NCBI RefSeq assembly: GCF_000813985.1
Contig: NZ_JWLJ01000001.1
Coordinates: forward strand, 918,453 to 982,452
Direction: 5' to 3'
Length of the DNA: 64,000 nt
Source: Ruegeria sp. ANG-R
Lineage (GTDB): Bacteria > Pseudomonadota > Alphaproteobacteria > Rhodobacterales > Rhodobacteraceae
Shown here in pieces: positions 1-64,000 of this stretch. Position 1 is the first letter of the stretch, and each line of letters begins with the position of its first letter. A model generated the notes under the pieces. It was not told where the DNA came from and searched no databases. It saw nothing but the letters and a program-made list of their open reading frames with translations. A program made the translations under genes and the position numbers.

Positions 1-2672
1 ATTATAAACGCTTTGCGGCCGAAACTTTTTCTCACGCCAACAAACTGGACAAGCGAATTTGGGGCAAGCCAGGTGCAAAGATCGGGTTTGTTGCAGCGGG
101 TAAGAACTGGCTTGATCTGGCGCACGCGATGTCGCTGTTGAACATCGATGCGGGCGAGGCCGAGCGGCTTGGAATTACCACCTATAAGATCGGCCAGACA
201 TTTCCTTTGGATATGAAAGGCTTTCACGACTGGGCCGAAGGGCTGGACCTGATCGTGATTGTCGAGGAAAAGCGAAAGCTGATCGAGGTTCAGGTCAAAG
301 AGGCGATCTTTGACGATCGGCGCGGGCGTCGCGTGTACGGCTGGTACAAGGGCGGGGCAGGGACGCTGCACCGCGAAGAATTGTTCCCGACCCGGGGGGC
401 GCTCGACCCGATCATGATCGCCGAGAAGCTGGGGCAGATCCTGATAGAGGAGGGCCATGACACGGACGGTGTGCGTGCGGGCCTTGCCAGACTTGATGAG
501 GCGCGACGGGCCGACAACGCGCAGGAAATCGCGGCTCGATTGCCGTATTTCTGTTCGGGCTGCCCGCATAACAGCTCGACGAAACTGCCAGATGGCAGCC
601 GTGCTTATGCCGGAATCGGCTGTCACTACATGGTGCAATGGATGGATCGCGAGACCACCGGATTCACGCAGATGGGCGGTGAGGGTGCGAACTGGGTTGG
701 TGAGGCTCCATTCTCGACCACCAAGCACGTGTTTCAGAACCTCGGGGACGGAACCTATAACCACTCGGGCGTTCAGGCCATCCGCGCCGCACTGGCGGCG
801 GGTACCAACATCACATTCAAGATTCTGTTCAATGATGCGGTCGCCATGACTGGCGGACAGGAGAATGAGGGCGGGTTGAGTGCCGAACGGATCGTGGCTG
901 AAGTCAAGGCGATGGGCGTCAGGGATGTCGCGGTTGTTTATGACGAAAAAGAAGATGTGAATTTCGGTGCCATGCCCGCCGATATCGAGACCTTTGAGCG
1001 GGCAGACCTGATGCGCGTTCAGGAAAAGTTCCGTGATATCGAGGGGGTATCGGTCATTGTTTATATCCAGACCTGTGCAGCGGAAAAGCGCAGGCGGCGC
1101 AAGCGGGGCTCGTTCCCGGACCCGGACAAACGTGTGTTTATCAATACCGATATCTGCGAAGGGTGCGGCGATTGCGGTGTCCAGTCGAACTGTGTCTCAA
1201 TCGTTCCGAAGGAAACGGAACTGGGACGGAAACGGGCGATTGATCAGTCGAGCTGCAACAAGGATTTCTCGTGCCTGAACGGGTTTTGCCCGTCGTTCAT
1301 TACCGTCGAAGGTGCACAGGTTCGCAAAGAGGCGACCACCGATATCGACCTGCCGGACCTGCCCGAGCCGGATCTGCCACAAATCGATGGCACCCATAAT
1401 GTGGTCATCACGGGTGTCGGCGGTACCGGTGTTGTCACGATCGGAGCCGTCCTTGCACAGGCCGCTCAGATCGACGGCAAGGGTGCCGGAATGATGGAGA
1501 TGGCGGGTTTGGCGCAAAAGGGGGGCGCGGTGCATATCAATTGTCGCATCGCGAATAAACCCGAGGATATAAGCGCCATTCGCGTGGCCACCGGGGAAGC
1601 ACATGCGTTGATCGGGGGCGATCTGGTTGTGTCGGCTGGGGCAAAGACCCTGGGTCTGACACGGGCGGGTCAGACCGGAGCCGTTGTGAACAGTCATGAG
1701 ATCGTCACCGGCGATTTCACCCGCGATACCGATTTTCAGATTCCAAGCGACCGCCTTGAACTGGCGCTGCGGGCGCGTCTGAAGGATGCGGTTGATCTGT
1801 TTGACGCCACCGATCTGGCACGCGCGGTGATGGGGGATTCGATCTACTCCAACATGATGGTCTTCGGTGCCACCTGGCAACGTGGGTTGTTACCAATTCG
1901 ACATCAGGCGATTATGGAGGCCATCGAACTGAACGGCGCGGCTGTTGAACGCAACAAACGCGCTTTTGAGGTAGGTCGCTGGGCGGTGACACATCCCGAA
2001 GAAGTTGCAAAGATTCTGCACCTCAACGTCGCGGAATTACCGAAGACTCTTGATCAGGTGATCGACTTCCGTGCCGCGCATCTAACCGATTACCAAGGCA
2101 AGCGCCTGGCGAAGCGCTATCGCAAGCTGGTCGATGGTGTTGAAGACAACAAGGTTCGCGAGGCGGTTGCCAAAGGCTATCATAAGCTTTTGTCTTACAA
2201 GGACGAATACGAAGTCGCCCGGCTGTTGCTCGACAGCCGTCAGAAGGCTGCGGCCGAGTTTGACGGTGACTTCAGGATGACCTTCCACCTTGCGCCTCCG
2301 GCTCTGGGCTCGAAAGGCGTGAATGGCCGCCCGACCAAGAAGGCCTTTGGTGAATGGTTCCTGGGGCCGCTGAAATTGCTCGCGAAACTGAAGGTCCTGC
2401 GCGGCACACCTTTGGATGTGTTCGGCTATACTGCGGAACGCAAGATGGAACGCGCCCTGATCCGCCAGTACGAAAAGGACATGAAAGAGGTCCTGCCCAA
2501 GCTGACGTCAGAAACCAGCCAAGCGATCGCGGCTCTTGCGGCCTTGCCTTTGGGCATTCGTGGATTTGGACCGGTTCTGGTCGCCAATGAAGCCAAGGCC
2601 GCGAAACGGCGTGAGGAATTGCTGGCTGTCATCCGCGATGGCGGGCCCGAGATGAAGGCTGCGGCAGAGTGA
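1..2672 (+). CDS. Indolepyruvate ferredoxin oxidoreductase, fused alpha/gamma chain (5'-truncated)
   Basis: The protein oxidatively decarboxylates aryl pyruvates such as indolepyruvate to the acyl-CoA, passing electrons to ferredoxin. The frame is open from base 3 with no start, so the N-terminus lies upstream of the window and 889 residues are visible. A thiamine-diphosphate-type region comes first, with motifs such as GGEGANWVG and TGGQENEGG. A cysteine-rich ferredoxin-like segment follows (CEGCGDC, then SCNKDFSCLNGFCP). The gamma-type domain begins near GVGGTGVVTIG. The arrangement matches the single-chain alphaproteobacterial enzyme of about 1,100-1,200 residues rather than separate IorA and IorB. 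The first internal ATG at 129 is not the true start because homologous-looking sequence continues upstream of it. The gene sits about 80 bp before an unrelated acyltransferase gene. Confidence 0.9.
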   Translation, partial: YKRFAAETFSHANKLDKRIWGKPGAKIGFVAAGKNWLDLAHAMSLLNIDAGEAERLGITTYKIGQTFPLDMKGFHDWAEGLDLIVIVEEKRKLIEVQVKEAIFDDRRGRRVYGWYKGGAGTLHREELFPTRGALDPIMIAEKLGQILIEEGHDTDGVRAGLARLDEARRADNAQEIAARLPYFCSGCPHNSSTKLPDGSRAYAGIGCHYMVQWMDRETTGFTQMGGEGANWVGEAPFSTTKHVFQNLGDGTYNHSGVQAIRAALAAGTNITFKILFNDAVAMTGGQENEGGLSAERIVAEVKAMGVRDVAVVYDEKEDVNFGAMPADIETFERADLMRVQEKFRDIEGVSVIVYIQTCAAEKRRRRKRGSFPDPDKRVFINTDICEGCGDCGVQSNCVSIVPKETELGRKRAIDQSSCNKDFSCLNGFCPSFITVEGAQVRKEATTDIDLPDLPEPDLPQIDGTHNVVITGVGGTGVVTIGAVLAQAAQIDGKGAGMMEMAGLAQKGGAVHINCRIANKPEDISAIRVATGEAHALIGGDLVVSAGAKTLGLTRAGQTGAVVNSHEIVTGDFTRDTDFQIPSDRLELALRARLKDAVDLFDATDLARAVMGDSIYSNMMVFGATWQRGLLPIRHQAIMEAIELNGAAVERNKRAFEVGRWAVTHPEEVAKILHLNVAELPKTLDQVIDFRAAHLTDYQGKRLAKRYRKLVDGVEDNKVREAVAKGYHKLLSYKDEYEVARLLLDSRQKAAAEFDGDFRMTFHLAPPALGSKGVNGRPTKKAFGEWFLGPLKLLAKLKVLRGTPLDVFGYTAERKMERALIRQYEKDMKEVLPKLTSETSQAIAALAALPLGIRGFGPVLVANEAKAAKRREELLAVIRDGGPEMKAAAE

Positions 2673-2750
2673 AGCTTTACAAGCCTGTCACGAAATCTAT
2701 GCAAAATGGTTACCCGGCCTTATTTAGAAGGCAGCAAACCGGAGTAGCCA

Positions 2751-3629
2751 ATGCCGTCGCGCCATCACGTCGCCCGTGACATTTCCTACGCCCATTCCGC
2801 CGAAACGCGGAGTGGGCGGATGGTGATCAAGCTGATGGAAAATACGACTGGTCGCCTGCGTCTGATCCGCCGCGCGGACGGGTATGAGCAGGAAGTGGCG
2901 CAGGGTCGTGATTTCTGGTCCGTGATGGTGGATCGCTATGGCCTGTCGTTGGACGTGGTTGGTGGTGCACTGTCGAACATCCCGAAAGATGGACCGCTGA
3001 TTCTGATCGCGAACCACCCCTACGGCATTCTGGATGGGCTGATGATGGGTCATATCCTGTCTCAGACGCGCGGCGATTTTCGTATTCTCGCCAATCATGT
3101 CTTCCGCAAATCCGACGACCTTAACCGTATCGTCCTGCCAATCTCGTTCGATGCCACCAAAGAGGCGATGAGGCTGAATCTTGAGACCCGCAAGACCGCT
3201 CTGAACTATCTGAGCGACGGCGGCGCGATCGGGATATTTCCGGGTGGGACAGTAAGCACGGCAGCGAAACCATTCTCGTACCCGATGGACCCCGGTTGGC
3301 GCGGGTTTACCGCTCGGATGGTTGCGAAATCGAATGCGACCGTGGTGCCGGTGTTCTTCGATGGACATACCTCTCGCTTGTTCCAGATCGCCAGCCACCT
3401 GCACAACACGTTGCGTATGGGACTGCTGATCAAAGAGTTCAGGAAACGGGTTGATACGTCTGTCGGAGTCGTCGTCGGTGAACCGATCGGGCGCGACATT
3501 CTGGACCCACTTGGCAAGGATACGCGCAAGATGATGGATTTCCTGCGCAAAGCCACGTATGAGCTGTCTCCGACTCCGCTGAAGTCTTATGACTATGGCT
3601 ATGAATTCGAGGAACGGCATCGCGCCTGA
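2751..3629 (+). CDS. Lysophospholipid acyltransferase family protein
   Basis: This is a 292-residue member of the PlsC-like acyltransferase superfamily, of the type often annotated as hemolysin-like acyltransferase. The acyl-acceptor motif NHPYGILDG occurs near residues 88-96, with the catalytic histidine at 89 and an aspartate at 95. A second conserved block, FPGGTVS, lies near residue 160. The protein probably transfers an acyl chain to a lysophospholipid or ornithine lipid precursor at the inner membrane, but the acceptor cannot be read from sequence. The ATG start is preceded by GGAG. murI follows 8 bp after the stop, so the two are likely co-transcribed. Confidence 0.75.
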
Positions 3630-3637
3630 AGGGGCAA

Positions 3638-4447
3638 ATGGCAGTAGGTATCTTTGATTCCGGATTGGGCGGTCTGACCGTCCTGAACGCCGCGCAGAAA
3701 CGTCTGCCCGACGTGGATTTTCTGTACTATGCGGACAGCGCACACGCGCCTTATGGCGTCCGTGATGCCGAGGATATTTATAATCTGACCCGCGCCGCCG
3801 TGCAGGATTTGTGGGCGCGGGGGTGCAATCTGGTGATTCTGGCTTGCAACACCGCCAGTGCTGCGGCCCTGCGCCGGATGCAGGAAGCCGGCGTGCCCGA
3901 GGGCAAGCGGGTTCTGGGCGTCTTTGTCCCGTTGATTGAGGCGCTGACCGAGCGGCAGTGGGGCGACAATTCTCCACCGCGTGAGGTTGAGGTGCAGCAT
4001 GTTGCGTTGTTCGCGACACCTGCGACCGTGTCCAGCCGGGCCTTTCAACGGGAACTGGCGTTTCGTGCCATCGGTGTCGATGTCGAGGCGCAGGCCTGTG
4101 GCGGCGTTGTAGACGCCATCGAAGAGGGCGACATGATTCTGGCCGAGGCTCTGGTGCGCAGCCATGTGGAGGCCCTGACTCGCAAGATGCCAGAGCCACA
4201 GGCGGCCATATTGGGCTGTACGCACTATCCGCTGATGGCCGACACGTTCCAGCAGGCGCTTGGCCCGGACGTCAAAGTCTATAGTCAGGGCGATCTGGTT
4301 GCGGAGAGCTTGGCAGATTATCTGCGACGCCACCCGACTATGCTGGGCGAAGGCTCGGGCGGGCACCTGACGACTGGCAAACCGGGTGTGGTGACGGATC
4401 GCGCGACACAATTCCTCCGACGACAAATCACCTTTGAAGCCGCCTGA
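3638..4447 (+). CDS. murI: Glutamate racemase
   Basis: The enzyme interconverts L- and D-glutamate to supply D-glutamate for peptidoglycan precursors in the cytoplasm. The 269-residue protein opens with the family signature [10 protein letters not shown]. It carries the two catalytic cysteine motifs, ACNTASA near residue 70 and GCTHYPL near residue 190. Length and motif order are normal for MurI. The ATG follows AGGGG closely and lies 8 bp downstream of the acyltransferase gene. The next gene, argC, begins about 95 bp later and may have its own promoter. Confidence 0.95.
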
Positions 4448-4541
4448 CCTAGGTCAAGGACGGCGCTTTTCCGATTTCGTAATTCGTTGACCGTCGCATC
4501 GGCGGTCACCCCATGTGACACATGAATGAAAGAGGTCTGAC

Positions 4542-5570
4542 ATGACCCATAAAATCGCAATTCTGGGTGCGTCCGGCTATACCGGTGCCGAACTCGTACG
4601 GCTGATCGCCGGGCATCCGAATATGGAAGTCAAAGCTCTGGCCGCCGAGCGCAAGGCCGGGCAGACCATGGCGCAGGTGTTCCCGCATCTGCGTCATCTG
4701 GATTTGCCCGTTCTCTGCAAGATATCCGAGATTGACTTTTCGCAGATCGATCTGTGCTTCTGCGCCTTGCCGCACAAGACCAGCCAGGAAGTCATACGCG
4801 ATCTGCCAAATACCCTGAAAATCGTCGACCTGTCGGCGGATTTCCGGCTGCGTGACGGCGATGAATACGAGAAATGGTACGGTAACCCACATGCCGCTCT
4901 TGGGCATCAGGAAGAGGCCGTTTATGGCCTGTCGGAGTTTTACCGTGATGAGATCCGCTCGGCTCGGTTGGTCGCCGGGACCGGGTGCAATGCAGCGACC
5001 GGGCAGTATGTACTGCGGCCGCTTATCACTGCTGGTGTCATTGATCTGGATGACATCATTCTCGATCTGAAATGCGCGGTTTCGGGCGCAGGTCGGGCGC
5101 TTAAAGAGAACCTGCTGCATGCAGAACTCAGCGAAGGGTCGAACGCATATGCCGTCGGCGGGGCACACCGGCATCTGGGCGAGTTCGATCAGGAATTCTC
5201 GGCACTGGCCGGGCGGACCGTGCATGTGCAGTTCACGCCACATCTGATCCCCGCGAACCGGGGTATTCTGGCGACCACCTACGTGAAGGGAGACCCGCAG
5301 AGTGTCTATGAGACCCTGCAATCCGCCTATGAAGCAGAGCCCTTCATCGAGATGCTGCCCTTCGGAGAAACGCCTTCCACCCACCATGTGCGGGGATCGA
5401 ATTTCTGCCATATCGGCGTGGCGGGCGACCGGATCGAACGCCGCGCAATTGTTGTGGCAGCACTGGATAATCTGACAAAAGGTAGCAGTGGGCAAGCCTT
5501 GCAGAACGCCAACCTGATGTTAGGTGAGGATGAAACCCAGGGGCTGATGATGGCCCCTCTGTTCCCGTGA
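4542..5570 (+). CDS. argC: N-acetyl-gamma-glutamyl-phosphate reductase
   Basis: ArgC catalyses the NADPH-dependent reduction of N-acetylglutamyl phosphate to the semialdehyde in arginine biosynthesis. The 342-residue protein starts with a Rossmann motif, [12 protein letters not shown]. It contains the catalytic cysteine block [10 protein letters not shown] near residue 150 and the HHVRGSNFC block near the C-terminus. The start ATG has the Shine-Dalgarno sequence GAGGT upstream. ccmE begins 7 bp after the stop, so arginine and cytochrome c maturation genes appear to be transcribed together here, although they are functionally unrelated. Confidence 0.95.
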
Positions 5571-5577
5571 GGACGGT

Positions 5578-6024
5578 ATGAAAACGCTCAAGAAACGTCG
5601 TCGAGTTCAGGTCATCGTGCTTGCTGCGGTGGCCCTTGCGTTGTCGACGGCATTTATCGGTGTGGCATTGAAAGATGGCATCAACTACTTTCGCTCACCC
5701 AGTCAGGTGATTGCCGAACCGCCGAAACCGGCTGAGGTGTTCCGCATCGGAGGGTTGGTAGAAGAAGGCTCGATCATTCGCGGTCAGGGTGAGACGGTGT
5801 ATTTTGTCGTCACTGATGGCGGTGAGAGCGTGAAGGTCGCTTTTACCGGTGTTCTGCCTGATCTGTTCTCGGAGAACCAAGGCATGGTTGGCACCGGAAG
5901 TTATGTGAATGGCGTCTTTGAAGCCACTGAAATCCTTGCGAAACATGACGAGACCTATATGCCGAAAGAGGTTGTGGATGCGCTGAAAGAGCAAGGCGTC
6001 TACAAGGACGGCAGCGATAGCTGA
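5578..6024 (+). CDS. ccmE: Cytochrome c maturation heme chaperone CcmE
   Basis: CcmE is the periplasmic heme chaperone that binds heme covalently and hands it to the CcmF/CcmH lyase. The 148-residue protein has a basic N-terminus and one membrane anchor at about residues 11-30, then an OB-fold domain. The heme-binding motif HDETY places the histidine at 123 and tyrosine at 127, matching the HxxxY rule. The gene overlaps nothing and directly follows argC. It is separated from ccmF by the muramidase/holin pair described below. Confidence 0.95.
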   Translation: MKTLKKRRRVQVIVLAAVALALSTAFIGVALKDGINYFRSPSQVIAEPPKPAEVFRIGGLVEEGSIIRGQGETVYFVVTDGGESVKVAFTGVLPDLFSENQGMVGTGSYVNGVFEATEILAKHDETYMPKEVVDALKEQGVYKDGSDS

Positions 6025-6073
6025 ATGCAGCTTTGCTGCATGCCTCCGGCGGAGGTATTTTGAACAGAAGAAG
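6025..6073 (+). repeat. Double hairpin plus short repeated 3' element (copy 1)
   Basis: Right after ccmE, ATGCAGC-TTT-GCTGCAT (6025-6041) and CCTCC-GGC-GGAGG (6043-6055) form two hairpins. They are followed by GAGGTATTTTGAACAGAAG-AAG (6052-6073). The same 3' string recurs at 17340-17362, one T longer and again after hairpins. It may be a terminator or mRNA 3'-end element present in many copies in this genome. The function is inferred; the match between the two copies is directly visible. Confidence 0.6.
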
Positions 6074-6171
6074 GGGGCGTTGCGCGCAAGAGGCGGGCAG
6101 CGCTCTTTGTTTTGTCTGGGTATTAACGCCATTCCCCGACCGTTTGCCTGAGCAAGGCGAAGGTGGCGAAC

Positions 6172-6783
6172 ATGCAGACGGTGCGGCAGATTGCAGAAGA
6201 TATCATAGGCCGGGAAGGCGGTTTTGTGGATGACCCGGACGATCCGGGCGGGGCGACCAAATACGGGGTGACGATCCATACGATGCGCCGGTTGGGCCTC
6301 GATCTGGATCGTGATGGCCTGGTGACGCGGCGCGACGTGCGAGCGTTGAGCAAAGTGCAAGCTGCCGAAATTTTTCTTGAGCATTATTTCGAAAAGCCGG
6401 GTATCGGGCAGTTGCCGGATGCTCTACAGGCGTCGGTTTTCGATATGTACGTGAATGCAGGGGCGCAAGCCGCGAAGATTTTGCAGAACCTGCTGCGCCA
6501 GATGGGGTTTGAGGTTGATGTAGATGGCGTGATCGGCCCTCAGACTGCGCGTGCGAGCAAGCTTGCTGCCGAGCCCAAACCGTTGGCCCTGAGGGATGCG
6601 TATGGCGTCGCCAGGCGCAACTATTATTTCCGCCTGGCGGACAGCAGGGCGCCGTTGCGTAAGTATGCAAGGACGCGCGTGGGCGGAAAGGGAGGGTGGA
6701 TCAAGCGCGCTGAGGAGTTTCTTTCACCGATCTACCACCTGTCGGATGCAGACTTTCAGAAAAGGATCTCGGCATGGGGTTGA
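6172..6783 (+). CDS. Glycoside hydrolase family 108 muramidase with peptidoglycan-binding domain
   Basis: This is a predicted N-acetylmuramidase that cuts the glycan backbone of peptidoglycan. The N-terminal GH108 signature REGGFVDDPDDPGG places the candidate catalytic glutamate at residue 15. A central region typical of the family is followed by a putative peptidoglycan-binding domain around residues 100-170 (DGVIGPQT). No signal peptide is visible, as in phage-like endolysins that depend on a holin. I chose the ATG at 6172, preceded by GAAGG; a GTG three codons upstream is possible. The stop overlaps the next gene by 10 bases, and that gene encodes a holin. The pair sits inside the cytochrome c maturation block. 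Confidence 0.8.
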   Translation: MQTVRQIAEDIIGREGGFVDDPDDPGGATKYGVTIHTMRRLGLDLDRDGLVTRRDVRALSKVQAAEIFLEHYFEKPGIGQLPDALQASVFDMYVNAGAQAAKILQNLLRQMGFEVDVDGVIGPQTARASKLAAEPKPLALRDAYGVARRNYYFRLADSRAPLRKYARTRVGGKGGWIKRAEEFLSPIYHLSDADFQKRISAWG

Positions 6784-7352
6784 TATCAGGGTTCTTGAGC
6801 TTGCTGTTTGGCAACGGTCGTAATGTGGTTCGTGAAACCACGGAGGTCTTTCGTGAGAATGCCGAGAAGGGGGCCGAGCGCGCCCTGACCCTGCGCGGCG
6901 CAGCCATGGCGCAGTTCGGGGCAGAGTTTCAGACCCCCGCCAAAGGAGGTTTCGATCGCTTTATGGACGGGCTGAATCGTTTGCCGCGTCCGGCGCTTGC
7001 GCTTGGCACGTTGGGCTTGTTTCTTGCCGCGATGATTGATCCGCTTTGGTTCGCTGCCCGGATGCAGGGCATCGCGCTTGTACCCGAGCCGCTGTGGTGG
7101 CTGCTTGGTGTGATCGTGTCATTTTACTTTGGCGCGCGGCATCAGATCAAAGCGCAGGATTTTCAGCGCGAGATCAGTGCAACGGTGCTGCGGGCACCGG
7201 AAGTTTTGGCCAATCTTGAGACAATCCGTGACCTGCAGGATGACCGCCCGGGCATCGCTGATACCGGGTCGGATGCGACCCTGAGCGAGTCCGCTTTTCA
7301 GGCTGATGCCAATCCCGCGCTCGAAGACTGGCGGCGCCTGCGCGCAACCTGA
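6774..7352 (+). CDS. Holin family (3TM type) membrane protein
   Basis: The 192-residue protein resembles the three-transmembrane holin family. It has an N-terminal hydrophobic patch (GLISGFLSLLFG) and two strong membrane segments at about residues 70-90 and 98-125. A charged C-terminal tail of about 65 residues follows. It probably forms the inner-membrane route by which the adjacent signal-less muramidase reaches the periplasm. The start codon overlaps the muramidase stop, so translation is probably coupled. No other phage genes are nearby, so this looks domesticated rather than part of a prophage. Confidence 0.75.
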   Translation: MGLISGFLSLLFGNGRNVVRETTEVFRENAEKGAERALTLRGAAMAQFGAEFQTPAKGGFDRFMDGLNRLPRPALALGTLGLFLAAMIDPLWFAARMQGIALVPEPLWWLLGVIVSFYFGARHQIKAQDFQREISATVLRAPEVLANLETIRDLQDDRPGIADTGSDATLSESAFQADANPALEDWRRLRAT

Positions 7353-7426
7353 GGCGCGACACTATGGTCCGCGCGGTTTGACGAATGTCAATGGAACATG
7401 CTGTGCCGCCGCAGTATAAGCGGGCC

Positions 7427-9391
7427 ATGATTACAGAGCTCGGCCATTTCGCACTGATCCTAGCCTTCCTGGTCGCCATCGTACAAACCGTGGTGCCACT
7501 GATTGGGGCTGCAAACAGATGGAACGGATGGATGGTTTTTGCCGAACCGGCAGCCATCACTCAGTTCATTCTGACGGCATTTTCCTTCGGAGCGCTGGTG
7601 TGGGCTTTTATGGCTTCGGACTTCTCGTTGCGGATCGTGGTTGAAAACAGTCACTCTGCCAAGCCGATGCTCTACAAGATCAGCGGAACTTGGGGCAACC
7701 ACGAAGGCTCGATGCTGCTATGGGTGCTCATCGTCACCATTTTCGGGGCTATGGCCGCAGTTTTCGGTGGCGGATTGCCCCCGACGTTGAAGGCACGGGT
7801 TCTGTCGGTGCAGGCGGCCATCGCTGTGGCGTTCTTTGCGTTCATTCTGTTCACATCGAACCCGTTCGACCGCCTGCCGGTGCCGCCATTTGACGGTCGG
7901 GACCTGAACCCTTTGTTGCAGGACCCGGGTTTGGCGTTTCACCCGCCGTTTCTGTATCTGGGCTATGTCGGCCTGAGCATGGCTTTCAGCTTTGCCGTGG
8001 CGGCCCTGATCGAAGGCCGGGTGGATGCGGCATGGGGCCGTTGGGTGCGTCCCTGGACGCTTGCGGCGTGGATATTCCTGACCATCGGTATCGCACTGGG
8101 GTCGTGGTGGGCCTATTACGAACTGGGCTGGGGAGGCTTCTGGTTCTGGGACCCGGTTGAAAACGCTTCGTTCATGCCGTGGCTATTGGCAGCAGCCCTG
8201 CTGCATTCGGCCATTGTGGTGGAAAAGCGCGAAGCTTTGAAAAGCTGGACCATTCTGCTGGCGATCATCGCCTTTGGCTTCTCGCTGATTGGCACGTTTA
8301 TTGTGCGCTCGGGGCTGCTGACCTCGGTTCATGCCTTCGCAAATGATCCAGAGCGGGGGGTGTTTATCCTGTTCATTCTGGTGATCTTCATCGGTGGTGC
8401 GCTGACGCTGTTTGCTGCGCGTGCTCAGGCGATGGAGGCAAAGGGTGTATTTGGAATGGTCAGCCGGGAAAGCGCGCTGATTCTGAACAATATCCTGCTG
8501 GCCGTCAGTTGTTTCGTCGTGTTTTTTGGCACGCTGTGGCCCATGGTGGCCGAGATGGCATTTGACCGGAAACTCTCGGTCGGAGCGCCATTCTTTAATG
8601 CTGCTTTCACGCCATTCATGATTGCCTTGGGGATCGTGCTGCCTGTTGGCGCTATGCTGCCTTGGAAGCGGGGCAGGTTGGGACGCGCGGCGTGGTCGCT
8701 GCGCTATGCATTTGTGCTGGCTGTTGCGCTGGCGATTCTGGTCTGGGTTATGCAGACCGGGCGCAGCGCTTTGGGGCCGGTGGGACTTTTTCTTGGCGCG
8801 TGGATTACCTTCGGAGCCATCGTCGACCTCTGGAGCCGCACAGGTCGCAAAGGCAATCTGGCCCGCCTGTTCCGTCTGCCGGGGGCGGACTGGGGCAAGG
8901 CCGTGGCGCATACCGGTTTGGGTGTCACGATGTTCGCCATCGCCGGGCTGACCGCGTGGGAGGTCGAAGATATCCGGGTCGCGCAACCCGGTCAGCCCTT
9001 TGAGGTCGGGCAGTTTACGTTAACCCTTCAGGACGTGCGCCGGGTTCAGGGGCCAAACTATTTCTCGACCATGGCAGACGTGATCGTTGAAAAGAATGGC
9101 CGGCAGATCACGACGCTCCACCCCGAAAAACGCGACTACCCAGTGGCGCGGATGCCCACGACCGAAGCGGCGATTGATTATCGGTTCCTGCGCGACCTGT
9201 ATGTCGTGATCGGAGATCAGCAGGCGGATGGCGGTTGGGTGATGCGGACCTACATCAAGCCTCTGGCCAACTGGATTTGGGGTGGGTGTATCCTGATGGC
9301 TTTGGGAGGTGTGCTCAGCCTGTCGGATCGCCGCTTCCGTGTGGCCGCCGGGGCGCGGAAAACACCCACTAGCGGAGTACCGGCCGAATGA
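7427..9391 (+). CDS. ccmF: Heme lyase CcmF
   Basis: CcmF is the multi-pass inner-membrane component of the system I cytochrome c heme lyase, receiving heme from CcmE and ligating it with CcmH. The start is taken at ATG 7427 (MITELGHFALIL), the usual CcmF beginning; an in-frame ATG at 7385 would add 14 untypical residues. The resulting 654-residue protein has many membrane helices. It carries the tryptophan-rich WWD-type motif WGGFWFWDPVENAS near residue 230. The stop overlaps the ccmH start (ATGA), implying translational coupling. Confidence 0.95.
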   Translation: MITELGHFALILAFLVAIVQTVVPLIGAANRWNGWMVFAEPAAITQFILTAFSFGALVWAFMASDFSLRIVVENSHSAKPMLYKISGTWGNHEGSMLLWVLIVTIFGAMAAVFGGGLPPTLKARVLSVQAAIAVAFFAFILFTSNPFDRLPVPPFDGRDLNPLLQDPGLAFHPPFLYLGYVGLSMAFSFAVAALIEGRVDAAWGRWVRPWTLAAWIFLTIGIALGSWWAYYELGWGGFWFWDPVENASFMPWLLAAALLHSAIVVEKREALKSWTILLAIIAFGFSLIGTFIVRSGLLTSVHAFANDPERGVFILFILVIFIGGALTLFAARAQAMEAKGVFGMVSRESALILNNILLAVSCFVVFFGTLWPMVAEMAFDRKLSVGAPFFNAAFTPFMIALGIVLPVGAMLPWKRGRLGRAAWSLRYAFVLAVALAILVWVMQTGRSALGPVGLFLGAWITFGAIVDLWSRTGRKGNLARLFRLPGADWGKAVAHTGLGVTMFAIAGLTAWEVEDIRVAQPGQPFEVGQFTLTLQDVRRVQGPNYFSTMADVIVEKNGRQITTLHPEKRDYPVARMPTTEAAIDYRFLRDLYVVIGDQQADGGWVMRTYIKPLANWIWGGCILMALGGVLSLSDRRFRVAAGARKTPTSGVPAE

Positions 9392-9843
9392 AGCGCCTGA
9401 TTATGATTTTGCTGTTGATCGCATCGCCGGTCGTGGCTGTTCAACCGGATGAAGTGCTGGATGACCCGGCGCTTGAGGCGCGGGCGCGCGAAATCAGCAC
9501 CGGCCTGCGCTGCCTTGTCTGCCGCAACGAGAGTATTGATGAAAGCAATGCCGAGCTTGCGCGAGATCTGCGTATCCTGCTGCGAGAACGTCTTGTGGCA
9601 GGCGATACCGATCAGGAAGCTGTAGAGTTCATCGTTGATCGATATGGCGAATATGTCCTGCTTAAACCAACCACAACCGGCACCAATCTGATGCTGTGGC
9701 TGGCGGGGCCGATCATGTTGCTGATCGCGGCGGGCATGGGCTGGAGCTTTTTGCGAAAGCGCTCACAGCATCAACAAGCGGCGCATACTGATGCGCTGAC
9801 CGAGGAAGAACAGGAACGCTTGCGCCAAATCCTGAAAGACTGA
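9388..9843 (+). CDS. ccmH: Cytochrome c maturation thiol protein CcmH (CcmL type)
   Basis: CcmH is a membrane-anchored periplasmic thioredoxin-like protein that keeps apocytochrome CXXCH cysteines reduced for heme attachment. The 151-residue product has a signal peptide or anchor at residues 1-18. Its redox motif LRCLVCRN has cysteines at 42 and 45. A C-terminal membrane helix lies at about residues 105-122. This is the short form without the TPR (CcmI-like) extension, and no ccmI follows. It overlaps ccmF by 4 bases. Confidence 0.93.
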   Translation: MKRLIMILLLIASPVVAVQPDEVLDDPALEARAREISTGLRCLVCRNESIDESNAELARDLRILLRERLVAGDTDQEAVEFIVDRYGEYVLLKPTTTGTNLMLWLAGPIMLLIAAGMGWSFLRKRSQHQQAAHTDALTEEEQERLRQILKD

Positions 9844-9916
9844 CGCGCGGTTCTGCTTTTCCTTTTTCCACATTTGCGTCAGGGTTTTGCAGAACGCTGC
9901 GCAGGTGAGGTTTTAA

Positions 9917-10693
9917 ATGGAATACGAAGCGGTCCTTCTGGATATAACCGATGATTTGGCGGTTCTGACGTTGAACCGGCCAGACAAGATGAATGCGCTG
10001 ACGACGCAGATGCGGGCCGAGATCACCTATGCGATGAAAGACGCCGCGCAACATGCACGCGCGATTGTCCTGACAGGGGCTGGACCTGCCTTCTGTTCCG
10101 GGCAGGATCTGGGTGATGCGTCGAGTACCGGAAAAATCGATCTCGAACGCGCGCTGCGGGACGAATATGAACCGATGCTCGAGGCTGTCTATGATTGCCC
10201 CGTGCCGACCATCGCGGCGGTTAACGGGCCGGCAGCGGGGGCAGGGGCCAACCTCGCGCTCTGTGCCGATGTGGTGATCGCAACCGAGAGCGCCTATTTC
10301 CTGCAGGCCTTTGCCCGGATTGGATTGCTGCCCGATGCCGGTGGCACCTGGTTCATGCCGCGTCAGATGGGATTCGCCAAGGCGATGGGGGCAGCGTTGT
10401 TTGCGGACAAGATCAGCGCGCGTCAGGCGGACGAGTGGGGGTTGATCTGGGAAGCAATCTCTGACGATCAGTTTGACGCGCATTGGCGCAAGCGGGCCGC
10501 CTATCTGGCTAAAGGGCCAACCGCCGGGTTCCGGGCGATCAAACAGGCGATCCGCGGGTCCTATGACAAAACGCTGCCTCAGCAGCTTGCAGCCGAGGCG
10601 CATTTGCAGGGCGAATGCGGACGCACCAGAGATTTTGCAGAGGGTGTGGTGGCCTTCCTCGAAAAGCGCCCTGCGAAATTCGAAGGGCGCTAG
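9917..10693 (+). CDS. Enoyl-CoA hydratase/isomerase family protein (PaaG-like)
   Basis: This 258-residue crotonase-fold protein has the first oxyanion-hole block GAGPAFCSGQDL near residue 58. The second block, NGPAAGAGANLAL, is near residue 102. The DAGGTW segment near residue 140 resembles PaaG-type isomerases that act on the ring-epoxide of phenylacetyl-CoA, rather than a plain hydratase with two glutamates. No other paa genes are in view, so the substrate is uncertain. A good Shine-Dalgarno sequence (GAGGT) precedes the ATG. The gene converges on the minus-strand methyltransferase with only 8 bp between stops. Confidence 0.8.
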   Translation: MEYEAVLLDITDDLAVLTLNRPDKMNALTTQMRAEITYAMKDAAQHARAIVLTGAGPAFCSGQDLGDASSTGKIDLERALRDEYEPMLEAVYDCPVPTIAAVNGPAAGAGANLALCADVVIATESAYFLQAFARIGLLPDAGGTWFMPRQMGFAKAMGAALFADKISARQADEWGLIWEAISDDQFDAHWRKRAAYLAKGPTAGFRAIKQAIRGSYDKTLPQQLAAEAHLQGECGRTRDFAEGVVAFLEKRPAKFEGR

Positions 10694-10701
10694 ACGTTCG
10701 A

Positions 10702-11715
10702 TCAGGCCCGGCGGCGACGGCGTGTGCGCCGTTCGGGCATGGCCTCGTCGCCAGTGCCGTCCGAGGCCGAGGTAAACGGGCCAAGTGCGGATGTGATCTG
10801 ATCCAGAGTCGGGCGTTCTCCGCGGGGGGCAGCGTCCAGGGCCTCGCGCATCTTACGTAGATGCGCAGGCATGGTGCCGCAGCACCCGCCGATGATTGTT
10901 GCACCCGCGTCCCGGGCCATGGAGGCGTATTGTCCCATCAACTCGGGTGTGCCGTCATAATGGATATGCCCATCCACATATTTTGGGATACCTGCGTTGC
11001 CCTTGGAAATCAGAGGTCGTTCACTGCCCTGAGCGGCGAAACCAAGAACGGTACGCAGGATGTCGGATGCGCCTGTGCCACAATTGGCGCCAAAGGCGAC
11101 AGGTGGATTTGGCAGAGTTTCCACGATTATTGCCAGATCGGAGGATGTAACCCCCATCATGGTCCGGCCAGCCGTGTCAAAGCTCATGGTGCCACACCAT
11201 GGCATATCGGCCAGGGCGAACGCCTCGGCAGCAGCCCGGAATTCTTCCGGGGCACTAATGGTTTCAAGCCACAGCACATCTGCGCCTCCGGCTTTCAATG
11301 CCTCAGCCTGTTCATGAAACATCTCGACGGCTTCTGTGTGTGACAGGCTGCCGACGGGTTCCATGATCTCGCCGGTTGGGCCAACCGAGCCCGCGACGAT
11401 AACCGGACGACCAGCCTTGTCAGCGACCTCGCGACCAAGCTCGGCACCAATGCGGTTCAGTTCGCTCACGCGGTTCTGGGCGTCGTGCAGTTTCAGACGT
11501 GCAGAAGTTCCGCCAAACGTGTTGGTCAGAAACAGATCGCTGCCGGCATCGACCGACCCCTGATACAACGCGCGAATCTTGTCGGGCGCATCGACATTCC
11601 ACAATTCCGGCGCGTCACCGGATTGCAGGCCCATGTTGAACAGGTTGGTCCCGGTCGCACCATCCGCAAGAATGACGTCTACGGTTTCCAGAAGGGTGCT
11701 GAGCGCATTTGTCAT
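10702..11715 (-). CDS. bmt: Betaine/thiol homocysteine S-methyltransferase
   Basis: The protein belongs to the zinc-dependent homocysteine S-methyltransferase family and probably uses glycine betaine or a related methyl donor to make methionine. The 337-residue chain opens with LADGATGTNLF. It carries the zinc-binding cysteines as GANCGTG near residue 210 and GGCCGT near residue 275. It lacks the cobalamin and folate domains of MetH. The arginine-rich C-terminal tail (RRTRRRRRA) is unusual. The gene is monocistronic, with a terminator for the upstream gene just before it. In a DMSP-using organism a sulfonium compound is also a plausible donor, but that is inference. Confidence 0.85.
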   Translation of the reverse strand: MTNALSTLLETVDVILADGATGTNLFNMGLQSGDAPELWNVDAPDKIRALYQGSVDAGSDLFLTNTFGGTSARLKLHDAQNRVSELNRIGAELGREVADKAGRPVIVAGSVGPTGEIMEPVGSLSHTEAVEMFHEQAEALKAGGADVLWLETISAPEEFRAAAEAFALADMPWCGTMSFDTAGRTMMGVTSSDLAIIVETLPNPPVAFGANCGTGASDILRTVLGFAAQGSERPLISKGNAGIPKYVDGHIHYDGTPELMGQYASMARDAGATIIGGCCGTMPAHLRKMREALDAAPRGERPTLDQITSALGPFTSASDGTGDEAMPERRTRRRRRA

Positions 11716-11757
11716 TGGAGTATTCCAACATTTGGGCCACAGCCCGTAAAAATATGA

Positions 11758-11786
11758 GACGCCCCGTGTCTCATGACCGGGGCGTC
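11758..11786 (-). terminator. Rho-independent terminator between the zeta gene and bmt
   Basis: On the minus strand an 8-bp stem (GACGCCCC/GGGGCGTC) is followed by a T-rich run (TCATATTTTT). It lies about 40 bases upstream of the bmt start and beyond the end of the ATPase inhibitor gene, so it probably ends that transcript. I considered a methionine-cycle riboswitch and found no matching architecture. Confidence 0.6.
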
Positions 11787-11799
11787 AAATCAAATTCAT

Positions 11800-11824
11800 A
11801 AAACTCATGAAGATCATGAGTTTT
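11800..11824. terminator. Perfect inverted repeat after the zeta gene
   Basis: AAAACTCATGA-AGA-TCATGAGTTTT is an 11-bp perfect stem with A and T runs at both ends, so it could terminate transcription in either direction. It lies directly downstream of the ATPase inhibitor zeta stop codon. Confidence 0.6.
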
Positions 11825-11836
11825 GTCTTGTCGATA

Positions 11837-12157
11837 TTAGACTTCTGTCTCTGCCATCACTTGTTCTTTGGCTTCGACAAGCAATTCGACCATCTTTTCA
11901 CGGATCTTGGCTTCATCCGCCAAGTCTCCGAGATAACCTTTGACCGCCTCGACAACATCATCTTCGCTGACGTTTTGAAGATCCGTATGAACCAGCTCTT
12001 GTCCGTATTTCCGTGCTTGTTCTACGGTCTCGCCTTTCAGCGTCGAGGCCCAGACGGCCATAAACCGGTTGCGGCGCATCCGAGCGATGAACTGCATCTT
12101 TTCGTCATGAGCGAATTTGTTTTCAAACGCGGCTTCACGTTCGTCGAATGTGGTCAT
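11837..12157 (-). CDS. ATP synthase inhibitor subunit zeta (DUF1476)
   Basis: This 106-residue protein is the alphaproteobacterial F1-ATPase inhibitor zeta, which blocks ATP hydrolysis in the way mitochondrial IF1 does. The N-terminus starts MTTFDEREAAFENKFA, the inhibitory region. A charged helical body follows (QFIARMRRNRFMAVWA). The ATG at 12157 is preceded by AAGGGG. A much longer in-frame extension exists upstream, but it overlaps the divergent purC start region and does not resemble the family. Two terminator-like hairpins follow the gene. Confidence 0.88.
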   Translation of the reverse strand: MTTFDEREAAFENKFAHDEKMQFIARMRRNRFMAVWASTLKGETVEQARKYGQELVHTDLQNVSEDDVVEAVKGYLGDLADEAKIREKMVELLVEAKEQVMAETEV

Positions 12158-12196
12158 TGGTTGGGGACCCCTTGGGTTAAACGTTCTTTCCTGATG

Positions 12197-12224
12197 ATAT
12201 GACCATACGATGCCCTGTACGCAA
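12197..12224 (-). promoter_or_regulatory. Possible promoter for the zeta inhibitor gene
   Basis: On the minus strand TTGCGT and TCATAT are separated by 16 bases, about 40 bases upstream of the ATG. The match is partial and no experimental evidence is available. Confidence 0.3.
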
Positions 12225-12344
12225 GGTATTTGCGCTGCGTCAAAGCCTCTCGGGGTTGCGAACTTGCGGGAAAGCGGGGCTTGCACTATGAGGGCGCCAA
12301 CGTGAAGGGACTCATTCCCTTTCCCCAGACTGGAAAGGTCGCTC

Positions 12345-13100
12345 ATGGCGCGTCGCAAGAAGATTTACGAAGGTAAAGCCAAGATCCTGTATGAAGGCCC
12401 CGAGCCAGGCACCATCGTGCAGTATTTCAAGGACGACGCCACCGCGTTCAACGCCGAGAAAAAAGATGTGATCGACGGAAAGGGCGTTCTTAACAACCGT
12501 CTGAGTGAATTCTTCATGACTGGTCTGGCCCAGATCGGGGTGCCAACGCACTTCATCCGCCGTCTCAACATGCGCGAGCAGTTGGTTCGGAATTGTGAAA
12601 TCATTCCGCTGGAAGTGATCGTTCGCAACTATGCCGCCGGATCGATGTCCAAGCGCCTTGGTATCGCGGAGGGGACTCAGCTGCCGCGTCCGATCGTTGA
12701 ATATTGCTACAAGGACGATGCGCTGGGTGATCCGCTGGTGACGGAAGAGCACATTGCAGCCTTTGGCTGGGCAAGTCAGCAGGATATGGACGATATCCTC
12801 AGCCTGGCGCTGCGTGTGAACGATTTCATGAGCGGCGTGATGCTGGCCGTCGGTATCCGTCTCGTCGATTTCAAGATTGAGATTGGGCGCGTATTCGAAG
12901 GCGATTTCCAGCGTCTGATCGTGGCCGATGAAATCAGCCCCGATAGTTGCCGTCTGTGGGATATCGAAACCGGTCAGAAGCTGGACAAGGATGTGTTCCG
13001 TCGCGATCTGGGTAGCCTGACGGATGCCTATTCGGAGGTCGCGCGTCGTCTTGGCGTCCTGCCCAAAAGCAATGTAACCAAGCCAACGCTGATCAACTGA
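12345..13100 (+). CDS. purC: Phosphoribosylaminoimidazole-succinocarboxamide synthase
   Basis: PurC (SAICAR synthetase) joins aspartate to CAIR in purine synthesis. The 251-residue protein begins [13 protein letters not shown] with the expected YEGKAK loop. It contains [11 protein letters not shown], the conserved [11 protein letters not shown] block near residue 92, and LVDFKIE near residue 175. Length is normal. The ATG has a GGAAAGG ribosome site. It heads a purC-purS-purQ cluster and diverges from the zeta inhibitor gene. purL is not in the window. Confidence 0.96.
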
Positions 13101-13201
13101 TCTTGTCCTATATCGACAGGGTTGTCCGATAAGCCCAAGCGGGATATCCCGCGCGCAATGAAACGGATCGCAGAACGGTCCACCAGTGGAGTTTTCGAGA
13201 A

Positions 13202-13432
13202 ATGAAGGCACGTGTGCATGTGATGCTCAAGAATGGGGTTCTTGACCCTCAGGGCGAGGCTGTGCGTCACGCATTGGGTGCGATGGGCTTTGATCAGGTC
13301 GAAGGCGTGCGCCAAGGCAAGGTGATCGATCTGGAACTGGCGGACGGCGCGACCGAAGCGGATGTAACCAAGATGTGCGAAAAGCTGTTGGCCAACACGG
13401 TCATCGAACGCTTTGAGATCGAACTGCTCTGA
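13202..13432 (+). CDS. purS: Phosphoribosylformylglycinamidine synthase subunit PurS
   Basis: PurS is the small bridging subunit of the three-part FGAM synthase (PurL-PurQ-PurS). The 76-residue product starts [18 protein letters not shown] and carries VEGVRQGK, both diagnostic of the family. It follows purC by about 100 bp and precedes purQ by 26 bp. Presence of purS means the organism uses the small form of PurL, encoded elsewhere. Confidence 0.95.
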
Positions 13433-13458
13433 GTTTTTCCGACCTAGGAGGGTCCGCC

Positions 13459-14127
13459 ATGCGCGCAGCCGTCATCGTTTTCCCCGGTTCCAACTGTGAT
13501 CGGGACCTTGCCGTCGCCTTCGAGCAGGCCGGTTTTTCCGTCGATATGGTCTGGCACAAGGATGCCACGCTGCCTGAGGGTATCGATATCGTCGGTGTTC
13601 CGGGTGGGTTCTCCTACGGTGATTATCTCCGCTGCGGCGCGATTGCTGCCCAATCCCCAATCTGCAAAGCACTTGCTGCGCATACCGAGCGTGGTGGTTA
13701 CGCCGTTGGTATCTGCAACGGATTTCAGGTTCTGACCGAAACCGGAATTCTGCCCGGCGCGCTGTTGCGTAATGCCGGTCTGAAATACATCTGCAAAACG
13801 ATCGGCCTGAAGGTCGAAACCAGCGACAGCGCCTTTACTGAAGGGTACAATGCCGGGGATGTGATCGATATCCCGATTGCACATCACGATGGCAATTATT
13901 TCGCTGATGATGAGACCTTGGCCGAGTTGAAGGATCAGGATCGCGTTGCCTTCACCTACGCCGAGAATCCCAACGGTTCGCGCGACGATATCGCTGGCAT
14001 TTTATCACACAACCGCCGCGTGTTAGGCATGATGCCCCACCCCGAGCGGGCGGCGGATTCAGGCCACGGAGGCACTGATGGGACGGCGCTCTTCCGCGCA
14101 TTGGCCGGGGTGCTGGCGCCAGCGTGA
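13459..14127 (+). CDS. purQ: Phosphoribosylformylglycinamidine synthase glutaminase subunit PurQ
   Basis: PurQ hydrolyses glutamine to deliver ammonia to PurL. The 222-residue class I amidotransferase has the nucleophile cysteine in GICNGFQVL at residue 86. The catalytic His-Glu is in MMPHPERA near residue 194. FPGSNCDRD at the N-terminus is typical. The ribosome site AGGAGGGT is strong. After the stop a hairpin lies directly against the start of the next gene. Confidence 0.96.
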
Positions 14128-14140
14128 CTTGAGGTCATCA

Positions 14141-14163
14141 GCCCGGACGCGTAGCGTCGGGGC
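14141..14163 (+). promoter_or_regulatory. Hairpin abutting the sensor kinase start codon
   Basis: GCCCGGACGC-GTA-GCGTCGGGGC forms a 10-bp stem with one mismatch, and its 3' arm ends at the base before ATG 14164. The only purine-rich ribosome-binding candidate is inside the stem. It could end purQ transcription or limit translation of the kinase; neither is proven. Confidence 0.4.
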
Positions 14164-15942
14164 ATGAGTGCGGAAGATCAATCAGACAGCAACGGGTTTC
14201 TGAGCCGATTGCGCGGGGCGCCGATGGGTTGGCGCCTGCGTCTGGCTATATTTCTGCTGCTGATTGCGACCGTCGCGACGGTTTGGATAACCAACAGCCT
14301 GCTGACCAGCCGGTTTACCGAGTCCACGAGAAACCGGGCCGAGCTGCGCTTAGCTCTGTATTCAGGCAACCTACTGAGTGAGTTGCGTCGGAATGCCATT
14401 GTCCCGCAGTTGCTCGCGCGCGATCCCACGCTGATTTCGGCATTGCAATCCAGCGATTACACGCTTTCAACTCAGCGGTTGATCTCGTTTGTCGAAGAGA
14501 TCGGCGCCGCCTCACTGGTCCTTTTGGATCGTGACGGACGAACAGTTGCTGCAACTGATCGTAACCGGCTGGGCGAGGGCCATCGAAGCACGCCCTACTT
14601 CATCGACGCGATGCGTTCGAACGCGACGATTTTTTCCGTGATTCCACGAGAATCGGGCGGTTACAGCTTTGTTTACTCGCGACGGATCGAGGCCAATGCC
14701 GAGATTCTCGGGGTTATTGTGGTCGAGGTCGATCTGCAGAAGTTTGAACGCGCCTGGGCCGGAATCTCGGACGCGGTGATGGTGACGGACAGCACAGGTA
14801 CGATAATCCTTTCGACCGAGCCGCGATGGCTTGGACTGGACGAAAGCAGTGCGATCCTGCGCCAGCCGCCTCAGGGCGCGATCCAGCGTGCCATCCGCGC
14901 TACAACGGACTGGAACGCGCTTCCCCCCGATGCCTACCTGCAGGGCGAGGCGGTGATGCGGATGGAAACGCGCATACCTTTCCGCGGCTGGCAAATGACG
15001 TCGTTTACCACCTATTCTTCGATCCGGGAGAAAGTGAACAGCGTACTTGCGCTTGAGATCATGGCGTTTGCGATTCTTCTGGCGCTGGCGTTCTATGCGC
15101 TCAGCCGCAGGGCCACGTCGCGCATGACATTGTTCCAGCGCGAGTCGGCGGAGCTTCGCGCATTGAACGCAAGGCTGCAGCGGGAAATTGCTGAGCGGGA
15201 ACGGGTTGAAAAGACGCTGGAAGTTGCCGAGCAGACCCTTGCGCAAAGCTCGAAACTGGCGGCGCTCGGAGAGATGTCTGCCGCCGTCAGTCACGAGTTG
15301 AACCAGCCGCTGGCGGCGATGAAAACCTACCTCGCCGGTGCACGTCTTCTGCTGCGCCGCAACCGGCCGGAAGAAGCTTTGGCGAGCTTTGGTCGTATCG
15401 ATGGCCTGATCGAGCGTATGGGCGCGATCACGCGTCAGCTGAAATCGTATGCCCGCAAGGGCGCAGACGCGTTTTCCCCTGTAAATCTTGGCGAAGCGTT
15501 GGCCTCATCCTTGTCGATGATGGAACCTCAGCTTCGTCAACGTCATGTCAAAATTACGCAGATTCTGCCCGAAGAACCTGTTATAGTGATGGGAGATCGG
15601 ATGCGAATTGAACAGGTTATGGTCAATCTCTTGCGCAATGCGCTGGATGCCACCAAATCTGTGGACGAGCCCGATGTCGAAATCATCCTGGCCGCCGGCG
15701 ATACGGCAGTTCTTACCGTGCGGGACAATGGCCATGGGATTGAGGATATCGAAAACCTGTTTGAGCCGTTCTACACGACCAAGCGCCCGGGGGATGGTGT
15801 TGGTCTGGGGCTTGCCATCTCGTCCGGGATCGTGAACGACCATGGCGGACGGCTTACCGCGCGCAACGGCCAGCAAGGTGGTGCGGTGTTCGAGATGCAA
15901 TTGCCCATTTTGGGAAGCGACGGCCTTGAGGCCGCAGAGTAA
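14164..15942 (+). CDS. DctB-like membrane sensor histidine kinase
   Basis: This is a 592-residue sensor kinase of the C4-dicarboxylate sensing (DctB) type. An N-terminal membrane helix lies at about residues 23-45, followed by a periplasmic double-PAS-like sensor region of about 240 residues. A second helix lies at about 292-312 and leads to a coiled coil. The HisKA domain has the phospho-acceptor motif SHELNQPLAAM, followed by an HATPase domain (VMVNLLRNALDA, DNGHGI, GVGLGLAIS). It is paired with the regulator gene 11 bp downstream. No dct transporter gene is present, so the ligand is not certain. A later ATG at 14224 is an alternative start. Confidence 0.8.
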   Translation: MSAEDQSDSNGFLSRLRGAPMGWRLRLAIFLLLIATVATVWITNSLLTSRFTESTRNRAELRLALYSGNLLSELRRNAIVPQLLARDPTLISALQSSDYTLSTQRLISFVEEIGAASLVLLDRDGRTVAATDRNRLGEGHRSTPYFIDAMRSNATIFSVIPRESGGYSFVYSRRIEANAEILGVIVVEVDLQKFERAWAGISDAVMVTDSTGTIILSTEPRWLGLDESSAILRQPPQGAIQRAIRATTDWNALPPDAYLQGEAVMRMETRIPFRGWQMTSFTTYSSIREKVNSVLALEIMAFAILLALAFYALSRRATSRMTLFQRESAELRALNARLQREIAERERVEKTLEVAEQTLAQSSKLAALGEMSAAVSHELNQPLAAMKTYLAGARLLLRRNRPEEALASFGRIDGLIERMGAITRQLKSYARKGADAFSPVNLGEALASSLSMMEPQLRQRHVKITQILPEEPVIVMGDRMRIEQVMVNLLRNALDATKSVDEPDVEIILAAGDTAVLTVRDNGHGIEDIENLFEPFYTTKRPGDGVGLGLAISSGIVNDHGGRLTARNGQQGGAVFEMQLPILGSDGLEAAE

Positions 15943-15953
15943 AAGGGAAGACT

Positions 15954-17288
15954 ATGGCACAGGCCATGAAGATCGCCATCGTGGACGACGAACAGGATAT
16001 GCGCCAGTCGATCAGCCAATGGCTTGCGCTGTCCGGCTACGATACCGAGACCTTTTCGAGCGCCGAGGATGCGCTCAAGGTGCTTGGGCCGGATTATCCG
16101 GGCATTGTTATCTCTGACATCAAAATGCCGGGTATGGACGGAATTCAGTTGTTGAAAAAGCTGATGGGGGCCGACAGCACGTTGCCCGTGATCATGATCA
16201 CCGGACATGGAGATGTGCCCATGGCGGTTGAGGCCATGCGGGTTGGTGCGTTTGATTTCCTCGAAAAGCCTTTCAATCCGGATCGGATGTCCGAACTCGC
16301 CAAGCGCGCAAGCAATGCGCGTCGGCTGACGTTGGACAACCGTGCTTTGCGCCGCGAGCTTTCGGGTGGCACCCAGATCATGAACAAACTGATCGGTGCA
16401 AGCCCCGTTATGGAGCGTTTGCGTGAGGATATTCTGGATCTGGGGCAGGCGGATGGCCATGTACTGATCGATGGTGAGACCGGCACCGGCAAGACACTCG
16501 TCGCTCATGCATTGCACGCTGTTGGCAGTCGGGCGGGCAAGAAATTTGTTTTGGTCTCCTGCGCCGCGCTCGAGGAAGAAACACTGTCCAAGCGGTTGTT
16601 TGGACCAATGCTGCCGGAAGATACACAACTGCCCGCGATTGAAGAGGCGCGCGGCGGGACGCTGGTTTTGGAGGATGTCGAAGCTCTGAGCGACACGCTA
16701 CAGGCCCGCCTTCTGAGCGTGATGAATGAACAGGGCACTCCGGCGGAAACGCGGATCGTCGCGATTTCGAACCTGCAGGAGGCGGGGAAGACCTCGGAAG
16801 ACGTTCTGCGGCCCGATCTGTTCTATCGATTGGCGGCGTTGCGTATCACCATGCCGCCGCTGCGTCAGAGAGGCGAAGACATTTTGACGCTGTTCACACG
16901 CCTCAGCGAGCAGTTTGCCGAGGAATACGGCTGCGATGCGCCTCAGGTCAGCGCGCAAGAAGCAGCACAACTGTTGCAAGCGCCTTGGCCCGGCAACGTG
17001 CGGCAACTGATCAATATCGCCGAGCGTGCAGTGCTGCAATCGCGGCGGGGCTCGGGGACGATTGCGTCGCTGCTCATGTCGGACCACGAAGAGATGCAGC
17101 CTGTCATGACCACCGAGGGCAAGCCGTTGAAAGAATATGTCGAGGCGTTCGAACGGATGCTGATCGACAACACGATGCGCCGTCACAAGGGATCAATCGC
17201 CTCGGTGATGGACGAGCTGTGCCTGCCGCGCCGGACGCTGAATGAGAAGATGGCGAAATATGGCCTGCAGCGGTCGGACTATTTATGA
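15954..17288 (+). CDS. DctD-like response regulator of the NtrC family, lacking GAFTGA
   Basis: The 444-residue regulator has a receiver domain with phosphorylation site Asp55 (VISDIKMPGMDG) and KPF near residue 105. An AAA+ domain with Walker A GETGTGKT (about 174-181) follows, then a C-terminal Fis-like helix-turn-helix (CLPRRTLNEKMAKYGL). In canonical sigma-54 activators an ExFGHxxGAFTGA loop follows Walker A. Here the segment reads KRLFGPMLPEDTQLPAIEEA, so GAFTGA is absent. Walker B is LVLEDVE instead of LFLDE. The protein therefore probably does not remodel sigma-54 holoenzyme in the usual way. Rhodobacter capsulatus NtrC is a known precedent of an activator without this motif. AAGGG precedes the ATG. 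Confidence 0.85.
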   Translation: MAQAMKIAIVDDEQDMRQSISQWLALSGYDTETFSSAEDALKVLGPDYPGIVISDIKMPGMDGIQLLKKLMGADSTLPVIMITGHGDVPMAVEAMRVGAFDFLEKPFNPDRMSELAKRASNARRLTLDNRALRRELSGGTQIMNKLIGASPVMERLREDILDLGQADGHVLIDGETGTGKTLVAHALHAVGSRAGKKFVLVSCAALEEETLSKRLFGPMLPEDTQLPAIEEARGGTLVLEDVEALSDTLQARLLSVMNEQGTPAETRIVAISNLQEAGKTSEDVLRPDLFYRLAALRITMPPLRQRGEDILTLFTRLSEQFAEEYGCDAPQVSAQEAAQLLQAPWPGNVRQLINIAERAVLQSRRGSGTIASLLMSDHEEMQPVMTTEGKPLKEYVEAFERMLIDNTMRRHKGSIASVMDELCLPRRTLNEKMAKYGLQRSDYL

Positions 17289-17295
17289 GGAGCGT

Positions 17296-17362
17296 GAGGG
17301 GGTCAGCCCCCTCTTGAGCCGTTGGCTCAATTCACCCCCGAGGTATTTTTGAACAGAAGAAG
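17296..17362 (+). repeat. Two hairpins plus short repeated 3' element (copy 2)
   Basis: After the regulator stop there are hairpins at 17296-17313 (GAGGGGG/CCCCCTC) and 17314-17330 (TTGAGCC-GTT-GGCTCAA, perfect). They are followed by GAGGTATTTTTGAACAGAAG and AAG (17340-17362). The last element repeats that at 6052-6073 with one extra T. The likely role is transcript termination or 3'-end processing. Confidence 0.6.
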
Positions 17363-17798
17363 CTGATTGGCCCATCTCGGGGACCGGAATGCAGTTTGCC
17401 CATTGTCTTTTCCACAGGACTGCTTTTATTGTGTTCGAACGGGCCGGGCATTTTCAAGCCCAGAAGTCCCGAATCTTTGAGTTTCGCTGCTGATCTGATG
17501 CTGAGGATCATCCCCATGCGGTTCAGCAGACCGATTATGCCTCGACTGGGGCAACTGAGCACCTGAACCCGTTCTGACGGGTGAAAGGAATAAATGGGCA
17601 GGTGGCGGCCCTATCCCGCGCCTGTCGGAGAAGAACCGCGATGACGCGCGCGCAACGATTGAGTGAACGGGCAGGGGGCCACAGCGCCGGACCCTGCCGC
17701 GCGCCGTCAGATATCGCCCTGACAAGACACCATCCCAAAAGCGCCTGTCCGCCCGGACGGGTCAGGACAACGCGTTTGGCGCGGTGCACCAAGGACAC
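17363..17798 (+). other. Non-coding leader region upstream of rne
   Basis: About 430 bases between the repeat element and the rne start contain no credible gene. Short open frames here lack ribosome sites and family features. Several GC-rich self-complementary stretches occur, for example GGGCAGGGGGCC with a partner ending CCCTGCC (about 17669-17698). A long structured 5' untranslated region is usual for rne genes, whose mRNA the enzyme often cleaves to regulate itself. Autoregulation here is inference. Confidence 0.45.
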
Positions 17799-20567
17799 AT
17801 GGCTAAGAAAATGCTTATCGATGCCACCCACGCGGAGGAAACCCGCGTTGTGGTGGTCGACGGAAACAAGGTTGAGGAATTTGACTTTGAATCCGAAAAC
17901 AAACGCCAGCTTGCTGGCAACATCTATCTGGCAAAAGTAACACGGGTCGAGCCCTCGCTGCAGGCGGCGTTTGTGGACTATGGCGGAAACCGGCACGGGT
18001 TTCTGGCGTTTTCTGAGATTCATCCCGACTATTATCAGATCCCCGTCGCCGACCGCGAGGCGCTGATGGAAGAGGAGCGCGCCTATGCCGAAGCTATGCG
18101 CGCGCGCGATGAAGCGGATGAAGCAAAACCGAAGAAACGGCGTTCACGGTCGCGCAGTAAAGCTGCAGATGTAAAAACGGATGATCCGGTTGAAACACTG
18201 GATGTCTCATCCGAACCTACCGGCATGGAAACCATCGACTTGGATGATGGCGATGAAGCCGTCGATATGTCGGTGCCTGAAGGCACCTCTCCGATGGAGA
18301 CGGTGGCGGATACACCCGTTGAAGAACCGGAAGACAAGAACGCTTCTGAGGAGGCCGTAGAGCCGGACGAGGTAAGCGCAACCGATCAAGCTGAAGAGCC
18401 GGTTGTTGAAACCGTAGAATCGGAAGAAAGCGCAAGCACCGAAGAAGCGGCCGAGCAAAGCCCTGCAGATGCACCCGCTGAAGCAGCAGAGGACAGCCCA
18501 GAGCAGGAAAACCCCGAGGTTGAGGCTGAACCAGATGCAGAGGTTGATGGCGACGACACCGAAAACGGTGACGAGAAAGCCGATGCAACCGCAAAAGATG
18601 ATTCCATCGAATCTGTGGCGGATGAAGACGACAGCGAAGATATTCGCCCGCCACGCAAGCCGCGTCCGCGCCGGTACAAAATTCAGGAAGTCATCAAGGT
18701 TCGCCAGGTTCTGCTGGTCCAAGTCGTCAAGGAAGAGCGTGGCAACAAGGGCGCTGCTCTGACAACCTATCTGTCGCTGGCCGGTCGCTATTGTGTACTA
18801 ATGCCCAACACAGCGCGTGGCGGTGGTATCAGCCGTAAGATCACCAATGCGGCAGATCGGAAAAAGCTGAAAGACATCGCCTCTGAAATCGATGTGCCGA
18901 CTGGCGCTGGACTAATCGTGCGCACGGCGGGGGCCAAACGCACCAAATCCGAGATCAAGCGAGACTACGAATACCTGCAACGCCTGTGGGAGCAAATTCG
19001 CGAGCTAACTCTGCAATCCATCGCACCCGCCAAGATCTATGAAGAAGGCGACCTGATCAAACGCTCGATCCGTGACTTGTACAATCGCGATATCGACGAG
19101 GTTCTGGTTGAAGGCGAAGGCGGATACCGCATCGCCAAGGATTTCATGAAGATGATCATGCCGTCCCACGCCAAAAACGTGAAACGGTATGAAGACGCGC
19201 TGCCACTGTTCGCGCGTTATCAGGTCGAGAGCTATCTGGCGGGGATGTTCAACCCGACGGTGCAGTTGAAGTCTGGCGGGTACATCGTGATCGGTGTGAC
19301 CGAAGCCCTTGTGGCGATCGACGTGAACTCAGGTCGGGCGACCAAAGAAGGCTCGATCGAAGAAACGGCTCTGAAGACCAACTTGGAGGCCGCCGAAGAG
19401 GTGGCACGTCAGTTGCGATTGCGCGATTTGGCTGGTCTGATCGTGATCGACTTCATCGATATGGACGAGCGCAAGAACAATTCGGCTGTTGAAAAACGAC
19501 TGAAAGATAAGTTGAAAACGGATCGCGCCCGTATTCAGGTGGGTCGTATTTCGGGTTTTGGCCTGTTGGAGATGAGTCGCCAGCGCCTGCGCCCAGGCAT
19601 GATCGAAGCGACGACCCAGCCATGTCCGGCCTGTCATGGCACCGGTCTGATACGATCGGATGACAACATGGCGCTGTCGATCCTGCGCCAGATCGAAGAG
19701 GAAGGCACCCGCCGCCGTTCGCGCGAGGTTCTGGTGCGCTGCCCGGTCAGTATTGCCAACTTCCTGATGAACCAGAAGCGCGAACATATTGCCCAGATCG
19801 AGGCGCGGTATGGCCTTTCGGTCCGCATCGAAGGCGATGTGCATCTGGTCAGCCCCGATTTCTCGATGGAGAAGTTCAAGACCGCCAGCCGTGTTGTTCC
19901 CGAGGCAACCGCACCGGTGGTGTCGGTGGATGCATCCTTGATGGATATGATTGACGCCACGGATGAGGATGAGAGCGAAGAAGACGCTCCGGTTCAGGCC
20001 GAGGAAGAGACCAAGCCCAAGCGCAAGCGGCGTCGGCGCCGGCGTAAGAAGGGTTCGGGCAACGGTGATGCGCCTGATGCGAATGTGGACGAGGCAGATG
20101 CTCCGACCGCCGTCGAGGCTGCCGAAGCCGATACTGGCGAAGCCGAGCAAACAGAAGCCGAACCTGACGCCGAGGAGGCCGAGAAAGCGGCCAAACCTAA
20201 GAAACGTCGGGCACCGCGTCGTCGTAAGAAAGATGTCGAGGCCGAGACACCTGCGGAAGACGAAAAGCCTGCCGAAGAAACGGTCAATGCCGAGTCGGTC
20301 GATGCCGACACCGTGACAGATGAATCTGAGCAGGCCGCTGAGCCTCAGGCGCCTGAAGCGACGCCAGAGCCTGAGACAGCGGAAGCTGCGGAAGAGGCTG
20401 TGGTCGTGGAAGCAGAAGCGCCGATCGTGGAGGAGCCGCCGGAGGACGCAAAACCCGAACCGGAGGCGGTTGAAGCGCCTGAACCCGTTCTGGAAGCCGT
20501 CGCGGAAGAACCGGAGCCGGCACCCGCCAAGCCAAAGCGGCGAGGTTGGTGGTCATTGGGACAGTGA
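17799..20567 (+). CDS. rne: Ribonuclease E
   Basis: RNase E is the endonuclease that initiates mRNA decay and processes rRNA and tRNA precursors. I chose ATG 17799 (MAKKMLIDATHAEETR), preceded by AAGGA; an in-frame start five codons earlier is less likely. Of 922 residues, the first 90 hold the start of the S1 domain. An acidic, low-complexity insertion of about 190 residues splits S1, as known in alphaproteobacteria. The DNase-I-like catalytic region has aspartates in AIDVNSGR and IVIDFIDMD, and the zinc-link cysteines are in CPACHGTG. The last 260 residues alternate acidic runs with arginine/lysine-rich patches (KRKRRRRRRKKG), the likely RNA-binding and degradosome scaffold. A strong terminator follows. 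Confidence 0.95.
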   Translation: MAKKMLIDATHAEETRVVVVDGNKVEEFDFESENKRQLAGNIYLAKVTRVEPSLQAAFVDYGGNRHGFLAFSEIHPDYYQIPVADREALMEEERAYAEAMRARDEADEAKPKKRRSRSRSKAADVKTDDPVETLDVSSEPTGMETIDLDDGDEAVDMSVPEGTSPMETVADTPVEEPEDKNASEEAVEPDEVSATDQAEEPVVETVESEESASTEEAAEQSPADAPAEAAEDSPEQENPEVEAEPDAEVDGDDTENGDEKADATAKDDSIESVADEDDSEDIRPPRKPRPRRYKIQEVIKVRQVLLVQVVKEERGNKGAALTTYLSLAGRYCVLMPNTARGGGISRKITNAADRKKLKDIASEIDVPTGAGLIVRTAGAKRTKSEIKRDYEYLQRLWEQIRELTLQSIAPAKIYEEGDLIKRSIRDLYNRDIDEVLVEGEGGYRIAKDFMKMIMPSHAKNVKRYEDALPLFARYQVESYLAGMFNPTVQLKSGGYIVIGVTEALVAIDVNSGRATKEGSIEETALKTNLEAAEEVARQLRLRDLAGLIVIDFIDMDERKNNSAVEKRLKDKLKTDRARIQVGRISGFGLLEMSRQRLRPGMIEATTQPCPACHGTGLIRSDDNMALSILRQIEEEGTRRRSREVLVRCPVSIANFLMNQKREHIAQIEARYGLSVRIEGDVHLVSPDFSMEKFKTASRVVPEATAPVVSVDASLMDMIDATDEDESEEDAPVQAEEETKPKRKRRRRRRKKGSGNGDAPDANVDEADAPTAVEAAEADTGEAEQTEAEPDAEEAEKAAKPKKRRAPRRRKKDVEAETPAEDEKPAEETVNAESVDADTVTDESEQAAEPQAPEATPEPETAEAAEEAVVVEAEAPIVEEPPEDAKPEPEAVEAPEPVLEAVAEEPEPAPAKPKRRGWWSLGQ

Positions 20568-20573
20568 TAAAGA

Positions 20574-20600
20574 GGCGGGCCATCTGGTCCGCCTTTTTTT
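20574..20600 (+). terminator. Rho-independent terminator of rne
   Basis: GGCGGGCC-ATCT-GGTCCGCC is followed directly by seven Ts, 7 bases after the rne stop codon. It lies between the converging rne and tusA genes. Confidence 0.85.
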
Positions 20601-20619
20601 GCTTGGATCAGCAGTATCG

Positions 20620-20853
20620 CTAACCGGATTTGCGGATCAGATACACCTGATAATCATCGACGCTGCCCTGCGACACCAGCGTGTGACCGGCTTCGGTACA
20701 GAAATGTGGCACGTCGATAATCGCGGCCGGATCGTCGGCCAATACGCGCAGCAAACCACCCGCGGGTATGGATTTCAGCCGTTTGCGCGCTTTCAGGACT
20801 GGCAGGGGGCACAGCAATCCCAGCGCGTCCAGTGTTTCTGTGTCGTCTGTCAT
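20620..20853 (-). CDS. TusA-family sulfurtransferase
   Basis: This is a 77-residue small sulfur-carrier protein of the TusA/SirA/YeeD family. The conserved CPxP motif appears as GLLCPLPVLKARK with the persulfide-forming cysteine at residue 15. ATG 20853 (MTDDTETLDALG) gives the family length; an upstream extension to 20946 would run into the divergent ccdA gene. It could carry sulfur for tRNA thiolation (mnmA is elsewhere in the window) or for molybdenum cofactor chemistry. The partner cannot be read from sequence. Confidence 0.88.
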   Translation of the reverse strand: MTDDTETLDALGLLCPLPVLKARKRLKSIPAGGLLRVLADDPAAIIDVPHFCTEAGHTLVSQGSVDDYQVYLIRKSG

Positions 20854-20958
20854 CCGGTTGAGATATTTCCAACAAGCGATGCTGTCCAGCGTGCAACCAC
20901 GAGGATGTGACCGAATGGCCCCGTGACGAAGGCCACGCGATATCATATGTGCTGTCTC

Positions 20959-21711
20959 ATGTTCGGAATTGAGATCATCGACGCAGGGCTGCTGCCCGCC
21001 ATGTTTGTCGCCATGCTTGGGGGGCTGATCAGCTTTCTGTCACCCTGCGTGTTGCCAATTGTGCCACCATATCTCGCGTATATGAGCGGTGTGACCATCA
21101 ACGAGATGCAGGACGAAGCGCAAGCACGGCGCAAGGCGACCCTGTCCGCTCTGTTCTTCGTTCTGGGGCTGTCGACCGTGTTCCTGCTGCTGGGTTTCAC
21201 AGCATCGGCGTTTGGGGCTTTTGTCCTGAAGAATCAGGAACTTTTCGCCAAACTGTCTGGCGCTGTCGTTATCGTATTTGGTCTGCATTTCCTGAACGTA
21301 TTCCGCATCCCTCTGCTGGACCGAGAGGCGCGTGTTGATGCGGGCGAATCCAGTGGATCTGTATTCGGGGCCTATATACTTGGACTGGCATTTGCCTTCG
21401 GCTGGACCCCGTGTATCGGGCCGCAACTGGGGGCGATCCTGTCGCTGGCAGCGTCCGAGGCTTCGGTCGCACGGGGGACCTTGCTGTTGGGCGTCTATGC
21501 TGCAGGGCTGGGTATCCCATTCTTGCTGGCCGCGATGTTCCTGAACCGGTCGATGGCGGTGATGAACCGGATCAAGCCACATATGGGCATGATCGAAAAG
21601 GTGATGGGCGGGCTGCTGTTATTTGTCGGTATCATGCTCGTCACCGGGTTGTTCACCGAATTCAGCTGGTGGCTGCTCGAGACGTTCCCGGCTCTGGCAA
21701 ACCTGGGTTAA
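20959..21711 (+). CDS. ccdA: CcdA/DsbD-family thiol reductant transporter
   Basis: This is a 250-residue six-helix membrane protein that moves reducing equivalents across the inner membrane for cytochrome c maturation or periplasmic thiol repair. The paired redox cysteines are in FLSPCVLPIVPPY near residue 30 and GWTPCIGPQLG near residue 155. Both have the proline-rich surroundings diagnostic of the DsbD beta domain. I use ATG 20959 (MFGIEIIDAGLLP); an earlier ATG at 20947 and GTG at 20923 are possible. It diverges from the TusA-like gene. It complements the ccm genes found 11 kb upstream. Confidence 0.88.
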   Translation: MFGIEIIDAGLLPAMFVAMLGGLISFLSPCVLPIVPPYLAYMSGVTINEMQDEAQARRKATLSALFFVLGLSTVFLLLGFTASAFGAFVLKNQELFAKLSGAVVIVFGLHFLNVFRIPLLDREARVDAGESSGSVFGAYILGLAFAFGWTPCIGPQLGAILSLAASEASVARGTLLLGVYAAGLGIPFLLAAMFLNRSMAVMNRIKPHMGMIEKVMGGLLLFVGIMLVTGLFTEFSWWLLETFPALANLG

Positions 21712-21798
21712 CCCTCTGGCATTAAACATGGATGAGCGAACGGCGGGTCTTACCTTGGCCGTTTCGCTACGCTAATCTGTGGGGCAGAGGGTCGGACA

Positions 21799-23013
21799 AT
21801 GAGCAGTCAGCAATCTCATCCGCAGGTGCGCAGGCGCCGGGTGTTCTATATCCCCGGCTATGACCCGATTCATCCACGCCGTTATCGTGAACTCTACCGC
21901 AAGGAAGGGCGTGTTCAGTCGGCGATCTCAGGGTATAAGATTGATATCAGTGCCAAGTCAGGCGAGGGGCCGTATGGCTGGCACGTGGCCTCTCAGCAGG
22001 ATGGTGCGGATGTTGAGACGGATATCGAGGTACTGGTCTGGTCCGACATCGTGCGCGACAGTATGGCTCAATCGATTCCAGCGACGTATCTGCAACTGGC
22101 CCGAACGGCCTGGACCTATGTCGCTACAGGTACGCTCTGGCGGCTGACGCAGTTGCGCAAAGGGCCGGTGATTGCGGCGCTGTACCCGGTTGGCATGTTG
22201 CTGTTGCAACTTGCGGTATCACTGCTGTTCGCCTGGGGTTTGGTCGCCTTGTTGCAACCGTTTGCCGGGTGGTGGGTGCTGCTACCCGCAGCGGGGCTGG
22301 CTTATGCACTGATGCACTGCTTCCGAAAGCTGGATAACCGGTTGTTCGCTTATTACCTGATGCACGATTATGCCCATTCTGCACGGCTGAAGGGTGAGTA
22401 CTCGCCTGACCTGAAAGCCAGGCTGAAGCAGTTTGCCAACCTGATTGACGAAGCACTGGAACCAGATGCCGATGAGGTGCTGGTCGTCGGCCACAGCTCT
22501 GGTGCCCATCTGGGTGTGTCCGTTCTGGCAGAGCTGCTGCGACGCAGGCAGGGCGACATGCAACGGCCTGTCCTGTCTTTTCTGACACTGGGGCAGGTGG
22601 TTCCCATGGTGTCGTTCCTGCCGCAGGCGCATGGTTTACGCGCGGATCTCAAGTATCTATCGGAGTGCGCGGACATTACCTGGGTCGATGTCTCGGCGCC
22701 GGGCGATGGCTGCGCGTTTGCGCTGTGCGACCCGGTCGCGGTCAGTGGTGTTGCAAGCCCCGAAAAACGCTGGCCTCTGGTTCTTTCTGCGGCTTTTACC
22801 CAGACCCTCTCATCCGAACGATGGAAGCAATTGAGGTGGCGGTTCTTTCGTCTGCATTTCCAGTATCTTTGCGCTTTCGATCAACCCGGCGAATACGATT
22901 ATTTTCGCATCACAGCGGGCCCCGAAACGTTGATGCAACGATTTGGGGATCGCACGCCTTCGCGTTCACGTATTGAACGGGCTGTATCGAAATACATTAC
23001 GGTGGCCGCATGA
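21799..23013 (+). CDS. Uncharacterised alpha/beta hydrolase-like membrane protein
   Basis: I do not recognise a named family. The 404-residue protein begins with a basic stretch and the hydrolase-like strand RRRVFYIPGYDP. Two membrane helices lie at about residues 124-150 and 156-172. The nucleophile-elbow motif GHSSG follows at 231-235 (Ser233), then conserved-looking blocks TLGQVVPM and WVDVSAPGDGC. A serine esterase or lipase anchored in the inner membrane is likely. Its stop overlaps the start of a cytochrome P450 gene by 4 bases (ATGA), so the two enzymes are probably made together and may act on the same lipid-like substrate. Confidence 0.6.
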   Translation: MSSQQSHPQVRRRRVFYIPGYDPIHPRRYRELYRKEGRVQSAISGYKIDISAKSGEGPYGWHVASQQDGADVETDIEVLVWSDIVRDSMAQSIPATYLQLARTAWTYVATGTLWRLTQLRKGPVIAALYPVGMLLLQLAVSLLFAWGLVALLQPFAGWWVLLPAAGLAYALMHCFRKLDNRLFAYYLMHDYAHSARLKGEYSPDLKARLKQFANLIDEALEPDADEVLVVGHSSGAHLGVSVLAELLRRRQGDMQRPVLSFLTLGQVVPMVSFLPQAHGLRADLKYLSECADITWVDVSAPGDGCAFALCDPVAVSGVASPEKRWPLVLSAAFTQTLSSERWKQLRWRFFRLHFQYLCAFDQPGEYDYFRITAGPETLMQRFGDRTPSRSRIERAVSKYITVAA

Positions 23014-24359
23014 GACCGCCGAAACCAGTGGCACGCCCCGACAAGGTTTCTCTGAGGCGGTATTTACGTCTGTTTCGGCAGGATCTGTTATCGGCACAAC
23101 CGCAGCGCCTGTACCGGGCGTGGATGGCCGAATTCCGAACACCGTTCTTTCGGTCGTATCTGATCAACCAACCCGATTTGATCCGCACGGTTCTGAAAGA
23201 GCGCCCCGATGCATTCCCCAAATCGGGCCGCATCAGCGAAGGCCTACGGCCATTGCTTGGCCAGTCGGTGTTTCTGACCAATGGTGCGGTCTGGAAACGG
23301 CAGCGGCGGATCATCGACCCGGCCTTTGAAGGCGGACGGCTGAGGGATACATTCCCGGCGATGGTTGACGCAGCTCAGGCCTGTGTGGATCGGCTTGGGG
23401 CGCGGGTCGGACAAGAGCTGGAATGTGAAGAAGTCACCAGTCACGCCGCGGCAGATGTTATCTTCAGGACCTTGTTTTCGGTCCCGATTGAACATGAGGT
23501 CGCGGCGCAGGTATTCGATAAATTCCGCGCCTATCAACGTGAACAGCCGTTGCTGAACTTGGCCGCCTTTGTGCCGGTTCCAAACTGGGTGCCGCGCTTT
23601 CATTCCCGCAAAACACGCCAAACCGCCCGCCAGATCAGACGCCTGATCGGCCGACTGACAGCAGAGCGCGCCGCGGCAATCAAAACCGGGACAGCACCCG
23701 ATGATCTGGCCACCAAGATCATGACCACGCCGGACCCGGAAACCGGAGAATGCTTCGATACACAGGAAATGGTGGATCAGGTCGCTATTTTCTTTCTGGC
23801 AGGGCACGAGACCAGCGCATCAGCCCTGGCTTGGACACTGTACCTGATGGCTTTGTATCCGGACTGGCAGGAGAAACTGGCGGAAGAGGCTCGGCCTCTG
23901 GACGTTTCCGATTTCTCGTCCATGCCCCGATTGAAGCTCAGCCGCGACGTTTTTCGTGAAGCGCTGCGCCTGTATCCTCCGGTTCCGATGATGGTGCGTG
24001 AAGCGACGTGCCCCGAACGGTTCCGCGACAGAAATGTTTCTCAGGGCTCTCAAATCGTTGTCAGTCCATGGCACTTGCATCGCCACGAACGGCTTTGGGA
24101 CAATCCGGACGATTTCGATCCCACGCGGTGGTCTACCGAGAACGGTAAGAAATGCCAGCGCGAGGCTTATATTCCATTCTCGGCGGGCCCTCGGGTCTGC
24201 ACGGGTGCGGGGTTCGCGATGGTTGAGGGGCCTCTGATCCTGTCGATGTTGCTGTGCCGATATCGTTTCGAAACAATCGAGGGAAAAACCCCGGTACCGG
24301 TCGCACATCTGACGGTCAGATCAAAAGACGGAATATGGTTGCGCTTGGTTGAGCGCTAA
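23010..24359 (+). CDS. Cytochrome P450
   Basis: This is a heme-thiolate monooxygenase of 449 residues without a membrane anchor. It has the I-helix oxygen-activation motif AGHETS near residue 265 and the K-helix ExxR as EALRLYPP. The heme-binding loop FSAGPRVCTG has the axial cysteine at about 397. The N-terminal part (PKPVARPDKVSLRRYL) resembles bacterial P450s of fatty-acid or alkane-oxidising type, but I cannot assign a CYP family. No ferredoxin or reductase gene is adjacent. The start overlaps the upstream hydrolase gene, indicating a two-gene operon. Confidence 0.9.
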   Translation: MRPPKPVARPDKVSLRRYLRLFRQDLLSAQPQRLYRAWMAEFRTPFFRSYLINQPDLIRTVLKERPDAFPKSGRISEGLRPLLGQSVFLTNGAVWKRQRRIIDPAFEGGRLRDTFPAMVDAAQACVDRLGARVGQELECEEVTSHAAADVIFRTLFSVPIEHEVAAQVFDKFRAYQREQPLLNLAAFVPVPNWVPRFHSRKTRQTARQIRRLIGRLTAERAAAIKTGTAPDDLATKIMTTPDPETGECFDTQEMVDQVAIFFLAGHETSASALAWTLYLMALYPDWQEKLAEEARPLDVSDFSSMPRLKLSRDVFREALRLYPPVPMMVREATCPERFRDRNVSQGSQIVVSPWHLHRHERLWDNPDDFDPTRWSTENGKKCQREAYIPFSAGPRVCTGAGFAMVEGPLILSMLLCRYRFETIEGKTPVPVAHLTVRSKDGIWLRLVER

Positions 24360-24431
24360 CAAACTACCATCGCTCGGCGGCTTGCTGTATGCGGTTGGAA
24401 AATGCGGAATCATATTGAACGGGACTGAGTT

Positions 24432-25313
24432 ATGTCGAAAACAGAACAGCGCGCGCAGATGTCCGAAGGCGCAGGATTTATCGCAGCACTGGACCAAAGC
24501 GGCGGTTCAACCCCTAAAGCGCTGGCTTTGTATGGCGTTGAAGCTTCGGATTACGCTTCCGACGAAGAGATGTTCGGCGAAATCCAGAAGATGCGTGCCC
24601 GGATTATTCTGGCCGATGATTTCACCAAGGAGAAGGTGATTGGCGCGATCCTGTTTGAACGGACACTTGGTGAGGACATCGACGGCAAGAAGGTTGCGGA
24701 TTACCTCTGGTCCGTCAAAGGGATCGTTCCGTTTCTGAAGATCGACAAAGGGCTTGAGGATCAGTCTAACGGCGTTCAGATGATGAAACCGATCCCGGGA
24801 TTGGCTGAAACGCTGTCCAAAGCAGATGGCGTTTTCGGAACTAAGGAGCGTTCGGTCATTCACGAAGCCAACGCGCAGGGTATCGCTGACGTTGTCGCGC
24901 AACAGTTTGACGTCGCGCGTGTGGTCACCGATGCGGGCATGGTGCCGATCGTTGAGCCCGAGGTGAATATCCATTCGGAAACCAAAGCCGAAGCCGAAGA
25001 TATTCTGAAAACAGAAATCCTGAAAAACCTCGATCAACTCTCCGAGGGTCAGGAAATCATGCTGAAGCTGACGATCCCGAGCCAGGCCAACCTGTATGAC
25101 GAACTGGCTGATCATCCGCGTGTACTTCGCGTGGTCGCGCTGTCCGGCGGGTACTCGACCGAGCAGGCTTGTGATCTGCTGGGTCAGAACGGCAAGATGA
25201 TCGCGTCTTTCTCACGCGCTTTGACCGAGGGGCTGTCCAAGCAGCAATCCGATGCGGACTTCAACGCGGCGCTCGGCAGCAATATCGACAATATTTACCG
25301 CGCCTCGATCTGA
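24432..25313 (+). CDS. Class I fructose-bisphosphate aldolase
   Basis: This is a Schiff-base aldolase of 293 residues that cleaves fructose 1,6-bisphosphate to triose phosphates. It matches the short bacterial class I type: GFIAALDQSGGSTPKAL at the N-terminus, VPFLKIDKG with one active-site lysine, and IVEPEVNIHSE. MLKLTIPSQ near residue 220 carries the Schiff-base lysine. SGGYSTEQAC near residue 240 binds phosphate. It stands alone, with a 72-bp gap upstream and a convergent tag gene 11 bp downstream. Confidence 0.9.
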   Translation: MSKTEQRAQMSEGAGFIAALDQSGGSTPKALALYGVEASDYASDEEMFGEIQKMRARIILADDFTKEKVIGAILFERTLGEDIDGKKVADYLWSVKGIVPFLKIDKGLEDQSNGVQMMKPIPGLAETLSKADGVFGTKERSVIHEANAQGIADVVAQQFDVARVVTDAGMVPIVEPEVNIHSETKAEAEDILKTEILKNLDQLSEGQEIMLKLTIPSQANLYDELADHPRVLRVVALSGGYSTEQACDLLGQNGKMIASFSRALTEGLSKQQSDADFNAALGSNIDNIYRASI

Positions 25314-25324
25314 TCGCAGCGACC

Positions 25325-25927
25325 TTATTCGGGTTTGATGAAATCGCGGCGCAACTGCGCCGCTTTTTCGCGCATGACACATCCTTTGGCGTGATCATTG
25401 ATCAGACCCATGGCCTGCATGAACGCAAAGACCGTCGTGGGGCCAACAAATTTCCAGCCCCGTTTCTTCAGGTCCTTTGACATCGCTATGGATTGTGCTG
25501 AGGTGGATGCGGTTTGAGGGGCTGCAGGCGGTTCTGCCTCATATCTCCAGACATAGGCGGCCAGAGATCCTTCGGCGGCGACCAATTCCTGCATACGACG
25601 CGCGTTGTTGACTACAGCCTCGATTTTGCCGCGGTGGCGGACGATCCCCTGGTCTCCCATAAGCCGTTCTATATCGACATCAGAAAACTCTGCCACCTTG
25701 TTGAAATCAAAATCACAAAACGCACTCCTGAAATTCTCGCGTTTGGATAAGATGGTTCGCCAACTCAGACCTGACTGAAAGCTTTCGAGGCACAGTTTCT
25801 CAAAAAGACGGCGATCATCTGCAACAGGATATCCCCATTCATTGTCATGATATTCAAAGAATTCCGGAGCCGCTTTACACCATGCGCAGCGCGGCTGCCC
25901 ATCCGGGCCTGATACAGTATCGCTCAT
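25325..25927 (-). CDS. tag: DNA-3-methyladenine glycosylase I
   Basis: This base-excision repair enzyme removes 3-methyladenine from alkylated DNA. The 200-residue protein has the zinc-binding CAWCKAAPEF start, YHDNEWGYPVADD and the helix-hairpin region (SWRTILSKRENFR). GWKFVGPTTVFAFMQA follows near residue 150, all typical of Tag. I chose ATG 25927 (MSDTVSGPDG) over an in-frame start ten codons upstream. The gene converges on the aldolase gene. Confidence 0.93.
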   Translation of the reverse strand: MSDTVSGPDGQPRCAWCKAAPEFFEYHDNEWGYPVADDRRLFEKLCLESFQSGLSWRTILSKRENFRSAFCDFDFNKVAEFSDVDIERLMGDQGIVRHRGKIEAVVNNARRMQELVAAEGSLAAYVWRYEAEPPAAPQTASTSAQSIAMSKDLKKRGWKFVGPTTVFAFMQAMGLINDHAKGCVMREKAAQLRRDFIKPE

Positions 25928-25986
25928 AAATGTACACCTTTTGTTCCAGTTTAGCATAAGCGACGCGATCAGCTTGAATCAAGGGA

Positions 25987-26208
25987 TCAATCTGCGTGAC
26001 GATACCAATCCAGAATAAACACACGAATGGCCGAAGCCAGCCCGGTTTCCGGATCACGATCTGCATCAATCTGCGCCGCCAACACATTGATCGGAAGGCT
26101 TTTTAGTCGCGCGATTTCGCGGAAGGCCTGCCAGAATTCATCTTCCAGAGAAACGGAAGTCCGATGTCCCTGCAAAGTCAAAGAGCGTTTGATCGGCCGA
26201 CCCGTCAT
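25987..26208 (-). CDS. Small ribbon-helix-helix domain protein
   Basis: This 73-residue protein resembles the predicted RHH DNA-binding family found after fumC in alphaproteobacteria. A beta strand region (HRTSVSLEDEFWQAFREIA) leads into helices, ending IRVFILDWYRH. Its ATG overlaps the stop of the DUF4169 gene (ATGA), which in turn overlaps fumC. It is therefore probably the last gene of a three-gene operon. Regulatory targets are unknown. Confidence 0.7.
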   Translation of the reverse strand: MTGRPIKRSLTLQGHRTSVSLEDEFWQAFREIARLKSLPINVLAAQIDADRDPETGLASAIRVFILDWYRHAD

Positions 26209-26381
26209 TCTTCGACCTTGTGACCGTCAAGATCGCGGCTCTGTTTGTCTTGTTTTAGCTTAACAACTGTTTTGTGAGCCTTCGACTGCCCAAATTTAGC
26301 AGCGTTAGCATCAGCGCGGGCTTTTTTCTCAGCCCGCGCTTTGTCCTTTCGGAACCGGTTCAGATTGACCGGTTTACCCAT
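26205..26381 (-). CDS. DUF4169 family small basic protein
   Basis: A 58-residue open frame begins [20 protein letters not shown] and ends QSRDLDGHKVEE. It is rich in lysine, arginine and alanine, with NLNRFRKDKAR as the family hallmark. The start ATG shares one base with the fumC stop (TAATG) and the stop overlaps the next gene, so translation is coupled on both sides. The function is unknown. The charge pattern suggests nucleic acid or membrane surface binding, which is inference only. Confidence 0.75.
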   Translation of the reverse strand: MGKPVNLNRFRKDKARAEKKARADANAAKFGQSKAHKTVVKLKQDKQSRDLDGHKVEE

Positions 26382-27778
26382 TATCGCGCCTTTGGCCCGA
26401 TCATATGGTCCGGCCGCACGACGGCGTCGAACGTTTCTTCATCCACGAAACCGAGCGCGATCGCTTCTTCTTTCAGGGTCGTGCCGTTCTTATGCGCTGT
26501 TTTGGCGACAGTGGTAGCATTGTCATACCCGATGGTCGGCGCCAGTGCGGTCACAAGCATCAGCGATTCCATCATCAGCTTTTCGATACGCGGCTCGTTG
26601 GCCTTGATTCCCAGAAGCATACGTTCGGTAAAGCTGTCGGTCGCATCGCCCAGCAACTGTATCGACTGCAGCAGATTGTAGGACATCATCGGGTTGTAGA
26701 CGTTCAACTGAAAATGCCCCTGAGACCCAGCAAACTTGATTGCCGCATCGTTGCCCATCACATGAGCCGCAACCTGAGTCAAAGCTTCGGCCTGTGTCGG
26801 GTTCACCTTGCCGGGCATGATCGACGAACCAGGTTCGTTCTCAGGAAGAATAAGCTCACCAAGGCCAGAGCGTGGACCAGAGCCTAGCAGGCGGATATCG
26901 TTGGCAATTTTGTAACATGATCCGGCAATCGTAGCGAGCGCGCCGGACAGGAAGACCATTGCGTCATGGGCAGCCAGCGCCTCGAACTTATTGGGGGCCG
27001 TGACAAACGGAAGGCCAGTGATCTCGGCCATGTTGGCGGCGACGGCCTTATCCCAGCCGTGATGCGTGTTCAGCCCGGTGCCGACGGCGGTGCCGCCCTG
27101 AGCCAGTTCATAAATACCGGGCATCGAGGCTTCGACCCGTGCGATACCCTGACGGATTTGGTGCGCGTAGGCCCCGAATTCCTGTTCCAGCGTCAGGGGT
27201 GTTGCATCCTGCGTATGGGTGCGGCCGATCTTGATGATGCCAGCAAATTCTGCCGCTTTCTGTTCTAACGCGTCGGCCAGCTTGTTCAAGCCGGGCAGCA
27301 GCACGTCGCGAACACTGATCGCAGTGGCAATGTGCATCGCGGTGGGGAATGTATCGTTTGACGACTGGCCCATGTTACAATGATCGTTCGGATGCACCGG
27401 GTCTTTCGAGCCGATCACACCACCCAGAATCTCGATGGCGCGGTTCGCGATCACTTCGTTCGAGTTCATGTTCGACTGGGTACCAGATCCGGTCTGCCAG
27501 ACGACCAGAGGGAAGTTGTCATCGAACTTACCCTCAATGACTTCACCAGCCGCCTGAATGATGGCATCCGCGATCTTGGCGTCCAACTTGCCGACCGCCT
27601 TGTTTTCCATCGCACAGGCTTTCTTGATCACGCCCAGCGCACGTACGATGGCGACTGGCTGTTTTTCCCAGCCGATGGGAAAGTTCATGATCGAGCGTTG
27701 CGTTTGTGCGCCCCAATACTTGTCGGCGGGCACCTCAAGCGGGCCAAAGCTGTCGGATTCGGTGCGGGTTCGGGACAT
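26381..27778 (-). CDS. fumC: Class II fumarate hydratase
   Basis: This iron-independent fumarase interconverts fumarate and malate in the TCA cycle. The 465-residue protein starts [28 protein letters not shown]-type sequence (residues 2-29). It has the superfamily signature [13 protein letters not shown] near residue 318 and the active-site histidine region [10 protein letters not shown] near residue 187. Length is normal. It heads an operon with the DUF4169 and RHH genes and diverges from a secreted-protein gene. Confidence 0.96.
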
Positions 27779-27984
27779 CGGTCACTCCGTCTGGTATGCA
27801 GTCGTATGCCGTTTACCCGCAGCAAGGCTGTGGCGCAATCGGCCAGTTGCGCGCACCTTAAACGGGGGCCAGTCAAAGGTATAGACGATGCGCCGCCGTA
27901 AATAATTTCCGTTAGCGAAAACAGTGCCATTGTACGTCGGCGGGCTAAAGTTAAGATGAAGGAACAACGGTGACGGAGGCAGCC

Positions 27985-28548
27985 ATGCGCATGACGATTC
28001 TGAAAAGACCCTTGTGTGCGATCGCGTTTGCGTTCGCCGCAAGCATTTGGTTGGCAACGTTTGCAGGGAATGCAACGGCGTCCGGTATTCAGCCCTTTGT
28101 TGGGGACTATACCGGATCGGCTGACGTTGTTGACGTGGACGGAACCGCGACCCCCCGGGATATGAGTGTTTCGATCCACGAAATCAAAGGCGGTTTCAAT
28201 GTCAGCTGGACAACAACAACTTACAAGGGTGACGGGCGCGTCAAGGATGAAAAATACTCGGTCGATTTCCAGCAATCGGATCGACCCGATGTTTATTCGG
28301 CCGCGATGAAACGCAATGTGTTCGGCCACGAAGTGCAACTTGATCCGATGAAAGGCGAACCGTTCGTCTGGGGACGGATCGAGGGAAAGACGTTAACGGT
28401 CTTTTCGCTGTTTATCGCGGAAAACGGGGGATATGAGTTACAGCAGTTCGACCGGACGCTGGCCAAGGGCGGGTTGGAACTGTCCTTCTCTCGATTCCGC
28501 AACGGCGACAAATCCAGATCAGTCGAGACCTTCCTGAAGAAGAAGTAA
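27985..28548 (+). CDS. Secreted protein of unknown function
   Basis: The 187-residue protein has an N-terminal signal peptide (about residues 1-31, hydrophobic core then ATASG). The mature domain is predicted to be beta-rich, beginning PFVGDYTGSADVVD. I do not recognise the family. ATG 27985 has GAGGC upstream; a GTG at 27970 with AAGGA is an alternative. It stands alone between fumC and sspB and ends in a perfect hairpin. It is likely periplasmic or outer-membrane associated. Confidence 0.6.
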   Translation: MRMTILKRPLCAIAFAFAASIWLATFAGNATASGIQPFVGDYTGSADVVDVDGTATPRDMSVSIHEIKGGFNVSWTTTTYKGDGRVKDEKYSVDFQQSDRPDVYSAAMKRNVFGHEVQLDPMKGEPFVWGRIEGKTLTVFSLFIAENGGYELQQFDRTLAKGGLELSFSRFRNGDKSRSVETFLKKK

Positions 28549-28568
28549 ACCCCGCGTTGCGCGGGGTT
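28548..28568. terminator. Hairpin between convergent genes
   Basis: AACCCCGCG-TTG-CGCGGGGTT is a perfect 9-bp stem that begins on the stop codon of the secreted-protein gene and lies just beyond the sspB stop. The T-run is weak, so function as a bidirectional terminator is probable rather than certain. Confidence 0.6.
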
Positions 28569-28576
28569 GGAACCTG

Positions 28577-29044
28577 TTATTTGCGGAAGCTATCCAGCGA
28601 AACAACGTCCGCATCATGATGGGGTTCTGGTTCTTCGACTTCGAGCTCAATCGGGGCTTCTTCGGCCAGTTGATCTTCATCCTCCTCATCCTCGGGGCTT
28701 TCAAACCGCAATCCGAACTCGACCGAGGGGTCTACGAAGGTTTTGATCGCCAGATAAGGGATATAGAGCGGCTCGGGTGCGTCGCCGAAGTTCAGGGTAA
28801 TCGAAAATCCCTCATCTCCGACTTCGAGGTTTTCGAACCAATGCTGCATGACAATCGTCATCTCGCCGGGATATCGCTGCCTCAGCCAATCGGCCAGTTC
28901 GACACCCTCATGTCGCGTATCAAAAGTAATGAAGAAATGATGCGCACCGGGCAGACCGGTTTCAGACACGCCGGTCAGGACGGTCTTAATCAGGCCACGC
29001 ATGGCCGTGTGCATCAGATTCCCGTAGTCGATGTCTTGCGACAT
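28577..29044 (-). CDS. sspB: ClpXP adaptor SspB, alphaproteobacterial type
   Basis: SspB-alpha tethers ssrA-tagged peptides to the ClpXP protease. The 155-residue protein begins MSQDIDYGNLMHTAMRGLIK. It has the tag-binding fold region HFFITFDTRHEGVELADWL and a long acidic tail of about 45 residues that ends DVVSLDSFRK, the likely ClpX-docking peptide. I chose ATG 29044; an upstream start is less typical. The tmRNA that makes its tagged substrates is encoded about 3 kb away. Confidence 0.88.
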   Translation of the reverse strand: MSQDIDYGNLMHTAMRGLIKTVLTGVSETGLPGAHHFFITFDTRHEGVELADWLRQRYPGEMTIVMQHWFENLEVGDEGFSITLNFGDAPEPLYIPYLAIKTFVDPSVEFGLRFESPEDEEDEDQLAEEAPIELEVEEPEPHHDADVVSLDSFRK

Positions 29045-29120
29045 GATTGATCCTCGAAAGTGGTTAAGCCCAGCATAAGGCATTCGAACGGAAACGAAAG
29101 GCCGTGCTGAGCTGTATTGA

Positions 29121-30371
29121 TTACAAAACCTGTAACCCGATTCCGGCCAGAACCATGACAGCTAATGTGGTCGCTAAACCGGATTTCATACGGAAAATCA
29201 ACAGGCCTGCAACAAGGGTAAGGCTCAAAGCCCTGATATCCAGAGTCATCAGGTCGGGCAGGGGCAAGGACACAGGGCCCCAGCGCCATCCCGGAAGGCT
29301 ACCGAACAGGACATTCAGGCCGAACCACACGGACAGGTTGAGAATCACCCCGACCACAGCCGCAGTGATTCCATGCATTGCGGCGCCCAGACGCGGACGA
29401 GCGGCGATTCTGTCCAAATGGGGGGCGGCAAGAAAAATCCACAGGAAACAGGGCACGAACGTCGCCCATAGCGCAACCAGCCCTGCCGCCAGCGCAAGCG
29501 AGGGACCTCCGGCAATCTGTCCGCTGAGCATGGCAACAAACTGAGTCACCAGAATAAGGGGCCCGGGTGTGGTTTCGGCAAGCCCCAGCGCATCAATCAT
29601 CTGGTGCGTGCTGATCCATTGATAGGTATCGACGACGGTTTGTGTCATATAGGCCAGCACCGCGTATGCACCACCGAAGGTGACGACGGCCAGACGGGCG
29701 AAGAACCACCCCAGATCGCTTAGCAGTTCCTGACCCGTGACATGCAAAAGAACCAGCGGCCCCAGCCAAAGGACCAACCAGAAGGCCGCGGTTCGGATAG
29801 GCTTGCTGAGAGTTGGGCTTGGTTGGACGGCTGTCGGCGTGAGGTTTTTCGACGTTGCATATCCCCAGAGTGCGGCGCAGAGGATGATCAGCGGGAAGGG
29901 CAGGTTGAATACAAAGATGCCCAAAAAGGCGAGGCCGGCGATCACCCGATGTTCGACATCCGTCAACGCTTTCCGCGACAGGTTCCGCAGAGCTTGCAGG
30001 ACGATGATGATAACGGTTGCCTTGATGCCTAGAAATCCCGCCTGAACCAGAGGCAGTTCGCCGTACGCGGCATAAAGCGCGACAAGAAGGGCGATCACCA
30101 GCGCGCCCGGCAGAACAAACAGGGCTCCGGCAATCAGCCCGCCGGTCACGCCGCGCAACCTCCAACCCGCGTAGGTGGCGAGTTGCATGGCCTCGGGACC
30201 TGGCAGCAACATGCACAATGAAAGCGCACGCAGATAGGTTTGCTCGTCCAGCCAGGGGCGCTTTTCGACCAGTTCCTGATGCATCAGTGAAATCTGTGCG
30301 GCGGGCCCGCCGAATGACAGCAGGCCAATGCGCCCAAAGACCCTGATAAGCTCGCGGAAAGAAGGCGTCAT
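29121..30371 (-). CDS. chrA: Chromate transporter ChrA
   Basis: This 416-residue inner-membrane efflux protein of the CHR family is of the long form with two homologous halves. The first half has FGRIGLLSFGGPAAQI near residue 10 and LPGPEAMQLA near residue 55. The second has RLAVVTFGGAYAVLAYM near residue 225 and TTPGPLILVTQFV near residue 265, showing the duplication directly. It probably exports chromate. The start overlaps the end of the chrB-like gene by 4 bases, so they form one operon. Confidence 0.9.
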   Translation of the reverse strand: MTPSFRELIRVFGRIGLLSFGGPAAQISLMHQELVEKRPWLDEQTYLRALSLCMLLPGPEAMQLATYAGWRLRGVTGGLIAGALFVLPGALVIALLVALYAAYGELPLVQAGFLGIKATVIIIVLQALRNLSRKALTDVEHRVIAGLAFLGIFVFNLPFPLIILCAALWGYATSKNLTPTAVQPSPTLSKPIRTAAFWLVLWLGPLVLLHVTGQELLSDLGWFFARLAVVTFGGAYAVLAYMTQTVVDTYQWISTHQMIDALGLAETTPGPLILVTQFVAMLSGQIAGGPSLALAAGLVALWATFVPCFLWIFLAAPHLDRIAARPRLGAAMHGITAAVVGVILNLSVWFGLNVLFGSLPGWRWGPVSLPLPDLMTLDIRALSLTLVAGLLIFRMKSGLATTLAVMVLAGIGLQVL

Positions 30372-31183
30372 TGACCGTGACCTGCCGGCCAGTCATGCGT
30401 TTCACCCGCCCCATCCCGTGCCCAGCGATAGAGCGCGTCGTAAAGGTGCAGACCGGCCTTCAATTGTTGCTGATCATCCCGATACTGGCGTGACAACCCA
30501 ACCGACAGGGCCAGCAACCCAGCGGCTTCCGGTGACAGGTCATGTCGATTTGTATCCGCCGCACGAACGATGGTGGCCACGCGATCCAGCGGCTCGGAAT
30601 GCAGGTTGAATTCGTCCAGCATCGTATCAAAGGTGCATCTGTCGCCGCGATGGCTCCAGTCAGTGCCTTCGACATCAAAAGCTGTGGCACCAAAGTGCCC
30701 GGCAACACCCGGAACTTCGGTTGGTGCGACAAAAAGAAACTGTGCGCGGGCGTCGACAAACCTGCGGATCAGCCAGGGGCACGCGATACGGTCGATCTTG
30801 GGGCGGTGCCGGGTAACCCAGAGCGTACCGCCGTCGATGATCGCGGGCAGGGCCGAAACCGGAACGCTTGGCGCACCCGGCGTGGCGCGCCAAGCGAGAG
30901 TTCCGCCTTCCAGATACTCGGCCCGCGCTCCACCTGTCTGCAGCCAGGAAACGACGCCCTGACTCAGTTTCTTGCCCTTCTGGCAAATCACCACGCATGG
31001 CCGATCAGCGATCAGTTTTCGGATGCCGTCGATATCGTCATAGGAATGACGAACCGCAGCCGGGATGAGACAGGGATCATCGTTGAAATCGGCGTCCGTG
31101 CGCACGTCGACAAGCACGGGCGCCTGAGGCGTACCAATCAGGCGTAAGAGTTGCCGGGTCGTAATAGCATTGGGGGCAGCCAT
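30368..31183 (-). CDS. Rhodanese-ChrB fusion protein
   Basis: The 271-residue protein has an N-terminal rhodanese-like domain (VLVDVRTDADF near residue 24; active loop CQKGKKLSQG with cysteine near residue 68). A C-terminal ChrB-type domain follows, starting near GGTLWVTRHRPKIDRIACPWLIRRF. ChrB C-terminal domains accompany ChrA and are linked to chromate sensing or resistance. Here the usual ChrB N-terminal part is replaced by a sulfurtransferase-like domain. It is translationally coupled to chrA. The rhodanese domain may handle thiols or reduce chromate, but that is inference. Confidence 0.82.
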   Translation of the reverse strand: MAAPNAITTRQLLRLIGTPQAPVLVDVRTDADFNDDPCLIPAAVRHSYDDIDGIRKLIADRPCVVICQKGKKLSQGVVSWLQTGGARAEYLEGGTLAWRATPGAPSVPVSALPAIIDGGTLWVTRHRPKIDRIACPWLIRRFVDARAQFLFVAPTEVPGVAGHFGATAFDVEGTDWSHRGDRCTFDTMLDEFNLHSEPLDRVATIVRAADTNRHDLSPEAAGLLALSVGLSRQYRDDQQQLKAGLHLYDALYRWARDGAGETHDWPAGHGQ

Positions 31184-31309
31184 AGCATGTTTCCTTGTTG
31201 CTTTGGATACATGCGAACTTGGGCTGCCGCCTCACGGGGTGTTCGCAAGCCTACCCCTTGTTCCTCTGCTAGCGTGCAAACGCGGCATGGGTCAAGCTTG
31301 CGGTGACGA

Positions 31310-31744
31310 TTATCCGGCCCAGTCCAACCTCTGGCCGGTCATGCAAACGGGCAGGGTGTCCTGCGGAAACTGCCCCAGCTGTTCGAAGAATGAAATGAAG
31401 TCGAACTGATTATAGGCTTCTACCATCTTGTCACCCTTGAACCGGGCCATGACCTGTCCGGTCACCTCCAGCGGGGCGCCGTTGTCCGCTCGAAACGTGC
31501 GGACGTGAAGAATACCGGACACCCAATCCCCATTCTCGATGATCTTGGGTAACTCGACTGTGATGTCGCCCAGCACATGACGGAATGCCATGACCAGATC
31601 ACGAAAGTCCTCAGCGCCGACCTGCATTTCGGGAATCAACCCTTCGGCCATGGTATCCGGGGCGAAAAACTGATCGATCGCATCGGTATTGCCCTTTTCC
31701 CAGACTTCCGAATACCACGCCCTTAATCTGTCAGAGTTCGTCAT
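31310..31744 (-). CDS. SnoaL-like (NTF2-fold) protein
   Basis: This 144-residue protein has the NTF2-like cyclase fold pattern (RAWYSEVWEKGNTDAIDQFFAPD, residues 7-29). FRDLVMAFRHVLGDITVEL follows near residue 47, and a final strand region near YNQFDFISFFEQLG. Such proteins include polyketide cyclases, isomerases and many of unknown function. The gene is monocistronic with a strong ribosome site (AGGAGGGT). It lies between the chromate genes and ssrA, with no sign of what it acts on. Confidence 0.7.
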   Translation of the reverse strand: MTNSDRLRAWYSEVWEKGNTDAIDQFFAPDTMAEGLIPEMQVGAEDFRDLVMAFRHVLGDITVELPKIIENGDWVSGILHVRTFRADNGAPLEVTGQVMARFKGDKMVEAYNQFDFISFFEQLGQFPQDTLPVCMTGQRLDWAG

Positions 31745-31834
31745 CTCAACCCTCCTGTCGCATAACCGGGAAAATGGTCGAAAGAAGTGAATAAACCCTA
31801 AATCTCAGGTAAGTTATGGGTTTAACGCAGACAT

Positions 31835-32153
31835 GAAACGGGAAATGCAGGTTTCTGTTGCCAGGTACCTGCGAACCCCGCCTTACGCGGCTAGGCGCAA
31901 GGGCTTAAGTTTCGGTCTTGCTACTGCTTACGCAGCAACTGCAACCGGAGCACGATTGTCGTTTGCAATTGTACTATTTTCGCCGATAACGGTGGCAGAC
32001 AGCCGAGACAAAGCTAACCCCTTTAGACGTTCGTCGATCCTGTTTCGGCCCCATGATCCTCAAACGAAGGATGGTTGGTGGAGCCGCCGGGTACCGCCCC
32101 CGGGTCCGATCCGCTTATTACGAGCGCGTTTATGTCCATAGTCCCGAAGGACA
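31835..32153 (-). ncRNA. ssrA: Transfer-messenger RNA, circularly permuted two-piece form
   Basis: Reading the minus strand, the acceptor piece comes first and ends CGGCTCC-ACCA at 32086-32076. After a 23-base intervening segment the coding piece begins GGGGCCG at 32052, which pairs with the acceptor strand to form the 7-bp stem. The tag reading frame at 31966-31928 encodes ANDNRAPVAVAA and a TAA stop, ending in the expected AVAA degron. A promoter-like sequence sits just upstream. The permuted order is the known alphaproteobacterial arrangement. Outer ends are approximate. It rescues stalled ribosomes together with SmpB; the tagged products go to ClpXP with SspB. Confidence 0.93.
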
Positions 32154-32158
32154 TCCCT

Positions 32159-32187
32159 TATATAGGTGAGGATCGGGGGCGATGCAA
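32159..32187 (-). promoter_or_regulatory. Promoter of ssrA
   Basis: On the minus strand TTGCAT (-35) and TATATA (-10) are separated by exactly 17 bases. Transcription would begin at about 32152, at the start of the tmRNA precursor. Confidence 0.7.
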
Positions 32188-32227
32188 ACTCAGATTGAAA
32201 ATCACCGCCTGTAATAAAACCAGTGCC

Positions 32228-32590
32228 TTACGGTGCCTTGTTGATGTTAACAAGGATCAACCACAGGGCCAGAGCCAGCTCGATTCCTCCAAAAGTCAGT
32301 GCCTTGAGCAGCGGAGGACTGTCCAGCGCAACAGAAATGAGCCGCCCCAGCGCCGTCCCGGCATAAACAACGCCCAGCATCGCATAGGCCATCGGAGTGT
32401 TCAGCCAAAGCACCGCTGCACCAGTCACCACAAACAGTCCACCCACCGAGGCGCGCATCTCACTGAGGCCCATGGTGCTCTTGGTCGGGGCCAGATCCAA
32501 CGCGTTGGCCGTAAACGCGGGGGCCAGAAAACCGAAGAGACCGAAGCCAATCGTAAGCAAAGCGGCTATCACGTTGAGGGCTGTTGTCAT
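32228..32590 (-). CDS. Small four-helix membrane protein (DUF4345-like)
   Basis: This 120-residue protein is almost entirely hydrophobic, with about four membrane helices. Motifs such as GLSEMRASVGGLFVVTGA and AGTALGRLISVALD resemble the DUF4345 family, which has no known function. A good ribosome site (AAAGGGA) precedes the ATG. It is the last gene of the leftward group gntR, mtoX, membrane protein, DUF4345. The 62-bp gap to the upstream gene permits but does not prove co-transcription. Confidence 0.6.
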   Translation of the reverse strand: MTTALNVIAALLTIGFGLFGFLAPAFTANALDLAPTKSTMGLSEMRASVGGLFVVTGAAVLWLNTPMAYAMLGVVYAGTALGRLISVALDSPPLLKALTFGGIELALALWLILVNINKAP

Positions 32591-32652
32591 CTATCCCGGT
32601 CCCTTTTGATCTGCATGTTCAAACTAGCCCATTGTCATGCAATGAAAAGCAC

Positions 32653-33360
32653 CTAAAGCGCTGACCAAAGGCCCAAAACGCCGACCAAAATCAGGCTCAG
32701 GGCCCAGACAAGTTCAAGATTAAACCAGCTGCGAGACAGAAATTGCAGTCCTAGCCAGCGGTAGACCGCGAATGCAAGGATGCCCCCTCCGAGGATCATT
32801 GCGGCACTATGAAGTGCGGCGACGGCCAGGACCAGAATACCGTTGGTCGCCATGATTTCCGACACCGCCCGGTGCCCGGCGTCCAGTTCATCCAGCCCGC
32901 ACAGGCCCAGATAGATCGGGACCAGCATCAACGCAGCGCCATGGGCCAATGCCACGAGGAATGACCACAGAGCCAGTCTACCCGGAGGTATCCGCGAAAG
33001 CACTCGAGGGTGGCGACGCGTTATCGCGATGTAAATACCCATCACGATCACGATCAGGGCCGCACCGATACGTATCTCGCGCTGATACTCGATCAGAGCT
33101 GCCATCAGGGCGAAAGGCAGCAAGACACCAAGCATTGCCACGAAATGTCCGCTTGCCAGCGCTGCCAGAGCGCGCCAGAGGGCGGATTGGCGCTGTTCCA
33201 TAAGCGCAGACGACACGGCAAGCGGCCAGCCCATGCCCGGGTTCAGGCCATGGTATGCACCGCTTAGAAGAACGGCCAGCCAGAGGCCGGCCGTCGATGT
33301 CAGCAAGGCGTCCAACTCAGACCGATGGATAGCAGAAGCTGTCTGTCGAACAGTCGCCAC
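32653..33360 (-). CDS. Predicted polytopic membrane protein downstream of mtoX
   Basis: This protein of about 235 residues has six or so membrane segments. The early motif SGAYHGLNPGMGWPLAVS and a later histidine in LVALAHGAALMLVP resemble the histidine-bearing helices of nickel/cobalt or HupE/UreJ-like metal transporters, but I am not certain of the family. The ATG at 33360 lies inside mtoX (44-base overlap). A TTG at 33315, just after the mtoX stop, is an alternative start giving 220 residues. Tight coupling to mtoX suggests a shared role, perhaps metal supply to the oxidase. Confidence 0.6.
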   Translation of the reverse strand: MATVRQTASAIHRSELDALLTSTAGLWLAVLLSGAYHGLNPGMGWPLAVSSALMEQRQSALWRALAALASGHFVAMLGVLLPFALMAALIEYQREIRIGAALIVIVMGIYIAITRRHPRVLSRIPPGRLALWSFLVALAHGAALMLVPIYLGLCGLDELDAGHRAVSEIMATNGILVLAVAALHSAAMILGGGILAFAVYRWLGLQFLSRSWFNLELVWALSLILVGVLGLWSAL

Positions 33361-34717
33361 CTTCCAGGCGGATCTGATGGGCGCGGTACCCGTCAGGGAA
33401 ATCTACCCAGAATTTCGGGTCCAGCGTCAGACCTCCGGTCTCTCCGACATCCGCTTTGACCATCGCCGCGCCGCGTTCTCCGGGATAGAACTGATCATCC
33501 CACGTGGAATAGAGAGAATTGGTCCAGTAGACCCGTTTCCCATCCCGGCTTATCTCGACCATCTGAGGGCCGTAACCAAAAGCCTGCCCATTGGGGTGTT
33601 TGGTTTTCTTTACGATCCCTCCGATCTCGACCTTGCCGGCAAGGGTCGGGTTCATCGGATCAGAGACATCGTATTGATGCATTTCACCCGTGCCCCAGCA
33701 GGCCACATAGAGGTATTTGTCATCAAGGCTGAGGTCGATATCCGTGACCAGCGGCGGAACGGCGGAAAACCCCTTCAGCAAGTCGGGCAGGTCGTCCGGG
33801 TCAGCCGGCTGCGGATCAATCGTGATGGTTTTCTTCGCCTCGAAAGTGCCGTCATCGTTGCGCCACCAGGTAAAGATCGCACCCTGCAGATTGGTTGTGT
33901 CGACCACAACGCCACAGAAGCCATATTGCTTGACAGGATCATGCGCAGGCCGGATTTCCAGCGCCATCTGGTGATTTTCGCCCAGGTCAATGGTCTGGAT
34001 ATTGGTCCGGCTGCGAAGGTTCCAGAAATGGATTCTGTGCCCATACTTGTTGGACAGCAGATCCTCGGCCACGATCCCGTTTTCGAATTGCGGGGGCAGG
34101 CCCCATTCCGAGCTGACCATGTAATCGCGCGGCAGGTTCCACCAGAAATCATAGTGTTTGTCCTGCACACCGCGTTCGATCTCGTATCGACCGATGATCT
34201 CGAAGCTCTCGCAATCCATGATGAAGATGCCGGGAGGGCCATCCGTCCCGTCCTCACCTGCGCCGCCCAGGGTGCTGACGTATATTCCTTCGGGGCCGCA
34301 ATGAATGGTATGCGGACGGGAATATCCTGTCTTGGCAAAGACTTCTTCGGGTTCAATGATCTTGTGAATCTTGGCTTCCAGCGGGTTTTTGACATCGATG
34401 ATGTAGATCCGGCTGGACCGGATACCCGGAACGATCAGGTAGCGTCGCTCCAGAAAAGCATGACCGCTAAGAGGCGACAGCGACGAGGAACAAGCGTTCC
34501 AGCCAAAGTGATGAAACTCATCGCCTTTTTCCGGCATGATCACCTGATGAACGATCTTGCCGTAGTCTTCCGATGTCGGATCGACATTCACGACCGCCAA
34601 TCCATCGGGTTGCGAAAAATCGGGGCTGAGCATCAACGTGAAGGCCAGCGTCTCGGCTGGTCCTTCCATCGCCAGTCTGGCCGAAGGGTAAAAGGTTGGG
34701 TCCGGTCTTTGGTTCAT
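33317..34717 (-). CDS. mtoX: Methanethiol oxidase, SBP56 (selenium-binding protein) family
   Basis: The 466-residue protein matches the SBP56 family, whose characterised bacterial members oxidise methanethiol to formaldehyde, hydrogen sulfide and hydrogen peroxide. The conserved FHHFGWNACSS block contains the family cysteine (residue 76), like human SELENBP1. SRPHTIHCGPEGIYVS, WNLPRDYMVSSEWG and the C-terminal YRAHQIRLEGGDCSTD are also typical. No signal peptide is visible, so this is predicted cytoplasmic, unlike the periplasmic Hyphomicrobium enzyme. The start at ATG 34717 follows GGGAGG. It lies beside a GntR gene and near dmdA, whose pathway produces methanethiol. The family also contains members of uncertain function. 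Confidence 0.85.
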   Translation of the reverse strand: MNQRPDPTFYPSARLAMEGPAETLAFTLMLSPDFSQPDGLAVVNVDPTSEDYGKIVHQVIMPEKGDEFHHFGWNACSSSLSPLSGHAFLERRYLIVPGIRSSRIYIIDVKNPLEAKIHKIIEPEEVFAKTGYSRPHTIHCGPEGIYVSTLGGAGEDGTDGPPGIFIMDCESFEIIGRYEIERGVQDKHYDFWWNLPRDYMVSSEWGLPPQFENGIVAEDLLSNKYGHRIHFWNLRSRTNIQTIDLGENHQMALEIRPAHDPVKQYGFCGVVVDTTNLQGAIFTWWRNDDGTFEAKKTITIDPQPADPDDLPDLLKGFSAVPPLVTDIDLSLDDKYLYVACWGTGEMHQYDVSDPMNPTLAGKVEIGGIVKKTKHPNGQAFGYGPQMVEISRDGKRVYWTNSLYSTWDDQFYPGERGAAMVKADVGETGGLTLDPKFWVDFPDGYRAHQIRLEGGDCSTDSFCYPSV

Positions 34718-34825
34718 AACGTCCTCCCGTAAGTCATTGATCTTCAATTCATAGTGAGAGTTCCGGTCTTGTCGCCGGATGTCATGCTGCCTGCTCGGGG
34801 TCCTTCTTGATTCCAGTCTTCTTTC

Positions 34826-35557
34826 TTATGCGGGTTTGCGTCGCTGCTCAGCGACATCTTGCGCCAGTTTGCGGGTATAGAGTTCCAGTTTGACCAGCGC
34901 CGCGTCCACGCTCGATGCATCGCCTGCCTCGAGCGCGTCGGCGATATCGGTGTGAAGGGCGATGATCTCTTCACGAGAGCGCGCCGTAAAGGTGATCATG
35001 TTCATCAGCGGCTGCATCGCTTCGACCGCACCTGCAAGTTGGTAGGAAAGCACAGGGTTGCCTGCGCCGTCGACCAGCGCACGGTGAAAGGCCACATCCG
35101 AGGCGCAGAATGCTTCGTCGGTCAAGCCGGGCTGTGCCTGCCGAAAGATCTCGGCCCGCATCGTGGCCAGCTGATCTGGGGTGCGACGCTGCGCCGAGAG
35201 CGATGCACAGGCGCGTTCCAGCGCATAGCGGGCCTCGCAGGCTGTATCAAAGCTGACCGCGTTCATCGACAGCAGCAGGGTTGAGGTCGTAATCTGCTGG
35301 GAATAGGCGTCCTCAAAGTTCAACCGGTTCACAAAAGCCCCGCCGGACGCGCCGCGTTGTGTTCGGATCAGGGATTGCGCCGCAAGCCGTTTCAGCGCTT
35401 CGCGCACCGTCGGGCGCGAGACCTGAAACTGATCGGCAAGCTCCGCTTCCGAAGGCAGCCTCTCATCCACGATCAACCGGCCCGATACAATCGCATCCCG
35501 GATCGCCTGGGCAATTTGGGCTGACAGATCAGCGGGGCTTCGCGGGTCGATTTTCAT
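34826..35557 (-). CDS. GntR-family (FCD subfamily) transcriptional regulator
   Basis: The 243-residue regulator has an N-terminal winged helix (DAIVSGRLIVDERLPSEAEL, then FQVSRPTVREALKRLAAQ) and a C-terminal all-helical FCD ligand domain with metal-binding type histidines (DVAFHRALVDGAGN; ALHTDIADAL). ATG 35557 (MKIDPRSPADL) is used; upstream in-frame sequence runs through the operator region. The gene lies between mtoX (108 bp downstream, same strand) and the divergent DUF2182-dmdA operon. It is therefore well placed to control both. Two palindromes in the intergenic gap are likely its operators. The ligand may be a DMSP catabolite such as acrylate or acryloyl-CoA; that is inference. Confidence 0.88.
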   Translation of the reverse strand: MKIDPRSPADLSAQIAQAIRDAIVSGRLIVDERLPSEAELADQFQVSRPTVREALKRLAAQSLIRTQRGASGGAFVNRLNFEDAYSQQITTSTLLLSMNAVSFDTACEARYALERACASLSAQRRTPDQLATMRAEIFRQAQPGLTDEAFCASDVAFHRALVDGAGNPVLSYQLAGAVEAMQPLMNMITFTARSREEIIALHTDIADALEAGDASSVDAALVKLELYTRKLAQDVAEQRRKPA

Positions 35558-35587
35558 GGTCTTTGTCCGCTTTCGTGAATTTTTATT

Positions 35588-35611
35588 TGTCTGACATTTA
35601 AAAGTCTGACA
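35588..35611. promoter_or_regulatory. Tandem operator-like palindromes
   Basis: TGTCTGACA (35588-35596) and AGTCTGACA (35603-35611) share the palindrome GTCTGAC and the longer direct repeat GTCTGACATTT. Centres are 15 bases apart. GTnnnAC-type palindromes are typical of FCD-subfamily GntR operators, and the site lies between the divergent regulator gene and the dmdA operon. Confidence 0.6.
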
Positions 35612-35646
35612 TTTGAAAAGCAAGAGAGTTGAGTCGGGGGGGGCAA

Positions 35647-36438
35647 GTGAGTCGCTCGATTTTCCGCAGTGCGCTTTGGTTGGGCTTCTACATCGCGATC
35701 CTCTGGTCGTGGTGGATGATGGTCTCGATGAGCCGCGATATGGATCTGGACTGGATCGGGCGCCCTGGCCCGATGGGGCAGGCCATGGCGGCCATGGACC
35801 CGCGCATGGACATGTACATGCCAATGGCCGAGTTCGGCCCCTTGTTCTGGATGTGGGCGATCATGATGGCTGCGATGATGTTACCGACCTTGGTGCCGAC
35901 GTTGCGCAGCTACGATGATCTGATCCGCAGCGCCAATGGCACACGGGCAGGGTGGCTGGGCGTTCTGTCCGGTTACTTTATCGTATGGGTCGGTTTCGCG
36001 GCGCTCATCACTGGCCTGCAACTGGCTCTGTTGTTTGGCGGCGCGGTTGATATGCTGGGAATTGCCAAGTCTCCCTATCTGGCGGCTGGCCTGTTGATCG
36101 CGGTTGGCGCGTTTCAGTTTTCTCGCGCGAAAGAGGTCTGCCACGGCGTTTGCCACGCGCCGATGACCTATTTCCTGGGCCATTGGAGAACAGGGTTTTC
36201 CGGCGGCCTGCGCATGGGGCTGGGTCTCGGTGCGTTTTGCGTCGGATGTTGCTGGGGCTTCATGGCACTGGGCTTTGTTGGTGGCGTCATGAGCCTGTTG
36301 TGGATGGGTCTCGCGACCCTGTTCATGGTTTTGGAGAAGCTGCCCCAGATCGGGCACGCGATCACCCGTCCCATGGGATTCGTTTTGATAGCGGGTGGTT
36401 TAGCTTTGCTCGCACATCACATTGCTTACGGAGGATAA
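35647..36438 (+). CDS. DUF2182 predicted metal-binding integral membrane protein
   Basis: This is a 263-residue polytopic membrane protein with about five helices. Conserved cysteine/histidine segments CHGVCHAP (near residue 165) and FCVGCCWGF (near residue 197), plus many methionines in the first periplasmic loop (MAAMDPRMDMYMPM), suggest metal contact, probably copper. The start GTG 35647 is chosen because it follows a purine-rich run; an upstream TTG is possible. It is the first gene of an operon with DUF1326, DinB, dmdA and acuI, four bases before the next start. DUF2182 and DUF1326 genes commonly occur together. The metal role is unproven. Confidence 0.8.
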   Translation: MSRSIFRSALWLGFYIAILWSWWMMVSMSRDMDLDWIGRPGPMGQAMAAMDPRMDMYMPMAEFGPLFWMWAIMMAAMMLPTLVPTLRSYDDLIRSANGTRAGWLGVLSGYFIVWVGFAALITGLQLALLFGGAVDMLGIAKSPYLAAGLLIAVGAFQFSRAKEVCHGVCHAPMTYFLGHWRTGFSGGLRMGLGLGAFCVGCCWGFMALGFVGGVMSLLWMGLATLFMVLEKLPQIGHAITRPMGFVLIAGGLALLAHHIAYGG

Positions 36439-36442
36439 GTGG

Positions 36443-37147
36443 ATGGCTAAAAACAGAAAACCGGATGCGGATAAGCTGCCGGTCAGTCAGAGGATTGACA
36501 GCCGGATGCCGAACCCCAAACGGCGCGAGATGAGCCCGACGGACTGGGCGGTCAAGGGTGAGTTGATCCTGAACTGTTCATGCGACGTATTTTGTCCTTG
36601 CGTGGTTTCTTTGGGCGCGCACCCTCCGACCGAAGGGCATTGCCATGCCTGGATGGGGATCATCATCGATGAGGGTCACTATGAGGGTGAAGACCTGTCC
36701 GGTCTGAACGTCGGCCTGCTGGTCGATATCCCCGGTCGTATGGGCGAGGGGCAATGGAAAGTCGCGGCGTATGTGGACGAACGTGCCAGCGGCAAGGCCT
36801 ATAACGGTCTGCTGCAGATTTTCAGCGGCCAGGCCGGGGGCACAACCGGGCTGTTCACCATGTTGGTCAGCGAAATCATCGGGGCCGAGCGTGCGCCGGT
36901 TCAGATCGAAAGAGATGGCACCAAGCGCCGTATCATGATCGGGCGTAAGATTCAGGGTGAGATCGAGATGCTGGCGGGTAAGGACCCTGAGCATCCGGTG
37001 ATGGTATCGAATTCGAAATACTGGATGGGCCCGGATGTCATCGTCGCCAGAGGCACAAAGTCCAGGGTTCGCGATTATGGCCGCGTCTGGGACTTTGGCG
37101 GCAAGTCCGCCGAGATATGTCCCATCAACTGGCACGGTCCAAAGTAA
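36443..37147 (+). CDS. DUF1326 domain protein
   Basis: This 234-residue protein with no membrane segment has the DUF1326 hallmark NCSCDVFCPC near residue 45, a dense cysteine motif suited to binding a soft metal. A GHCHAW block lies near residue 66. The N-terminus carries about 35 extra charged residues (NRKPDADKLPVSQRIDS) ahead of the usual domain. The start ATG 36443 follows GGAGG by 8 bases. It begins 4 bases after DUF2182 and its stop overlaps the DinB start (TAATG). Function unknown; likely a partner of DUF2182. Confidence 0.8.
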   Translation: MAKNRKPDADKLPVSQRIDSRMPNPKRREMSPTDWAVKGELILNCSCDVFCPCVVSLGAHPPTEGHCHAWMGIIIDEGHYEGEDLSGLNVGLLVDIPGRMGEGQWKVAAYVDERASGKAYNGLLQIFSGQAGGTTGLFTMLVSEIIGAERAPVQIERDGTKRRIMIGRKIQGEIEMLAGKDPEHPVMVSNSKYWMGPDVIVARGTKSRVRDYGRVWDFGGKSAEICPINWHGPK

Positions 37148-37653
37148 TGATTACTGGTGCCTATGTCCGTGAAATGGCGCGCTACAACTGTTGGCAAAAC
37201 AATCAGTTGAATGGGTTTCTTCAGGCGCTGCCAGATCAAGAGCTCACACGGGATCGCGGTGCCTTCTTCGGATCGATCATGGGGACGGCCAATCATCTGC
37301 TTTGGGGAGACTGGATCTGGATTTCCCGGTTTGACAAAGGACCGGGGCCGGGCGGCGGCATCCCCGACAGTGTCTCGGTCTGCGCAGGGATGTCGGACTG
37401 GCTGCCTTTGCGCGATACGATAGATGCCCGGATCACCAGATGGGCCGAAACGCTTGGCGACCAAGAACTCAACGGCCCGTTCACCTGGTATTCGGCGGCC
37501 AAAGAGGCCGATGTGACGAAACCTTATGCGCAATGTGTGATCCACATGTTCAACCATCAGACGCATCATCGTGGACAATTGCACCAAATGCTGACCGAAG
37601 CCGGATCGCAGGCCCCCGTCAGTGATCTTGTCTTTCTGCCAGAGGATTTCTGA
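37147..37653 (+). CDS. DinB-like (DUF664) putative metalloprotein
   Basis: This 168-residue four-helix protein is of the DinB/YfiT fold. Three histidines typical of the metal site are seen: one in GTANHLLWGDW near residue 47 and two in FNHQTHHRGQ near residue 140. Family members include thiol-dependent S-transferases using mycothiol or bacillithiol and enzymes of unknown role. The start overlaps the DUF1326 stop by one base and the stop is one base before dmdA. The position inside a methyl-sulfur operon makes a thiol-transfer role attractive but unproven. Confidence 0.8.
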   Translation: MITGAYVREMARYNCWQNNQLNGFLQALPDQELTRDRGAFFGSIMGTANHLLWGDWIWISRFDKGPGPGGGIPDSVSVCAGMSDWLPLRDTIDARITRWAETLGDQELNGPFTWYSAAKEADVTKPYAQCVIHMFNHQTHHRGQLHQMLTEAGSQAPVSDLVFLPEDF

Positions 37654-37654
37654 C

Positions 37655-38749
37655 ATGGCAGTCATCACGCCAAACCGACGCGTACGCAAAACGCCTTTCA
37701 CCCCGGGGGTCGAGGCCGAAGGGGTCAAAGCCTATACGGTCTACAACCACATGCTGTTGCCGACTGTCTTTGAAAGCGTGGAGGCGGATGCGGCTCATCT
37801 GAAAGAACATGTACAGGTCTGGGATGTCTCGTGTGAGAGGCAGGTTCAGATCAAAGGGCCCGATGCTCTGCGGCTTATGAAGATGCTCAGTCCGCGGGAT
37901 ATGGACCGGATGCAGGCCGATCAGTGCTACTATGTTCCGATCGTGGATCATAATGGCGGTATGCTGAACGACCCGGTCGCGATCAAACTGGCGGATGATC
38001 ATTATTGGTTATCGGTCGCTGACGGCGATTTGTGGCAATTCGCCTTGGGCGTCGTGATCGCTCTGGGGTTGGATGTAGATGTATCCGAGCCGGACGTCTC
38101 GCCATTGGCGGTGCAGGGACCCAAAGCCGACGCACTGATGTCGCGTGTTTTCGGCGACGATGTCAGAGAAATAAAATTCTTCCGGTACAAACGGTTGGCG
38201 TTCGAAGATACCTCTTTCATCATCGCCCGGTCAGGCTGGTCGAAACAGGGCGGGTTCGAGATTTATGTCGAAGGTGCGGATTATGGAATGCCGCTATGGG
38301 ACGCCCTGTTTGCAAACGGGCGAGACCTGAATGTTCGGGCCGGCTGCCCCAATAGCATCGAACGGGTTGAGAGCGGTTTGCTGAGCTTTGGCTCGGATAT
38401 GAGGCGCGAGAATACGCCCTATGAATGCGGGCTGGCGCGTTTTTGTAACTCTCGGCTCGACTACATCGGCAAGGCCGCGTTGGCGGATCAGGCGGAAAAT
38501 GGTCCGTCCCGACAAATCCGACCGCTTGTTATCGAAGGAGAGATTGGCCCGTGCACGGGGTCCTGGCCGTTGTTGGCCGAAGGCAAGCAGGTCGGGCGAG
38601 TGGCCTCGGCCGTGTATTCGCCCGAATTCGGCGTGAACGTCGCCATCGGGATGGTGAACCGATCGCATTGGGCACCGGGAACGCGGATCGAGCTGATGAC
38701 CGAACACGGAATGCGATGGGCTGTGGTGCAGGAGAAATTTTGGCGCTGA
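37655..38749 (+). CDS. dmdA: DMSP demethylase
   Basis: DmdA transfers a methyl group from dimethylsulfoniopropionate to tetrahydrofolate, yielding methylmercaptopropionate, the entry to the demethylation pathway. The 364-residue GcvT-fold protein contains VYNHMLLPTVFES, HVQVWDVSCERQVQIKGPDA, QCYYVP and ARSGWSKQGGFEIYVEG. These match my recollection of Ruegeria pomeroyi DmdA much better than glycine-cleavage T-protein. ATG 37655 is one base after the DinB stop. acuI follows 50 bp downstream, the known roseobacter arrangement. A glycine-betaine-type demethylase is the main alternative. Confidence 0.88.
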   Translation: MAVITPNRRVRKTPFTPGVEAEGVKAYTVYNHMLLPTVFESVEADAAHLKEHVQVWDVSCERQVQIKGPDALRLMKMLSPRDMDRMQADQCYYVPIVDHNGGMLNDPVAIKLADDHYWLSVADGDLWQFALGVVIALGLDVDVSEPDVSPLAVQGPKADALMSRVFGDDVREIKFFRYKRLAFEDTSFIIARSGWSKQGGFEIYVEGADYGMPLWDALFANGRDLNVRAGCPNSIERVESGLLSFGSDMRRENTPYECGLARFCNSRLDYIGKAALADQAENGPSRQIRPLVIEGEIGPCTGSWPLLAEGKQVGRVASAVYSPEFGVNVAIGMVNRSHWAPGTRIELMTEHGMRWAVVQEKFWR

Positions 38750-38799
38750 GCCCTGAGTTCAGGAACATAGCCCTTTGAGGCGGCAAAAGGAGTAAGTTT

Positions 38800-39795
38800 A
38801 TGTTTAACGCACTTGTTGTTGAAAAAGATGAAGGAAGTGGCCTCGCCAGCGCTGCGGTGAAGCAAATATCGCAGGATGCGTTGCCGGACGGAGAAGTGAC
38901 GGTTGCTGTTGAGTATTCGACCGTGAACTACAAGGACGGGCTGTGCATGTCTCCAAAAGGCGGCGGTCTGGTCCGCAGTTACCCTCATATCCCGGGCGTC
39001 GACTATGCGGGCACGATCGAGCAATCATCGGACGACCGCTACCAGCCCGGGGACAAGGTGGTTTTGACCGGCTGGCGCGTGGGTGAGGCACATTGGGGCG
39101 GATATTCCCAGAAGGCCAATGCGCGTGCTGATTGGCTGGTGCCCTTGCCGGATGGGTTGGACACGCGGCAGGCAATGGCTGTCGGGACCGCCGGGTTCAC
39201 CGCCATGCTGGCCGTTATGGCGCTGGAGGATCACGGCTTGAAGCCGGGGCATGGTCCGGTACTGGTGACCGGCGCAGCCGGCGGGGTTGGCTCGGTTGCG
39301 ACCGCCATTCTGGCTCATCTGGGCTATGAAGTTGCGGCAGTAACAGGACGTCCGGAAACCGCTGATTACCTTAAATCTCTGGGAGCAGACACAATTGTTC
39401 CGCGTGACGAGTTGAACGAAACGACCAAGCGACCACTGGAAAGCGAAACCTGGGCGGGTTGTGTCGATGCCGTGGGAGGAGCCATGCTCGCCCGTGTGCT
39501 GGGTCAGATGAAATATGGGGCATCCGTGGCTGCGGTTGGTCTGGCCGGAGGTGCAGCCTTGCCTGCAACGGTGATCCCATTCCTGCTGCGCGGAGTGAAC
39601 CTGTTGGGCATCGACAGTGTCATGCAACCTTATGAAAACCGGGTCCGCGCCTGGCAGCGTGTCGCAACCGATCTGCCCATGGACAAGCTCGAGGCGATGG
39701 TTCACCCCGCAACCCTGTCGGACCTGCCGCAACTTGGCGCGGATATCCTGCAGGGCCAGGTCAAGGGCCGTGTCGTGGTCGATGTGAACGCCTGA
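38800..39795 (+). CDS. acuI: Acryloyl-CoA reductase (NADPH)
   Basis: AcuI reduces toxic acryloyl-CoA to propionyl-CoA and protects cells that cleave DMSP to acrylate. The 331-residue medium-chain reductase has VNYKDGLCM near residue 46, PHIPGVDYAGTI near residue 65 and GTAGFTAMLAVMALEDHGL near residue 128. VTGAAGGVGSVA marks the NADPH fold near residue 156. No zinc-binding cysteines are evident, as expected for this subgroup. The ribosome site AAAGGAG precedes the ATG. Its position directly after dmdA is well known in roseobacters. Confidence 0.93.
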   Translation: MFNALVVEKDEGSGLASAAVKQISQDALPDGEVTVAVEYSTVNYKDGLCMSPKGGGLVRSYPHIPGVDYAGTIEQSSDDRYQPGDKVVLTGWRVGEAHWGGYSQKANARADWLVPLPDGLDTRQAMAVGTAGFTAMLAVMALEDHGLKPGHGPVLVTGAAGGVGSVATAILAHLGYEVAAVTGRPETADYLKSLGADTIVPRDELNETTKRPLESETWAGCVDAVGGAMLARVLGQMKYGASVAAVGLAGGAALPATVIPFLLRGVNLLGIDSVMQPYENRVRAWQRVATDLPMDKLEAMVHPATLSDLPQLGADILQGQVKGRVVVDVNA

Positions 39796-39816
39796 TCCGG
39801 GACCTCACATGAAAAA

Positions 39817-39841
39817 CCGGTCGGATTATGTATCCGGCCGG
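39817..39841 (+). terminator. Hairpin after acuI
   Basis: CCGGTCGGAT-TATGT-ATCCGGCCGG is a 10-bp stem with one wobble pair, 22 bases past the acuI stop. It is followed by CCTCTTT rather than a true U-run, so its function as a terminator is likely but not assured. Confidence 0.45.
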
Positions 39842-39960
39842 CCTCTTTGCCGGAAACAGTTCTGGTCATTGGTACAATTCGTGACCATGATTGCTATACA
39901 TCCCAATTGTGATGGCTTAAGACCCATCCGAACATCACCTGAAGACGGGGAGTGAGCAGC

Positions 39961-40524
39961 ATGTCTGATGATTTCGAACTCGATACCGATGATCTCAAAC
40001 GCCGTATGGACGGCGCGATGGCCAACCTCAGAACCGAATTCGCCTCGCTGCGGACCGGACGTGCTTCGGCCTCGATGCTTGAACCGGTAATGGTCGATGC
40101 CTATGGCGCGATGACTCCGATCAATCAGGTCGGCACCGTCAACGTCCCCGAGCCGCGTATGGTGACCGTGAATGTCTGGGACAAGGGTCTTGTGGGCAAG
40201 GTGGAAAAGGCGATCCGCGAAAGCGGTCTTGGGATCAATCCGCAGTTGAACGGCACGATCATCATGCTGCCAATTCCCGAACTGAACGAGGAACGCCGCC
40301 GCGAGCTGGGCAAGGTCGCGGGCCAATATGCAGAGAGCGCGCGTGTTTCGATCCGCAATGTGCGGCGCGATGGCATGGATCAGATCAAGAAGGCCAAAGC
40401 TGACGGCATGTCCGAGGATGATCAGAAGTTCTGGGAAACCGAGGTGCAGGAATTGACGGATGCAATGATCAAATCCGTTGACGAGGCGCTCGACACCAAG
40501 CAAACCGAGATCATGCAGGTCTGA
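39961..40524 (+). CDS. frr: Ribosome recycling factor
   Basis: RRF splits post-termination ribosomes together with EF-G. The 187-residue protein has the expected [21 protein letters not shown] region and [22 protein letters not shown]. The C-terminal helical bundle ([22 protein letters not shown]) is also present. Start ATG 39961 has GGGGAG upstream; an in-frame GTG three codons earlier is possible. pyrH, the usual upstream neighbour, is not here: acuI ends 165 bp before. uppS follows 9 bp downstream. Confidence 0.95.
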
Positions 40525-40533
40525 GTTTCGGTT

Positions 40534-41265
40534 ATGCCAAAAGATCCCGATAACGCGTCGCTTGCCGGACCACGCCATGTGGCGATCATCATGGACGGAA
40601 ACGGTCGCTGGGCGCAGGCACGCGGGCGACCCCGGCTGTTTGGCCATCACGCGGGTGCGCGCCGCGTCCGTGAAGTGGTTGAGGCCTGTCCGGGGTTGGG
40701 GGTCAAGTATCTGACAATATTCGCGTTCTCTACCGAAAACTGGAAGCGCACTCAGGTTGAAGTGGCCGGCTTGATGAGCCTGTTTCGCCGCTACATTGTC
40801 AAAGAAACCAAAACGCTTAAAAACAACGGTATTCGGGTGCGGTTCATAGGTGATCGTGTGCGGCTGGATGCCAAGTTGACCGAGTTGATGGATACGCTCG
40901 AACGCGAGACGCAGGACAATGATCTGGTCCACCTGACCGTCGCTCTGAACTATGGTGGTCGTGACGAGGTGGCGCGGGCGACCAAGCGACTGGCGCGTGA
41001 TGTGGCCGATGGCGCGTTGCGCCCCGAGGACGTCGACGAAGAAACGCTGCCCAAATACCTGGACACCCGCGTTCTGCCCGATCCGGATCTGGTGATCCGC
41101 ACCAGTGGGGAAGCGCGTATTTCGAATTTCTTGCTTTGGCAGTCGGCCTATTCCGAGTACGAGTTCATTGATACGCTTTGGCCTGACTTTACCGCTGCCG
41201 AACTGGAGCGTTTGTGCCGCAGCTATGGCTCTCGCGAACGGCGGTTTGGAGCGGTTCCGGCATGA
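40534..41265 (+). CDS. uppS: Undecaprenyl diphosphate synthase
   Basis: UppS adds isoprene units to farnesyl diphosphate to make the C55 carrier lipid for peptidoglycan. The 243-residue cis-prenyltransferase has the signature HVAIIMDGNGRWAQARGRPR with the catalytic aspartate at residue 26. FAFSTENWKR and the C-terminal RTSGEARISNFLLWQSAYSE are also typical. The stop overlaps the cdsA start by 4 bases, so translation is coupled. Confidence 0.95.
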   Translation: MPKDPDNASLAGPRHVAIIMDGNGRWAQARGRPRLFGHHAGARRVREVVEACPGLGVKYLTIFAFSTENWKRTQVEVAGLMSLFRRYIVKETKTLKNNGIRVRFIGDRVRLDAKLTELMDTLERETQDNDLVHLTVALNYGGRDEVARATKRLARDVADGALRPEDVDEETLPKYLDTRVLPDPDLVIRTSGEARISNFLLWQSAYSEYEFIDTLWPDFTAAELERLCRSYGSRERRFGAVPA

Positions 41266-42044
41266 GTGACGGCCGATGGTCTGATCTGACTGCCCGGGTT
41301 TTGTCGGCGGCGGTTCTGGTGATCATTGCCGCCATCGAAGTTTGGCTGGGCGGTCTTTGGTTCGAGTCGTTTATCGCAACGGCCTGCGGTCTGATGACCT
41401 GGGAACTGGTTCGGATGATCGATCCTCAGCGGCGTGGAGTCGCTATTCAACTAGCGATCCTGACCGGCATCGCGGTCGTTCTGAGTTATCACCTGCCACC
41501 GCTCTATAAGCTGCCGTTTCTTTTGGCGCCCGCGCTGGTGGGGGCCGGGCAGATTCGCCGGGCCCGCGTTACATACGTCTTGTTTGCGATCTGGATCGCA
41601 ACCTCAGGGCTGGGGTTCATCTCGATTCGAGAGAATTTGGGTTTTGGCTGGATGGTCTGGTTGATCATGGTCGTCATCGCAACCGATGTTGCCGGGTATT
41701 TTGTGGGCAAGACGCTGGGCGGGCCTAAGTTCTGGCCCAAGGTCAGCCCAAAGAAGACGTGGTCCGGTACTGTTGGGGGGTGGGTCGCCGCTGCTCTGGT
41801 CGGCACCGTTTTTGCGGTCCATGCAGGGTTTGGTGTGGCGTTCGTTGTTGTCTCGGTGCTGGCCTCAATGGCCAGCCAGGCCGGCGATATCGTCGAGAGC
41901 GCTACCAAGCGCGGTTTCGGCGTGAAAGACAGTTCGAACCTCATACCGGGCCATGGCGGGTTTCTGGACCGGTTCGACGGAATGATGGGCGCATCAGTCT
42001 TTGTTCTGATCGCAGGTCTGATTTACGCGCCCGGAGGTATGTGA
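41262..42044 (+). CDS. cdsA: Phosphatidate cytidylyltransferase
   Basis: CdsA makes CDP-diacylglycerol, the branch point of phospholipid synthesis, in the inner membrane. The protein has 260 residues and about seven helices. The family signature near the C-terminus reads KRGFGVKDSSNLIPGHGGFLDRFD. The start at ATG 41262 overlaps the uppS stop (ATGA). The stop shares one base with the dxr start (TGATG). Confidence 0.93.
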   Translation: MSDGRWSDLTARVLSAAVLVIIAAIEVWLGGLWFESFIATACGLMTWELVRMIDPQRRGVAIQLAILTGIAVVLSYHLPPLYKLPFLLAPALVGAGQIRRARVTYVLFAIWIATSGLGFISIRENLGFGWMVWLIMVVIATDVAGYFVGKTLGGPKFWPKVSPKKTWSGTVGGWVAAALVGTVFAVHAGFGVAFVVVSVLASMASQAGDIVESATKRGFGVKDSSNLIPGHGGFLDRFDGMMGASVFVLIAGLIYAPGGM

Positions 42045-43216
42045 TGCGAAAGGTGTCCATTTTCGGTGCGACCGGATCAATTGGTCAGAATACGCTCGAC
42101 CTGATCTCGCGGAGCCCCGATGCCTACGACGTCGTCGCACTGACCGGCGGCGGTAATATTGCGCAACTCGCGCAAGACGCCGTGCGCGTTGGCGCAGACG
42201 TGGCGGTGACGGCGTTTGATGACAAACTGGATGATCTGCGTACCGCGTTGGCGGGCAGTGGTGTTCAGGCGGCTGCGGGGCAGGCGGCTTTGATCGAGGC
42301 TGCCGCGCGCCCCGCCGATTGGGTCATGTCGGCGATTGTCGGCGCCGCCGGACTTGCGCCAGGCATCGAAGCTCTGAAACAGGGTGTAACGCTGGCGCTG
42401 GCCAACAAGGAAACGCTGGTATGCGCGGGGCCCCTGGTGTTGAACACGGCGCGGGCTCATAACGCCAGACTGCTTCCCGTTGACAGCGAACATTCGGCTG
42501 TGTTTCAGGCCCTGGTGGGCGAAGATATGACAAGCGTCGAGCGGATCATCATCACCGCAAGCGGCGGGGCCTTCCGCGATTGGCCGCTGAGCGATCTGGC
42601 GACGGCGACGGTTGAACAGGCTTCGAGTCATCCAAACTGGGACATGGGGCAACGGATCACGATCGACAGCGCATCCATGTTCAATAAAGCCCTCGAAGTT
42701 ATAGAAACCAAAGAATACTTTGGCGTAAGACCGTCGGATATCGAAGTTCTGGTGCACCCCGAATCCATCGTTCATGCACTTGTCGGATTTCGAGACGGTG
42801 CATTGATGGCACATCTGGGGGCGCCGGATATGCGCCATGCTATCGGTTATGCGTTGCATTGGCCCGACCGACGTGATCTGCCGGTCGCCCGACTGGATCT
42901 GGCCCGGATGGGGCAATTGCGCTTTCACGCACCGGACGAGGCCCGTTATCCCGCCTTGCGTCTGGCGCGCGAAGTGATGCAACGCGGCGGCCTGTCGGGG
43001 GCGATCTTCAACGGCGCCAAAGAGCGGGCGTTGGACCACTTTATAGCCCGCCGAATCCGGTTTCTGGATATGGCCGACGCGGTCTCGGCGGTGTTGGAGC
43101 GATTTGAGGCCGCGGATGGCCTGATTGATGCACCATTGACCCTTGATAATGTACAGCAAACGGACCATCTCGCACGGCAGTGGGTCGATGAAACCGTACT
43201 TGAACGAGCAGGATAA
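42044..43216 (+). CDS. dxr: 1-deoxy-D-xylulose 5-phosphate reductoisomerase
   Basis: Dxr catalyses the first committed step of the MEP isoprenoid pathway. The 390-residue protein starts MRKVSIFGATGSIGQNTLDL with an NADPH-binding motif. It has LANKETLVCAG near residue 117, LPVDSEHSAVFQ near residue 142 and IDSASMFNKALEVIE near residue 207. ATG 42044 has GGAGG upstream and overlaps the cdsA stop. A longer upstream reading in this frame covers cdsA and is rejected. Confidence 0.96.
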   Translation: MRKVSIFGATGSIGQNTLDLISRSPDAYDVVALTGGGNIAQLAQDAVRVGADVAVTAFDDKLDDLRTALAGSGVQAAAGQAALIEAAARPADWVMSAIVGAAGLAPGIEALKQGVTLALANKETLVCAGPLVLNTARAHNARLLPVDSEHSAVFQALVGEDMTSVERIIITASGGAFRDWPLSDLATATVEQASSHPNWDMGQRITIDSASMFNKALEVIETKEYFGVRPSDIEVLVHPESIVHALVGFRDGALMAHLGAPDMRHAIGYALHWPDRRDLPVARLDLARMGQLRFHAPDEARYPALRLAREVMQRGGLSGAIFNGAKERALDHFIARRIRFLDMADAVSAVLERFEAADGLIDAPLTLDNVQQTDHLARQWVDETVLERAG

Positions 43217-43221
43217 AACCT

Positions 43222-44574
43222 TTGGACATACTCTCTTTGATCCCGCAATTCGGCAATCTGCTCTATACGGTCATTGCCTTTGTCGTTGCGCTTTCAGTGA
43301 TTGTCGCGGTGCATGAGTACGGCCATTACATCGTGGGCCGCTGGTCTGGCATCCATGCCGAGGTGTTCTCGATCGGGTTCGGGCCGGTTTTGTGGAGCCG
43401 CGTCGACAAACGCGGAACCCGCTGGCAGGTCGCGCTGCTGCCGTTTGGCGGCTACGTCAAGTTTCTTGGCGATTCCAACGCTGCCTCGGGCAAAGACGAA
43501 GACACGATGAATGAAATCGCCGAGCAAAGCCCTGAGGAACTGCGCCGGACAATGCATGGCGCACCATTGTGGGCACGCGCCGCCACCGTCGCAGCGGGAC
43601 CGGCCTTCAATTTTGTAATGTCGATACTGGTATTCGGCCTCGTGTTCTGGTCGCAGGGTGTTTCGCGCGAACCACTGACCGTCGCGGCGTTGCAGCCGTT
43701 GCCGGGTACAGTTCAGGGCCTGCAGGAGGGGGATGAGATCATTGCCATCGCGGGCCTGCCGACCCCGGACTTCGATGACGCGGCCAACTGGTCGGATTTT
43801 ATCGGTGCGCTACCGGTAGAGCCGGAGTTGGATTATACGGTCGTCCGTGATGGGGACACTATCGACGTCGTTGCGCCATGGCTGTTTCCGCCGCTGATCC
43901 AACAAGTCACACCGCGCAGCGCAGCCATGGATATTCAGTTGCAGCAGGGCGACGTGATCACCGCCGTCGATGGCGACCCGGTCTTTGCCTTCGAGCAGCT
44001 CAAGGAGCATGTCGAGGGCTCTGACGGGCGCGCATTGCTTTTGAATGTATGGCGCGACGGGGCGGATCTGGAGTTTGCACTCGCGCCCCGACGCACAGAT
44101 GAACCTCAGGCAGATGGTGGGTTTGTCACGCATTGGCGCATCGGCATCGTGGGCGGCATGATGATCGAGCCTGAAACCGTTCCGGCCGGCATCTGGGAGT
44201 CTGCGCGAGGCGGCATGATTCAAACCGGGCGCATCATCGAAGGGTCTCTGTCGGGGATGTGGCATATGATCACCGGCGCGATCAGCACCTGCAATATCTC
44301 GGGGCCGATTGGAATTGCCGAAACGTCAGGTGCGATGGCCAGCCAGGGGGCGCAGAACTTTATCTTCTTCATTGCTGTTCTGTCCACGGCGGTGGGGCTG
44401 CTGAACCTGTTTCCGATCCCGGCGCTGGATGGCGGGCATCTGCTGTTCTATGCGTACGAGGCGGTGTCCGGCAAACCGCCCAGCGACAAAGCCTTCCGGT
44501 TGCTGATGGGGATCGGCGTGACACTGATCCTGTCGTTGATGATCTTTTCCGTCAGCAATGATCTGTTCTGCTGA
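43222..44574 (+). CDS. rseP: Site-2 intramembrane zinc protease RseP
   Basis: RseP cleaves membrane-embedded anti-sigma factors and leftover signal peptides. The 450-residue protein has the zinc motif HEYGH at 31-35, two PDZ domains between about residues 125 and 290, and the second catalytic motif NLFPIPALDGGH near residue 400. Translation apparently starts at TTG 43222, with AGGA upstream, because no ATG or GTG fits the conserved N-terminus. It follows dxr by five bases. Confidence 0.93.
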   Translation: MDILSLIPQFGNLLYTVIAFVVALSVIVAVHEYGHYIVGRWSGIHAEVFSIGFGPVLWSRVDKRGTRWQVALLPFGGYVKFLGDSNAASGKDEDTMNEIAEQSPEELRRTMHGAPLWARAATVAAGPAFNFVMSILVFGLVFWSQGVSREPLTVAALQPLPGTVQGLQEGDEIIAIAGLPTPDFDDAANWSDFIGALPVEPELDYTVVRDGDTIDVVAPWLFPPLIQQVTPRSAAMDIQLQQGDVITAVDGDPVFAFEQLKEHVEGSDGRALLLNVWRDGADLEFALAPRRTDEPQADGGFVTHWRIGIVGGMMIEPETVPAGIWESARGGMIQTGRIIEGSLSGMWHMITGAISTCNISGPIGIAETSGAMASQGAQNFIFFIAVLSTAVGLLNLFPIPALDGGHLLFYAYEAVSGKPPSDKAFRLLMGIGVTLILSLMIFSVSNDLFC

Positions 44575-44664
44575 TTGAGGCAGTCGCGGCACCATTCGGA
44601 CGCAAAATTGCCGCAATTCAGGATTACGATCTTTGGGTGTGCCATATGAGTGGGCTTGAGGGCG

Positions 44665-44793
44665 ATGACCAAGACGTTTCAAAAATCCTATCAGAGTGTC
44701 AGTGTACTGTTCCTGCTGAACTGGGATGTATTGTTGAGCTTTGGCGTGACCGCGTTGGCGTTGGCAGTTGGCGGTTATCTCGTCGGTCTGTGA
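44665..44793 (+). CDS. Unannotated 42-residue single-helix membrane protein
   Basis: A short open frame MTKTFQKSYQSVSVLFLLNW continues into one membrane helix ending GGYLVGL. The ATG has GAGGG a few bases upstream and the gene is followed 30 bases later by a strong terminator, which together support it as a real gene. It lies in a 340-bp gap between rseP and bamA. Function unknown. Confidence 0.5.
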   Translation: MTKTFQKSYQSVSVLFLLNWDVLLSFGVTALALAVGGYLVGL

Positions 44794-44822
44794 TTCTTCC
44801 GAACATGTCTGACTGATTTGCA

Positions 44823-44843
44823 ACGGCCCGGTGGGCCGTTTTT
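44823..44843 (+). terminator. Rho-independent terminator before bamA
   Basis: ACGGCCC-GGT-GGGCCGT followed by TTTT. It would end the uppS-cdsA-dxr-rseP transcript or that of the small membrane gene, implying bamA has its own promoter. Confidence 0.75.
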
Positions 44844-44921
44844 GCTATTTCGTCTTTTGACATGGCTCCGCAATCGGGCTACTCAGCAGCTAAAGTCTGA
44901 AAATTCTGGGTAGTGATAAAA

Positions 44922-47282
44922 ATGACTGACAGCAGGGGCACGGGCACATACTGCGGCTCACAGGGGCGGCAAGGCAACATTTTGTGGCAGGCACTAACGT
45001 TCTTTTTCCTCTTTGCTACACCGGGTTTGCTGGTTTTGCCGCAGCCCGCGCAGGCGCAATCTTACACGATCAACAGCTTCGAAGTTGAGGGTAATCGGCG
45101 GATCGAAACCTCGACGATTATTGCGCGGACGGGAATCGAACCTGGGCAGACAGTGACTGCCGGACAGTTGAATGATGCCTTTCAGCGTTTGCTTGACAGT
45201 GGTGTTTTTGAGACAGTCGAACTGACTCCGCGGGGCAGTACCCTGGTCATCGACGTCGAGGAATATCCGACCATCAACCAGATCAGCATTGAGGGGAACC
45301 GCCGCGTCAAGGATGAAGTCCTGCTCCAGGTGATCTCATCCCAGCCCCGCCGTGTTTTTACACCTCAACTGGCAGAAACAGACGCGGATTTGATTGCCGA
45401 AGTGTATTCGGCGCAGGGCAGGGTGTCCGCCACCGTGATCCCGCGCATCATTCGCCGCAGCGAGAACCGTGTCGATCTGGTATTCGAAGTCGCCGAGGGC
45501 ACAACGATTGAAGTCGAGCGTGTCAGCTTTGTCGGCAACCGCGCCTTTTCGGACCGCCGTCTGCGCCGCGTGCTTGAAACCAAGCAGGCCAACATCCTGC
45601 GGACCTTCCTGCGCGGCGACACGTTCATCGCAGACCGGATCGAGTTCGACAAACAGGTGATCCGCGATTTCTACCTGTCACGTGGCTATATCGATTTTCG
45701 CGTCAACAGCGCCAATGTCGAATTCACCCGCGAACGCGATGCGTTCTTTCTGGTGATGAACGTCACCGAAGGGCAGCGGTTCTCATTCGGTAAAATCTCG
45801 ACAGTCAGTGAGATCCCCGGCGTCGACGCGGCCGCTTATCAGGCCGCGCTGAAAGTCAAACCCGGCGTTATCTATTCGCCAACCGTGATCGAGAATTCGA
45901 TTGCGCGGCTGGAACGCCTCGGGCTGAAGCAGGGTGTTGACTTTTTGCGGGTCGAGCCGCGCGTCACGCGAAATCCGCGTGACCTGACGCTGGATGTTCA
46001 GTTCGTTCTGACCCGTGGACCGCGTATCTTCGTTGAACGCATCGACATCGAAGGCAACACCACCACACTGGACCGTGTGATCCGCCGCCAGTTCGATACA
46101 GTCGAAGGTGATCCCTTCAACCCTCGTGAAATCCGTCAGAGTGCAGAGCGTATCCGCGCGCTTGGTTTCTTCGCAGTTGCCGATGTGGAAACCCGTGAAG
46201 GATCGTCACCCAGCCAGGTCATTGTGGACGTGGATGTTGAAGAGCAGCCCACGGGTTCGCTGAGCCTCGGCGGTAGCTACTCGGTTTCCGATGGTTTCGG
46301 GATCGCGATTGGATTGAACGAAGCGAACTTTCTTGGTCGAGGTCAGAACCTCGGACTTACGCTGGCGACCGCGCAGGATGCAGAGCAATACACAATCAAC
46401 TTCACCGAGCCCTACCTGCTGGGTCGAAAGCTGCGCTTTGATCTGGGTCTGGGGCTTTCCAGCACCAACTCGAGCTTTGCCAGCTATGACACAAAAACCG
46501 TGTTCTTCAGGCCGCAGCTCAGCTATGCGATCGGTGAATTGTCATCGTTGCGGCTTCGCTATGGCTGGAACCGCAGCGAAATGACCCAGCAGAGCAACGA
46601 GACGAACGGTGCGGTCATCGCCTCGGAAATCGCACAAGGAAAGCGGACAACCAGTTCGATGGGTGTGTCCTATGTCTATGACAGCCGCTTGGGTGGCCTG
46701 AACCCGACTGCGGGTGTACTGTTCGAAGTGGGCGTGGACGCGGCCGGTCTCGGGGGCGACAACGAATACTTCAAGACCACTGCCCGCGCGATCGCTCAGC
46801 AACGTGTTCTTAACGAAGAAGTCGTGCTGCGCGCCACTCTGGAACTCGGAGCGCTGAACTGGACCGGAGACGATTTCAGCCGGACGCTCGACCGTTTTGT
46901 TCTGGGTCCCAGCACGTTCCGCGGATTTGAACCCGCCGGTATCGGTCCGCGTGACCTATCGAACGGACAGGATGATGCCATCGGGGGTAACTATTACTGG
47001 GTCGCGCGTTTCGAATCGGACTTCCCCCTGGGGCTGCCCGAGGAACTGGGCCTGCGCGGTGGTGTGTTCTATGATGTTGGCAACCTTTACAACGTCAACA
47101 ACGTTGACACCTCCGGGGCCGACATCGTTGGCGCCAGCGGTTCGATCCGTCATGTGATCGGGGTCTCCGTGCTGTGGGAAACACCGTTTGGTCCGCTTCG
47201 CTTCAACTTCTCGAACGCCCTCAAGAAAGAGGAATTCGACAAGGAACAGAGTTTTGACCTGACCATTCAGGCTCGGTTCTGA
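44922..47282 (+). CDS. bamA: Outer membrane protein assembly factor BamA
   Basis: BamA inserts beta-barrel proteins into the outer membrane. The 786-residue protein has a signal peptide (cut near QPAQAQS), then five POTRA domains spanning about residues 45-430. The C-terminal Omp85 barrel ends in phenylalanine (TIQARF), the usual outer-membrane signature. FRGFEPAGIGPRD near residue 670 matches the conserved lid-lock loop region. ATG 44922 is used, with a GTG three codons upstream as alternative. skp begins just after the stop. Confidence 0.95.
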   Translation: MTDSRGTGTYCGSQGRQGNILWQALTFFFLFATPGLLVLPQPAQAQSYTINSFEVEGNRRIETSTIIARTGIEPGQTVTAGQLNDAFQRLLDSGVFETVELTPRGSTLVIDVEEYPTINQISIEGNRRVKDEVLLQVISSQPRRVFTPQLAETDADLIAEVYSAQGRVSATVIPRIIRRSENRVDLVFEVAEGTTIEVERVSFVGNRAFSDRRLRRVLETKQANILRTFLRGDTFIADRIEFDKQVIRDFYLSRGYIDFRVNSANVEFTRERDAFFLVMNVTEGQRFSFGKISTVSEIPGVDAAAYQAALKVKPGVIYSPTVIENSIARLERLGLKQGVDFLRVEPRVTRNPRDLTLDVQFVLTRGPRIFVERIDIEGNTTTLDRVIRRQFDTVEGDPFNPREIRQSAERIRALGFFAVADVETREGSSPSQVIVDVDVEEQPTGSLSLGGSYSVSDGFGIAIGLNEANFLGRGQNLGLTLATAQDAEQYTINFTEPYLLGRKLRFDLGLGLSSTNSSFASYDTKTVFFRPQLSYAIGELSSLRLRYGWNRSEMTQQSNETNGAVIASEIAQGKRTTSSMGVSYVYDSRLGGLNPTAGVLFEVGVDAAGLGGDNEYFKTTARAIAQQRVLNEEVVLRATLELGALNWTGDDFSRTLDRFVLGPSTFRGFEPAGIGPRDLSNGQDDAIGGNYYWVARFESDFPLGLPEELGLRGGVFYDVGNLYNVNNVDTSGADIVGASGSIRHVIGVSVLWETPFGPLRFNFSNALKKEEFDKEQSFDLTIQARF

Positions 47283-47288
47283 TTGCGG

Positions 47289-47873
47289 ATGATCATCGCA
47301 GTTACGAAAATTCTGCAGGGCCCGTTCAGGGCCCTGTGTGTTTTGGCTTTGCTGGCGACGGCGATGCCCGTCGCCGCGCAACAGTTGGGCGTGCCGCAAA
47401 CCGACGTTTTGACCATCTCCAGTGAACGATTGTTTGCCGATTCTGCGTTTGGCCAACGGGTCTTTCGCGAGATCGAGGCCGAAAGCGCACTTTTGGCCGA
47501 AGAAAACGAACGGATCGTGGCGCAGCTTAGCAAAGAAGAGAAAGATCTGACTGAAAGGCGGGCGGCTTTGTCCGCCGAAGAATTCCGCCCCTTAGCCGAG
47601 GCTTTCGATAAGAAAGTTCAATCACACCGCGAGGGTCAGCGCGCCAAACTGGACGCGTTGGCGCGGCGTGGTGAAGAGTCACGTGACCAGTTTTTCGAGA
47701 TGGCGCAACCGGTCTTGATCGAGTTGCTGCGCGATTTCGGGGCGTCCATCGTGATCGAACGGGCGAATGTGGTGCTGAGCACGGACGCCTCAGATATCAC
47801 CGATGCCGCAATTGCCCGGATCGACACTGCGATCGGCGACGGCTCGACGCTTGAAAACAGTAACGACGACTAG
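47289..47873 (+). CDS. skp: OmpH/Skp-family periplasmic chaperone
   Basis: This 194-residue periplasmic chaperone escorts outer-membrane proteins to the Bam complex. A signal peptide (about residues 1-29, ending VAAQQ) is followed by VLTISSERLFADSAFGQRV. A long charged coiled coil covers about residues 55-135. Position between bamA and fabZ is classical. A TTG two codons upstream could serve as start, but ATG 47289 is preferred. Confidence 0.9.
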   Translation: MIIAVTKILQGPFRALCVLALLATAMPVAAQQLGVPQTDVLTISSERLFADSAFGQRVFREIEAESALLAEENERIVAQLSKEEKDLTERRAALSAEEFRPLAEAFDKKVQSHREGQRAKLDALARRGEESRDQFFEMAQPVLIELLRDFGASIVIERANVVLSTDASDITDAAIARIDTAIGDGSTLENSNDD

Positions 47874-47945
47874 GCTGGCTTGCCCTCGGGTACGGGTATT
47901 GCTAACCACGCTTGAAAGAGACATCCAAAACAGGACATCCGCACC

Positions 47946-48419
47946 ATGACCACGGAAACCCAGAGCGCCGACATTCAGCTGATTCAGCGTATATTGCCGC
48001 ATCGCTATCCGTTTTTGCTGGTCGACAAGGTCGTGGATATTGACGGCTATCAATCTGCAGTTGGCATCAAGAATGTCACTATGAACGAGCCGCATTTTCA
48101 GGGTCATTTTCCCGGCACGCCGATCATGCCGGGAGTGACCATTGTCGAGGCGATGGCGCAGACTGCAGGTGTCATGCTGGGTGTCGGCATGGACGTGATC
48201 GACAGTGAATTGCTGATCTATTTCATGAACATCGACAAATGCAAATTCCGCCGCAAAGTGGTGCCCGGCGACGTGCTGGAGATGCATGTCGAAACCGTAC
48301 GCGGCAAGAAAGGCGGCAAGATATTCAAGTTCAGCGGACGCGCGACAGTTGAGGGTGAGGTTGCCGCCGAGGCTGAGTTTTCGGCCTATGTAGACTGGGA
48401 CATGGAAAAAACGACATGA
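47946..48419 (+). CDS. fabZ: 3-hydroxyacyl-ACP dehydratase FabZ
   Basis: This dehydratase of the fatty-acid elongation cycle supplies hydroxymyristoyl precursors balanced with lipid A synthesis. The 157-residue hot-dog-fold protein starts with [17 protein letters not shown]. It has the active-site motif [20 protein letters not shown] with the catalytic histidine near residue 56. Its stop overlaps the lpxA start by 4 bases. Confidence 0.96.
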
Positions 48420-49201
48420 GCGGTATTCACCCCAGCGCGATCATCGAAGACGGTGCGCAGATCGGTCAGGATTGTACCATCGGACCCTTCTGCCATGTTG
48501 GCCCTCAGGTTCGATTGGGCGACCGGGTCGAGTTGAAGTCTCATGTCGTTGTCACCGGGGATACCTCGATTGGCGACGATACGGTTGTTTTCAGTTTCGC
48601 CGTAGTCGGAGAAATACCGCAGGACAAGAAGTTCGGAGGCGAAAACACGCGCCTTGAGATCGGTGAGCGCAACCGCATTCGCGAGCATGTAACCATCAAT
48701 ACCGGCACGGATGGCGGCGGCGGTGTAACCCGCATCGGCGACGACTGTCTGCTGATGGCGGGTGTCCACGTGGCTCATGATGTGCAGATCGGCAACCGGG
48801 TCATACTGGTCAATCACGCGGGTGCGGCAGGCCACTGCATCATCGAGGATGACGTCATCGTCGGCGGTATCTCGGGCCTGCATCAGTTTGTGCGCGTCGG
48901 GCGCGGTGCAATAATCGGTGCGCTGACAATGGTTCCGAACGACGTGATCCCATACGGTCTGGTACAGGCCCCGCGCGGCGAGTTGGATGGCCTCAATCTG
49001 GTCGGGCTGAAACGGCGCGGCGTAACGCGCGAGGATATCTCGGCGCTGCGCGCAGCATTCAGGGAGTTGTCCGAAGGCGATGGCACATTCATGGATCGCG
49101 CCAATCGCTTGGGCGAGGACGCCGACAATGAATATGTGCGCCAGATCGTTGAATTTGTGACGGGGCAAACAGACCGTTCCTTCCTGACCCCGAGGAAGTA
49201 A
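48416..49201 (+). CDS. lpxA: UDP-N-acetylglucosamine acyltransferase
   Basis: LpxA catalyses the first step of lipid A synthesis, adding a hydroxyacyl chain to UDP-GlcNAc. The 261-residue protein is built from hexapeptide repeats of a left-handed beta helix ([20 protein letters not shown]). The catalytic histidine lies in [12 protein letters not shown] near residue 124. The C-terminal helical part includes [12 protein letters not shown]. It is coupled to fabZ and followed by lpxI. Confidence 0.96.
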
Positions 49202-49205
49202 GACC

Positions 49206-50000
49206 ATGCTGGCGCTGATCGCGGGAACTGGAACCTTACCGGACGAGGTGGTCGCGTATTTGCCAACGCGACCTCTGATCTGCGCGCTGGAGGGATTCGA
49301 ACCGGATACGCTGACTCCAGAAGTGGTTTTCCCGCTTGAGCAGTTGGGCAGCTTTATCGCTGACCTCAAGGCGCGCGGGGTGACCGAACTATGCATGGCC
49401 GGGGCCGTACGCCGGCCCAATGTCAATCCCGCGCGTATTGATGCCGCCACAATGCCGTTGGTTCCAATACTGCAAAAGGCCATTATGTCCGGTGATGACA
49501 GCGCATTGCGCGCGGTCATTGGCATCTTCGAAGAGGCGGGGCTCTCTGTCCGTGCGGCGCATGAAATTGCACCCGATTTGCTACCGCCACTGGGCACATT
49601 GACTGACGCACAGCCCTCAGAATCCGATCACGTGGATGCCGACCGTGCGGCTGGTATCCTGCGCACCATGGGGGCGGCTGATATCGGTCAGGCTTGTGTG
49701 ATTCTGAAAGGTCAGGCGCTGGCAATTGAAGGCATCTATGGCACCGCCTGGATGCTTCAATCATTGACGCAACGCCCGGATGCGGGGGGCGGCGTCCTGT
49801 TCAAAGGCCCCAAGCCGGATCAGGATCGACGTGCAGACATGCCTGTAATCGGGCCGGATACTGTATCAGGCGCCGTTGCAGCGGGCCTGTCAGGCATTGT
49901 TATCGAAAAAGGCGGGGTCATCGTTCTTGAGCGCGACCGTGTGATTGAAGAGTGCAATCGCCTCGGTCTGTTCCTATACGTCCGCGAGCGCACGGTCTGA
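49206..50000 (+). CDS. lpxI: UDP-2,3-diacylglucosamine pyrophosphatase LpxI
   Basis: LpxI (DUF1009) hydrolyses UDP-2,3-diacylglucosamine to lipid X in alphaproteobacteria that lack LpxH. The 264-residue protein has LALIAGTGTLPDEVV at the start, MAGAVRRPNVNP near residue 64 and CVILKGQALAIEGIYGTAWML near residue 165. VLFKGPKPDQDRRADMPVIG follows near residue 199. It shares one base with the lpxB start (TGATG). Confidence 0.93.
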   Translation: MLALIAGTGTLPDEVVAYLPTRPLICALEGFEPDTLTPEVVFPLEQLGSFIADLKARGVTELCMAGAVRRPNVNPARIDAATMPLVPILQKAIMSGDDSALRAVIGIFEEAGLSVRAAHEIAPDLLPPLGTLTDAQPSESDHVDADRAAGILRTMGAADIGQACVILKGQALAIEGIYGTAWMLQSLTQRPDAGGGVLFKGPKPDQDRRADMPVIGPDTVSGAVAAGLSGIVIEKGGVIVLERDRVIEECNRLGLFLYVRERTV

Positions 50001-51157
50001 TGCGTGTATTTCTGGTCGCCGGCGAACCCTCGGGCGACCGATTGGGGGCCGCGTTGATGGAGGGCCTCAAAGCCCTCGTGCCAGAGGTGCAGTTCGATGG
50101 GGTCGGCGGGCCACTGATGCAGGCGCAGGGATTGACCAGCCGGTTTCCCATGTCCGAACTCAGCGTCATGGGGCTGGTTGAGGTTCTGCCCAAGTTCTTT
50201 CAGCTGAAGCGCCGCATTGCCGAGACGGCTGAGGCCGTTCTTGACACCCAGCCCGACGTGCTGATCACCATCGACAGCCCGGATTTCTCGCTCCGCGTGG
50301 CCAAACTGGTGAAGGCATCCAGCAATATTCGCACCGTTCACTACGTCGCGCCCAGCGTCTGGGCCTGGAGGCCGGGGCGCGCCGACAAGATGGCGAAAGT
50401 GATTGACCACGTACTTGCGCTGTTGCCGTTTGAGCCTCCTTACATGGAGCGGGCAGGGATGGAGTGCGACTTTGTCGGCCATCCGGTGGTGAATGAACCG
50501 ATTGCGTCCGATCAGGACATCAGGAAATTCCGCGCGGATCATGATCTGGGTGACGCCCCCATTATCCTTGCACTACCCGGTTCGCGCCGGGGTGAGGTCG
50601 AACGGCTGGCGCCTGTTTTTGGTGCGGCGCTGCAAGAGTTTCTTGAGGACCGCCCCGAGACGCGCGTGGTGGTTCCGGCAGTCGCGCATATGGTGGATGC
50701 GGTCGCTGAACATGTCCGGGACTGGCCGGGACGATCGGTTGTTGTCGATCCACGGGAATTGGCTTCGGACGAAGCCCAGTTGCAGAAGAGAGCGGCATTT
50801 GCCGCCGCCGATCTGGCATTGGCGGCATCCGGCACGGTCTCTTTGGAACTGGCCGCGCAGGCAACGCCGATGGTGATAGCCTATAATCTGAACTGGCTGA
50901 CCACCCTGATCGCGAAGCGTATGGTTCAGCTCGATACCGTGACGCTGGTAAATCTGGTTTCAGATACCCGCGCAGTTCCCGAATGCCTGCTGGATGAGTG
51001 TCAGCCCCAAAAGATCGCGGCTGTGCTGGAGCGGGTGGCCGCTACGCCGGACGCCCAGCATCAGGCGATGGCGATAACGATGGAGCGGCTTGGACAGGGT
51101 GGTGAGGCACCCGGCTTGAGGGCTGCGAAGGCGGTACTGGATCGGATGCCCCGCTGA
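50000..51157 (+). CDS. lpxB: Lipid-A-disaccharide synthase
   Basis: LpxB condenses lipid X with UDP-2,3-diacylglucosamine to form the lipid A disaccharide. The 385-residue GT-B glycosyltransferase begins MRVFLVAGEPSGDRLGAALM. It has IDSPDFSLRVAK near residue 92, HYVAPSVWAWRPGR near residue 115, and LPGSRRGEVERL near residue 191. ATG 50000 overlaps the lpxI stop. The next gene begins at the stop codon, suggesting the operon runs on. Confidence 0.95.
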   Translation: MRVFLVAGEPSGDRLGAALMEGLKALVPEVQFDGVGGPLMQAQGLTSRFPMSELSVMGLVEVLPKFFQLKRRIAETAEAVLDTQPDVLITIDSPDFSLRVAKLVKASSNIRTVHYVAPSVWAWRPGRADKMAKVIDHVLALLPFEPPYMERAGMECDFVGHPVVNEPIASDQDIRKFRADHDLGDAPIILALPGSRRGEVERLAPVFGAALQEFLEDRPETRVVVPAVAHMVDAVAEHVRDWPGRSVVVDPRELASDEAQLQKRAAFAAADLALAASGTVSLELAAQATPMVIAYNLNWLTTLIAKRMVQLDTVTLVNLVSDTRAVPECLLDECQPQKIAAVLERVAATPDAQHQAMAITMERLGQGGEAPGLRAAKAVLDRMPR

Positions 51158-51738
51158 TGCTGGATCATGTGGTTTTTGCCGCATCGGCCTTTATGGCGCA
51201 GGTGCTGACGAATCTGGATAACCTGGCAGCGCTTGTTGCGCTGATGATGGTTTCCGGCCCGCGCCGTACCGTAGCGGGATTTCTGCTGGCGCAGATCATG
51301 ATAATTGCCGCCGCGCTTTTACTGGCTTTGGGTGTCGACGATGTCGTGCCCCATTGGGCAGGGTATCTGGGGGTAATCCCGCTTGGGCTGGGACTGATCG
51401 GAGTCATCCGGCAATTCCGGGGTACCGAGGCTGAGGAGGCCCCACGCGTATCTTCCGGCGCGCCTACGCTGGTCACCATGATGCTGTTCATAAGCTTGTC
51501 GATGGACACATTCGCGGTCTTGGCACCGTTGCTGGCTGATTCTGCGCCAAGCTATCGGATTGCAGGGGTCCTGGGCGCGATAGCGGCGGCACTGGCCCTT
51601 ACCACTCTCGGATTGCTGGGCGCTCGCTCTCCGATCATGACCGGCGGGTTGGCGCGTCGGTTGGAAAAGCTTGTGCCTTACGTGATGATCTGTGCCGGGA
51701 TCTATATTCTCAGCAACTCGTGGACTGACGCGATCTAG
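51157..51738 (+). CDS. CadD-like/LysE-superfamily membrane transporter
   Basis: This 193-residue membrane protein has about six helices. Two repeated acidic helix motifs, TNLDNLAAL near residue 18 and [11 protein letters not shown] near residue 115, resemble cadmium-resistance (CadD) and MntP-type exporters with duplicated halves. The likely role is export of a divalent cation, but substrate is unproven. It starts at the end of lpxB and converges on mnmA with a 4-base overlap of ends. Confidence 0.65.
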
Positions 51739-52880
51739 TAACCGCGCCAGATCCAGCCACCGCCAAAGATGCGGCTGCCCTCTGTTTCGTAAAAAACGCA
51801 AGCCTGCCCGGGTGAGATGCCTTCTTCGGGTGTCAGCAGTTCGACTTCCGCCGTTGTGTCTGAAAGCGGTCGGACAATCGCCTCGCGCGGGGGGCGGGTC
51901 GAGCGGACCTTGACCGAAACATGCCATTCGTCTTTCGACGTGAAGGGCTCGTCGCCAAGCCAGTTGATTTCACGCACGGGTACGGTCCGGGTGGCCAGCA
52001 TCTCTTTGGGGCCGACAACGACCTGCTTTTTGTCCACGTCCAGCTTGACCACATACAACGGTTCGCTGAGCCCCCCGATTCCAAGCCCACGACGCTGGCC
52101 GATCGTATAATGGATCACCCCGTCATGCTGCGCCAGCACGCGACCGTCCACATGCACGATTTCACCCGGTTCTGCCGCACCGGGGCGCAGCTTTTCGATC
52201 ACGCTGGCATAGTTGCCATTGGGCACAAAGCAGATGTCCTGACTATCCGGCTTGTCCGCAACGGCCAGTCCGTATTGTGCTGCCATCTCACGCGTGGCGT
52301 CTTTGGACGGTAGGTGGCCCAGAGGAAAGCGCAGGAAATCCAACTGCTCGGGCGTGGTCGAAAACAGGAAATAGGACTGATCGCGATTGGCATCCTCAGC
52401 GCTATGAAGTTCGGCCCCGTTGGGTCCCATCTTGCGCTGAATGTAATGGCCTGTAGCCATGCAATCGGCCTCAAGGTCCTTGGCGGTTTCCAGCAAGTCC
52501 TTGAACTTTACGCGCTCATTGCAGCGGATGCAGGGCACCGGGGTTGCGCCGGCCAGATAGCTGTCGGCGAATTCGTCGATCACCGCGTCTTTGAAAATGT
52601 TCTCATAATCCAGAACGTAGTGGGGGAATCCACGCTCCTCGGCGACACGGCGTGCATCGTGGATATCGATGCCCGCACAGCAGGCGCCTTTCTTGGCCAG
52701 TGCAGCTCCGTGGTCGTAAAGCTGCAGCGTCACGCCCACCACGTCATAGCCCTGATCGGCCAGATAGGCCGCCACAACGGAACTGTCCACGCCGCCAGAC
52801 ATGGCCACAACCACCCGCGTTTCCGAGGGCGGTTTGGCAAAGCCAAGCGAGTTCAGCGGGGTCTCGGTATCGAGTGCCAT
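51735..52880 (-). CDS. mnmA: tRNA-specific 2-thiouridylase MnmA
   Basis: MnmA thiolates uridine 34 in tRNAs for Lys, Glu and Gln. The 381-residue protein has the PP-loop motif [16 protein letters not shown] near residue 25. The first catalytic cysteine lies in [14 protein letters not shown] near residue 110, and the second in [11 protein letters not shown] near residue 214. [10 protein letters not shown] and a C-terminal RNA-binding domain follow. The N-terminus carries about 20 residues before the core domain. Sulfur could be delivered by a TusA-type protein such as the one at 20.6 kb. Confidence 0.95.
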
Positions 52881-53010
52881 TTGCGGTTCCAGTCCGGGTT
52901 AAGAAAGACCGGCAGAATATAAGAAAATTCTACACACTCTCAAGGGGCGGTTTCACGCCCTTTTAAGTAGGCTGAGGGCAGCTTTGTCGCGACAGAAGAA
53001 GGTATGAAAG

Positions 53011-53304
53011 ATGTATTTGCACAAAGTGGAAGGTCCGCGGTCGGTAAACCTGCCGGATGGAAGCGTACTGACACGCGCCGATTTACCCCCATCAGATACG
53101 CGACGTTGGGTGGCTTCGCGCAAGGTCATTGTCGTGCGTGGCGTGCTCTACGGGCTGATCTCGCTGTCGGAAGCAAAGAAGCGCTACGGCATCAGCGATG
53201 AAGAGTTCAACTCCTGGGTCTCTGCTGTTGCCGAGCACGGTATCGACGCGCTGAAAGTGACTGCTCTAAAAAAATATCGACAACCTAAAGGGGAAAGTGA
53301 ATAA
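53011..53304 (+). CDS. sciP: CtrA inhibitor SciP (DUF1153)
   Basis: SciP is a small helix-turn-helix protein that binds CtrA and blocks its transcriptional activity. The 97-residue product matches the DUF1153 family: LHKVEGPRSVNLPDGSVLTR at the start, then WVASRKVIVVRGVLYGLIS and the helix-turn-helix SLSEAKKRYGISDEEFNSWV. It lies 85 bp upstream of ctrA on the same strand. Adjacency of the two genes supports the assignment and suggests joint regulation. Confidence 0.9.
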   Translation: MYLHKVEGPRSVNLPDGSVLTRADLPPSDTRRWVASRKVIVVRGVLYGLISLSEAKKRYGISDEEFNSWVSAVAEHGIDALKVTALKKYRQPKGESE

Positions 53305-53389
53305 ATGAATCAACGGTAACGGCAGGTTAACCATTTTTCCCCAGTCTCGTTTTTGAACTGAAGGAATTTAACCGAAATGGAGCAGTTGA

Positions 53390-54106
53390 ATGCGTATACT
53401 TCTTGTCGAGGATGATCCAACCACATCCAAAAGCATCGAACTGATGCTGACACATGCCAATCTTAACGTGTATGCGACGGATCTGGGTGAAGAAGGCATC
53501 GATCTGGCCAAGCTCTATGATTATGATCTTATTCTGCTGGACCTGAACCTGCCGGATATGAACGGCCATGAGGTGTTGCGCCAACTACGTATCGCGCGGG
53601 TAGAGACACCGATCCTGATCCTGTCCGGCGCGGACGACACCGAAAGCAAGATCAAAGGCTTTGGATTCGGCGCGGATGATTATTTGACCAAACCTTTCCA
53701 TCGCGAAGAATTGGTGGCGCGCATCCATGCGATCATCCGCCGCTCCAAAGGTCATTCTCAATCCGTGATCCATACAGGTCAGGTCGCCGTGAATCTGGAT
53801 GCCAAAACCGTTGAGGTTGACGGCAAGACCGTACACCTGACCGGCAAGGAATATCAGATGCTGGAGCTTCTGAGCCTCCGAAAAGGTACCACGCTGACCA
53901 AAGAGATGTTCCTGAACCACCTGTATGGCGGTATGGATGAGCCTGAACTCAAGATCATCGACGTGTTCATCTGCAAACTGCGCAAGAAACTCAGCAATGC
54001 CACCGGTGGTGAGAACTATATCGAAACGGTGTGGGGGCGTGGATATGTACTGCGTGATCCACAATCGAGCAGCATGGGCGAAACCCGCATTGCCGTTGGC
54101 GCCTGA
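53390..54106 (+). CDS. ctrA: Cell cycle response regulator CtrA
   Basis: CtrA is an OmpR-family regulator that in roseobacters controls motility, gene transfer agents and cell-cycle genes. The 238-residue protein has the receiver aspartate at 51 ([13 protein letters not shown]) and [20 protein letters not shown] near residue 97. The winged-helix DNA-binding domain includes [20 protein letters not shown] and [13 protein letters not shown]. The C-terminal tail ends IAVGA-like. The gap upstream has TTAA half-sites only. Confidence 0.96.
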
Positions 54107-54219
54107 GTTGAACTGTTAACTGCCGTCGATGGTCCGGGGCGGTAATCCCACTCGCGGCTCAGCACAGCACTGGACCTGACCATGGCCTCGCCCTATCACT
54201 GAGGTTCAAGACGACGTGA

Positions 54220-58568
<4,349 letters not shown>

Positions 58569-58575
58569 GCAGGAA

Positions 58576-58610
58576 GTTCCAGAAAGTTCACAAATGTTCT
58601 TAAAAAGTTC
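58576..58610 (+). promoter_or_regulatory. LexA-type SOS box with extra GTTC half-sites
   Basis: GTTC-N7-GTTC at 58596-58610 (GTTCTTAAAAAGTTC) matches the known alphaproteobacterial LexA box exactly. Two more GTTC half-sites precede it at 58576 and 58586, all in the same orientation and spaced 10, 10 and 11 bases apart. The site lies about 70 bases upstream of a small membrane-protein gene. Confidence 0.7.
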
Positions 58611-58678
58611 TTTACCGACTCGCCGAAATATGAGAACAAAAGGTCAACAAAGGATTAAATCTGACCGGAGGTGAGACC

Positions 58679-58801
58679 ATGCTGACCCAGATCAAGACTG
58701 CATTTGCCCGTTCGCAATCGACGATTTTGCAGGATGCAGCGGGCGCTGTCTCGCTGATTGTGATGCTGGTGGTTGCCCTCCACCTGCCGACCGGGTTCTA
58801 A
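58679..58801 (+). CDS. Unannotated 40-residue membrane protein, probable SOS gene
   Basis: A short open frame beginning MLTQIKTAFARSQSTILQDA has one membrane helix at about residues 21-36 and ends LHLPTGF. The ribosome site GGAGGTGAG lies 4 bases upstream of the ATG and is near-perfect. A LexA-type box sits upstream. The small size, single helix and SOS-like control resemble Caulobacter SidA, a LexA-controlled inner-membrane division inhibitor of 29 residues. I see no clear sequence relationship, so the analogy rests on architecture alone. Confidence 0.6.
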   Translation: MLTQIKTAFARSQSTILQDAAGAVSLIVMLVVALHLPTGF

Positions 58802-58948
58802 GTCTTTCTGCCTGCGATCTCGTGCCGATCACACCGCGCTTGTCTCCCCGTCATAGTCAAGGGTGACCTGCCTGTCCCATTTCCCTTGAAGGGGCCTGCC
58901 TCGGCCCCGTGCGGTGATCCGGACCCTACATGAGAAACGCATGACTTG
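58802..58948 (+). other. Structured non-coding stretch
   Basis: The bases after the small membrane gene hold a local hairpin GGGGCC/GGCCCC (about 58892-58910). They also hold a long-range pairing between GATCACACCGC near 58835 and GCGGTGATC near 58911, enclosing about 75 bases. No gene fits here. It could be an mRNA 3' region or a small RNA. Confidence 0.35.
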
Positions 58949-58987
58949 CCGCCGCCCTTTCCGCCCGGAAGGTGCGGCGGTTCTTTT
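58949..58987 (+). terminator. Rho-independent terminator after the small membrane gene
   Basis: CCGCCGC and GCGGCGG form the outer stem, with an inner CTTTCC/GGAAG extension, followed by TTCTTTT. It abuts the stop of the convergent marC gene. Confidence 0.7.
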
Positions 58988-59624
58988 ATAGCTGACCGGT
59001 TTTGATAATTTCGATCGTTGCGGACAGAACTGAATTCACCGCGACAGATGCTAAAATCATGCCCATCACTCTGCTGATAATGGCCGCACCAGAATGCCCG
59101 ATCAGGCGTATGATCGGTTCGGCCAGAAGCATGAGAACAAACGCTATGGCGATGACAACCAGCATGACCAATGCCGTTATGCTCTGATCAGCGGCGCTGA
59201 AACGATGGTTATCCGTCAGAACAACAATTGCGAGCATTGCACCGGGAGAAGCCAGCGAGGGGACCGCCAGCGGGAATATCGCCGGATTGGTTTTGTGCAT
59301 TTTGTCATCCAGATCTTCTTCGGCCTGGCGTTGCTCGATATCTTGTTTGCTTTCGCCAAAAATCATGGTCAGCGCGAAGAGGAACAGAATAATACCGCCC
59401 GCAACCTGAAACGAGTTCAGGCCGATATCCAGTGCTTCGATCACCAATTGACCGAAGACAAGAAAGAACAACAGGATACCCGCACTGACCAGCGCGGCCA
59501 ACAAAGCGGTTTTTCGGCGCGCTCCGACGCTGATCCCGGCGGTGACGGCGATAAAGACGGGGATGGTGCCGATCGGGTCGATAACAACCCAGAGCGTCAC
59601 GAAATGTTCCAGCAAATTGTTCAC
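58986..59624 (-). CDS. MarC-family integral membrane protein
   Basis: This 212-residue membrane protein has six helices. It begins NNLLEHFVTLWVVIDPIGTIPVFIA and contains GGIILFLFALTMIFGES and PLAVPSLASPGAML, typical of the MarC/UPF0056 family. The family is often called a multidrug-resistance protein, but its function is unproven. The start codon is GTG (59624). The gene is monocistronic and converges on the small SOS-type gene. Confidence 0.85.
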   Translation of the reverse strand: MNNLLEHFVTLWVVIDPIGTIPVFIAVTAGISVGARRKTALLAALVSAGILLFFLVFGQLVIEALDIGLNSFQVAGGIILFLFALTMIFGESKQDIEQRQAEEDLDDKMHKTNPAIFPLAVPSLASPGAMLAIVVLTDNHRFSAADQSITALVMLVVIAIAFVLMLLAEPIIRLIGHSGAAIISRVMGMILASVAVNSVLSATIEIIKTGQL

Positions 59625-59680
59625 GTTAACCCCCAGATTGTTGGGGGAACACTATACGGCTTCGTCGGGAAAAGCCACGC

Positions 59681-60133
59681 TCAGGCGCAATTGGCTTGCT
59701 CTGCCTGTTCCATCGCTTCTGCGGTCGCATCAAGCGCCAACAGGATTGAGGCATGGCGGTTCTTGTAGTCTCGCGCGGGCATCAGAACTTCGAGCCCGTC
59801 AAAGGGAGCCTCGGGCGCGGGGCCGTTCTTCTTCAACATTGCCGAAAGCTGATCGCGTGCGGTTTCGACCTGCGCCCGTGTCGCTCCGATCACAGAGCTT
59901 CCCACGACGGAAGCCGAAGCCTGACCAAGCGCGCAGGCTTTGACATCCTGCCCGAAACCCGTAATCCGCCCATCTTCGACTTTGACGTCGACCGTTACCG
60001 TCGACCCACACAAAGGAGCCCGTTTTTTGACGGTCGCATCGGGATTATCCAGGCGGTCGAGATGCGGAATATCCGCAGCCAGGGCCAGAATACGCCCGGA
60101 ATAGAGCTTGATCAGATCGGTTTCGCCGCTCAT
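59681..60133 (-). CDS. NifU/IscU-like iron-sulfur scaffold protein
   Basis: This 150-residue protein of the IscU/SufU fold would assemble Fe-S clusters. Two of the three usual ligand cysteines are visible, in KRAPLCGSTVTVDV and QDVKACALGQAS. At the third position the sequence reads KNRHASILLALDA with no cysteine; the only other cysteine is the penultimate residue. It may therefore be a variant scaffold or sulfur-transfer protein rather than a standard IscU. ATG 60133 is used. It diverges from hisI. Confidence 0.75.
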   Translation of the reverse strand: MSGETDLIKLYSGRILALAADIPHLDRLDNPDATVKKRAPLCGSTVTVDVKVEDGRITGFGQDVKACALGQASASVVGSSVIGATRAQVETARDQLSAMLKKNGPAPEAPFDGLEVLMPARDYKNRHASILLALDATAEAMEQAEQANCA

Positions 60134-60199
60134 GGCTTTCCCTCGTTGTCTGTTCCCCATACATAATGGCGGGATTCTGGGATGCAAAAGGTTTTTGCG

Positions 60200-60571
60200 A
60201 TGGCTGACGCAGTCTTGTTCGATCCGTCGACACTGAAATTCAACGAAGCAGGATTGATTCCCGCTATTGCGCAGGAAGAGGGCACCGGCGAGGTTCTGAT
60301 GATGGCCTGGATGAATGCGCAGGCCATCGAGCGCACGTTGGAAACCGGTCGCGTCACCTATTGGTCGCGGTCACGGCAGGCGTTCTGGGTTAAGGGCGAA
60401 AGCTCGGGCCACGTGCAGGCTCTGGTGGATTTTCGCGTCGACTGTGATCGGGATTGCCTGCTGGTGGTGGTGAACCAAACCGGACCCGCCTGTCATACCA
60501 ATCGGCGGAGTTGCTTTTACACGGCTGTGCGTGAGGGGAACGAAGTCGAGCTCATGTCTCCGATGGAGTGA
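60200..60571 (+). CDS. hisI: Phosphoribosyl-AMP cyclohydrolase
   Basis: HisI opens the purine ring of PR-AMP, the third step of histidine synthesis. The 123-residue protein has EVLMMAWMNAQAIERTLETG, YWSRSRQAFWVKGESSG and the metal-binding segments DCDRDCLL and GPACHTNRRSCFY. It is the stand-alone cyclohydrolase, not fused to HisE. ATG 60200 is preferred over an in-frame ATG six codons upstream. Confidence 0.95.
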   Translation: MADAVLFDPSTLKFNEAGLIPAIAQEEGTGEVLMMAWMNAQAIERTLETGRVTYWSRSRQAFWVKGESSGHVQALVDFRVDCDRDCLLVVVNQTGPACHTNRRSCFYTAVREGNEVELMSPME

Positions 60572-60601
60572 ATGCCATCCGCGGCAATGAGCTTTGATCG
60601 A

Positions 60602-61447
60602 TCAAAGCCCGATCATCGCCCTGATCTCGGCGGGTGAGGCGCCCTGTTGGCGGTAAAGCGAGACGGCACGCGCGTCGTCACGTTTCGCCAATCGTTTGCC
60701 CGCCGAATCCCGTATCAGCCTGTGGTGATGGTAAATCGGCGTCGGCAGACCCAGCAGTCCCTGAAGCAGGACATGTATCTGCGTGGCCTCGAACAGATCT
60801 TCGCCCCGGACGACGTGCGTGATGTTCTGGTCTGCATCATCGACCACGACGGACAAATGGTAAGAACTGCCCATATTGCGCCGGACGAGAATGATATCGC
60901 CGACAGCGTTCAGCAGGGTATCGGCATCAAGCCGGTGTGTTCCGGAATACGCGGCACCGGTTTCGCTGAAAGTGCGGAGTATGGATGCGCTTATGGCTTT
61001 TTGCATATCCAAGCGCAGAACATCCTCGGGACCTGCATCCGATAGCGGGCGATTGCGGCAGGTACCTGGATAGATGCGCCCGTCCGGTCCAAACTGGGAC
61101 ACGCCCTCCTGCGGTGCCCCGGCCGCAATCTCGATATCGGCGCGCTTGCATTTGCAGGGGTAAACAAGCCCCATATTCATCAGGGTTTCCAAAGCCTGGC
61201 GATATCGCGGTAACCGCTCCGATTGACGAACGACAGGTTGCGGCCAGCTTAAACCAAGCCAGCCTAAATCATCGTAAATCTGGGTTTCCCAATCGGGCCG
61301 GGATCGAGACTGGTCGATATCCTCAATCCGCAATAGGAATTCACCTGCTTCGGCCTGCGCAAACTTATACGCCAGAAGCGCTGAGTACGCGTGACCCAGG
61401 TGCAGCGGACCGGTCGGAGATGGTGCAAAACGAGTCCTGAAAGTCAC
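60602..61447 (-). CDS. gluQ: Glutamyl-queuosine tRNA(Asp) synthetase
   Basis: GluQRS attaches glutamate to queuosine in tRNA(Asp). The 281-residue truncated glutamyl-tRNA synthetase has the HIGH-type motif RFAPSPTGPLHLGHAYSALLA. Its zinc-binding region is YPCKCKRADIE plus YPGTCR, and the KMSKS-equivalent is GKRLAKRDDARAV. It lacks the anticodon-binding domain, which separates it from GltX. The start is GTG 61447, overlapping the stop of the upstream methyltransferase gene by 4 bases. Confidence 0.92.
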   Translation of the reverse strand: MTFRTRFAPSPTGPLHLGHAYSALLAYKFAQAEAGEFLLRIEDIDQSRSRPDWETQIYDDLGWLGLSWPQPVVRQSERLPRYRQALETLMNMGLVYPCKCKRADIEIAAGAPQEGVSQFGPDGRIYPGTCRNRPLSDAGPEDVLRLDMQKAISASILRTFSETGAAYSGTHRLDADTLLNAVGDIILVRRNMGSSYHLSVVVDDADQNITHVVRGEDLFEATQIHVLLQGLLGLPTPIYHHHRLIRDSAGKRLAKRDDARAVSLYRQQGASPAEIRAMIGL

Positions 61448-62058
61448 GCTTTTTCAACAACGTAAACGTCAGATTTCATATCCATTCCGGGCAGGTGCGG
61501 ACCGTATTCGCGAAATAGCAACCGCGCATGTCCCATGTCCAACCAGTCATTCAGGCGACCGGTATAAGCGCGTTCGGATAAGGTATGATCGTTGAAGGAA
61601 AACGCCAGATATCCCCCTCGGGGCAATGCATTCATGAGCAGATCGAAGGTTTCGGGCGGCGCCGCGCCGACGCCGATGACGCCGATAGATGTGATCGCAG
61701 TATATGCCCCGGTTTCAATGGGTTCGGGGTCAGTGACTTCAAAACTGATCAGCTTGCGATAGACATTTTTTGCTGCCGCGCCCTCCAGCATTTTCGGCGT
61801 TGGGTCCATCCCGTCGATGATACGAAATCCGGCCTTATGGAGTGCAATTCCTGACAAGCCCGTACCACAGCCATAGTCCAGCACCGGAGTATCCGCATTG
61901 GAAACAAACGACCTTAGCGCCGCCGCAACGCGATCTGGGGTTACATACCCATGCTCTCCGACTTCATCATCGTAGGAGGCCGCCCATCTTTGATAGTGGT
62001 CATGCGTTTCCTGTGCGGAATTCAGATTGTATGTGTCTTTCAGAAACTTATCGCTCAT
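61444..62058 (-). CDS. Class I SAM-dependent methyltransferase
   Basis: This 204-residue methyltransferase has motif I VLDYGCGTGLSGIALH near residue 64 and the acidic motif II IIDGMDPTPKMLEGA near residue 85. RWAASYDDEVGEHGYVTPDR at the N-terminus resembles the DUF or UbiE-like small-molecule group. Substrate unknown. Coupling to gluQ by a 4-base overlap is notable but may be incidental. Confidence 0.8.
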   Translation of the reverse strand: MSDKFLKDTYNLNSAQETHDHYQRWAASYDDEVGEHGYVTPDRVAAALRSFVSNADTPVLDYGCGTGLSGIALHKAGFRIIDGMDPTPKMLEGAAAKNVYRKLISFEVTDPEPIETGAYTAITSIGVIGVGAAPPETFDLLMNALPRGGYLAFSFNDHTLSERAYTGRLNDWLDMGHARLLFREYGPHLPGMDMKSDVYVVEKA

Positions 62059-62096
62059 ACCTTACATTTTAGGCGCAGGTCGGGCGCGGCGTCCAG

Positions 62097-63437
62097 TCAA
62101 CACTGCTTTAGCCAGTCGCTCCAGACTGCTTTGGCCCGATCAGTATAAGCTTTGTATCGGTCCTTGCGGCCCCGACGACCGCCTTTCAGCCCATCGACGG
62201 GGCGGAACAGACCAAAGTTCACATTCATCGGCTGGAACGTCTTCGCCTCGGCGCCTCCGGTGATGTGATGGATCAAGGCGCCCATCGCACTGTCCTGCGG
62301 TACATCGGGCAGGGCGCGGCCCAAAATCTCGGCGGCGGCCAGACGTCCGGCCAACAGCCCCATCGCAGCACTTTCCACATAACCTTCAACCCCGGTGATT
62401 TGCCCGGCGAAACGAATATTTGACTGCGATTTCAGCCGCATCTGCGCATCCAGCAAGGTCGGAGAGTTGATGAAGGTATTGCGGTGAATGCCGCCCAAAC
62501 GCGCGAAGCTGGCGTTTTCCAGCCCCGGTATCATACGAAACACCTGGGTCTGCGCGCCATATTTCATCTTGGTCTGAAAACCAACGATATTGAACAACGT
62601 GCCCAGAGCATTGTCGCGGCGCAATTGAACAACCGCATAGGGCTTCACGTCCGGCTGATGCGGGTTGGTCAGCCCAACCGGTTTCATCGGGCCATGGCGC
62701 AGGGTTTCGCGGCCGCGCTCGGCCATGACCTCGATCGGCAGGCAGCCATCAAAATAGCCGGCCGTCTCACCCTCGTGGAACTCTGTTTTGTCGGCTGCCA
62801 GCAGGGCATCAATGAACGCCTCATACTGATCACGATCCATGGGGCAGTTGAGGTAGGCCGTCCGCTCTTCCTCGGTCTCGCCTTTGTCGTAGCGGGACTG
62901 CATCCAGGCTTTGCTCATGTCGATACTGTCGGCATAAACGATCGGGGCGATCGCGTCGAAGAAGGCAAGTGCCTCGGCACCCGTTTCGGTTCGGATGGCC
63001 TGACCCAGCGCGGGCGAGGTCAGCGGGCCGGTTGCAAAAACCCAGTGGCCGTCTTTCGGCAGGGCGGTGACCTCTTCACCAGTGACCGAGACACGTGGAT
63101 GTGATTTCAGCTTGGCCGTTACAGCCTCGGCAAATGGATCACGGTCAACGGCAAGCGCTCCACCAGCCGGTAGGCGATGAGAGTCCGCGGTGGTCATGAT
63201 TAACCCGTTTGCCGCACGCATCTCCCAATGCAACAAGCCAACTGCATTCTGCTCATCATCATCAGAGCGGAATGAATTCGAGCAGACCATCTCGGCCAGA
63301 TTACCGGTCTGATGCGCGAAGGTGCCCACCTGAGGCCGCATTTCGTGGATCACAACATCCACGCCCATCTCCGCTGCCTGCCAGGCGGCTTCGGACCCGG
63401 CCATGCCGCCGCCCACGATATGCAATTTGTCAGTCAT
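62097..63437 (-). CDS. trmFO: Folate-dependent tRNA (uracil-54) methyltransferase TrmFO
   Basis: TrmFO makes ribothymidine at position 54 of tRNA using methylenetetrahydrofolate and FAD. The 446-residue flavoprotein starts [18 protein letters not shown] with the dinucleotide-binding glycines. It has [11 protein letters not shown] near residue 51, [11 protein letters not shown] near residue 120, and [20 protein letters not shown] near residue 350. ATG 63437 is used; an upstream extension of 46 residues has no family features. Confidence 0.95.
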
Positions 63438-63510
63438 GTGCTGCCAAATAGGGCAGAGCGCGCACATGCGCAATGCGCAGTATTCTGATCGGTTCGGAGA
63501 GAAAGTCTTG

Positions 63511-63583
63511 GGGTCGCCGCTGCGGGAATGTCTGCGCCGGTGAGAGAAACCAGCTTGGAGGGACCTTCCGCCCACGGCGACCC
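63511..63583. other. Long stem-loop in the gap between trmFO and the crotonase gene
   Basis: GGGTCGCCG (63511-63519) and CGGCGACCC (63575-63583) are perfectly complementary over 9 bases and enclose 55 bases. No coding feature is visible in the whole 250-bp gap. It could be part of the trmFO leader or a separate small RNA. Confidence 0.35.
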
Positions 63584-63688
63584 AAAAGTATATTCAGGCC
63601 TTGGCCTTGACCCAGCTTTGCCACAGTGTCGCCCTTTTGAAAAGTGCAAAAATGCGAACAGTAGGCAAAAATGTATGAAATAATTGCG

Positions 63689-64000
63689 TCACTGATGCCA
63701 ATCGGGCGGGCGTTTTTCAATAAATGCACTAATTCCTTCTTCGGTATCCCGGTCCATCATATTCTGTGCCATTACCTCGGCAGTATAGTCATAAGCCTGA
63801 TCGGTTCGCATTGTAAGCTGTTGATAAAAAGCAGTTTTACCAACTTTTACCGCGCTGTTCAACTTAGTCGCGAGCTTCTCGGCCAGCGCGTTTGTTTCTT
63901 CTTCCAGCATGTGTTCCGGTACAGCGCGATTGATCAAACCCAGCTCAGCAGCGCGCTCAGCTGAAATAAAATCGCCGGTGGTTAGCATCTCAAACGCTTG
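63689..64000 (-). CDS. Enoyl-CoA hydratase family protein (C-terminal part only)
   Basis: The last 103 residues of a crotonase-fold protein are in the window and the gene continues past its right edge. AFEMLTTGDFISAERAAELG at the visible N-side is the conserved helix after the active site. A C-terminal region rich in charged residues ends EGISAFIEKRPPDW, the usual family end. The exact substrate class cannot be told without the N-terminal half. Confidence 0.85.
   Translation of the reverse strand, partial: QAFEMLTTGDFISAERAAELGLINRAVPEHMLEEETNALAEKLATKLNSAVKVGKTAFYQQLTMRTDQAYDYTAEVMAQNMMDRDTEEGISAFIEKRPPDWHQ

Follow-up and report, generated by a model that had tools for sequence, protein, structure and literature searches.

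A candidate methanethiol oxidase gene of the SBP56 family behind a GntR regulator at a dmdA-acuI locus of Ruegeria

DMSP is an algal compound, methanethiol is a toxic gas, and the balance between demethylation and cleavage of DMSP by bacteria sets the share of DMSP sulfur that leaves the sea as gas. In the dmdA-acuI operon of R. pomeroyi DSS-3, as at the locus described here, acuI directly follows dmdA, and the operon is co-regulated and induced there by DMSP and acrylate (PMC3338564). A methanethiol oxidase of the SBP56 family, sharing its copper histidines with the protein described below, is encoded by the mtoX-SCO1-mauG genes of Hyphomicrobium VS and of R. pomeroyi (SPOA0268-0272, on a megaplasmid), where the predicted periplasmic enzyme has SCO1 and MauG partners and an IclR-type gene upstream, and is induced during DMSP use (PMC5739008). 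Two SBP homologues, in R. lacuscaerulensis and R. pomeroyi and likewise of low similarity to MtoX, have been suggested as further methanethiol oxidases (PMC7157515). Two cluster-1 proteins, one of them from a Ruegeria, consumed methanethiol (Cao 2024, PMC10936201), and human SELENBP1 has methanethiol and ethanethiol as its best substrates (PMC10362175); the two bodies of work disagree on the reaction products.

Layout of the locus and its predicted operator

The window is a 64,000-nucleotide stretch of the Ruegeria sp. ANG-R genome. On its minus strand, a left arm is composed of a regulator gene, gntR (34826..35557), in whose product both the GntR winged-helix and FCD domains were found (PF00392 and PF07729), placing it in the FCD-type GntR class; an SBP56 (selenium-binding protein) gene (33317..34717; PF05694, 580 bits); and a gene for a membrane protein (32653..33360). 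The right arm, on the plus strand, runs from a DUF2182/PpoB2 gene (35647..36438; PF09948, 202.5 bits, a copper chaperone in Pfam) through a DUF1326 gene (36443..37147; PF07040, 181.5 bits) and a DinB-family gene (37117..37653; PF05163, 82.9 bits) to dmdA, for DMSP demethylase (37655..38749; NF009133, 599.5 bits against a cut-off of 410; closest solved relative 3tfh), and acuI, for acryloyl-CoA reductase (38800..39795), which scores 447.3 bits with the parent family TIGR02823, above its cut-off, and 427.9 bits with the equivalog NF051456, narrowly below the cut-off of 440. Profile scores thus recovered an SBP56-family gene, the GntR gene, dmdA and acuI, all named in the original prediction, and the divergent arrangement that it described around gntR is present, with the refinement that gntR is oriented like SBP56 and hence belongs to the left arm. 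The DUF2182/PpoB2, DUF1326 and DinB genes between gntR and dmdA had not been named before, nor had the membrane gene downstream of SBP56.

The arrangement gntR facing DUF2182-DUF1326-(dinB)-dmdA-acuI is common, occurring in 55 of 79 fetched dmdA loci, a non-random sample from 168 DmdA-positive genomes in which most loci were chosen for high DmdA similarity to the window protein and four for a nearby SBP56. A GntR relative (>35% identity) adjoins dmdA in 65 of the 79.

The operator-like repeats that had been noted at this locus are real: two copies of a GTCNGAC element lie before gntR in the control region common to both arms (35587..35613, TTGTCTGACATTTAAAAGTCTGACATT; predicted from the sequence pattern), the first an exact TGTCNGACA and the second one base off. 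The same TGTCNGACA recurs in 68 of the 78 gntR gaps, whereas shuffled sequences give 0.22 on average. Three positions in the strain's own genome match WTTGTCNGACAWTT. One is this promoter, another lies some 0.12 kb in front of a dmdB-like gene, and the third is flanked by genes of the imelysin-like and ZrgA-like kinds. Among sites of the strict pattern away from dmdA in other genomes, 7 of 17 are at genes with no traceable tie to the pathway.

No operator was found in the gap between gntR and SBP56 (34718-34825), so SBP56 must rely on read-through from the gntR promoter or on another promoter. A promoter scan returned one sigma-70-like site, against 3.6 in shuffles, and terminator-like sites numbered 19 against 7.5; none of the latter is on the minus strand of this gap, which leaves read-through into SBP56 possible.

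Identity of the SBP56 protein and its neighbors

The name mtoX first given to the SBP56 gene does not hold in the strict sense, since the protein scores 108.8 bits with the MtoX equivalog NF052453 against a cut-off of 650 (two positive controls, L290 and L289, score 750.9 and 754.7 bits) and no SCO1/SenC or MauG family member was found among the ten proteins scanned (31310-39795). Group II, to which the window protein belongs, and the MtoX-type proteins are distinct groups with 24-30% identity. By eye alone, no signal peptide is apparent at the N-terminus MNQRPDPTFYPS, and the protein is the only SBP56 match in its genome. Its sequence contains all three cluster-1 cysteine motifs (GWNACS, HTIHC and GGDCST; C76, C140 and C456) and the copper-pocket set of HH, HXXH, Asp and Glu (H69, H70, H136, H139, D190 and E254). 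Counterparts of the six residues required in human SELENBP1, equated by motif and position with those named in PMC10362175 rather than by alignment to the human protein, are invariant across all 141 group II proteins. The window SBP56 is thus probably a SELENBP1-like, copper-type methanethiol oxidase of cluster 1.

It is unlikely that the regulon is real but that SBP56 acts on another thiol or a persulfide from DMSP or acrylate catabolism. Such a substrate would fit the separateness of group II from the MtoX-type proteins, the 17 of 86 SBP56-II genomes that lack DmdA, and the family level of the substrate evidence, but the methanethiol consumption by two cluster-1 proteins and the substrate preference of SELENBP1 both argue against it.

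The membrane gene is a close partner of SBP56, lying directly 3' of it in 78 of 80 SBP56 loci (the best 80 of 592 relatives, and hence a set skewed to the near relatives of the window's protein). Its product has five invariant histidines and an AlphaFold model with a mean pLDDT of 75.5, for which no PDB match was found at E <0.001; in a Pfam search with E up to 1, each family matched at most 5 of 41 members, and the window protein had no match. DUF2182/PpoB2 was considered as the copper chaperone of SBP56, a role that is unsupported because its presence at dmdA (35 of 39 loci with SBP56-II in the genome and 31 of 40 without, p = 0.22) does not clearly follow SBP56.

Linkage to dmdA and operators at unlinked SBP56 genes

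Of 69 genomes that have both SBP56-II and dmdA, 5 carry the two genes no more than 10 kb apart, where 0.35 would be expected by chance in genomes of an assumed 4.0 Mb (p = 3e-5). The five were picked by eye, four being confirmed in fetched loci and the fifth being the window's own, and linked genomes number at least five, as DmdA positions were covered down to about 461 bits and a few cases with weaker DmdA may have been missed. DmdA (E <1e-100) occurs in 69 of 86 genomes with SBP56-II (identity of some 77% or higher, with partial genes counted), an odds ratio of 8.6; SBP56 of group I or II without DmdA occurs in 26 genomes. Among the best 80 SBP56 loci, 12 are linked to dmdA, and SBP56 with its membrane gene joined the dmdA locus in several lineages, in three positions. 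In a quick FastTree phylogeny of SBP56 (174 rows reduced to 149 by removal of duplicates and of proteins <400 residues), linkage changes state at least 8 times and the operator label 17 times. Linkage is therefore sporadic but above chance: it extends beyond this strain, and general conservation of an SBP56-type oxidase next to dmdA is rejected.

The strongest new evidence for joint control comes from the operator before SBP56 genes that lack a nearby dmdA. With a 16-base matrix built from 36 distinct sites in gntR gaps only, 20, 18 and 18 of 68 such loci carry a site at most 170 bp before SBP56 at 14, 16 and 18 bits, against 1, 0 and 0 sites in the rest of these loci (1,338,392 bases). The 20 are not 20 independent events, since several are close relatives with near-identical promoters (e.g. 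L034, L035 and L042), and 48 of the 68 have no operator. No GntR operator was found at the MtoX-type loci L289 and L290 (confirmed) or L291 (a third candidate). In a second set, the upstream regions of 79 SBP56 loci (one without sequence), the site occurs in 10 of 60 unlinked DmdA-positive genomes and 0 of 17 DmdA-negative genomes (one-sided p = 0.07). Counting dmdA linkage or operator gives p = 0.02, or 0.10 once G003 is counted as linked, and the contrast is weak. G003 is a DmdA-negative genome with SBP56 behind gntR. In 50 of 65 DmdA-positive genomes, SBP56-II has neither dmdA nearby nor an operator in front of it.

Mere neighborhood, in which the SBP56 pair came to lie beside gntR by chance and is not controlled by its product, is very unlikely. 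The low linkage count and the gntR-SBP56 gap without operator are in its favor; they are outweighed by linkage above chance, the three positions taken by SBP56, and the operator sites at 20 of 68 unlinked SBP56 genes against a single site elsewhere in 1.34 Mb. Regulation of both arms by one GntR, as originally proposed, is thus supported by predicted operators between the arms and before unlinked SBP56 genes. This support covers a minority of SBP56 genes, those that are dmdA-linked or carry an operator (32 of 80 in one set, 15 of 82 in the other).

Predicted inducer and comparison with known systems

The GntR ligand is probably acrylate or acryloyl-CoA and not methanethiol, because in R. pomeroyi DMSP and acrylate, unlike 5 mM MMPA, induce dmdA-acuI fusions (PMC3338564), and because acuI, too, has gntR with its operator facing it in genomes that lack dmdA (L244, L266 and L282). 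The same regulon with another ligand, either methanethiol or some MMPA-branch intermediate, so that the toxic thiol or its precursor is sensed, would accord with the true R. pomeroyi mtoX, which responds most strongly to methanethiol (PMC5739008), and with the operator before a dmdB-like gene; given the fusion data and the acuI loci, we consider it quite unlikely.

With reasonable confidence, we therefore favor an SBP56 oxidase captured under the dmd GntR, with an acrylate-type inducer. The genes, operators, conservation and residue set are read from the DNA, and from them we infer GntR binding, repression, inducer and enzyme activity. SBP56 and its membrane partner would have been captured behind the divergent gntR of a common roseobacter dmdA operon. 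GntR would occupy the operator pair that the two arms share, where it most likely acts as a repressor, until a product of DMSP breakdown, with acrylate or acryloyl-CoA the likeliest, releases it; the left and right arms and dmdB elsewhere in the genome would then be switched on together, so that the oxidase would be present before methanethiol arises (feed-forward). Some relatives may have kept the regulon link through an operator before an unlinked SBP56. More tentatively, and short of an even chance, the dmdA-side GntR may be a pathway-wide DMSP regulator of Rhodobacteraceae that reads acrylate or acryloyl-CoA from the cleavage branch and uses one operator type to control dmdA, acuI, dmdB and the cluster-1 oxidase. 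The oxidase would have been wired in repeatedly, in some cases by relocation beside gntR, dmdA or acuI and in others by acquiring an operator in place; the product of one DMSP branch would then switch on disposal of the other's toxic product.

In a literature search made mostly at title level, no title on a dmdA-acuI regulator or DNA site was found, and the main texts of PMC5739008, PMC7157515, PMC9769926 and PMC3338564 do not mention GntR. Provided that the operator holds, the regulator and its targets could be tested directly in Ruegeria cultures, and there would be a candidate oxidase, tied in by regulation, for a roseobacter that lacks an MtoX-type gene.

Among known systems, the animal proteins human SELENBP1 and C. 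elegans SEMO-1 have counterparts of the six residues for copper-dependent oxidation and no gene cluster (PMC10362175), and for the R. lacuscaerulensis and R. pomeroyi SBP homologues no neighborhood or regulator is given in the available text (PMC7157515). The cluster-1 oxidases RdMTO and RlMTO are alike in their GWNACS, HTV/IHC and GGDCS/T motifs, all in the window protein, although the main text (PMC10936201) does not mention dmdA, gene cluster or operon. The mtoX operon differs in its SCO1 and MauG partners, of which none was found in the proteins scanned here, and in the low identity of its oxidase to the window SBP56, which has the GntR operator. Compared with the R. pomeroyi DSS-3 operon, whose report mentions neither GntR nor selenium in its main text (PMC3338564), the window adds gntR, operators, DUF2182, DUF1326, DinB and SBP56.

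Layout of the locus and its operator pair

The left arm of the locus runs leftwards from 35557 on the minus strand and comprises gntR (34826-35557), the SBP56 gene (33317-34717) and a membrane gene that overlaps the SBP56 3' end when a GTG start is taken. The right arm runs from 35647 on the plus strand and carries DUF2182, DUF1326, dinB, dmdA (37655-38749) and acuI (38800-39795). The operator-like repeats originally noted at the GntR gene are present as two copies of a GTCNGAC palindrome at 35587-35613, between the arms; the first copy matches TGTCNGACA exactly and the second departs from it at one base. Scanning with the operator matrix revealed no further site above 14 bits in the 64-kb window and no operator in the gntR-SBP56 gap.

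The dmdA side is an ordinary arrangement. Among 79 dmdA loci from 79 genomes, four selected for a nearby SBP56 and the others mainly for similarity to the window DmdA, a gntR relative was found within 6.5 kb in 65, DUF2182 in 66, DUF1326 in 66, dinB in 42 and acuI in 70, with gntR, DUF2182, DUF1326 and acuI together within that distance in 55. We found no open-access paper that names dmdA together with DUF1326. Genes located at 29121-32590 of the window also recur beside gntR, namely chrA (within 6.5 kb at 17 of the 79 loci), a rhodanese-domain gene (14; best family ChrE for the window copy, scoring below the ChrE cut-off), a SnoaL gene (15) and a DUF4345 gene (23). In-place replacement of dmdA seems to have occurred in Ruegeria and its nearest relatives: identity of the same-locus DmdA to the product of 37655-38749 is 87-88% in loci L004 and L006 and 61-64% in L002, L003, L005, L007-L009 and L014, AcuI is steady at 87-92% across the nine loci, and DUF1326 is at 94-97% in L002-L009 and 64% in L014.

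Identity of the candidate oxidase and its membrane partner

The name mtoX, first given to the oxidase, does not hold, as the protein reaches 108.8 bits with the MtoX equivalog model, for which the cut-off is 650, ruling it out as a strict MtoX; two MtoX-type proteins from other Rhodobacteraceae, used as the positive comparison, score 750.9 and 754.7. Its identity is approximately 30% to these two proteins, 41-43% to six group I proteins and 77-97% within SBP56-II, a group of 141 distinct proteins; the nearest named loci, including Ruegeria sp. R13_0 and R. arenilitoris, are at 96-97%. The SBP56 family profile gave a single match in the strain's own genome, and since MtoX-type genes elsewhere score 127-150 bits with the same family, a second, MtoX-type gene would have shown. 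The gene for one of the two MtoX-type comparison proteins (L290) precedes a MauG-like gene.

All three cysteine motifs reported by Cao and colleagues for most cluster-1 oxidases (PMC10936201) are present in the window SBP56. Mutation of any of six residues strongly suppressed the activity of human SELENBP1 (PMC10362175), and their counterparts, H69, H70, H136, H139, D190 and E254, are invariant across group II. These motifs and residues predict that the window SBP56 is likely to oxidise methanethiol; consumption of this thiol is reported for two members of cluster 1, including an R. lacuscaerulensis enzyme (PMC10936201). The membrane gene lies directly downstream of SBP56 in 78 of 80 SBP56-II loci (the best 80 of 592 relatives); in the two exceptions, L067 and L076, the contig stops no more than about 200 bases after SBP56. 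The window membrane protein (32653-33360) has five histidines, 37, 72, 117, 140 and 184, invariant among 41 aligned sequences, and family and fold searches with it gave no match.

Linkage and operator sites across genomes

The predicted oxidase-dmdA linkage extends beyond one strain, with dmdA inside 12 of the best 80 SBP56-II loci, but is not general. The SBP56 gene follows gntR in the Ruegeria loci L002, L004-L009 and L014, in the MAGs L003 and L026 and in a Tateyamaria (L065); in Pacificoceanicola (L012) it follows acuI. Of 394 genomes, 86 have SBP56-II, 168 have DmdA and 69 have the two together (odds ratio 8.6, p 1e-15); the two genes are within 10 kb in 5 of these 69 vs 0.35 expected (p 3e-5), so that the proposed conservation search places linkage above chance. 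Four genomes of this set show SBP56 following gntR (G043, G240), acuI (G345) or dmdA (G066). A quick tree built from 149 SBP56 proteins requires at least eight changes of the linked state, and joining of the dmdA locus is sporadic. In G003 (L274), a genome without DmdA, SBP56 and the membrane gene lie about 1.5 kb behind gntR, and this unit faces acyl-CoA dehydrogenase, dinB and acuI.

SBP56 genes also cluster with a DmdA-like paralogue and an acyl-CoA ligase in L278 (5182-13715) and L286, both group I, and in L161, group II. The L278 paralogue is 39% identical to the window DmdA (378.7 bits, below the 410 cut-off), and its cluster includes a protein of metallo-beta-lactamase fold that fits a sulfur transferase/dioxygenase family best. 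These clusters are perhaps a parallel demethylation route, likewise thiol-producing.

The main result is the operator. TGTCNGACA is present in 68 of 78 gntR gaps (shuffles, mean 0.22), and 15 of 68 SBP56 loci with no dmdA nearby carry the exact core about 76-139 bp upstream of the SBP56 gene. A matrix trained on gntR gaps only (36 distinct sites) places a site within 170 bp before SBP56 in 20, 18 and 18 of these 68 loci at 14, 16 and 18 bits, vs 1, 0 and 0 sites in their remaining 1,338,392 bases; some of the 20 are close kin sharing almost identical promoters. The predicted joint regulation with dmdA thus gains from these 20 unlinked genes, but 48 of the best 80 SBP56-II loci, and 67 of 82 in the 394-genome set, have neither linkage nor operator. 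Operators above 18 bits precede SBP56 in 10 of 60 unlinked genomes with DmdA vs 0 of 17 without, a weak contrast (one-sided p 0.07); p is 0.02 with dmdA linkage pooled with operator and 0.10 with G003 also scored linked. This last scoring, by weakening the contrast, slightly favours the rival reading that SBP56 is a chance neighbour of gntR outside GntR control, which we consider very improbable, and slightly weakens joint control.

A strict 15-base pattern matched in 36 of 120 genomes (its reverse in one), including 17 places away from dmdA. At five, gntR faces acuI, or acyl-CoA dehydrogenase then acuI (L244, L266, L282, L261/L275, L267/L274); single places are at dmdB (L249), before a group I SBP56 (L276) and near acuI with no gntR recognised (L283). 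For the genes at seven (L246, L247, L248, L251, L264, L280, L281) no tie to the pathway was found. At the other two, in two genera (L277 in G036, L279 in G049), the operator precedes the gene for an acyl-CoA ligase that shares 31-32% identity with DmdB, possibly a further target of the regulator. The strain's own genome has three matches to a 14-base form, one about 0.12 kb before a dmdB-like gene (best fit 3-(methylthio)propionyl-CoA ligase, 691 bits vs cut-off 822, the stretch being cut by the locus end); the third exact match (C1:27280, L241) lies between imelysin-like and ZrgA-like genes.

Proposed control and relation to known systems

We read the locus as a dmdA operon with a captured SBP56, both arms of which are probably under joint GntR control, as predicted from sequence. 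GntR would repress both arms from the common operator pair and a DMSP-derived product would free the operator, so that the oxidase would be made in step with the demethylase, ahead of thiol build-up. We favour acrylate or acryloyl-CoA as the putative ligand, because R. pomeroyi dmdA-acuI is reported to rise approximately 10-14 fold on DMSP or acrylate and not on MMPA (PMC3338564), and because a close relative of the window gntR faces acuI in genomes in which no dmdA was found.

Linkage and induction of dmdA-acuI, methanethiol oxidases of both clusters and DMSP induction of mtoX are already known, and further SBP-family proteins of Ruegeria have been suggested to oxidise methanethiol (PMC7157515). 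In the open-access literature searched, we found no regulator or operator for dmdA-acuI and no methanethiol oxidase in its regulon. Scans of two confirmed MtoX-type loci, and of one more candidate locus, found no GntR operator above 16 bits. The window SBP56 has the cysteine motif triad in common with the cluster-1 oxidases described in PMC10936201, and it differs from R. pomeroyi mtoX, for which an IclR-type gene upstream and the strongest response to methanethiol are reported (PMC5739008), in being accompanied by GntR with an operator pair.
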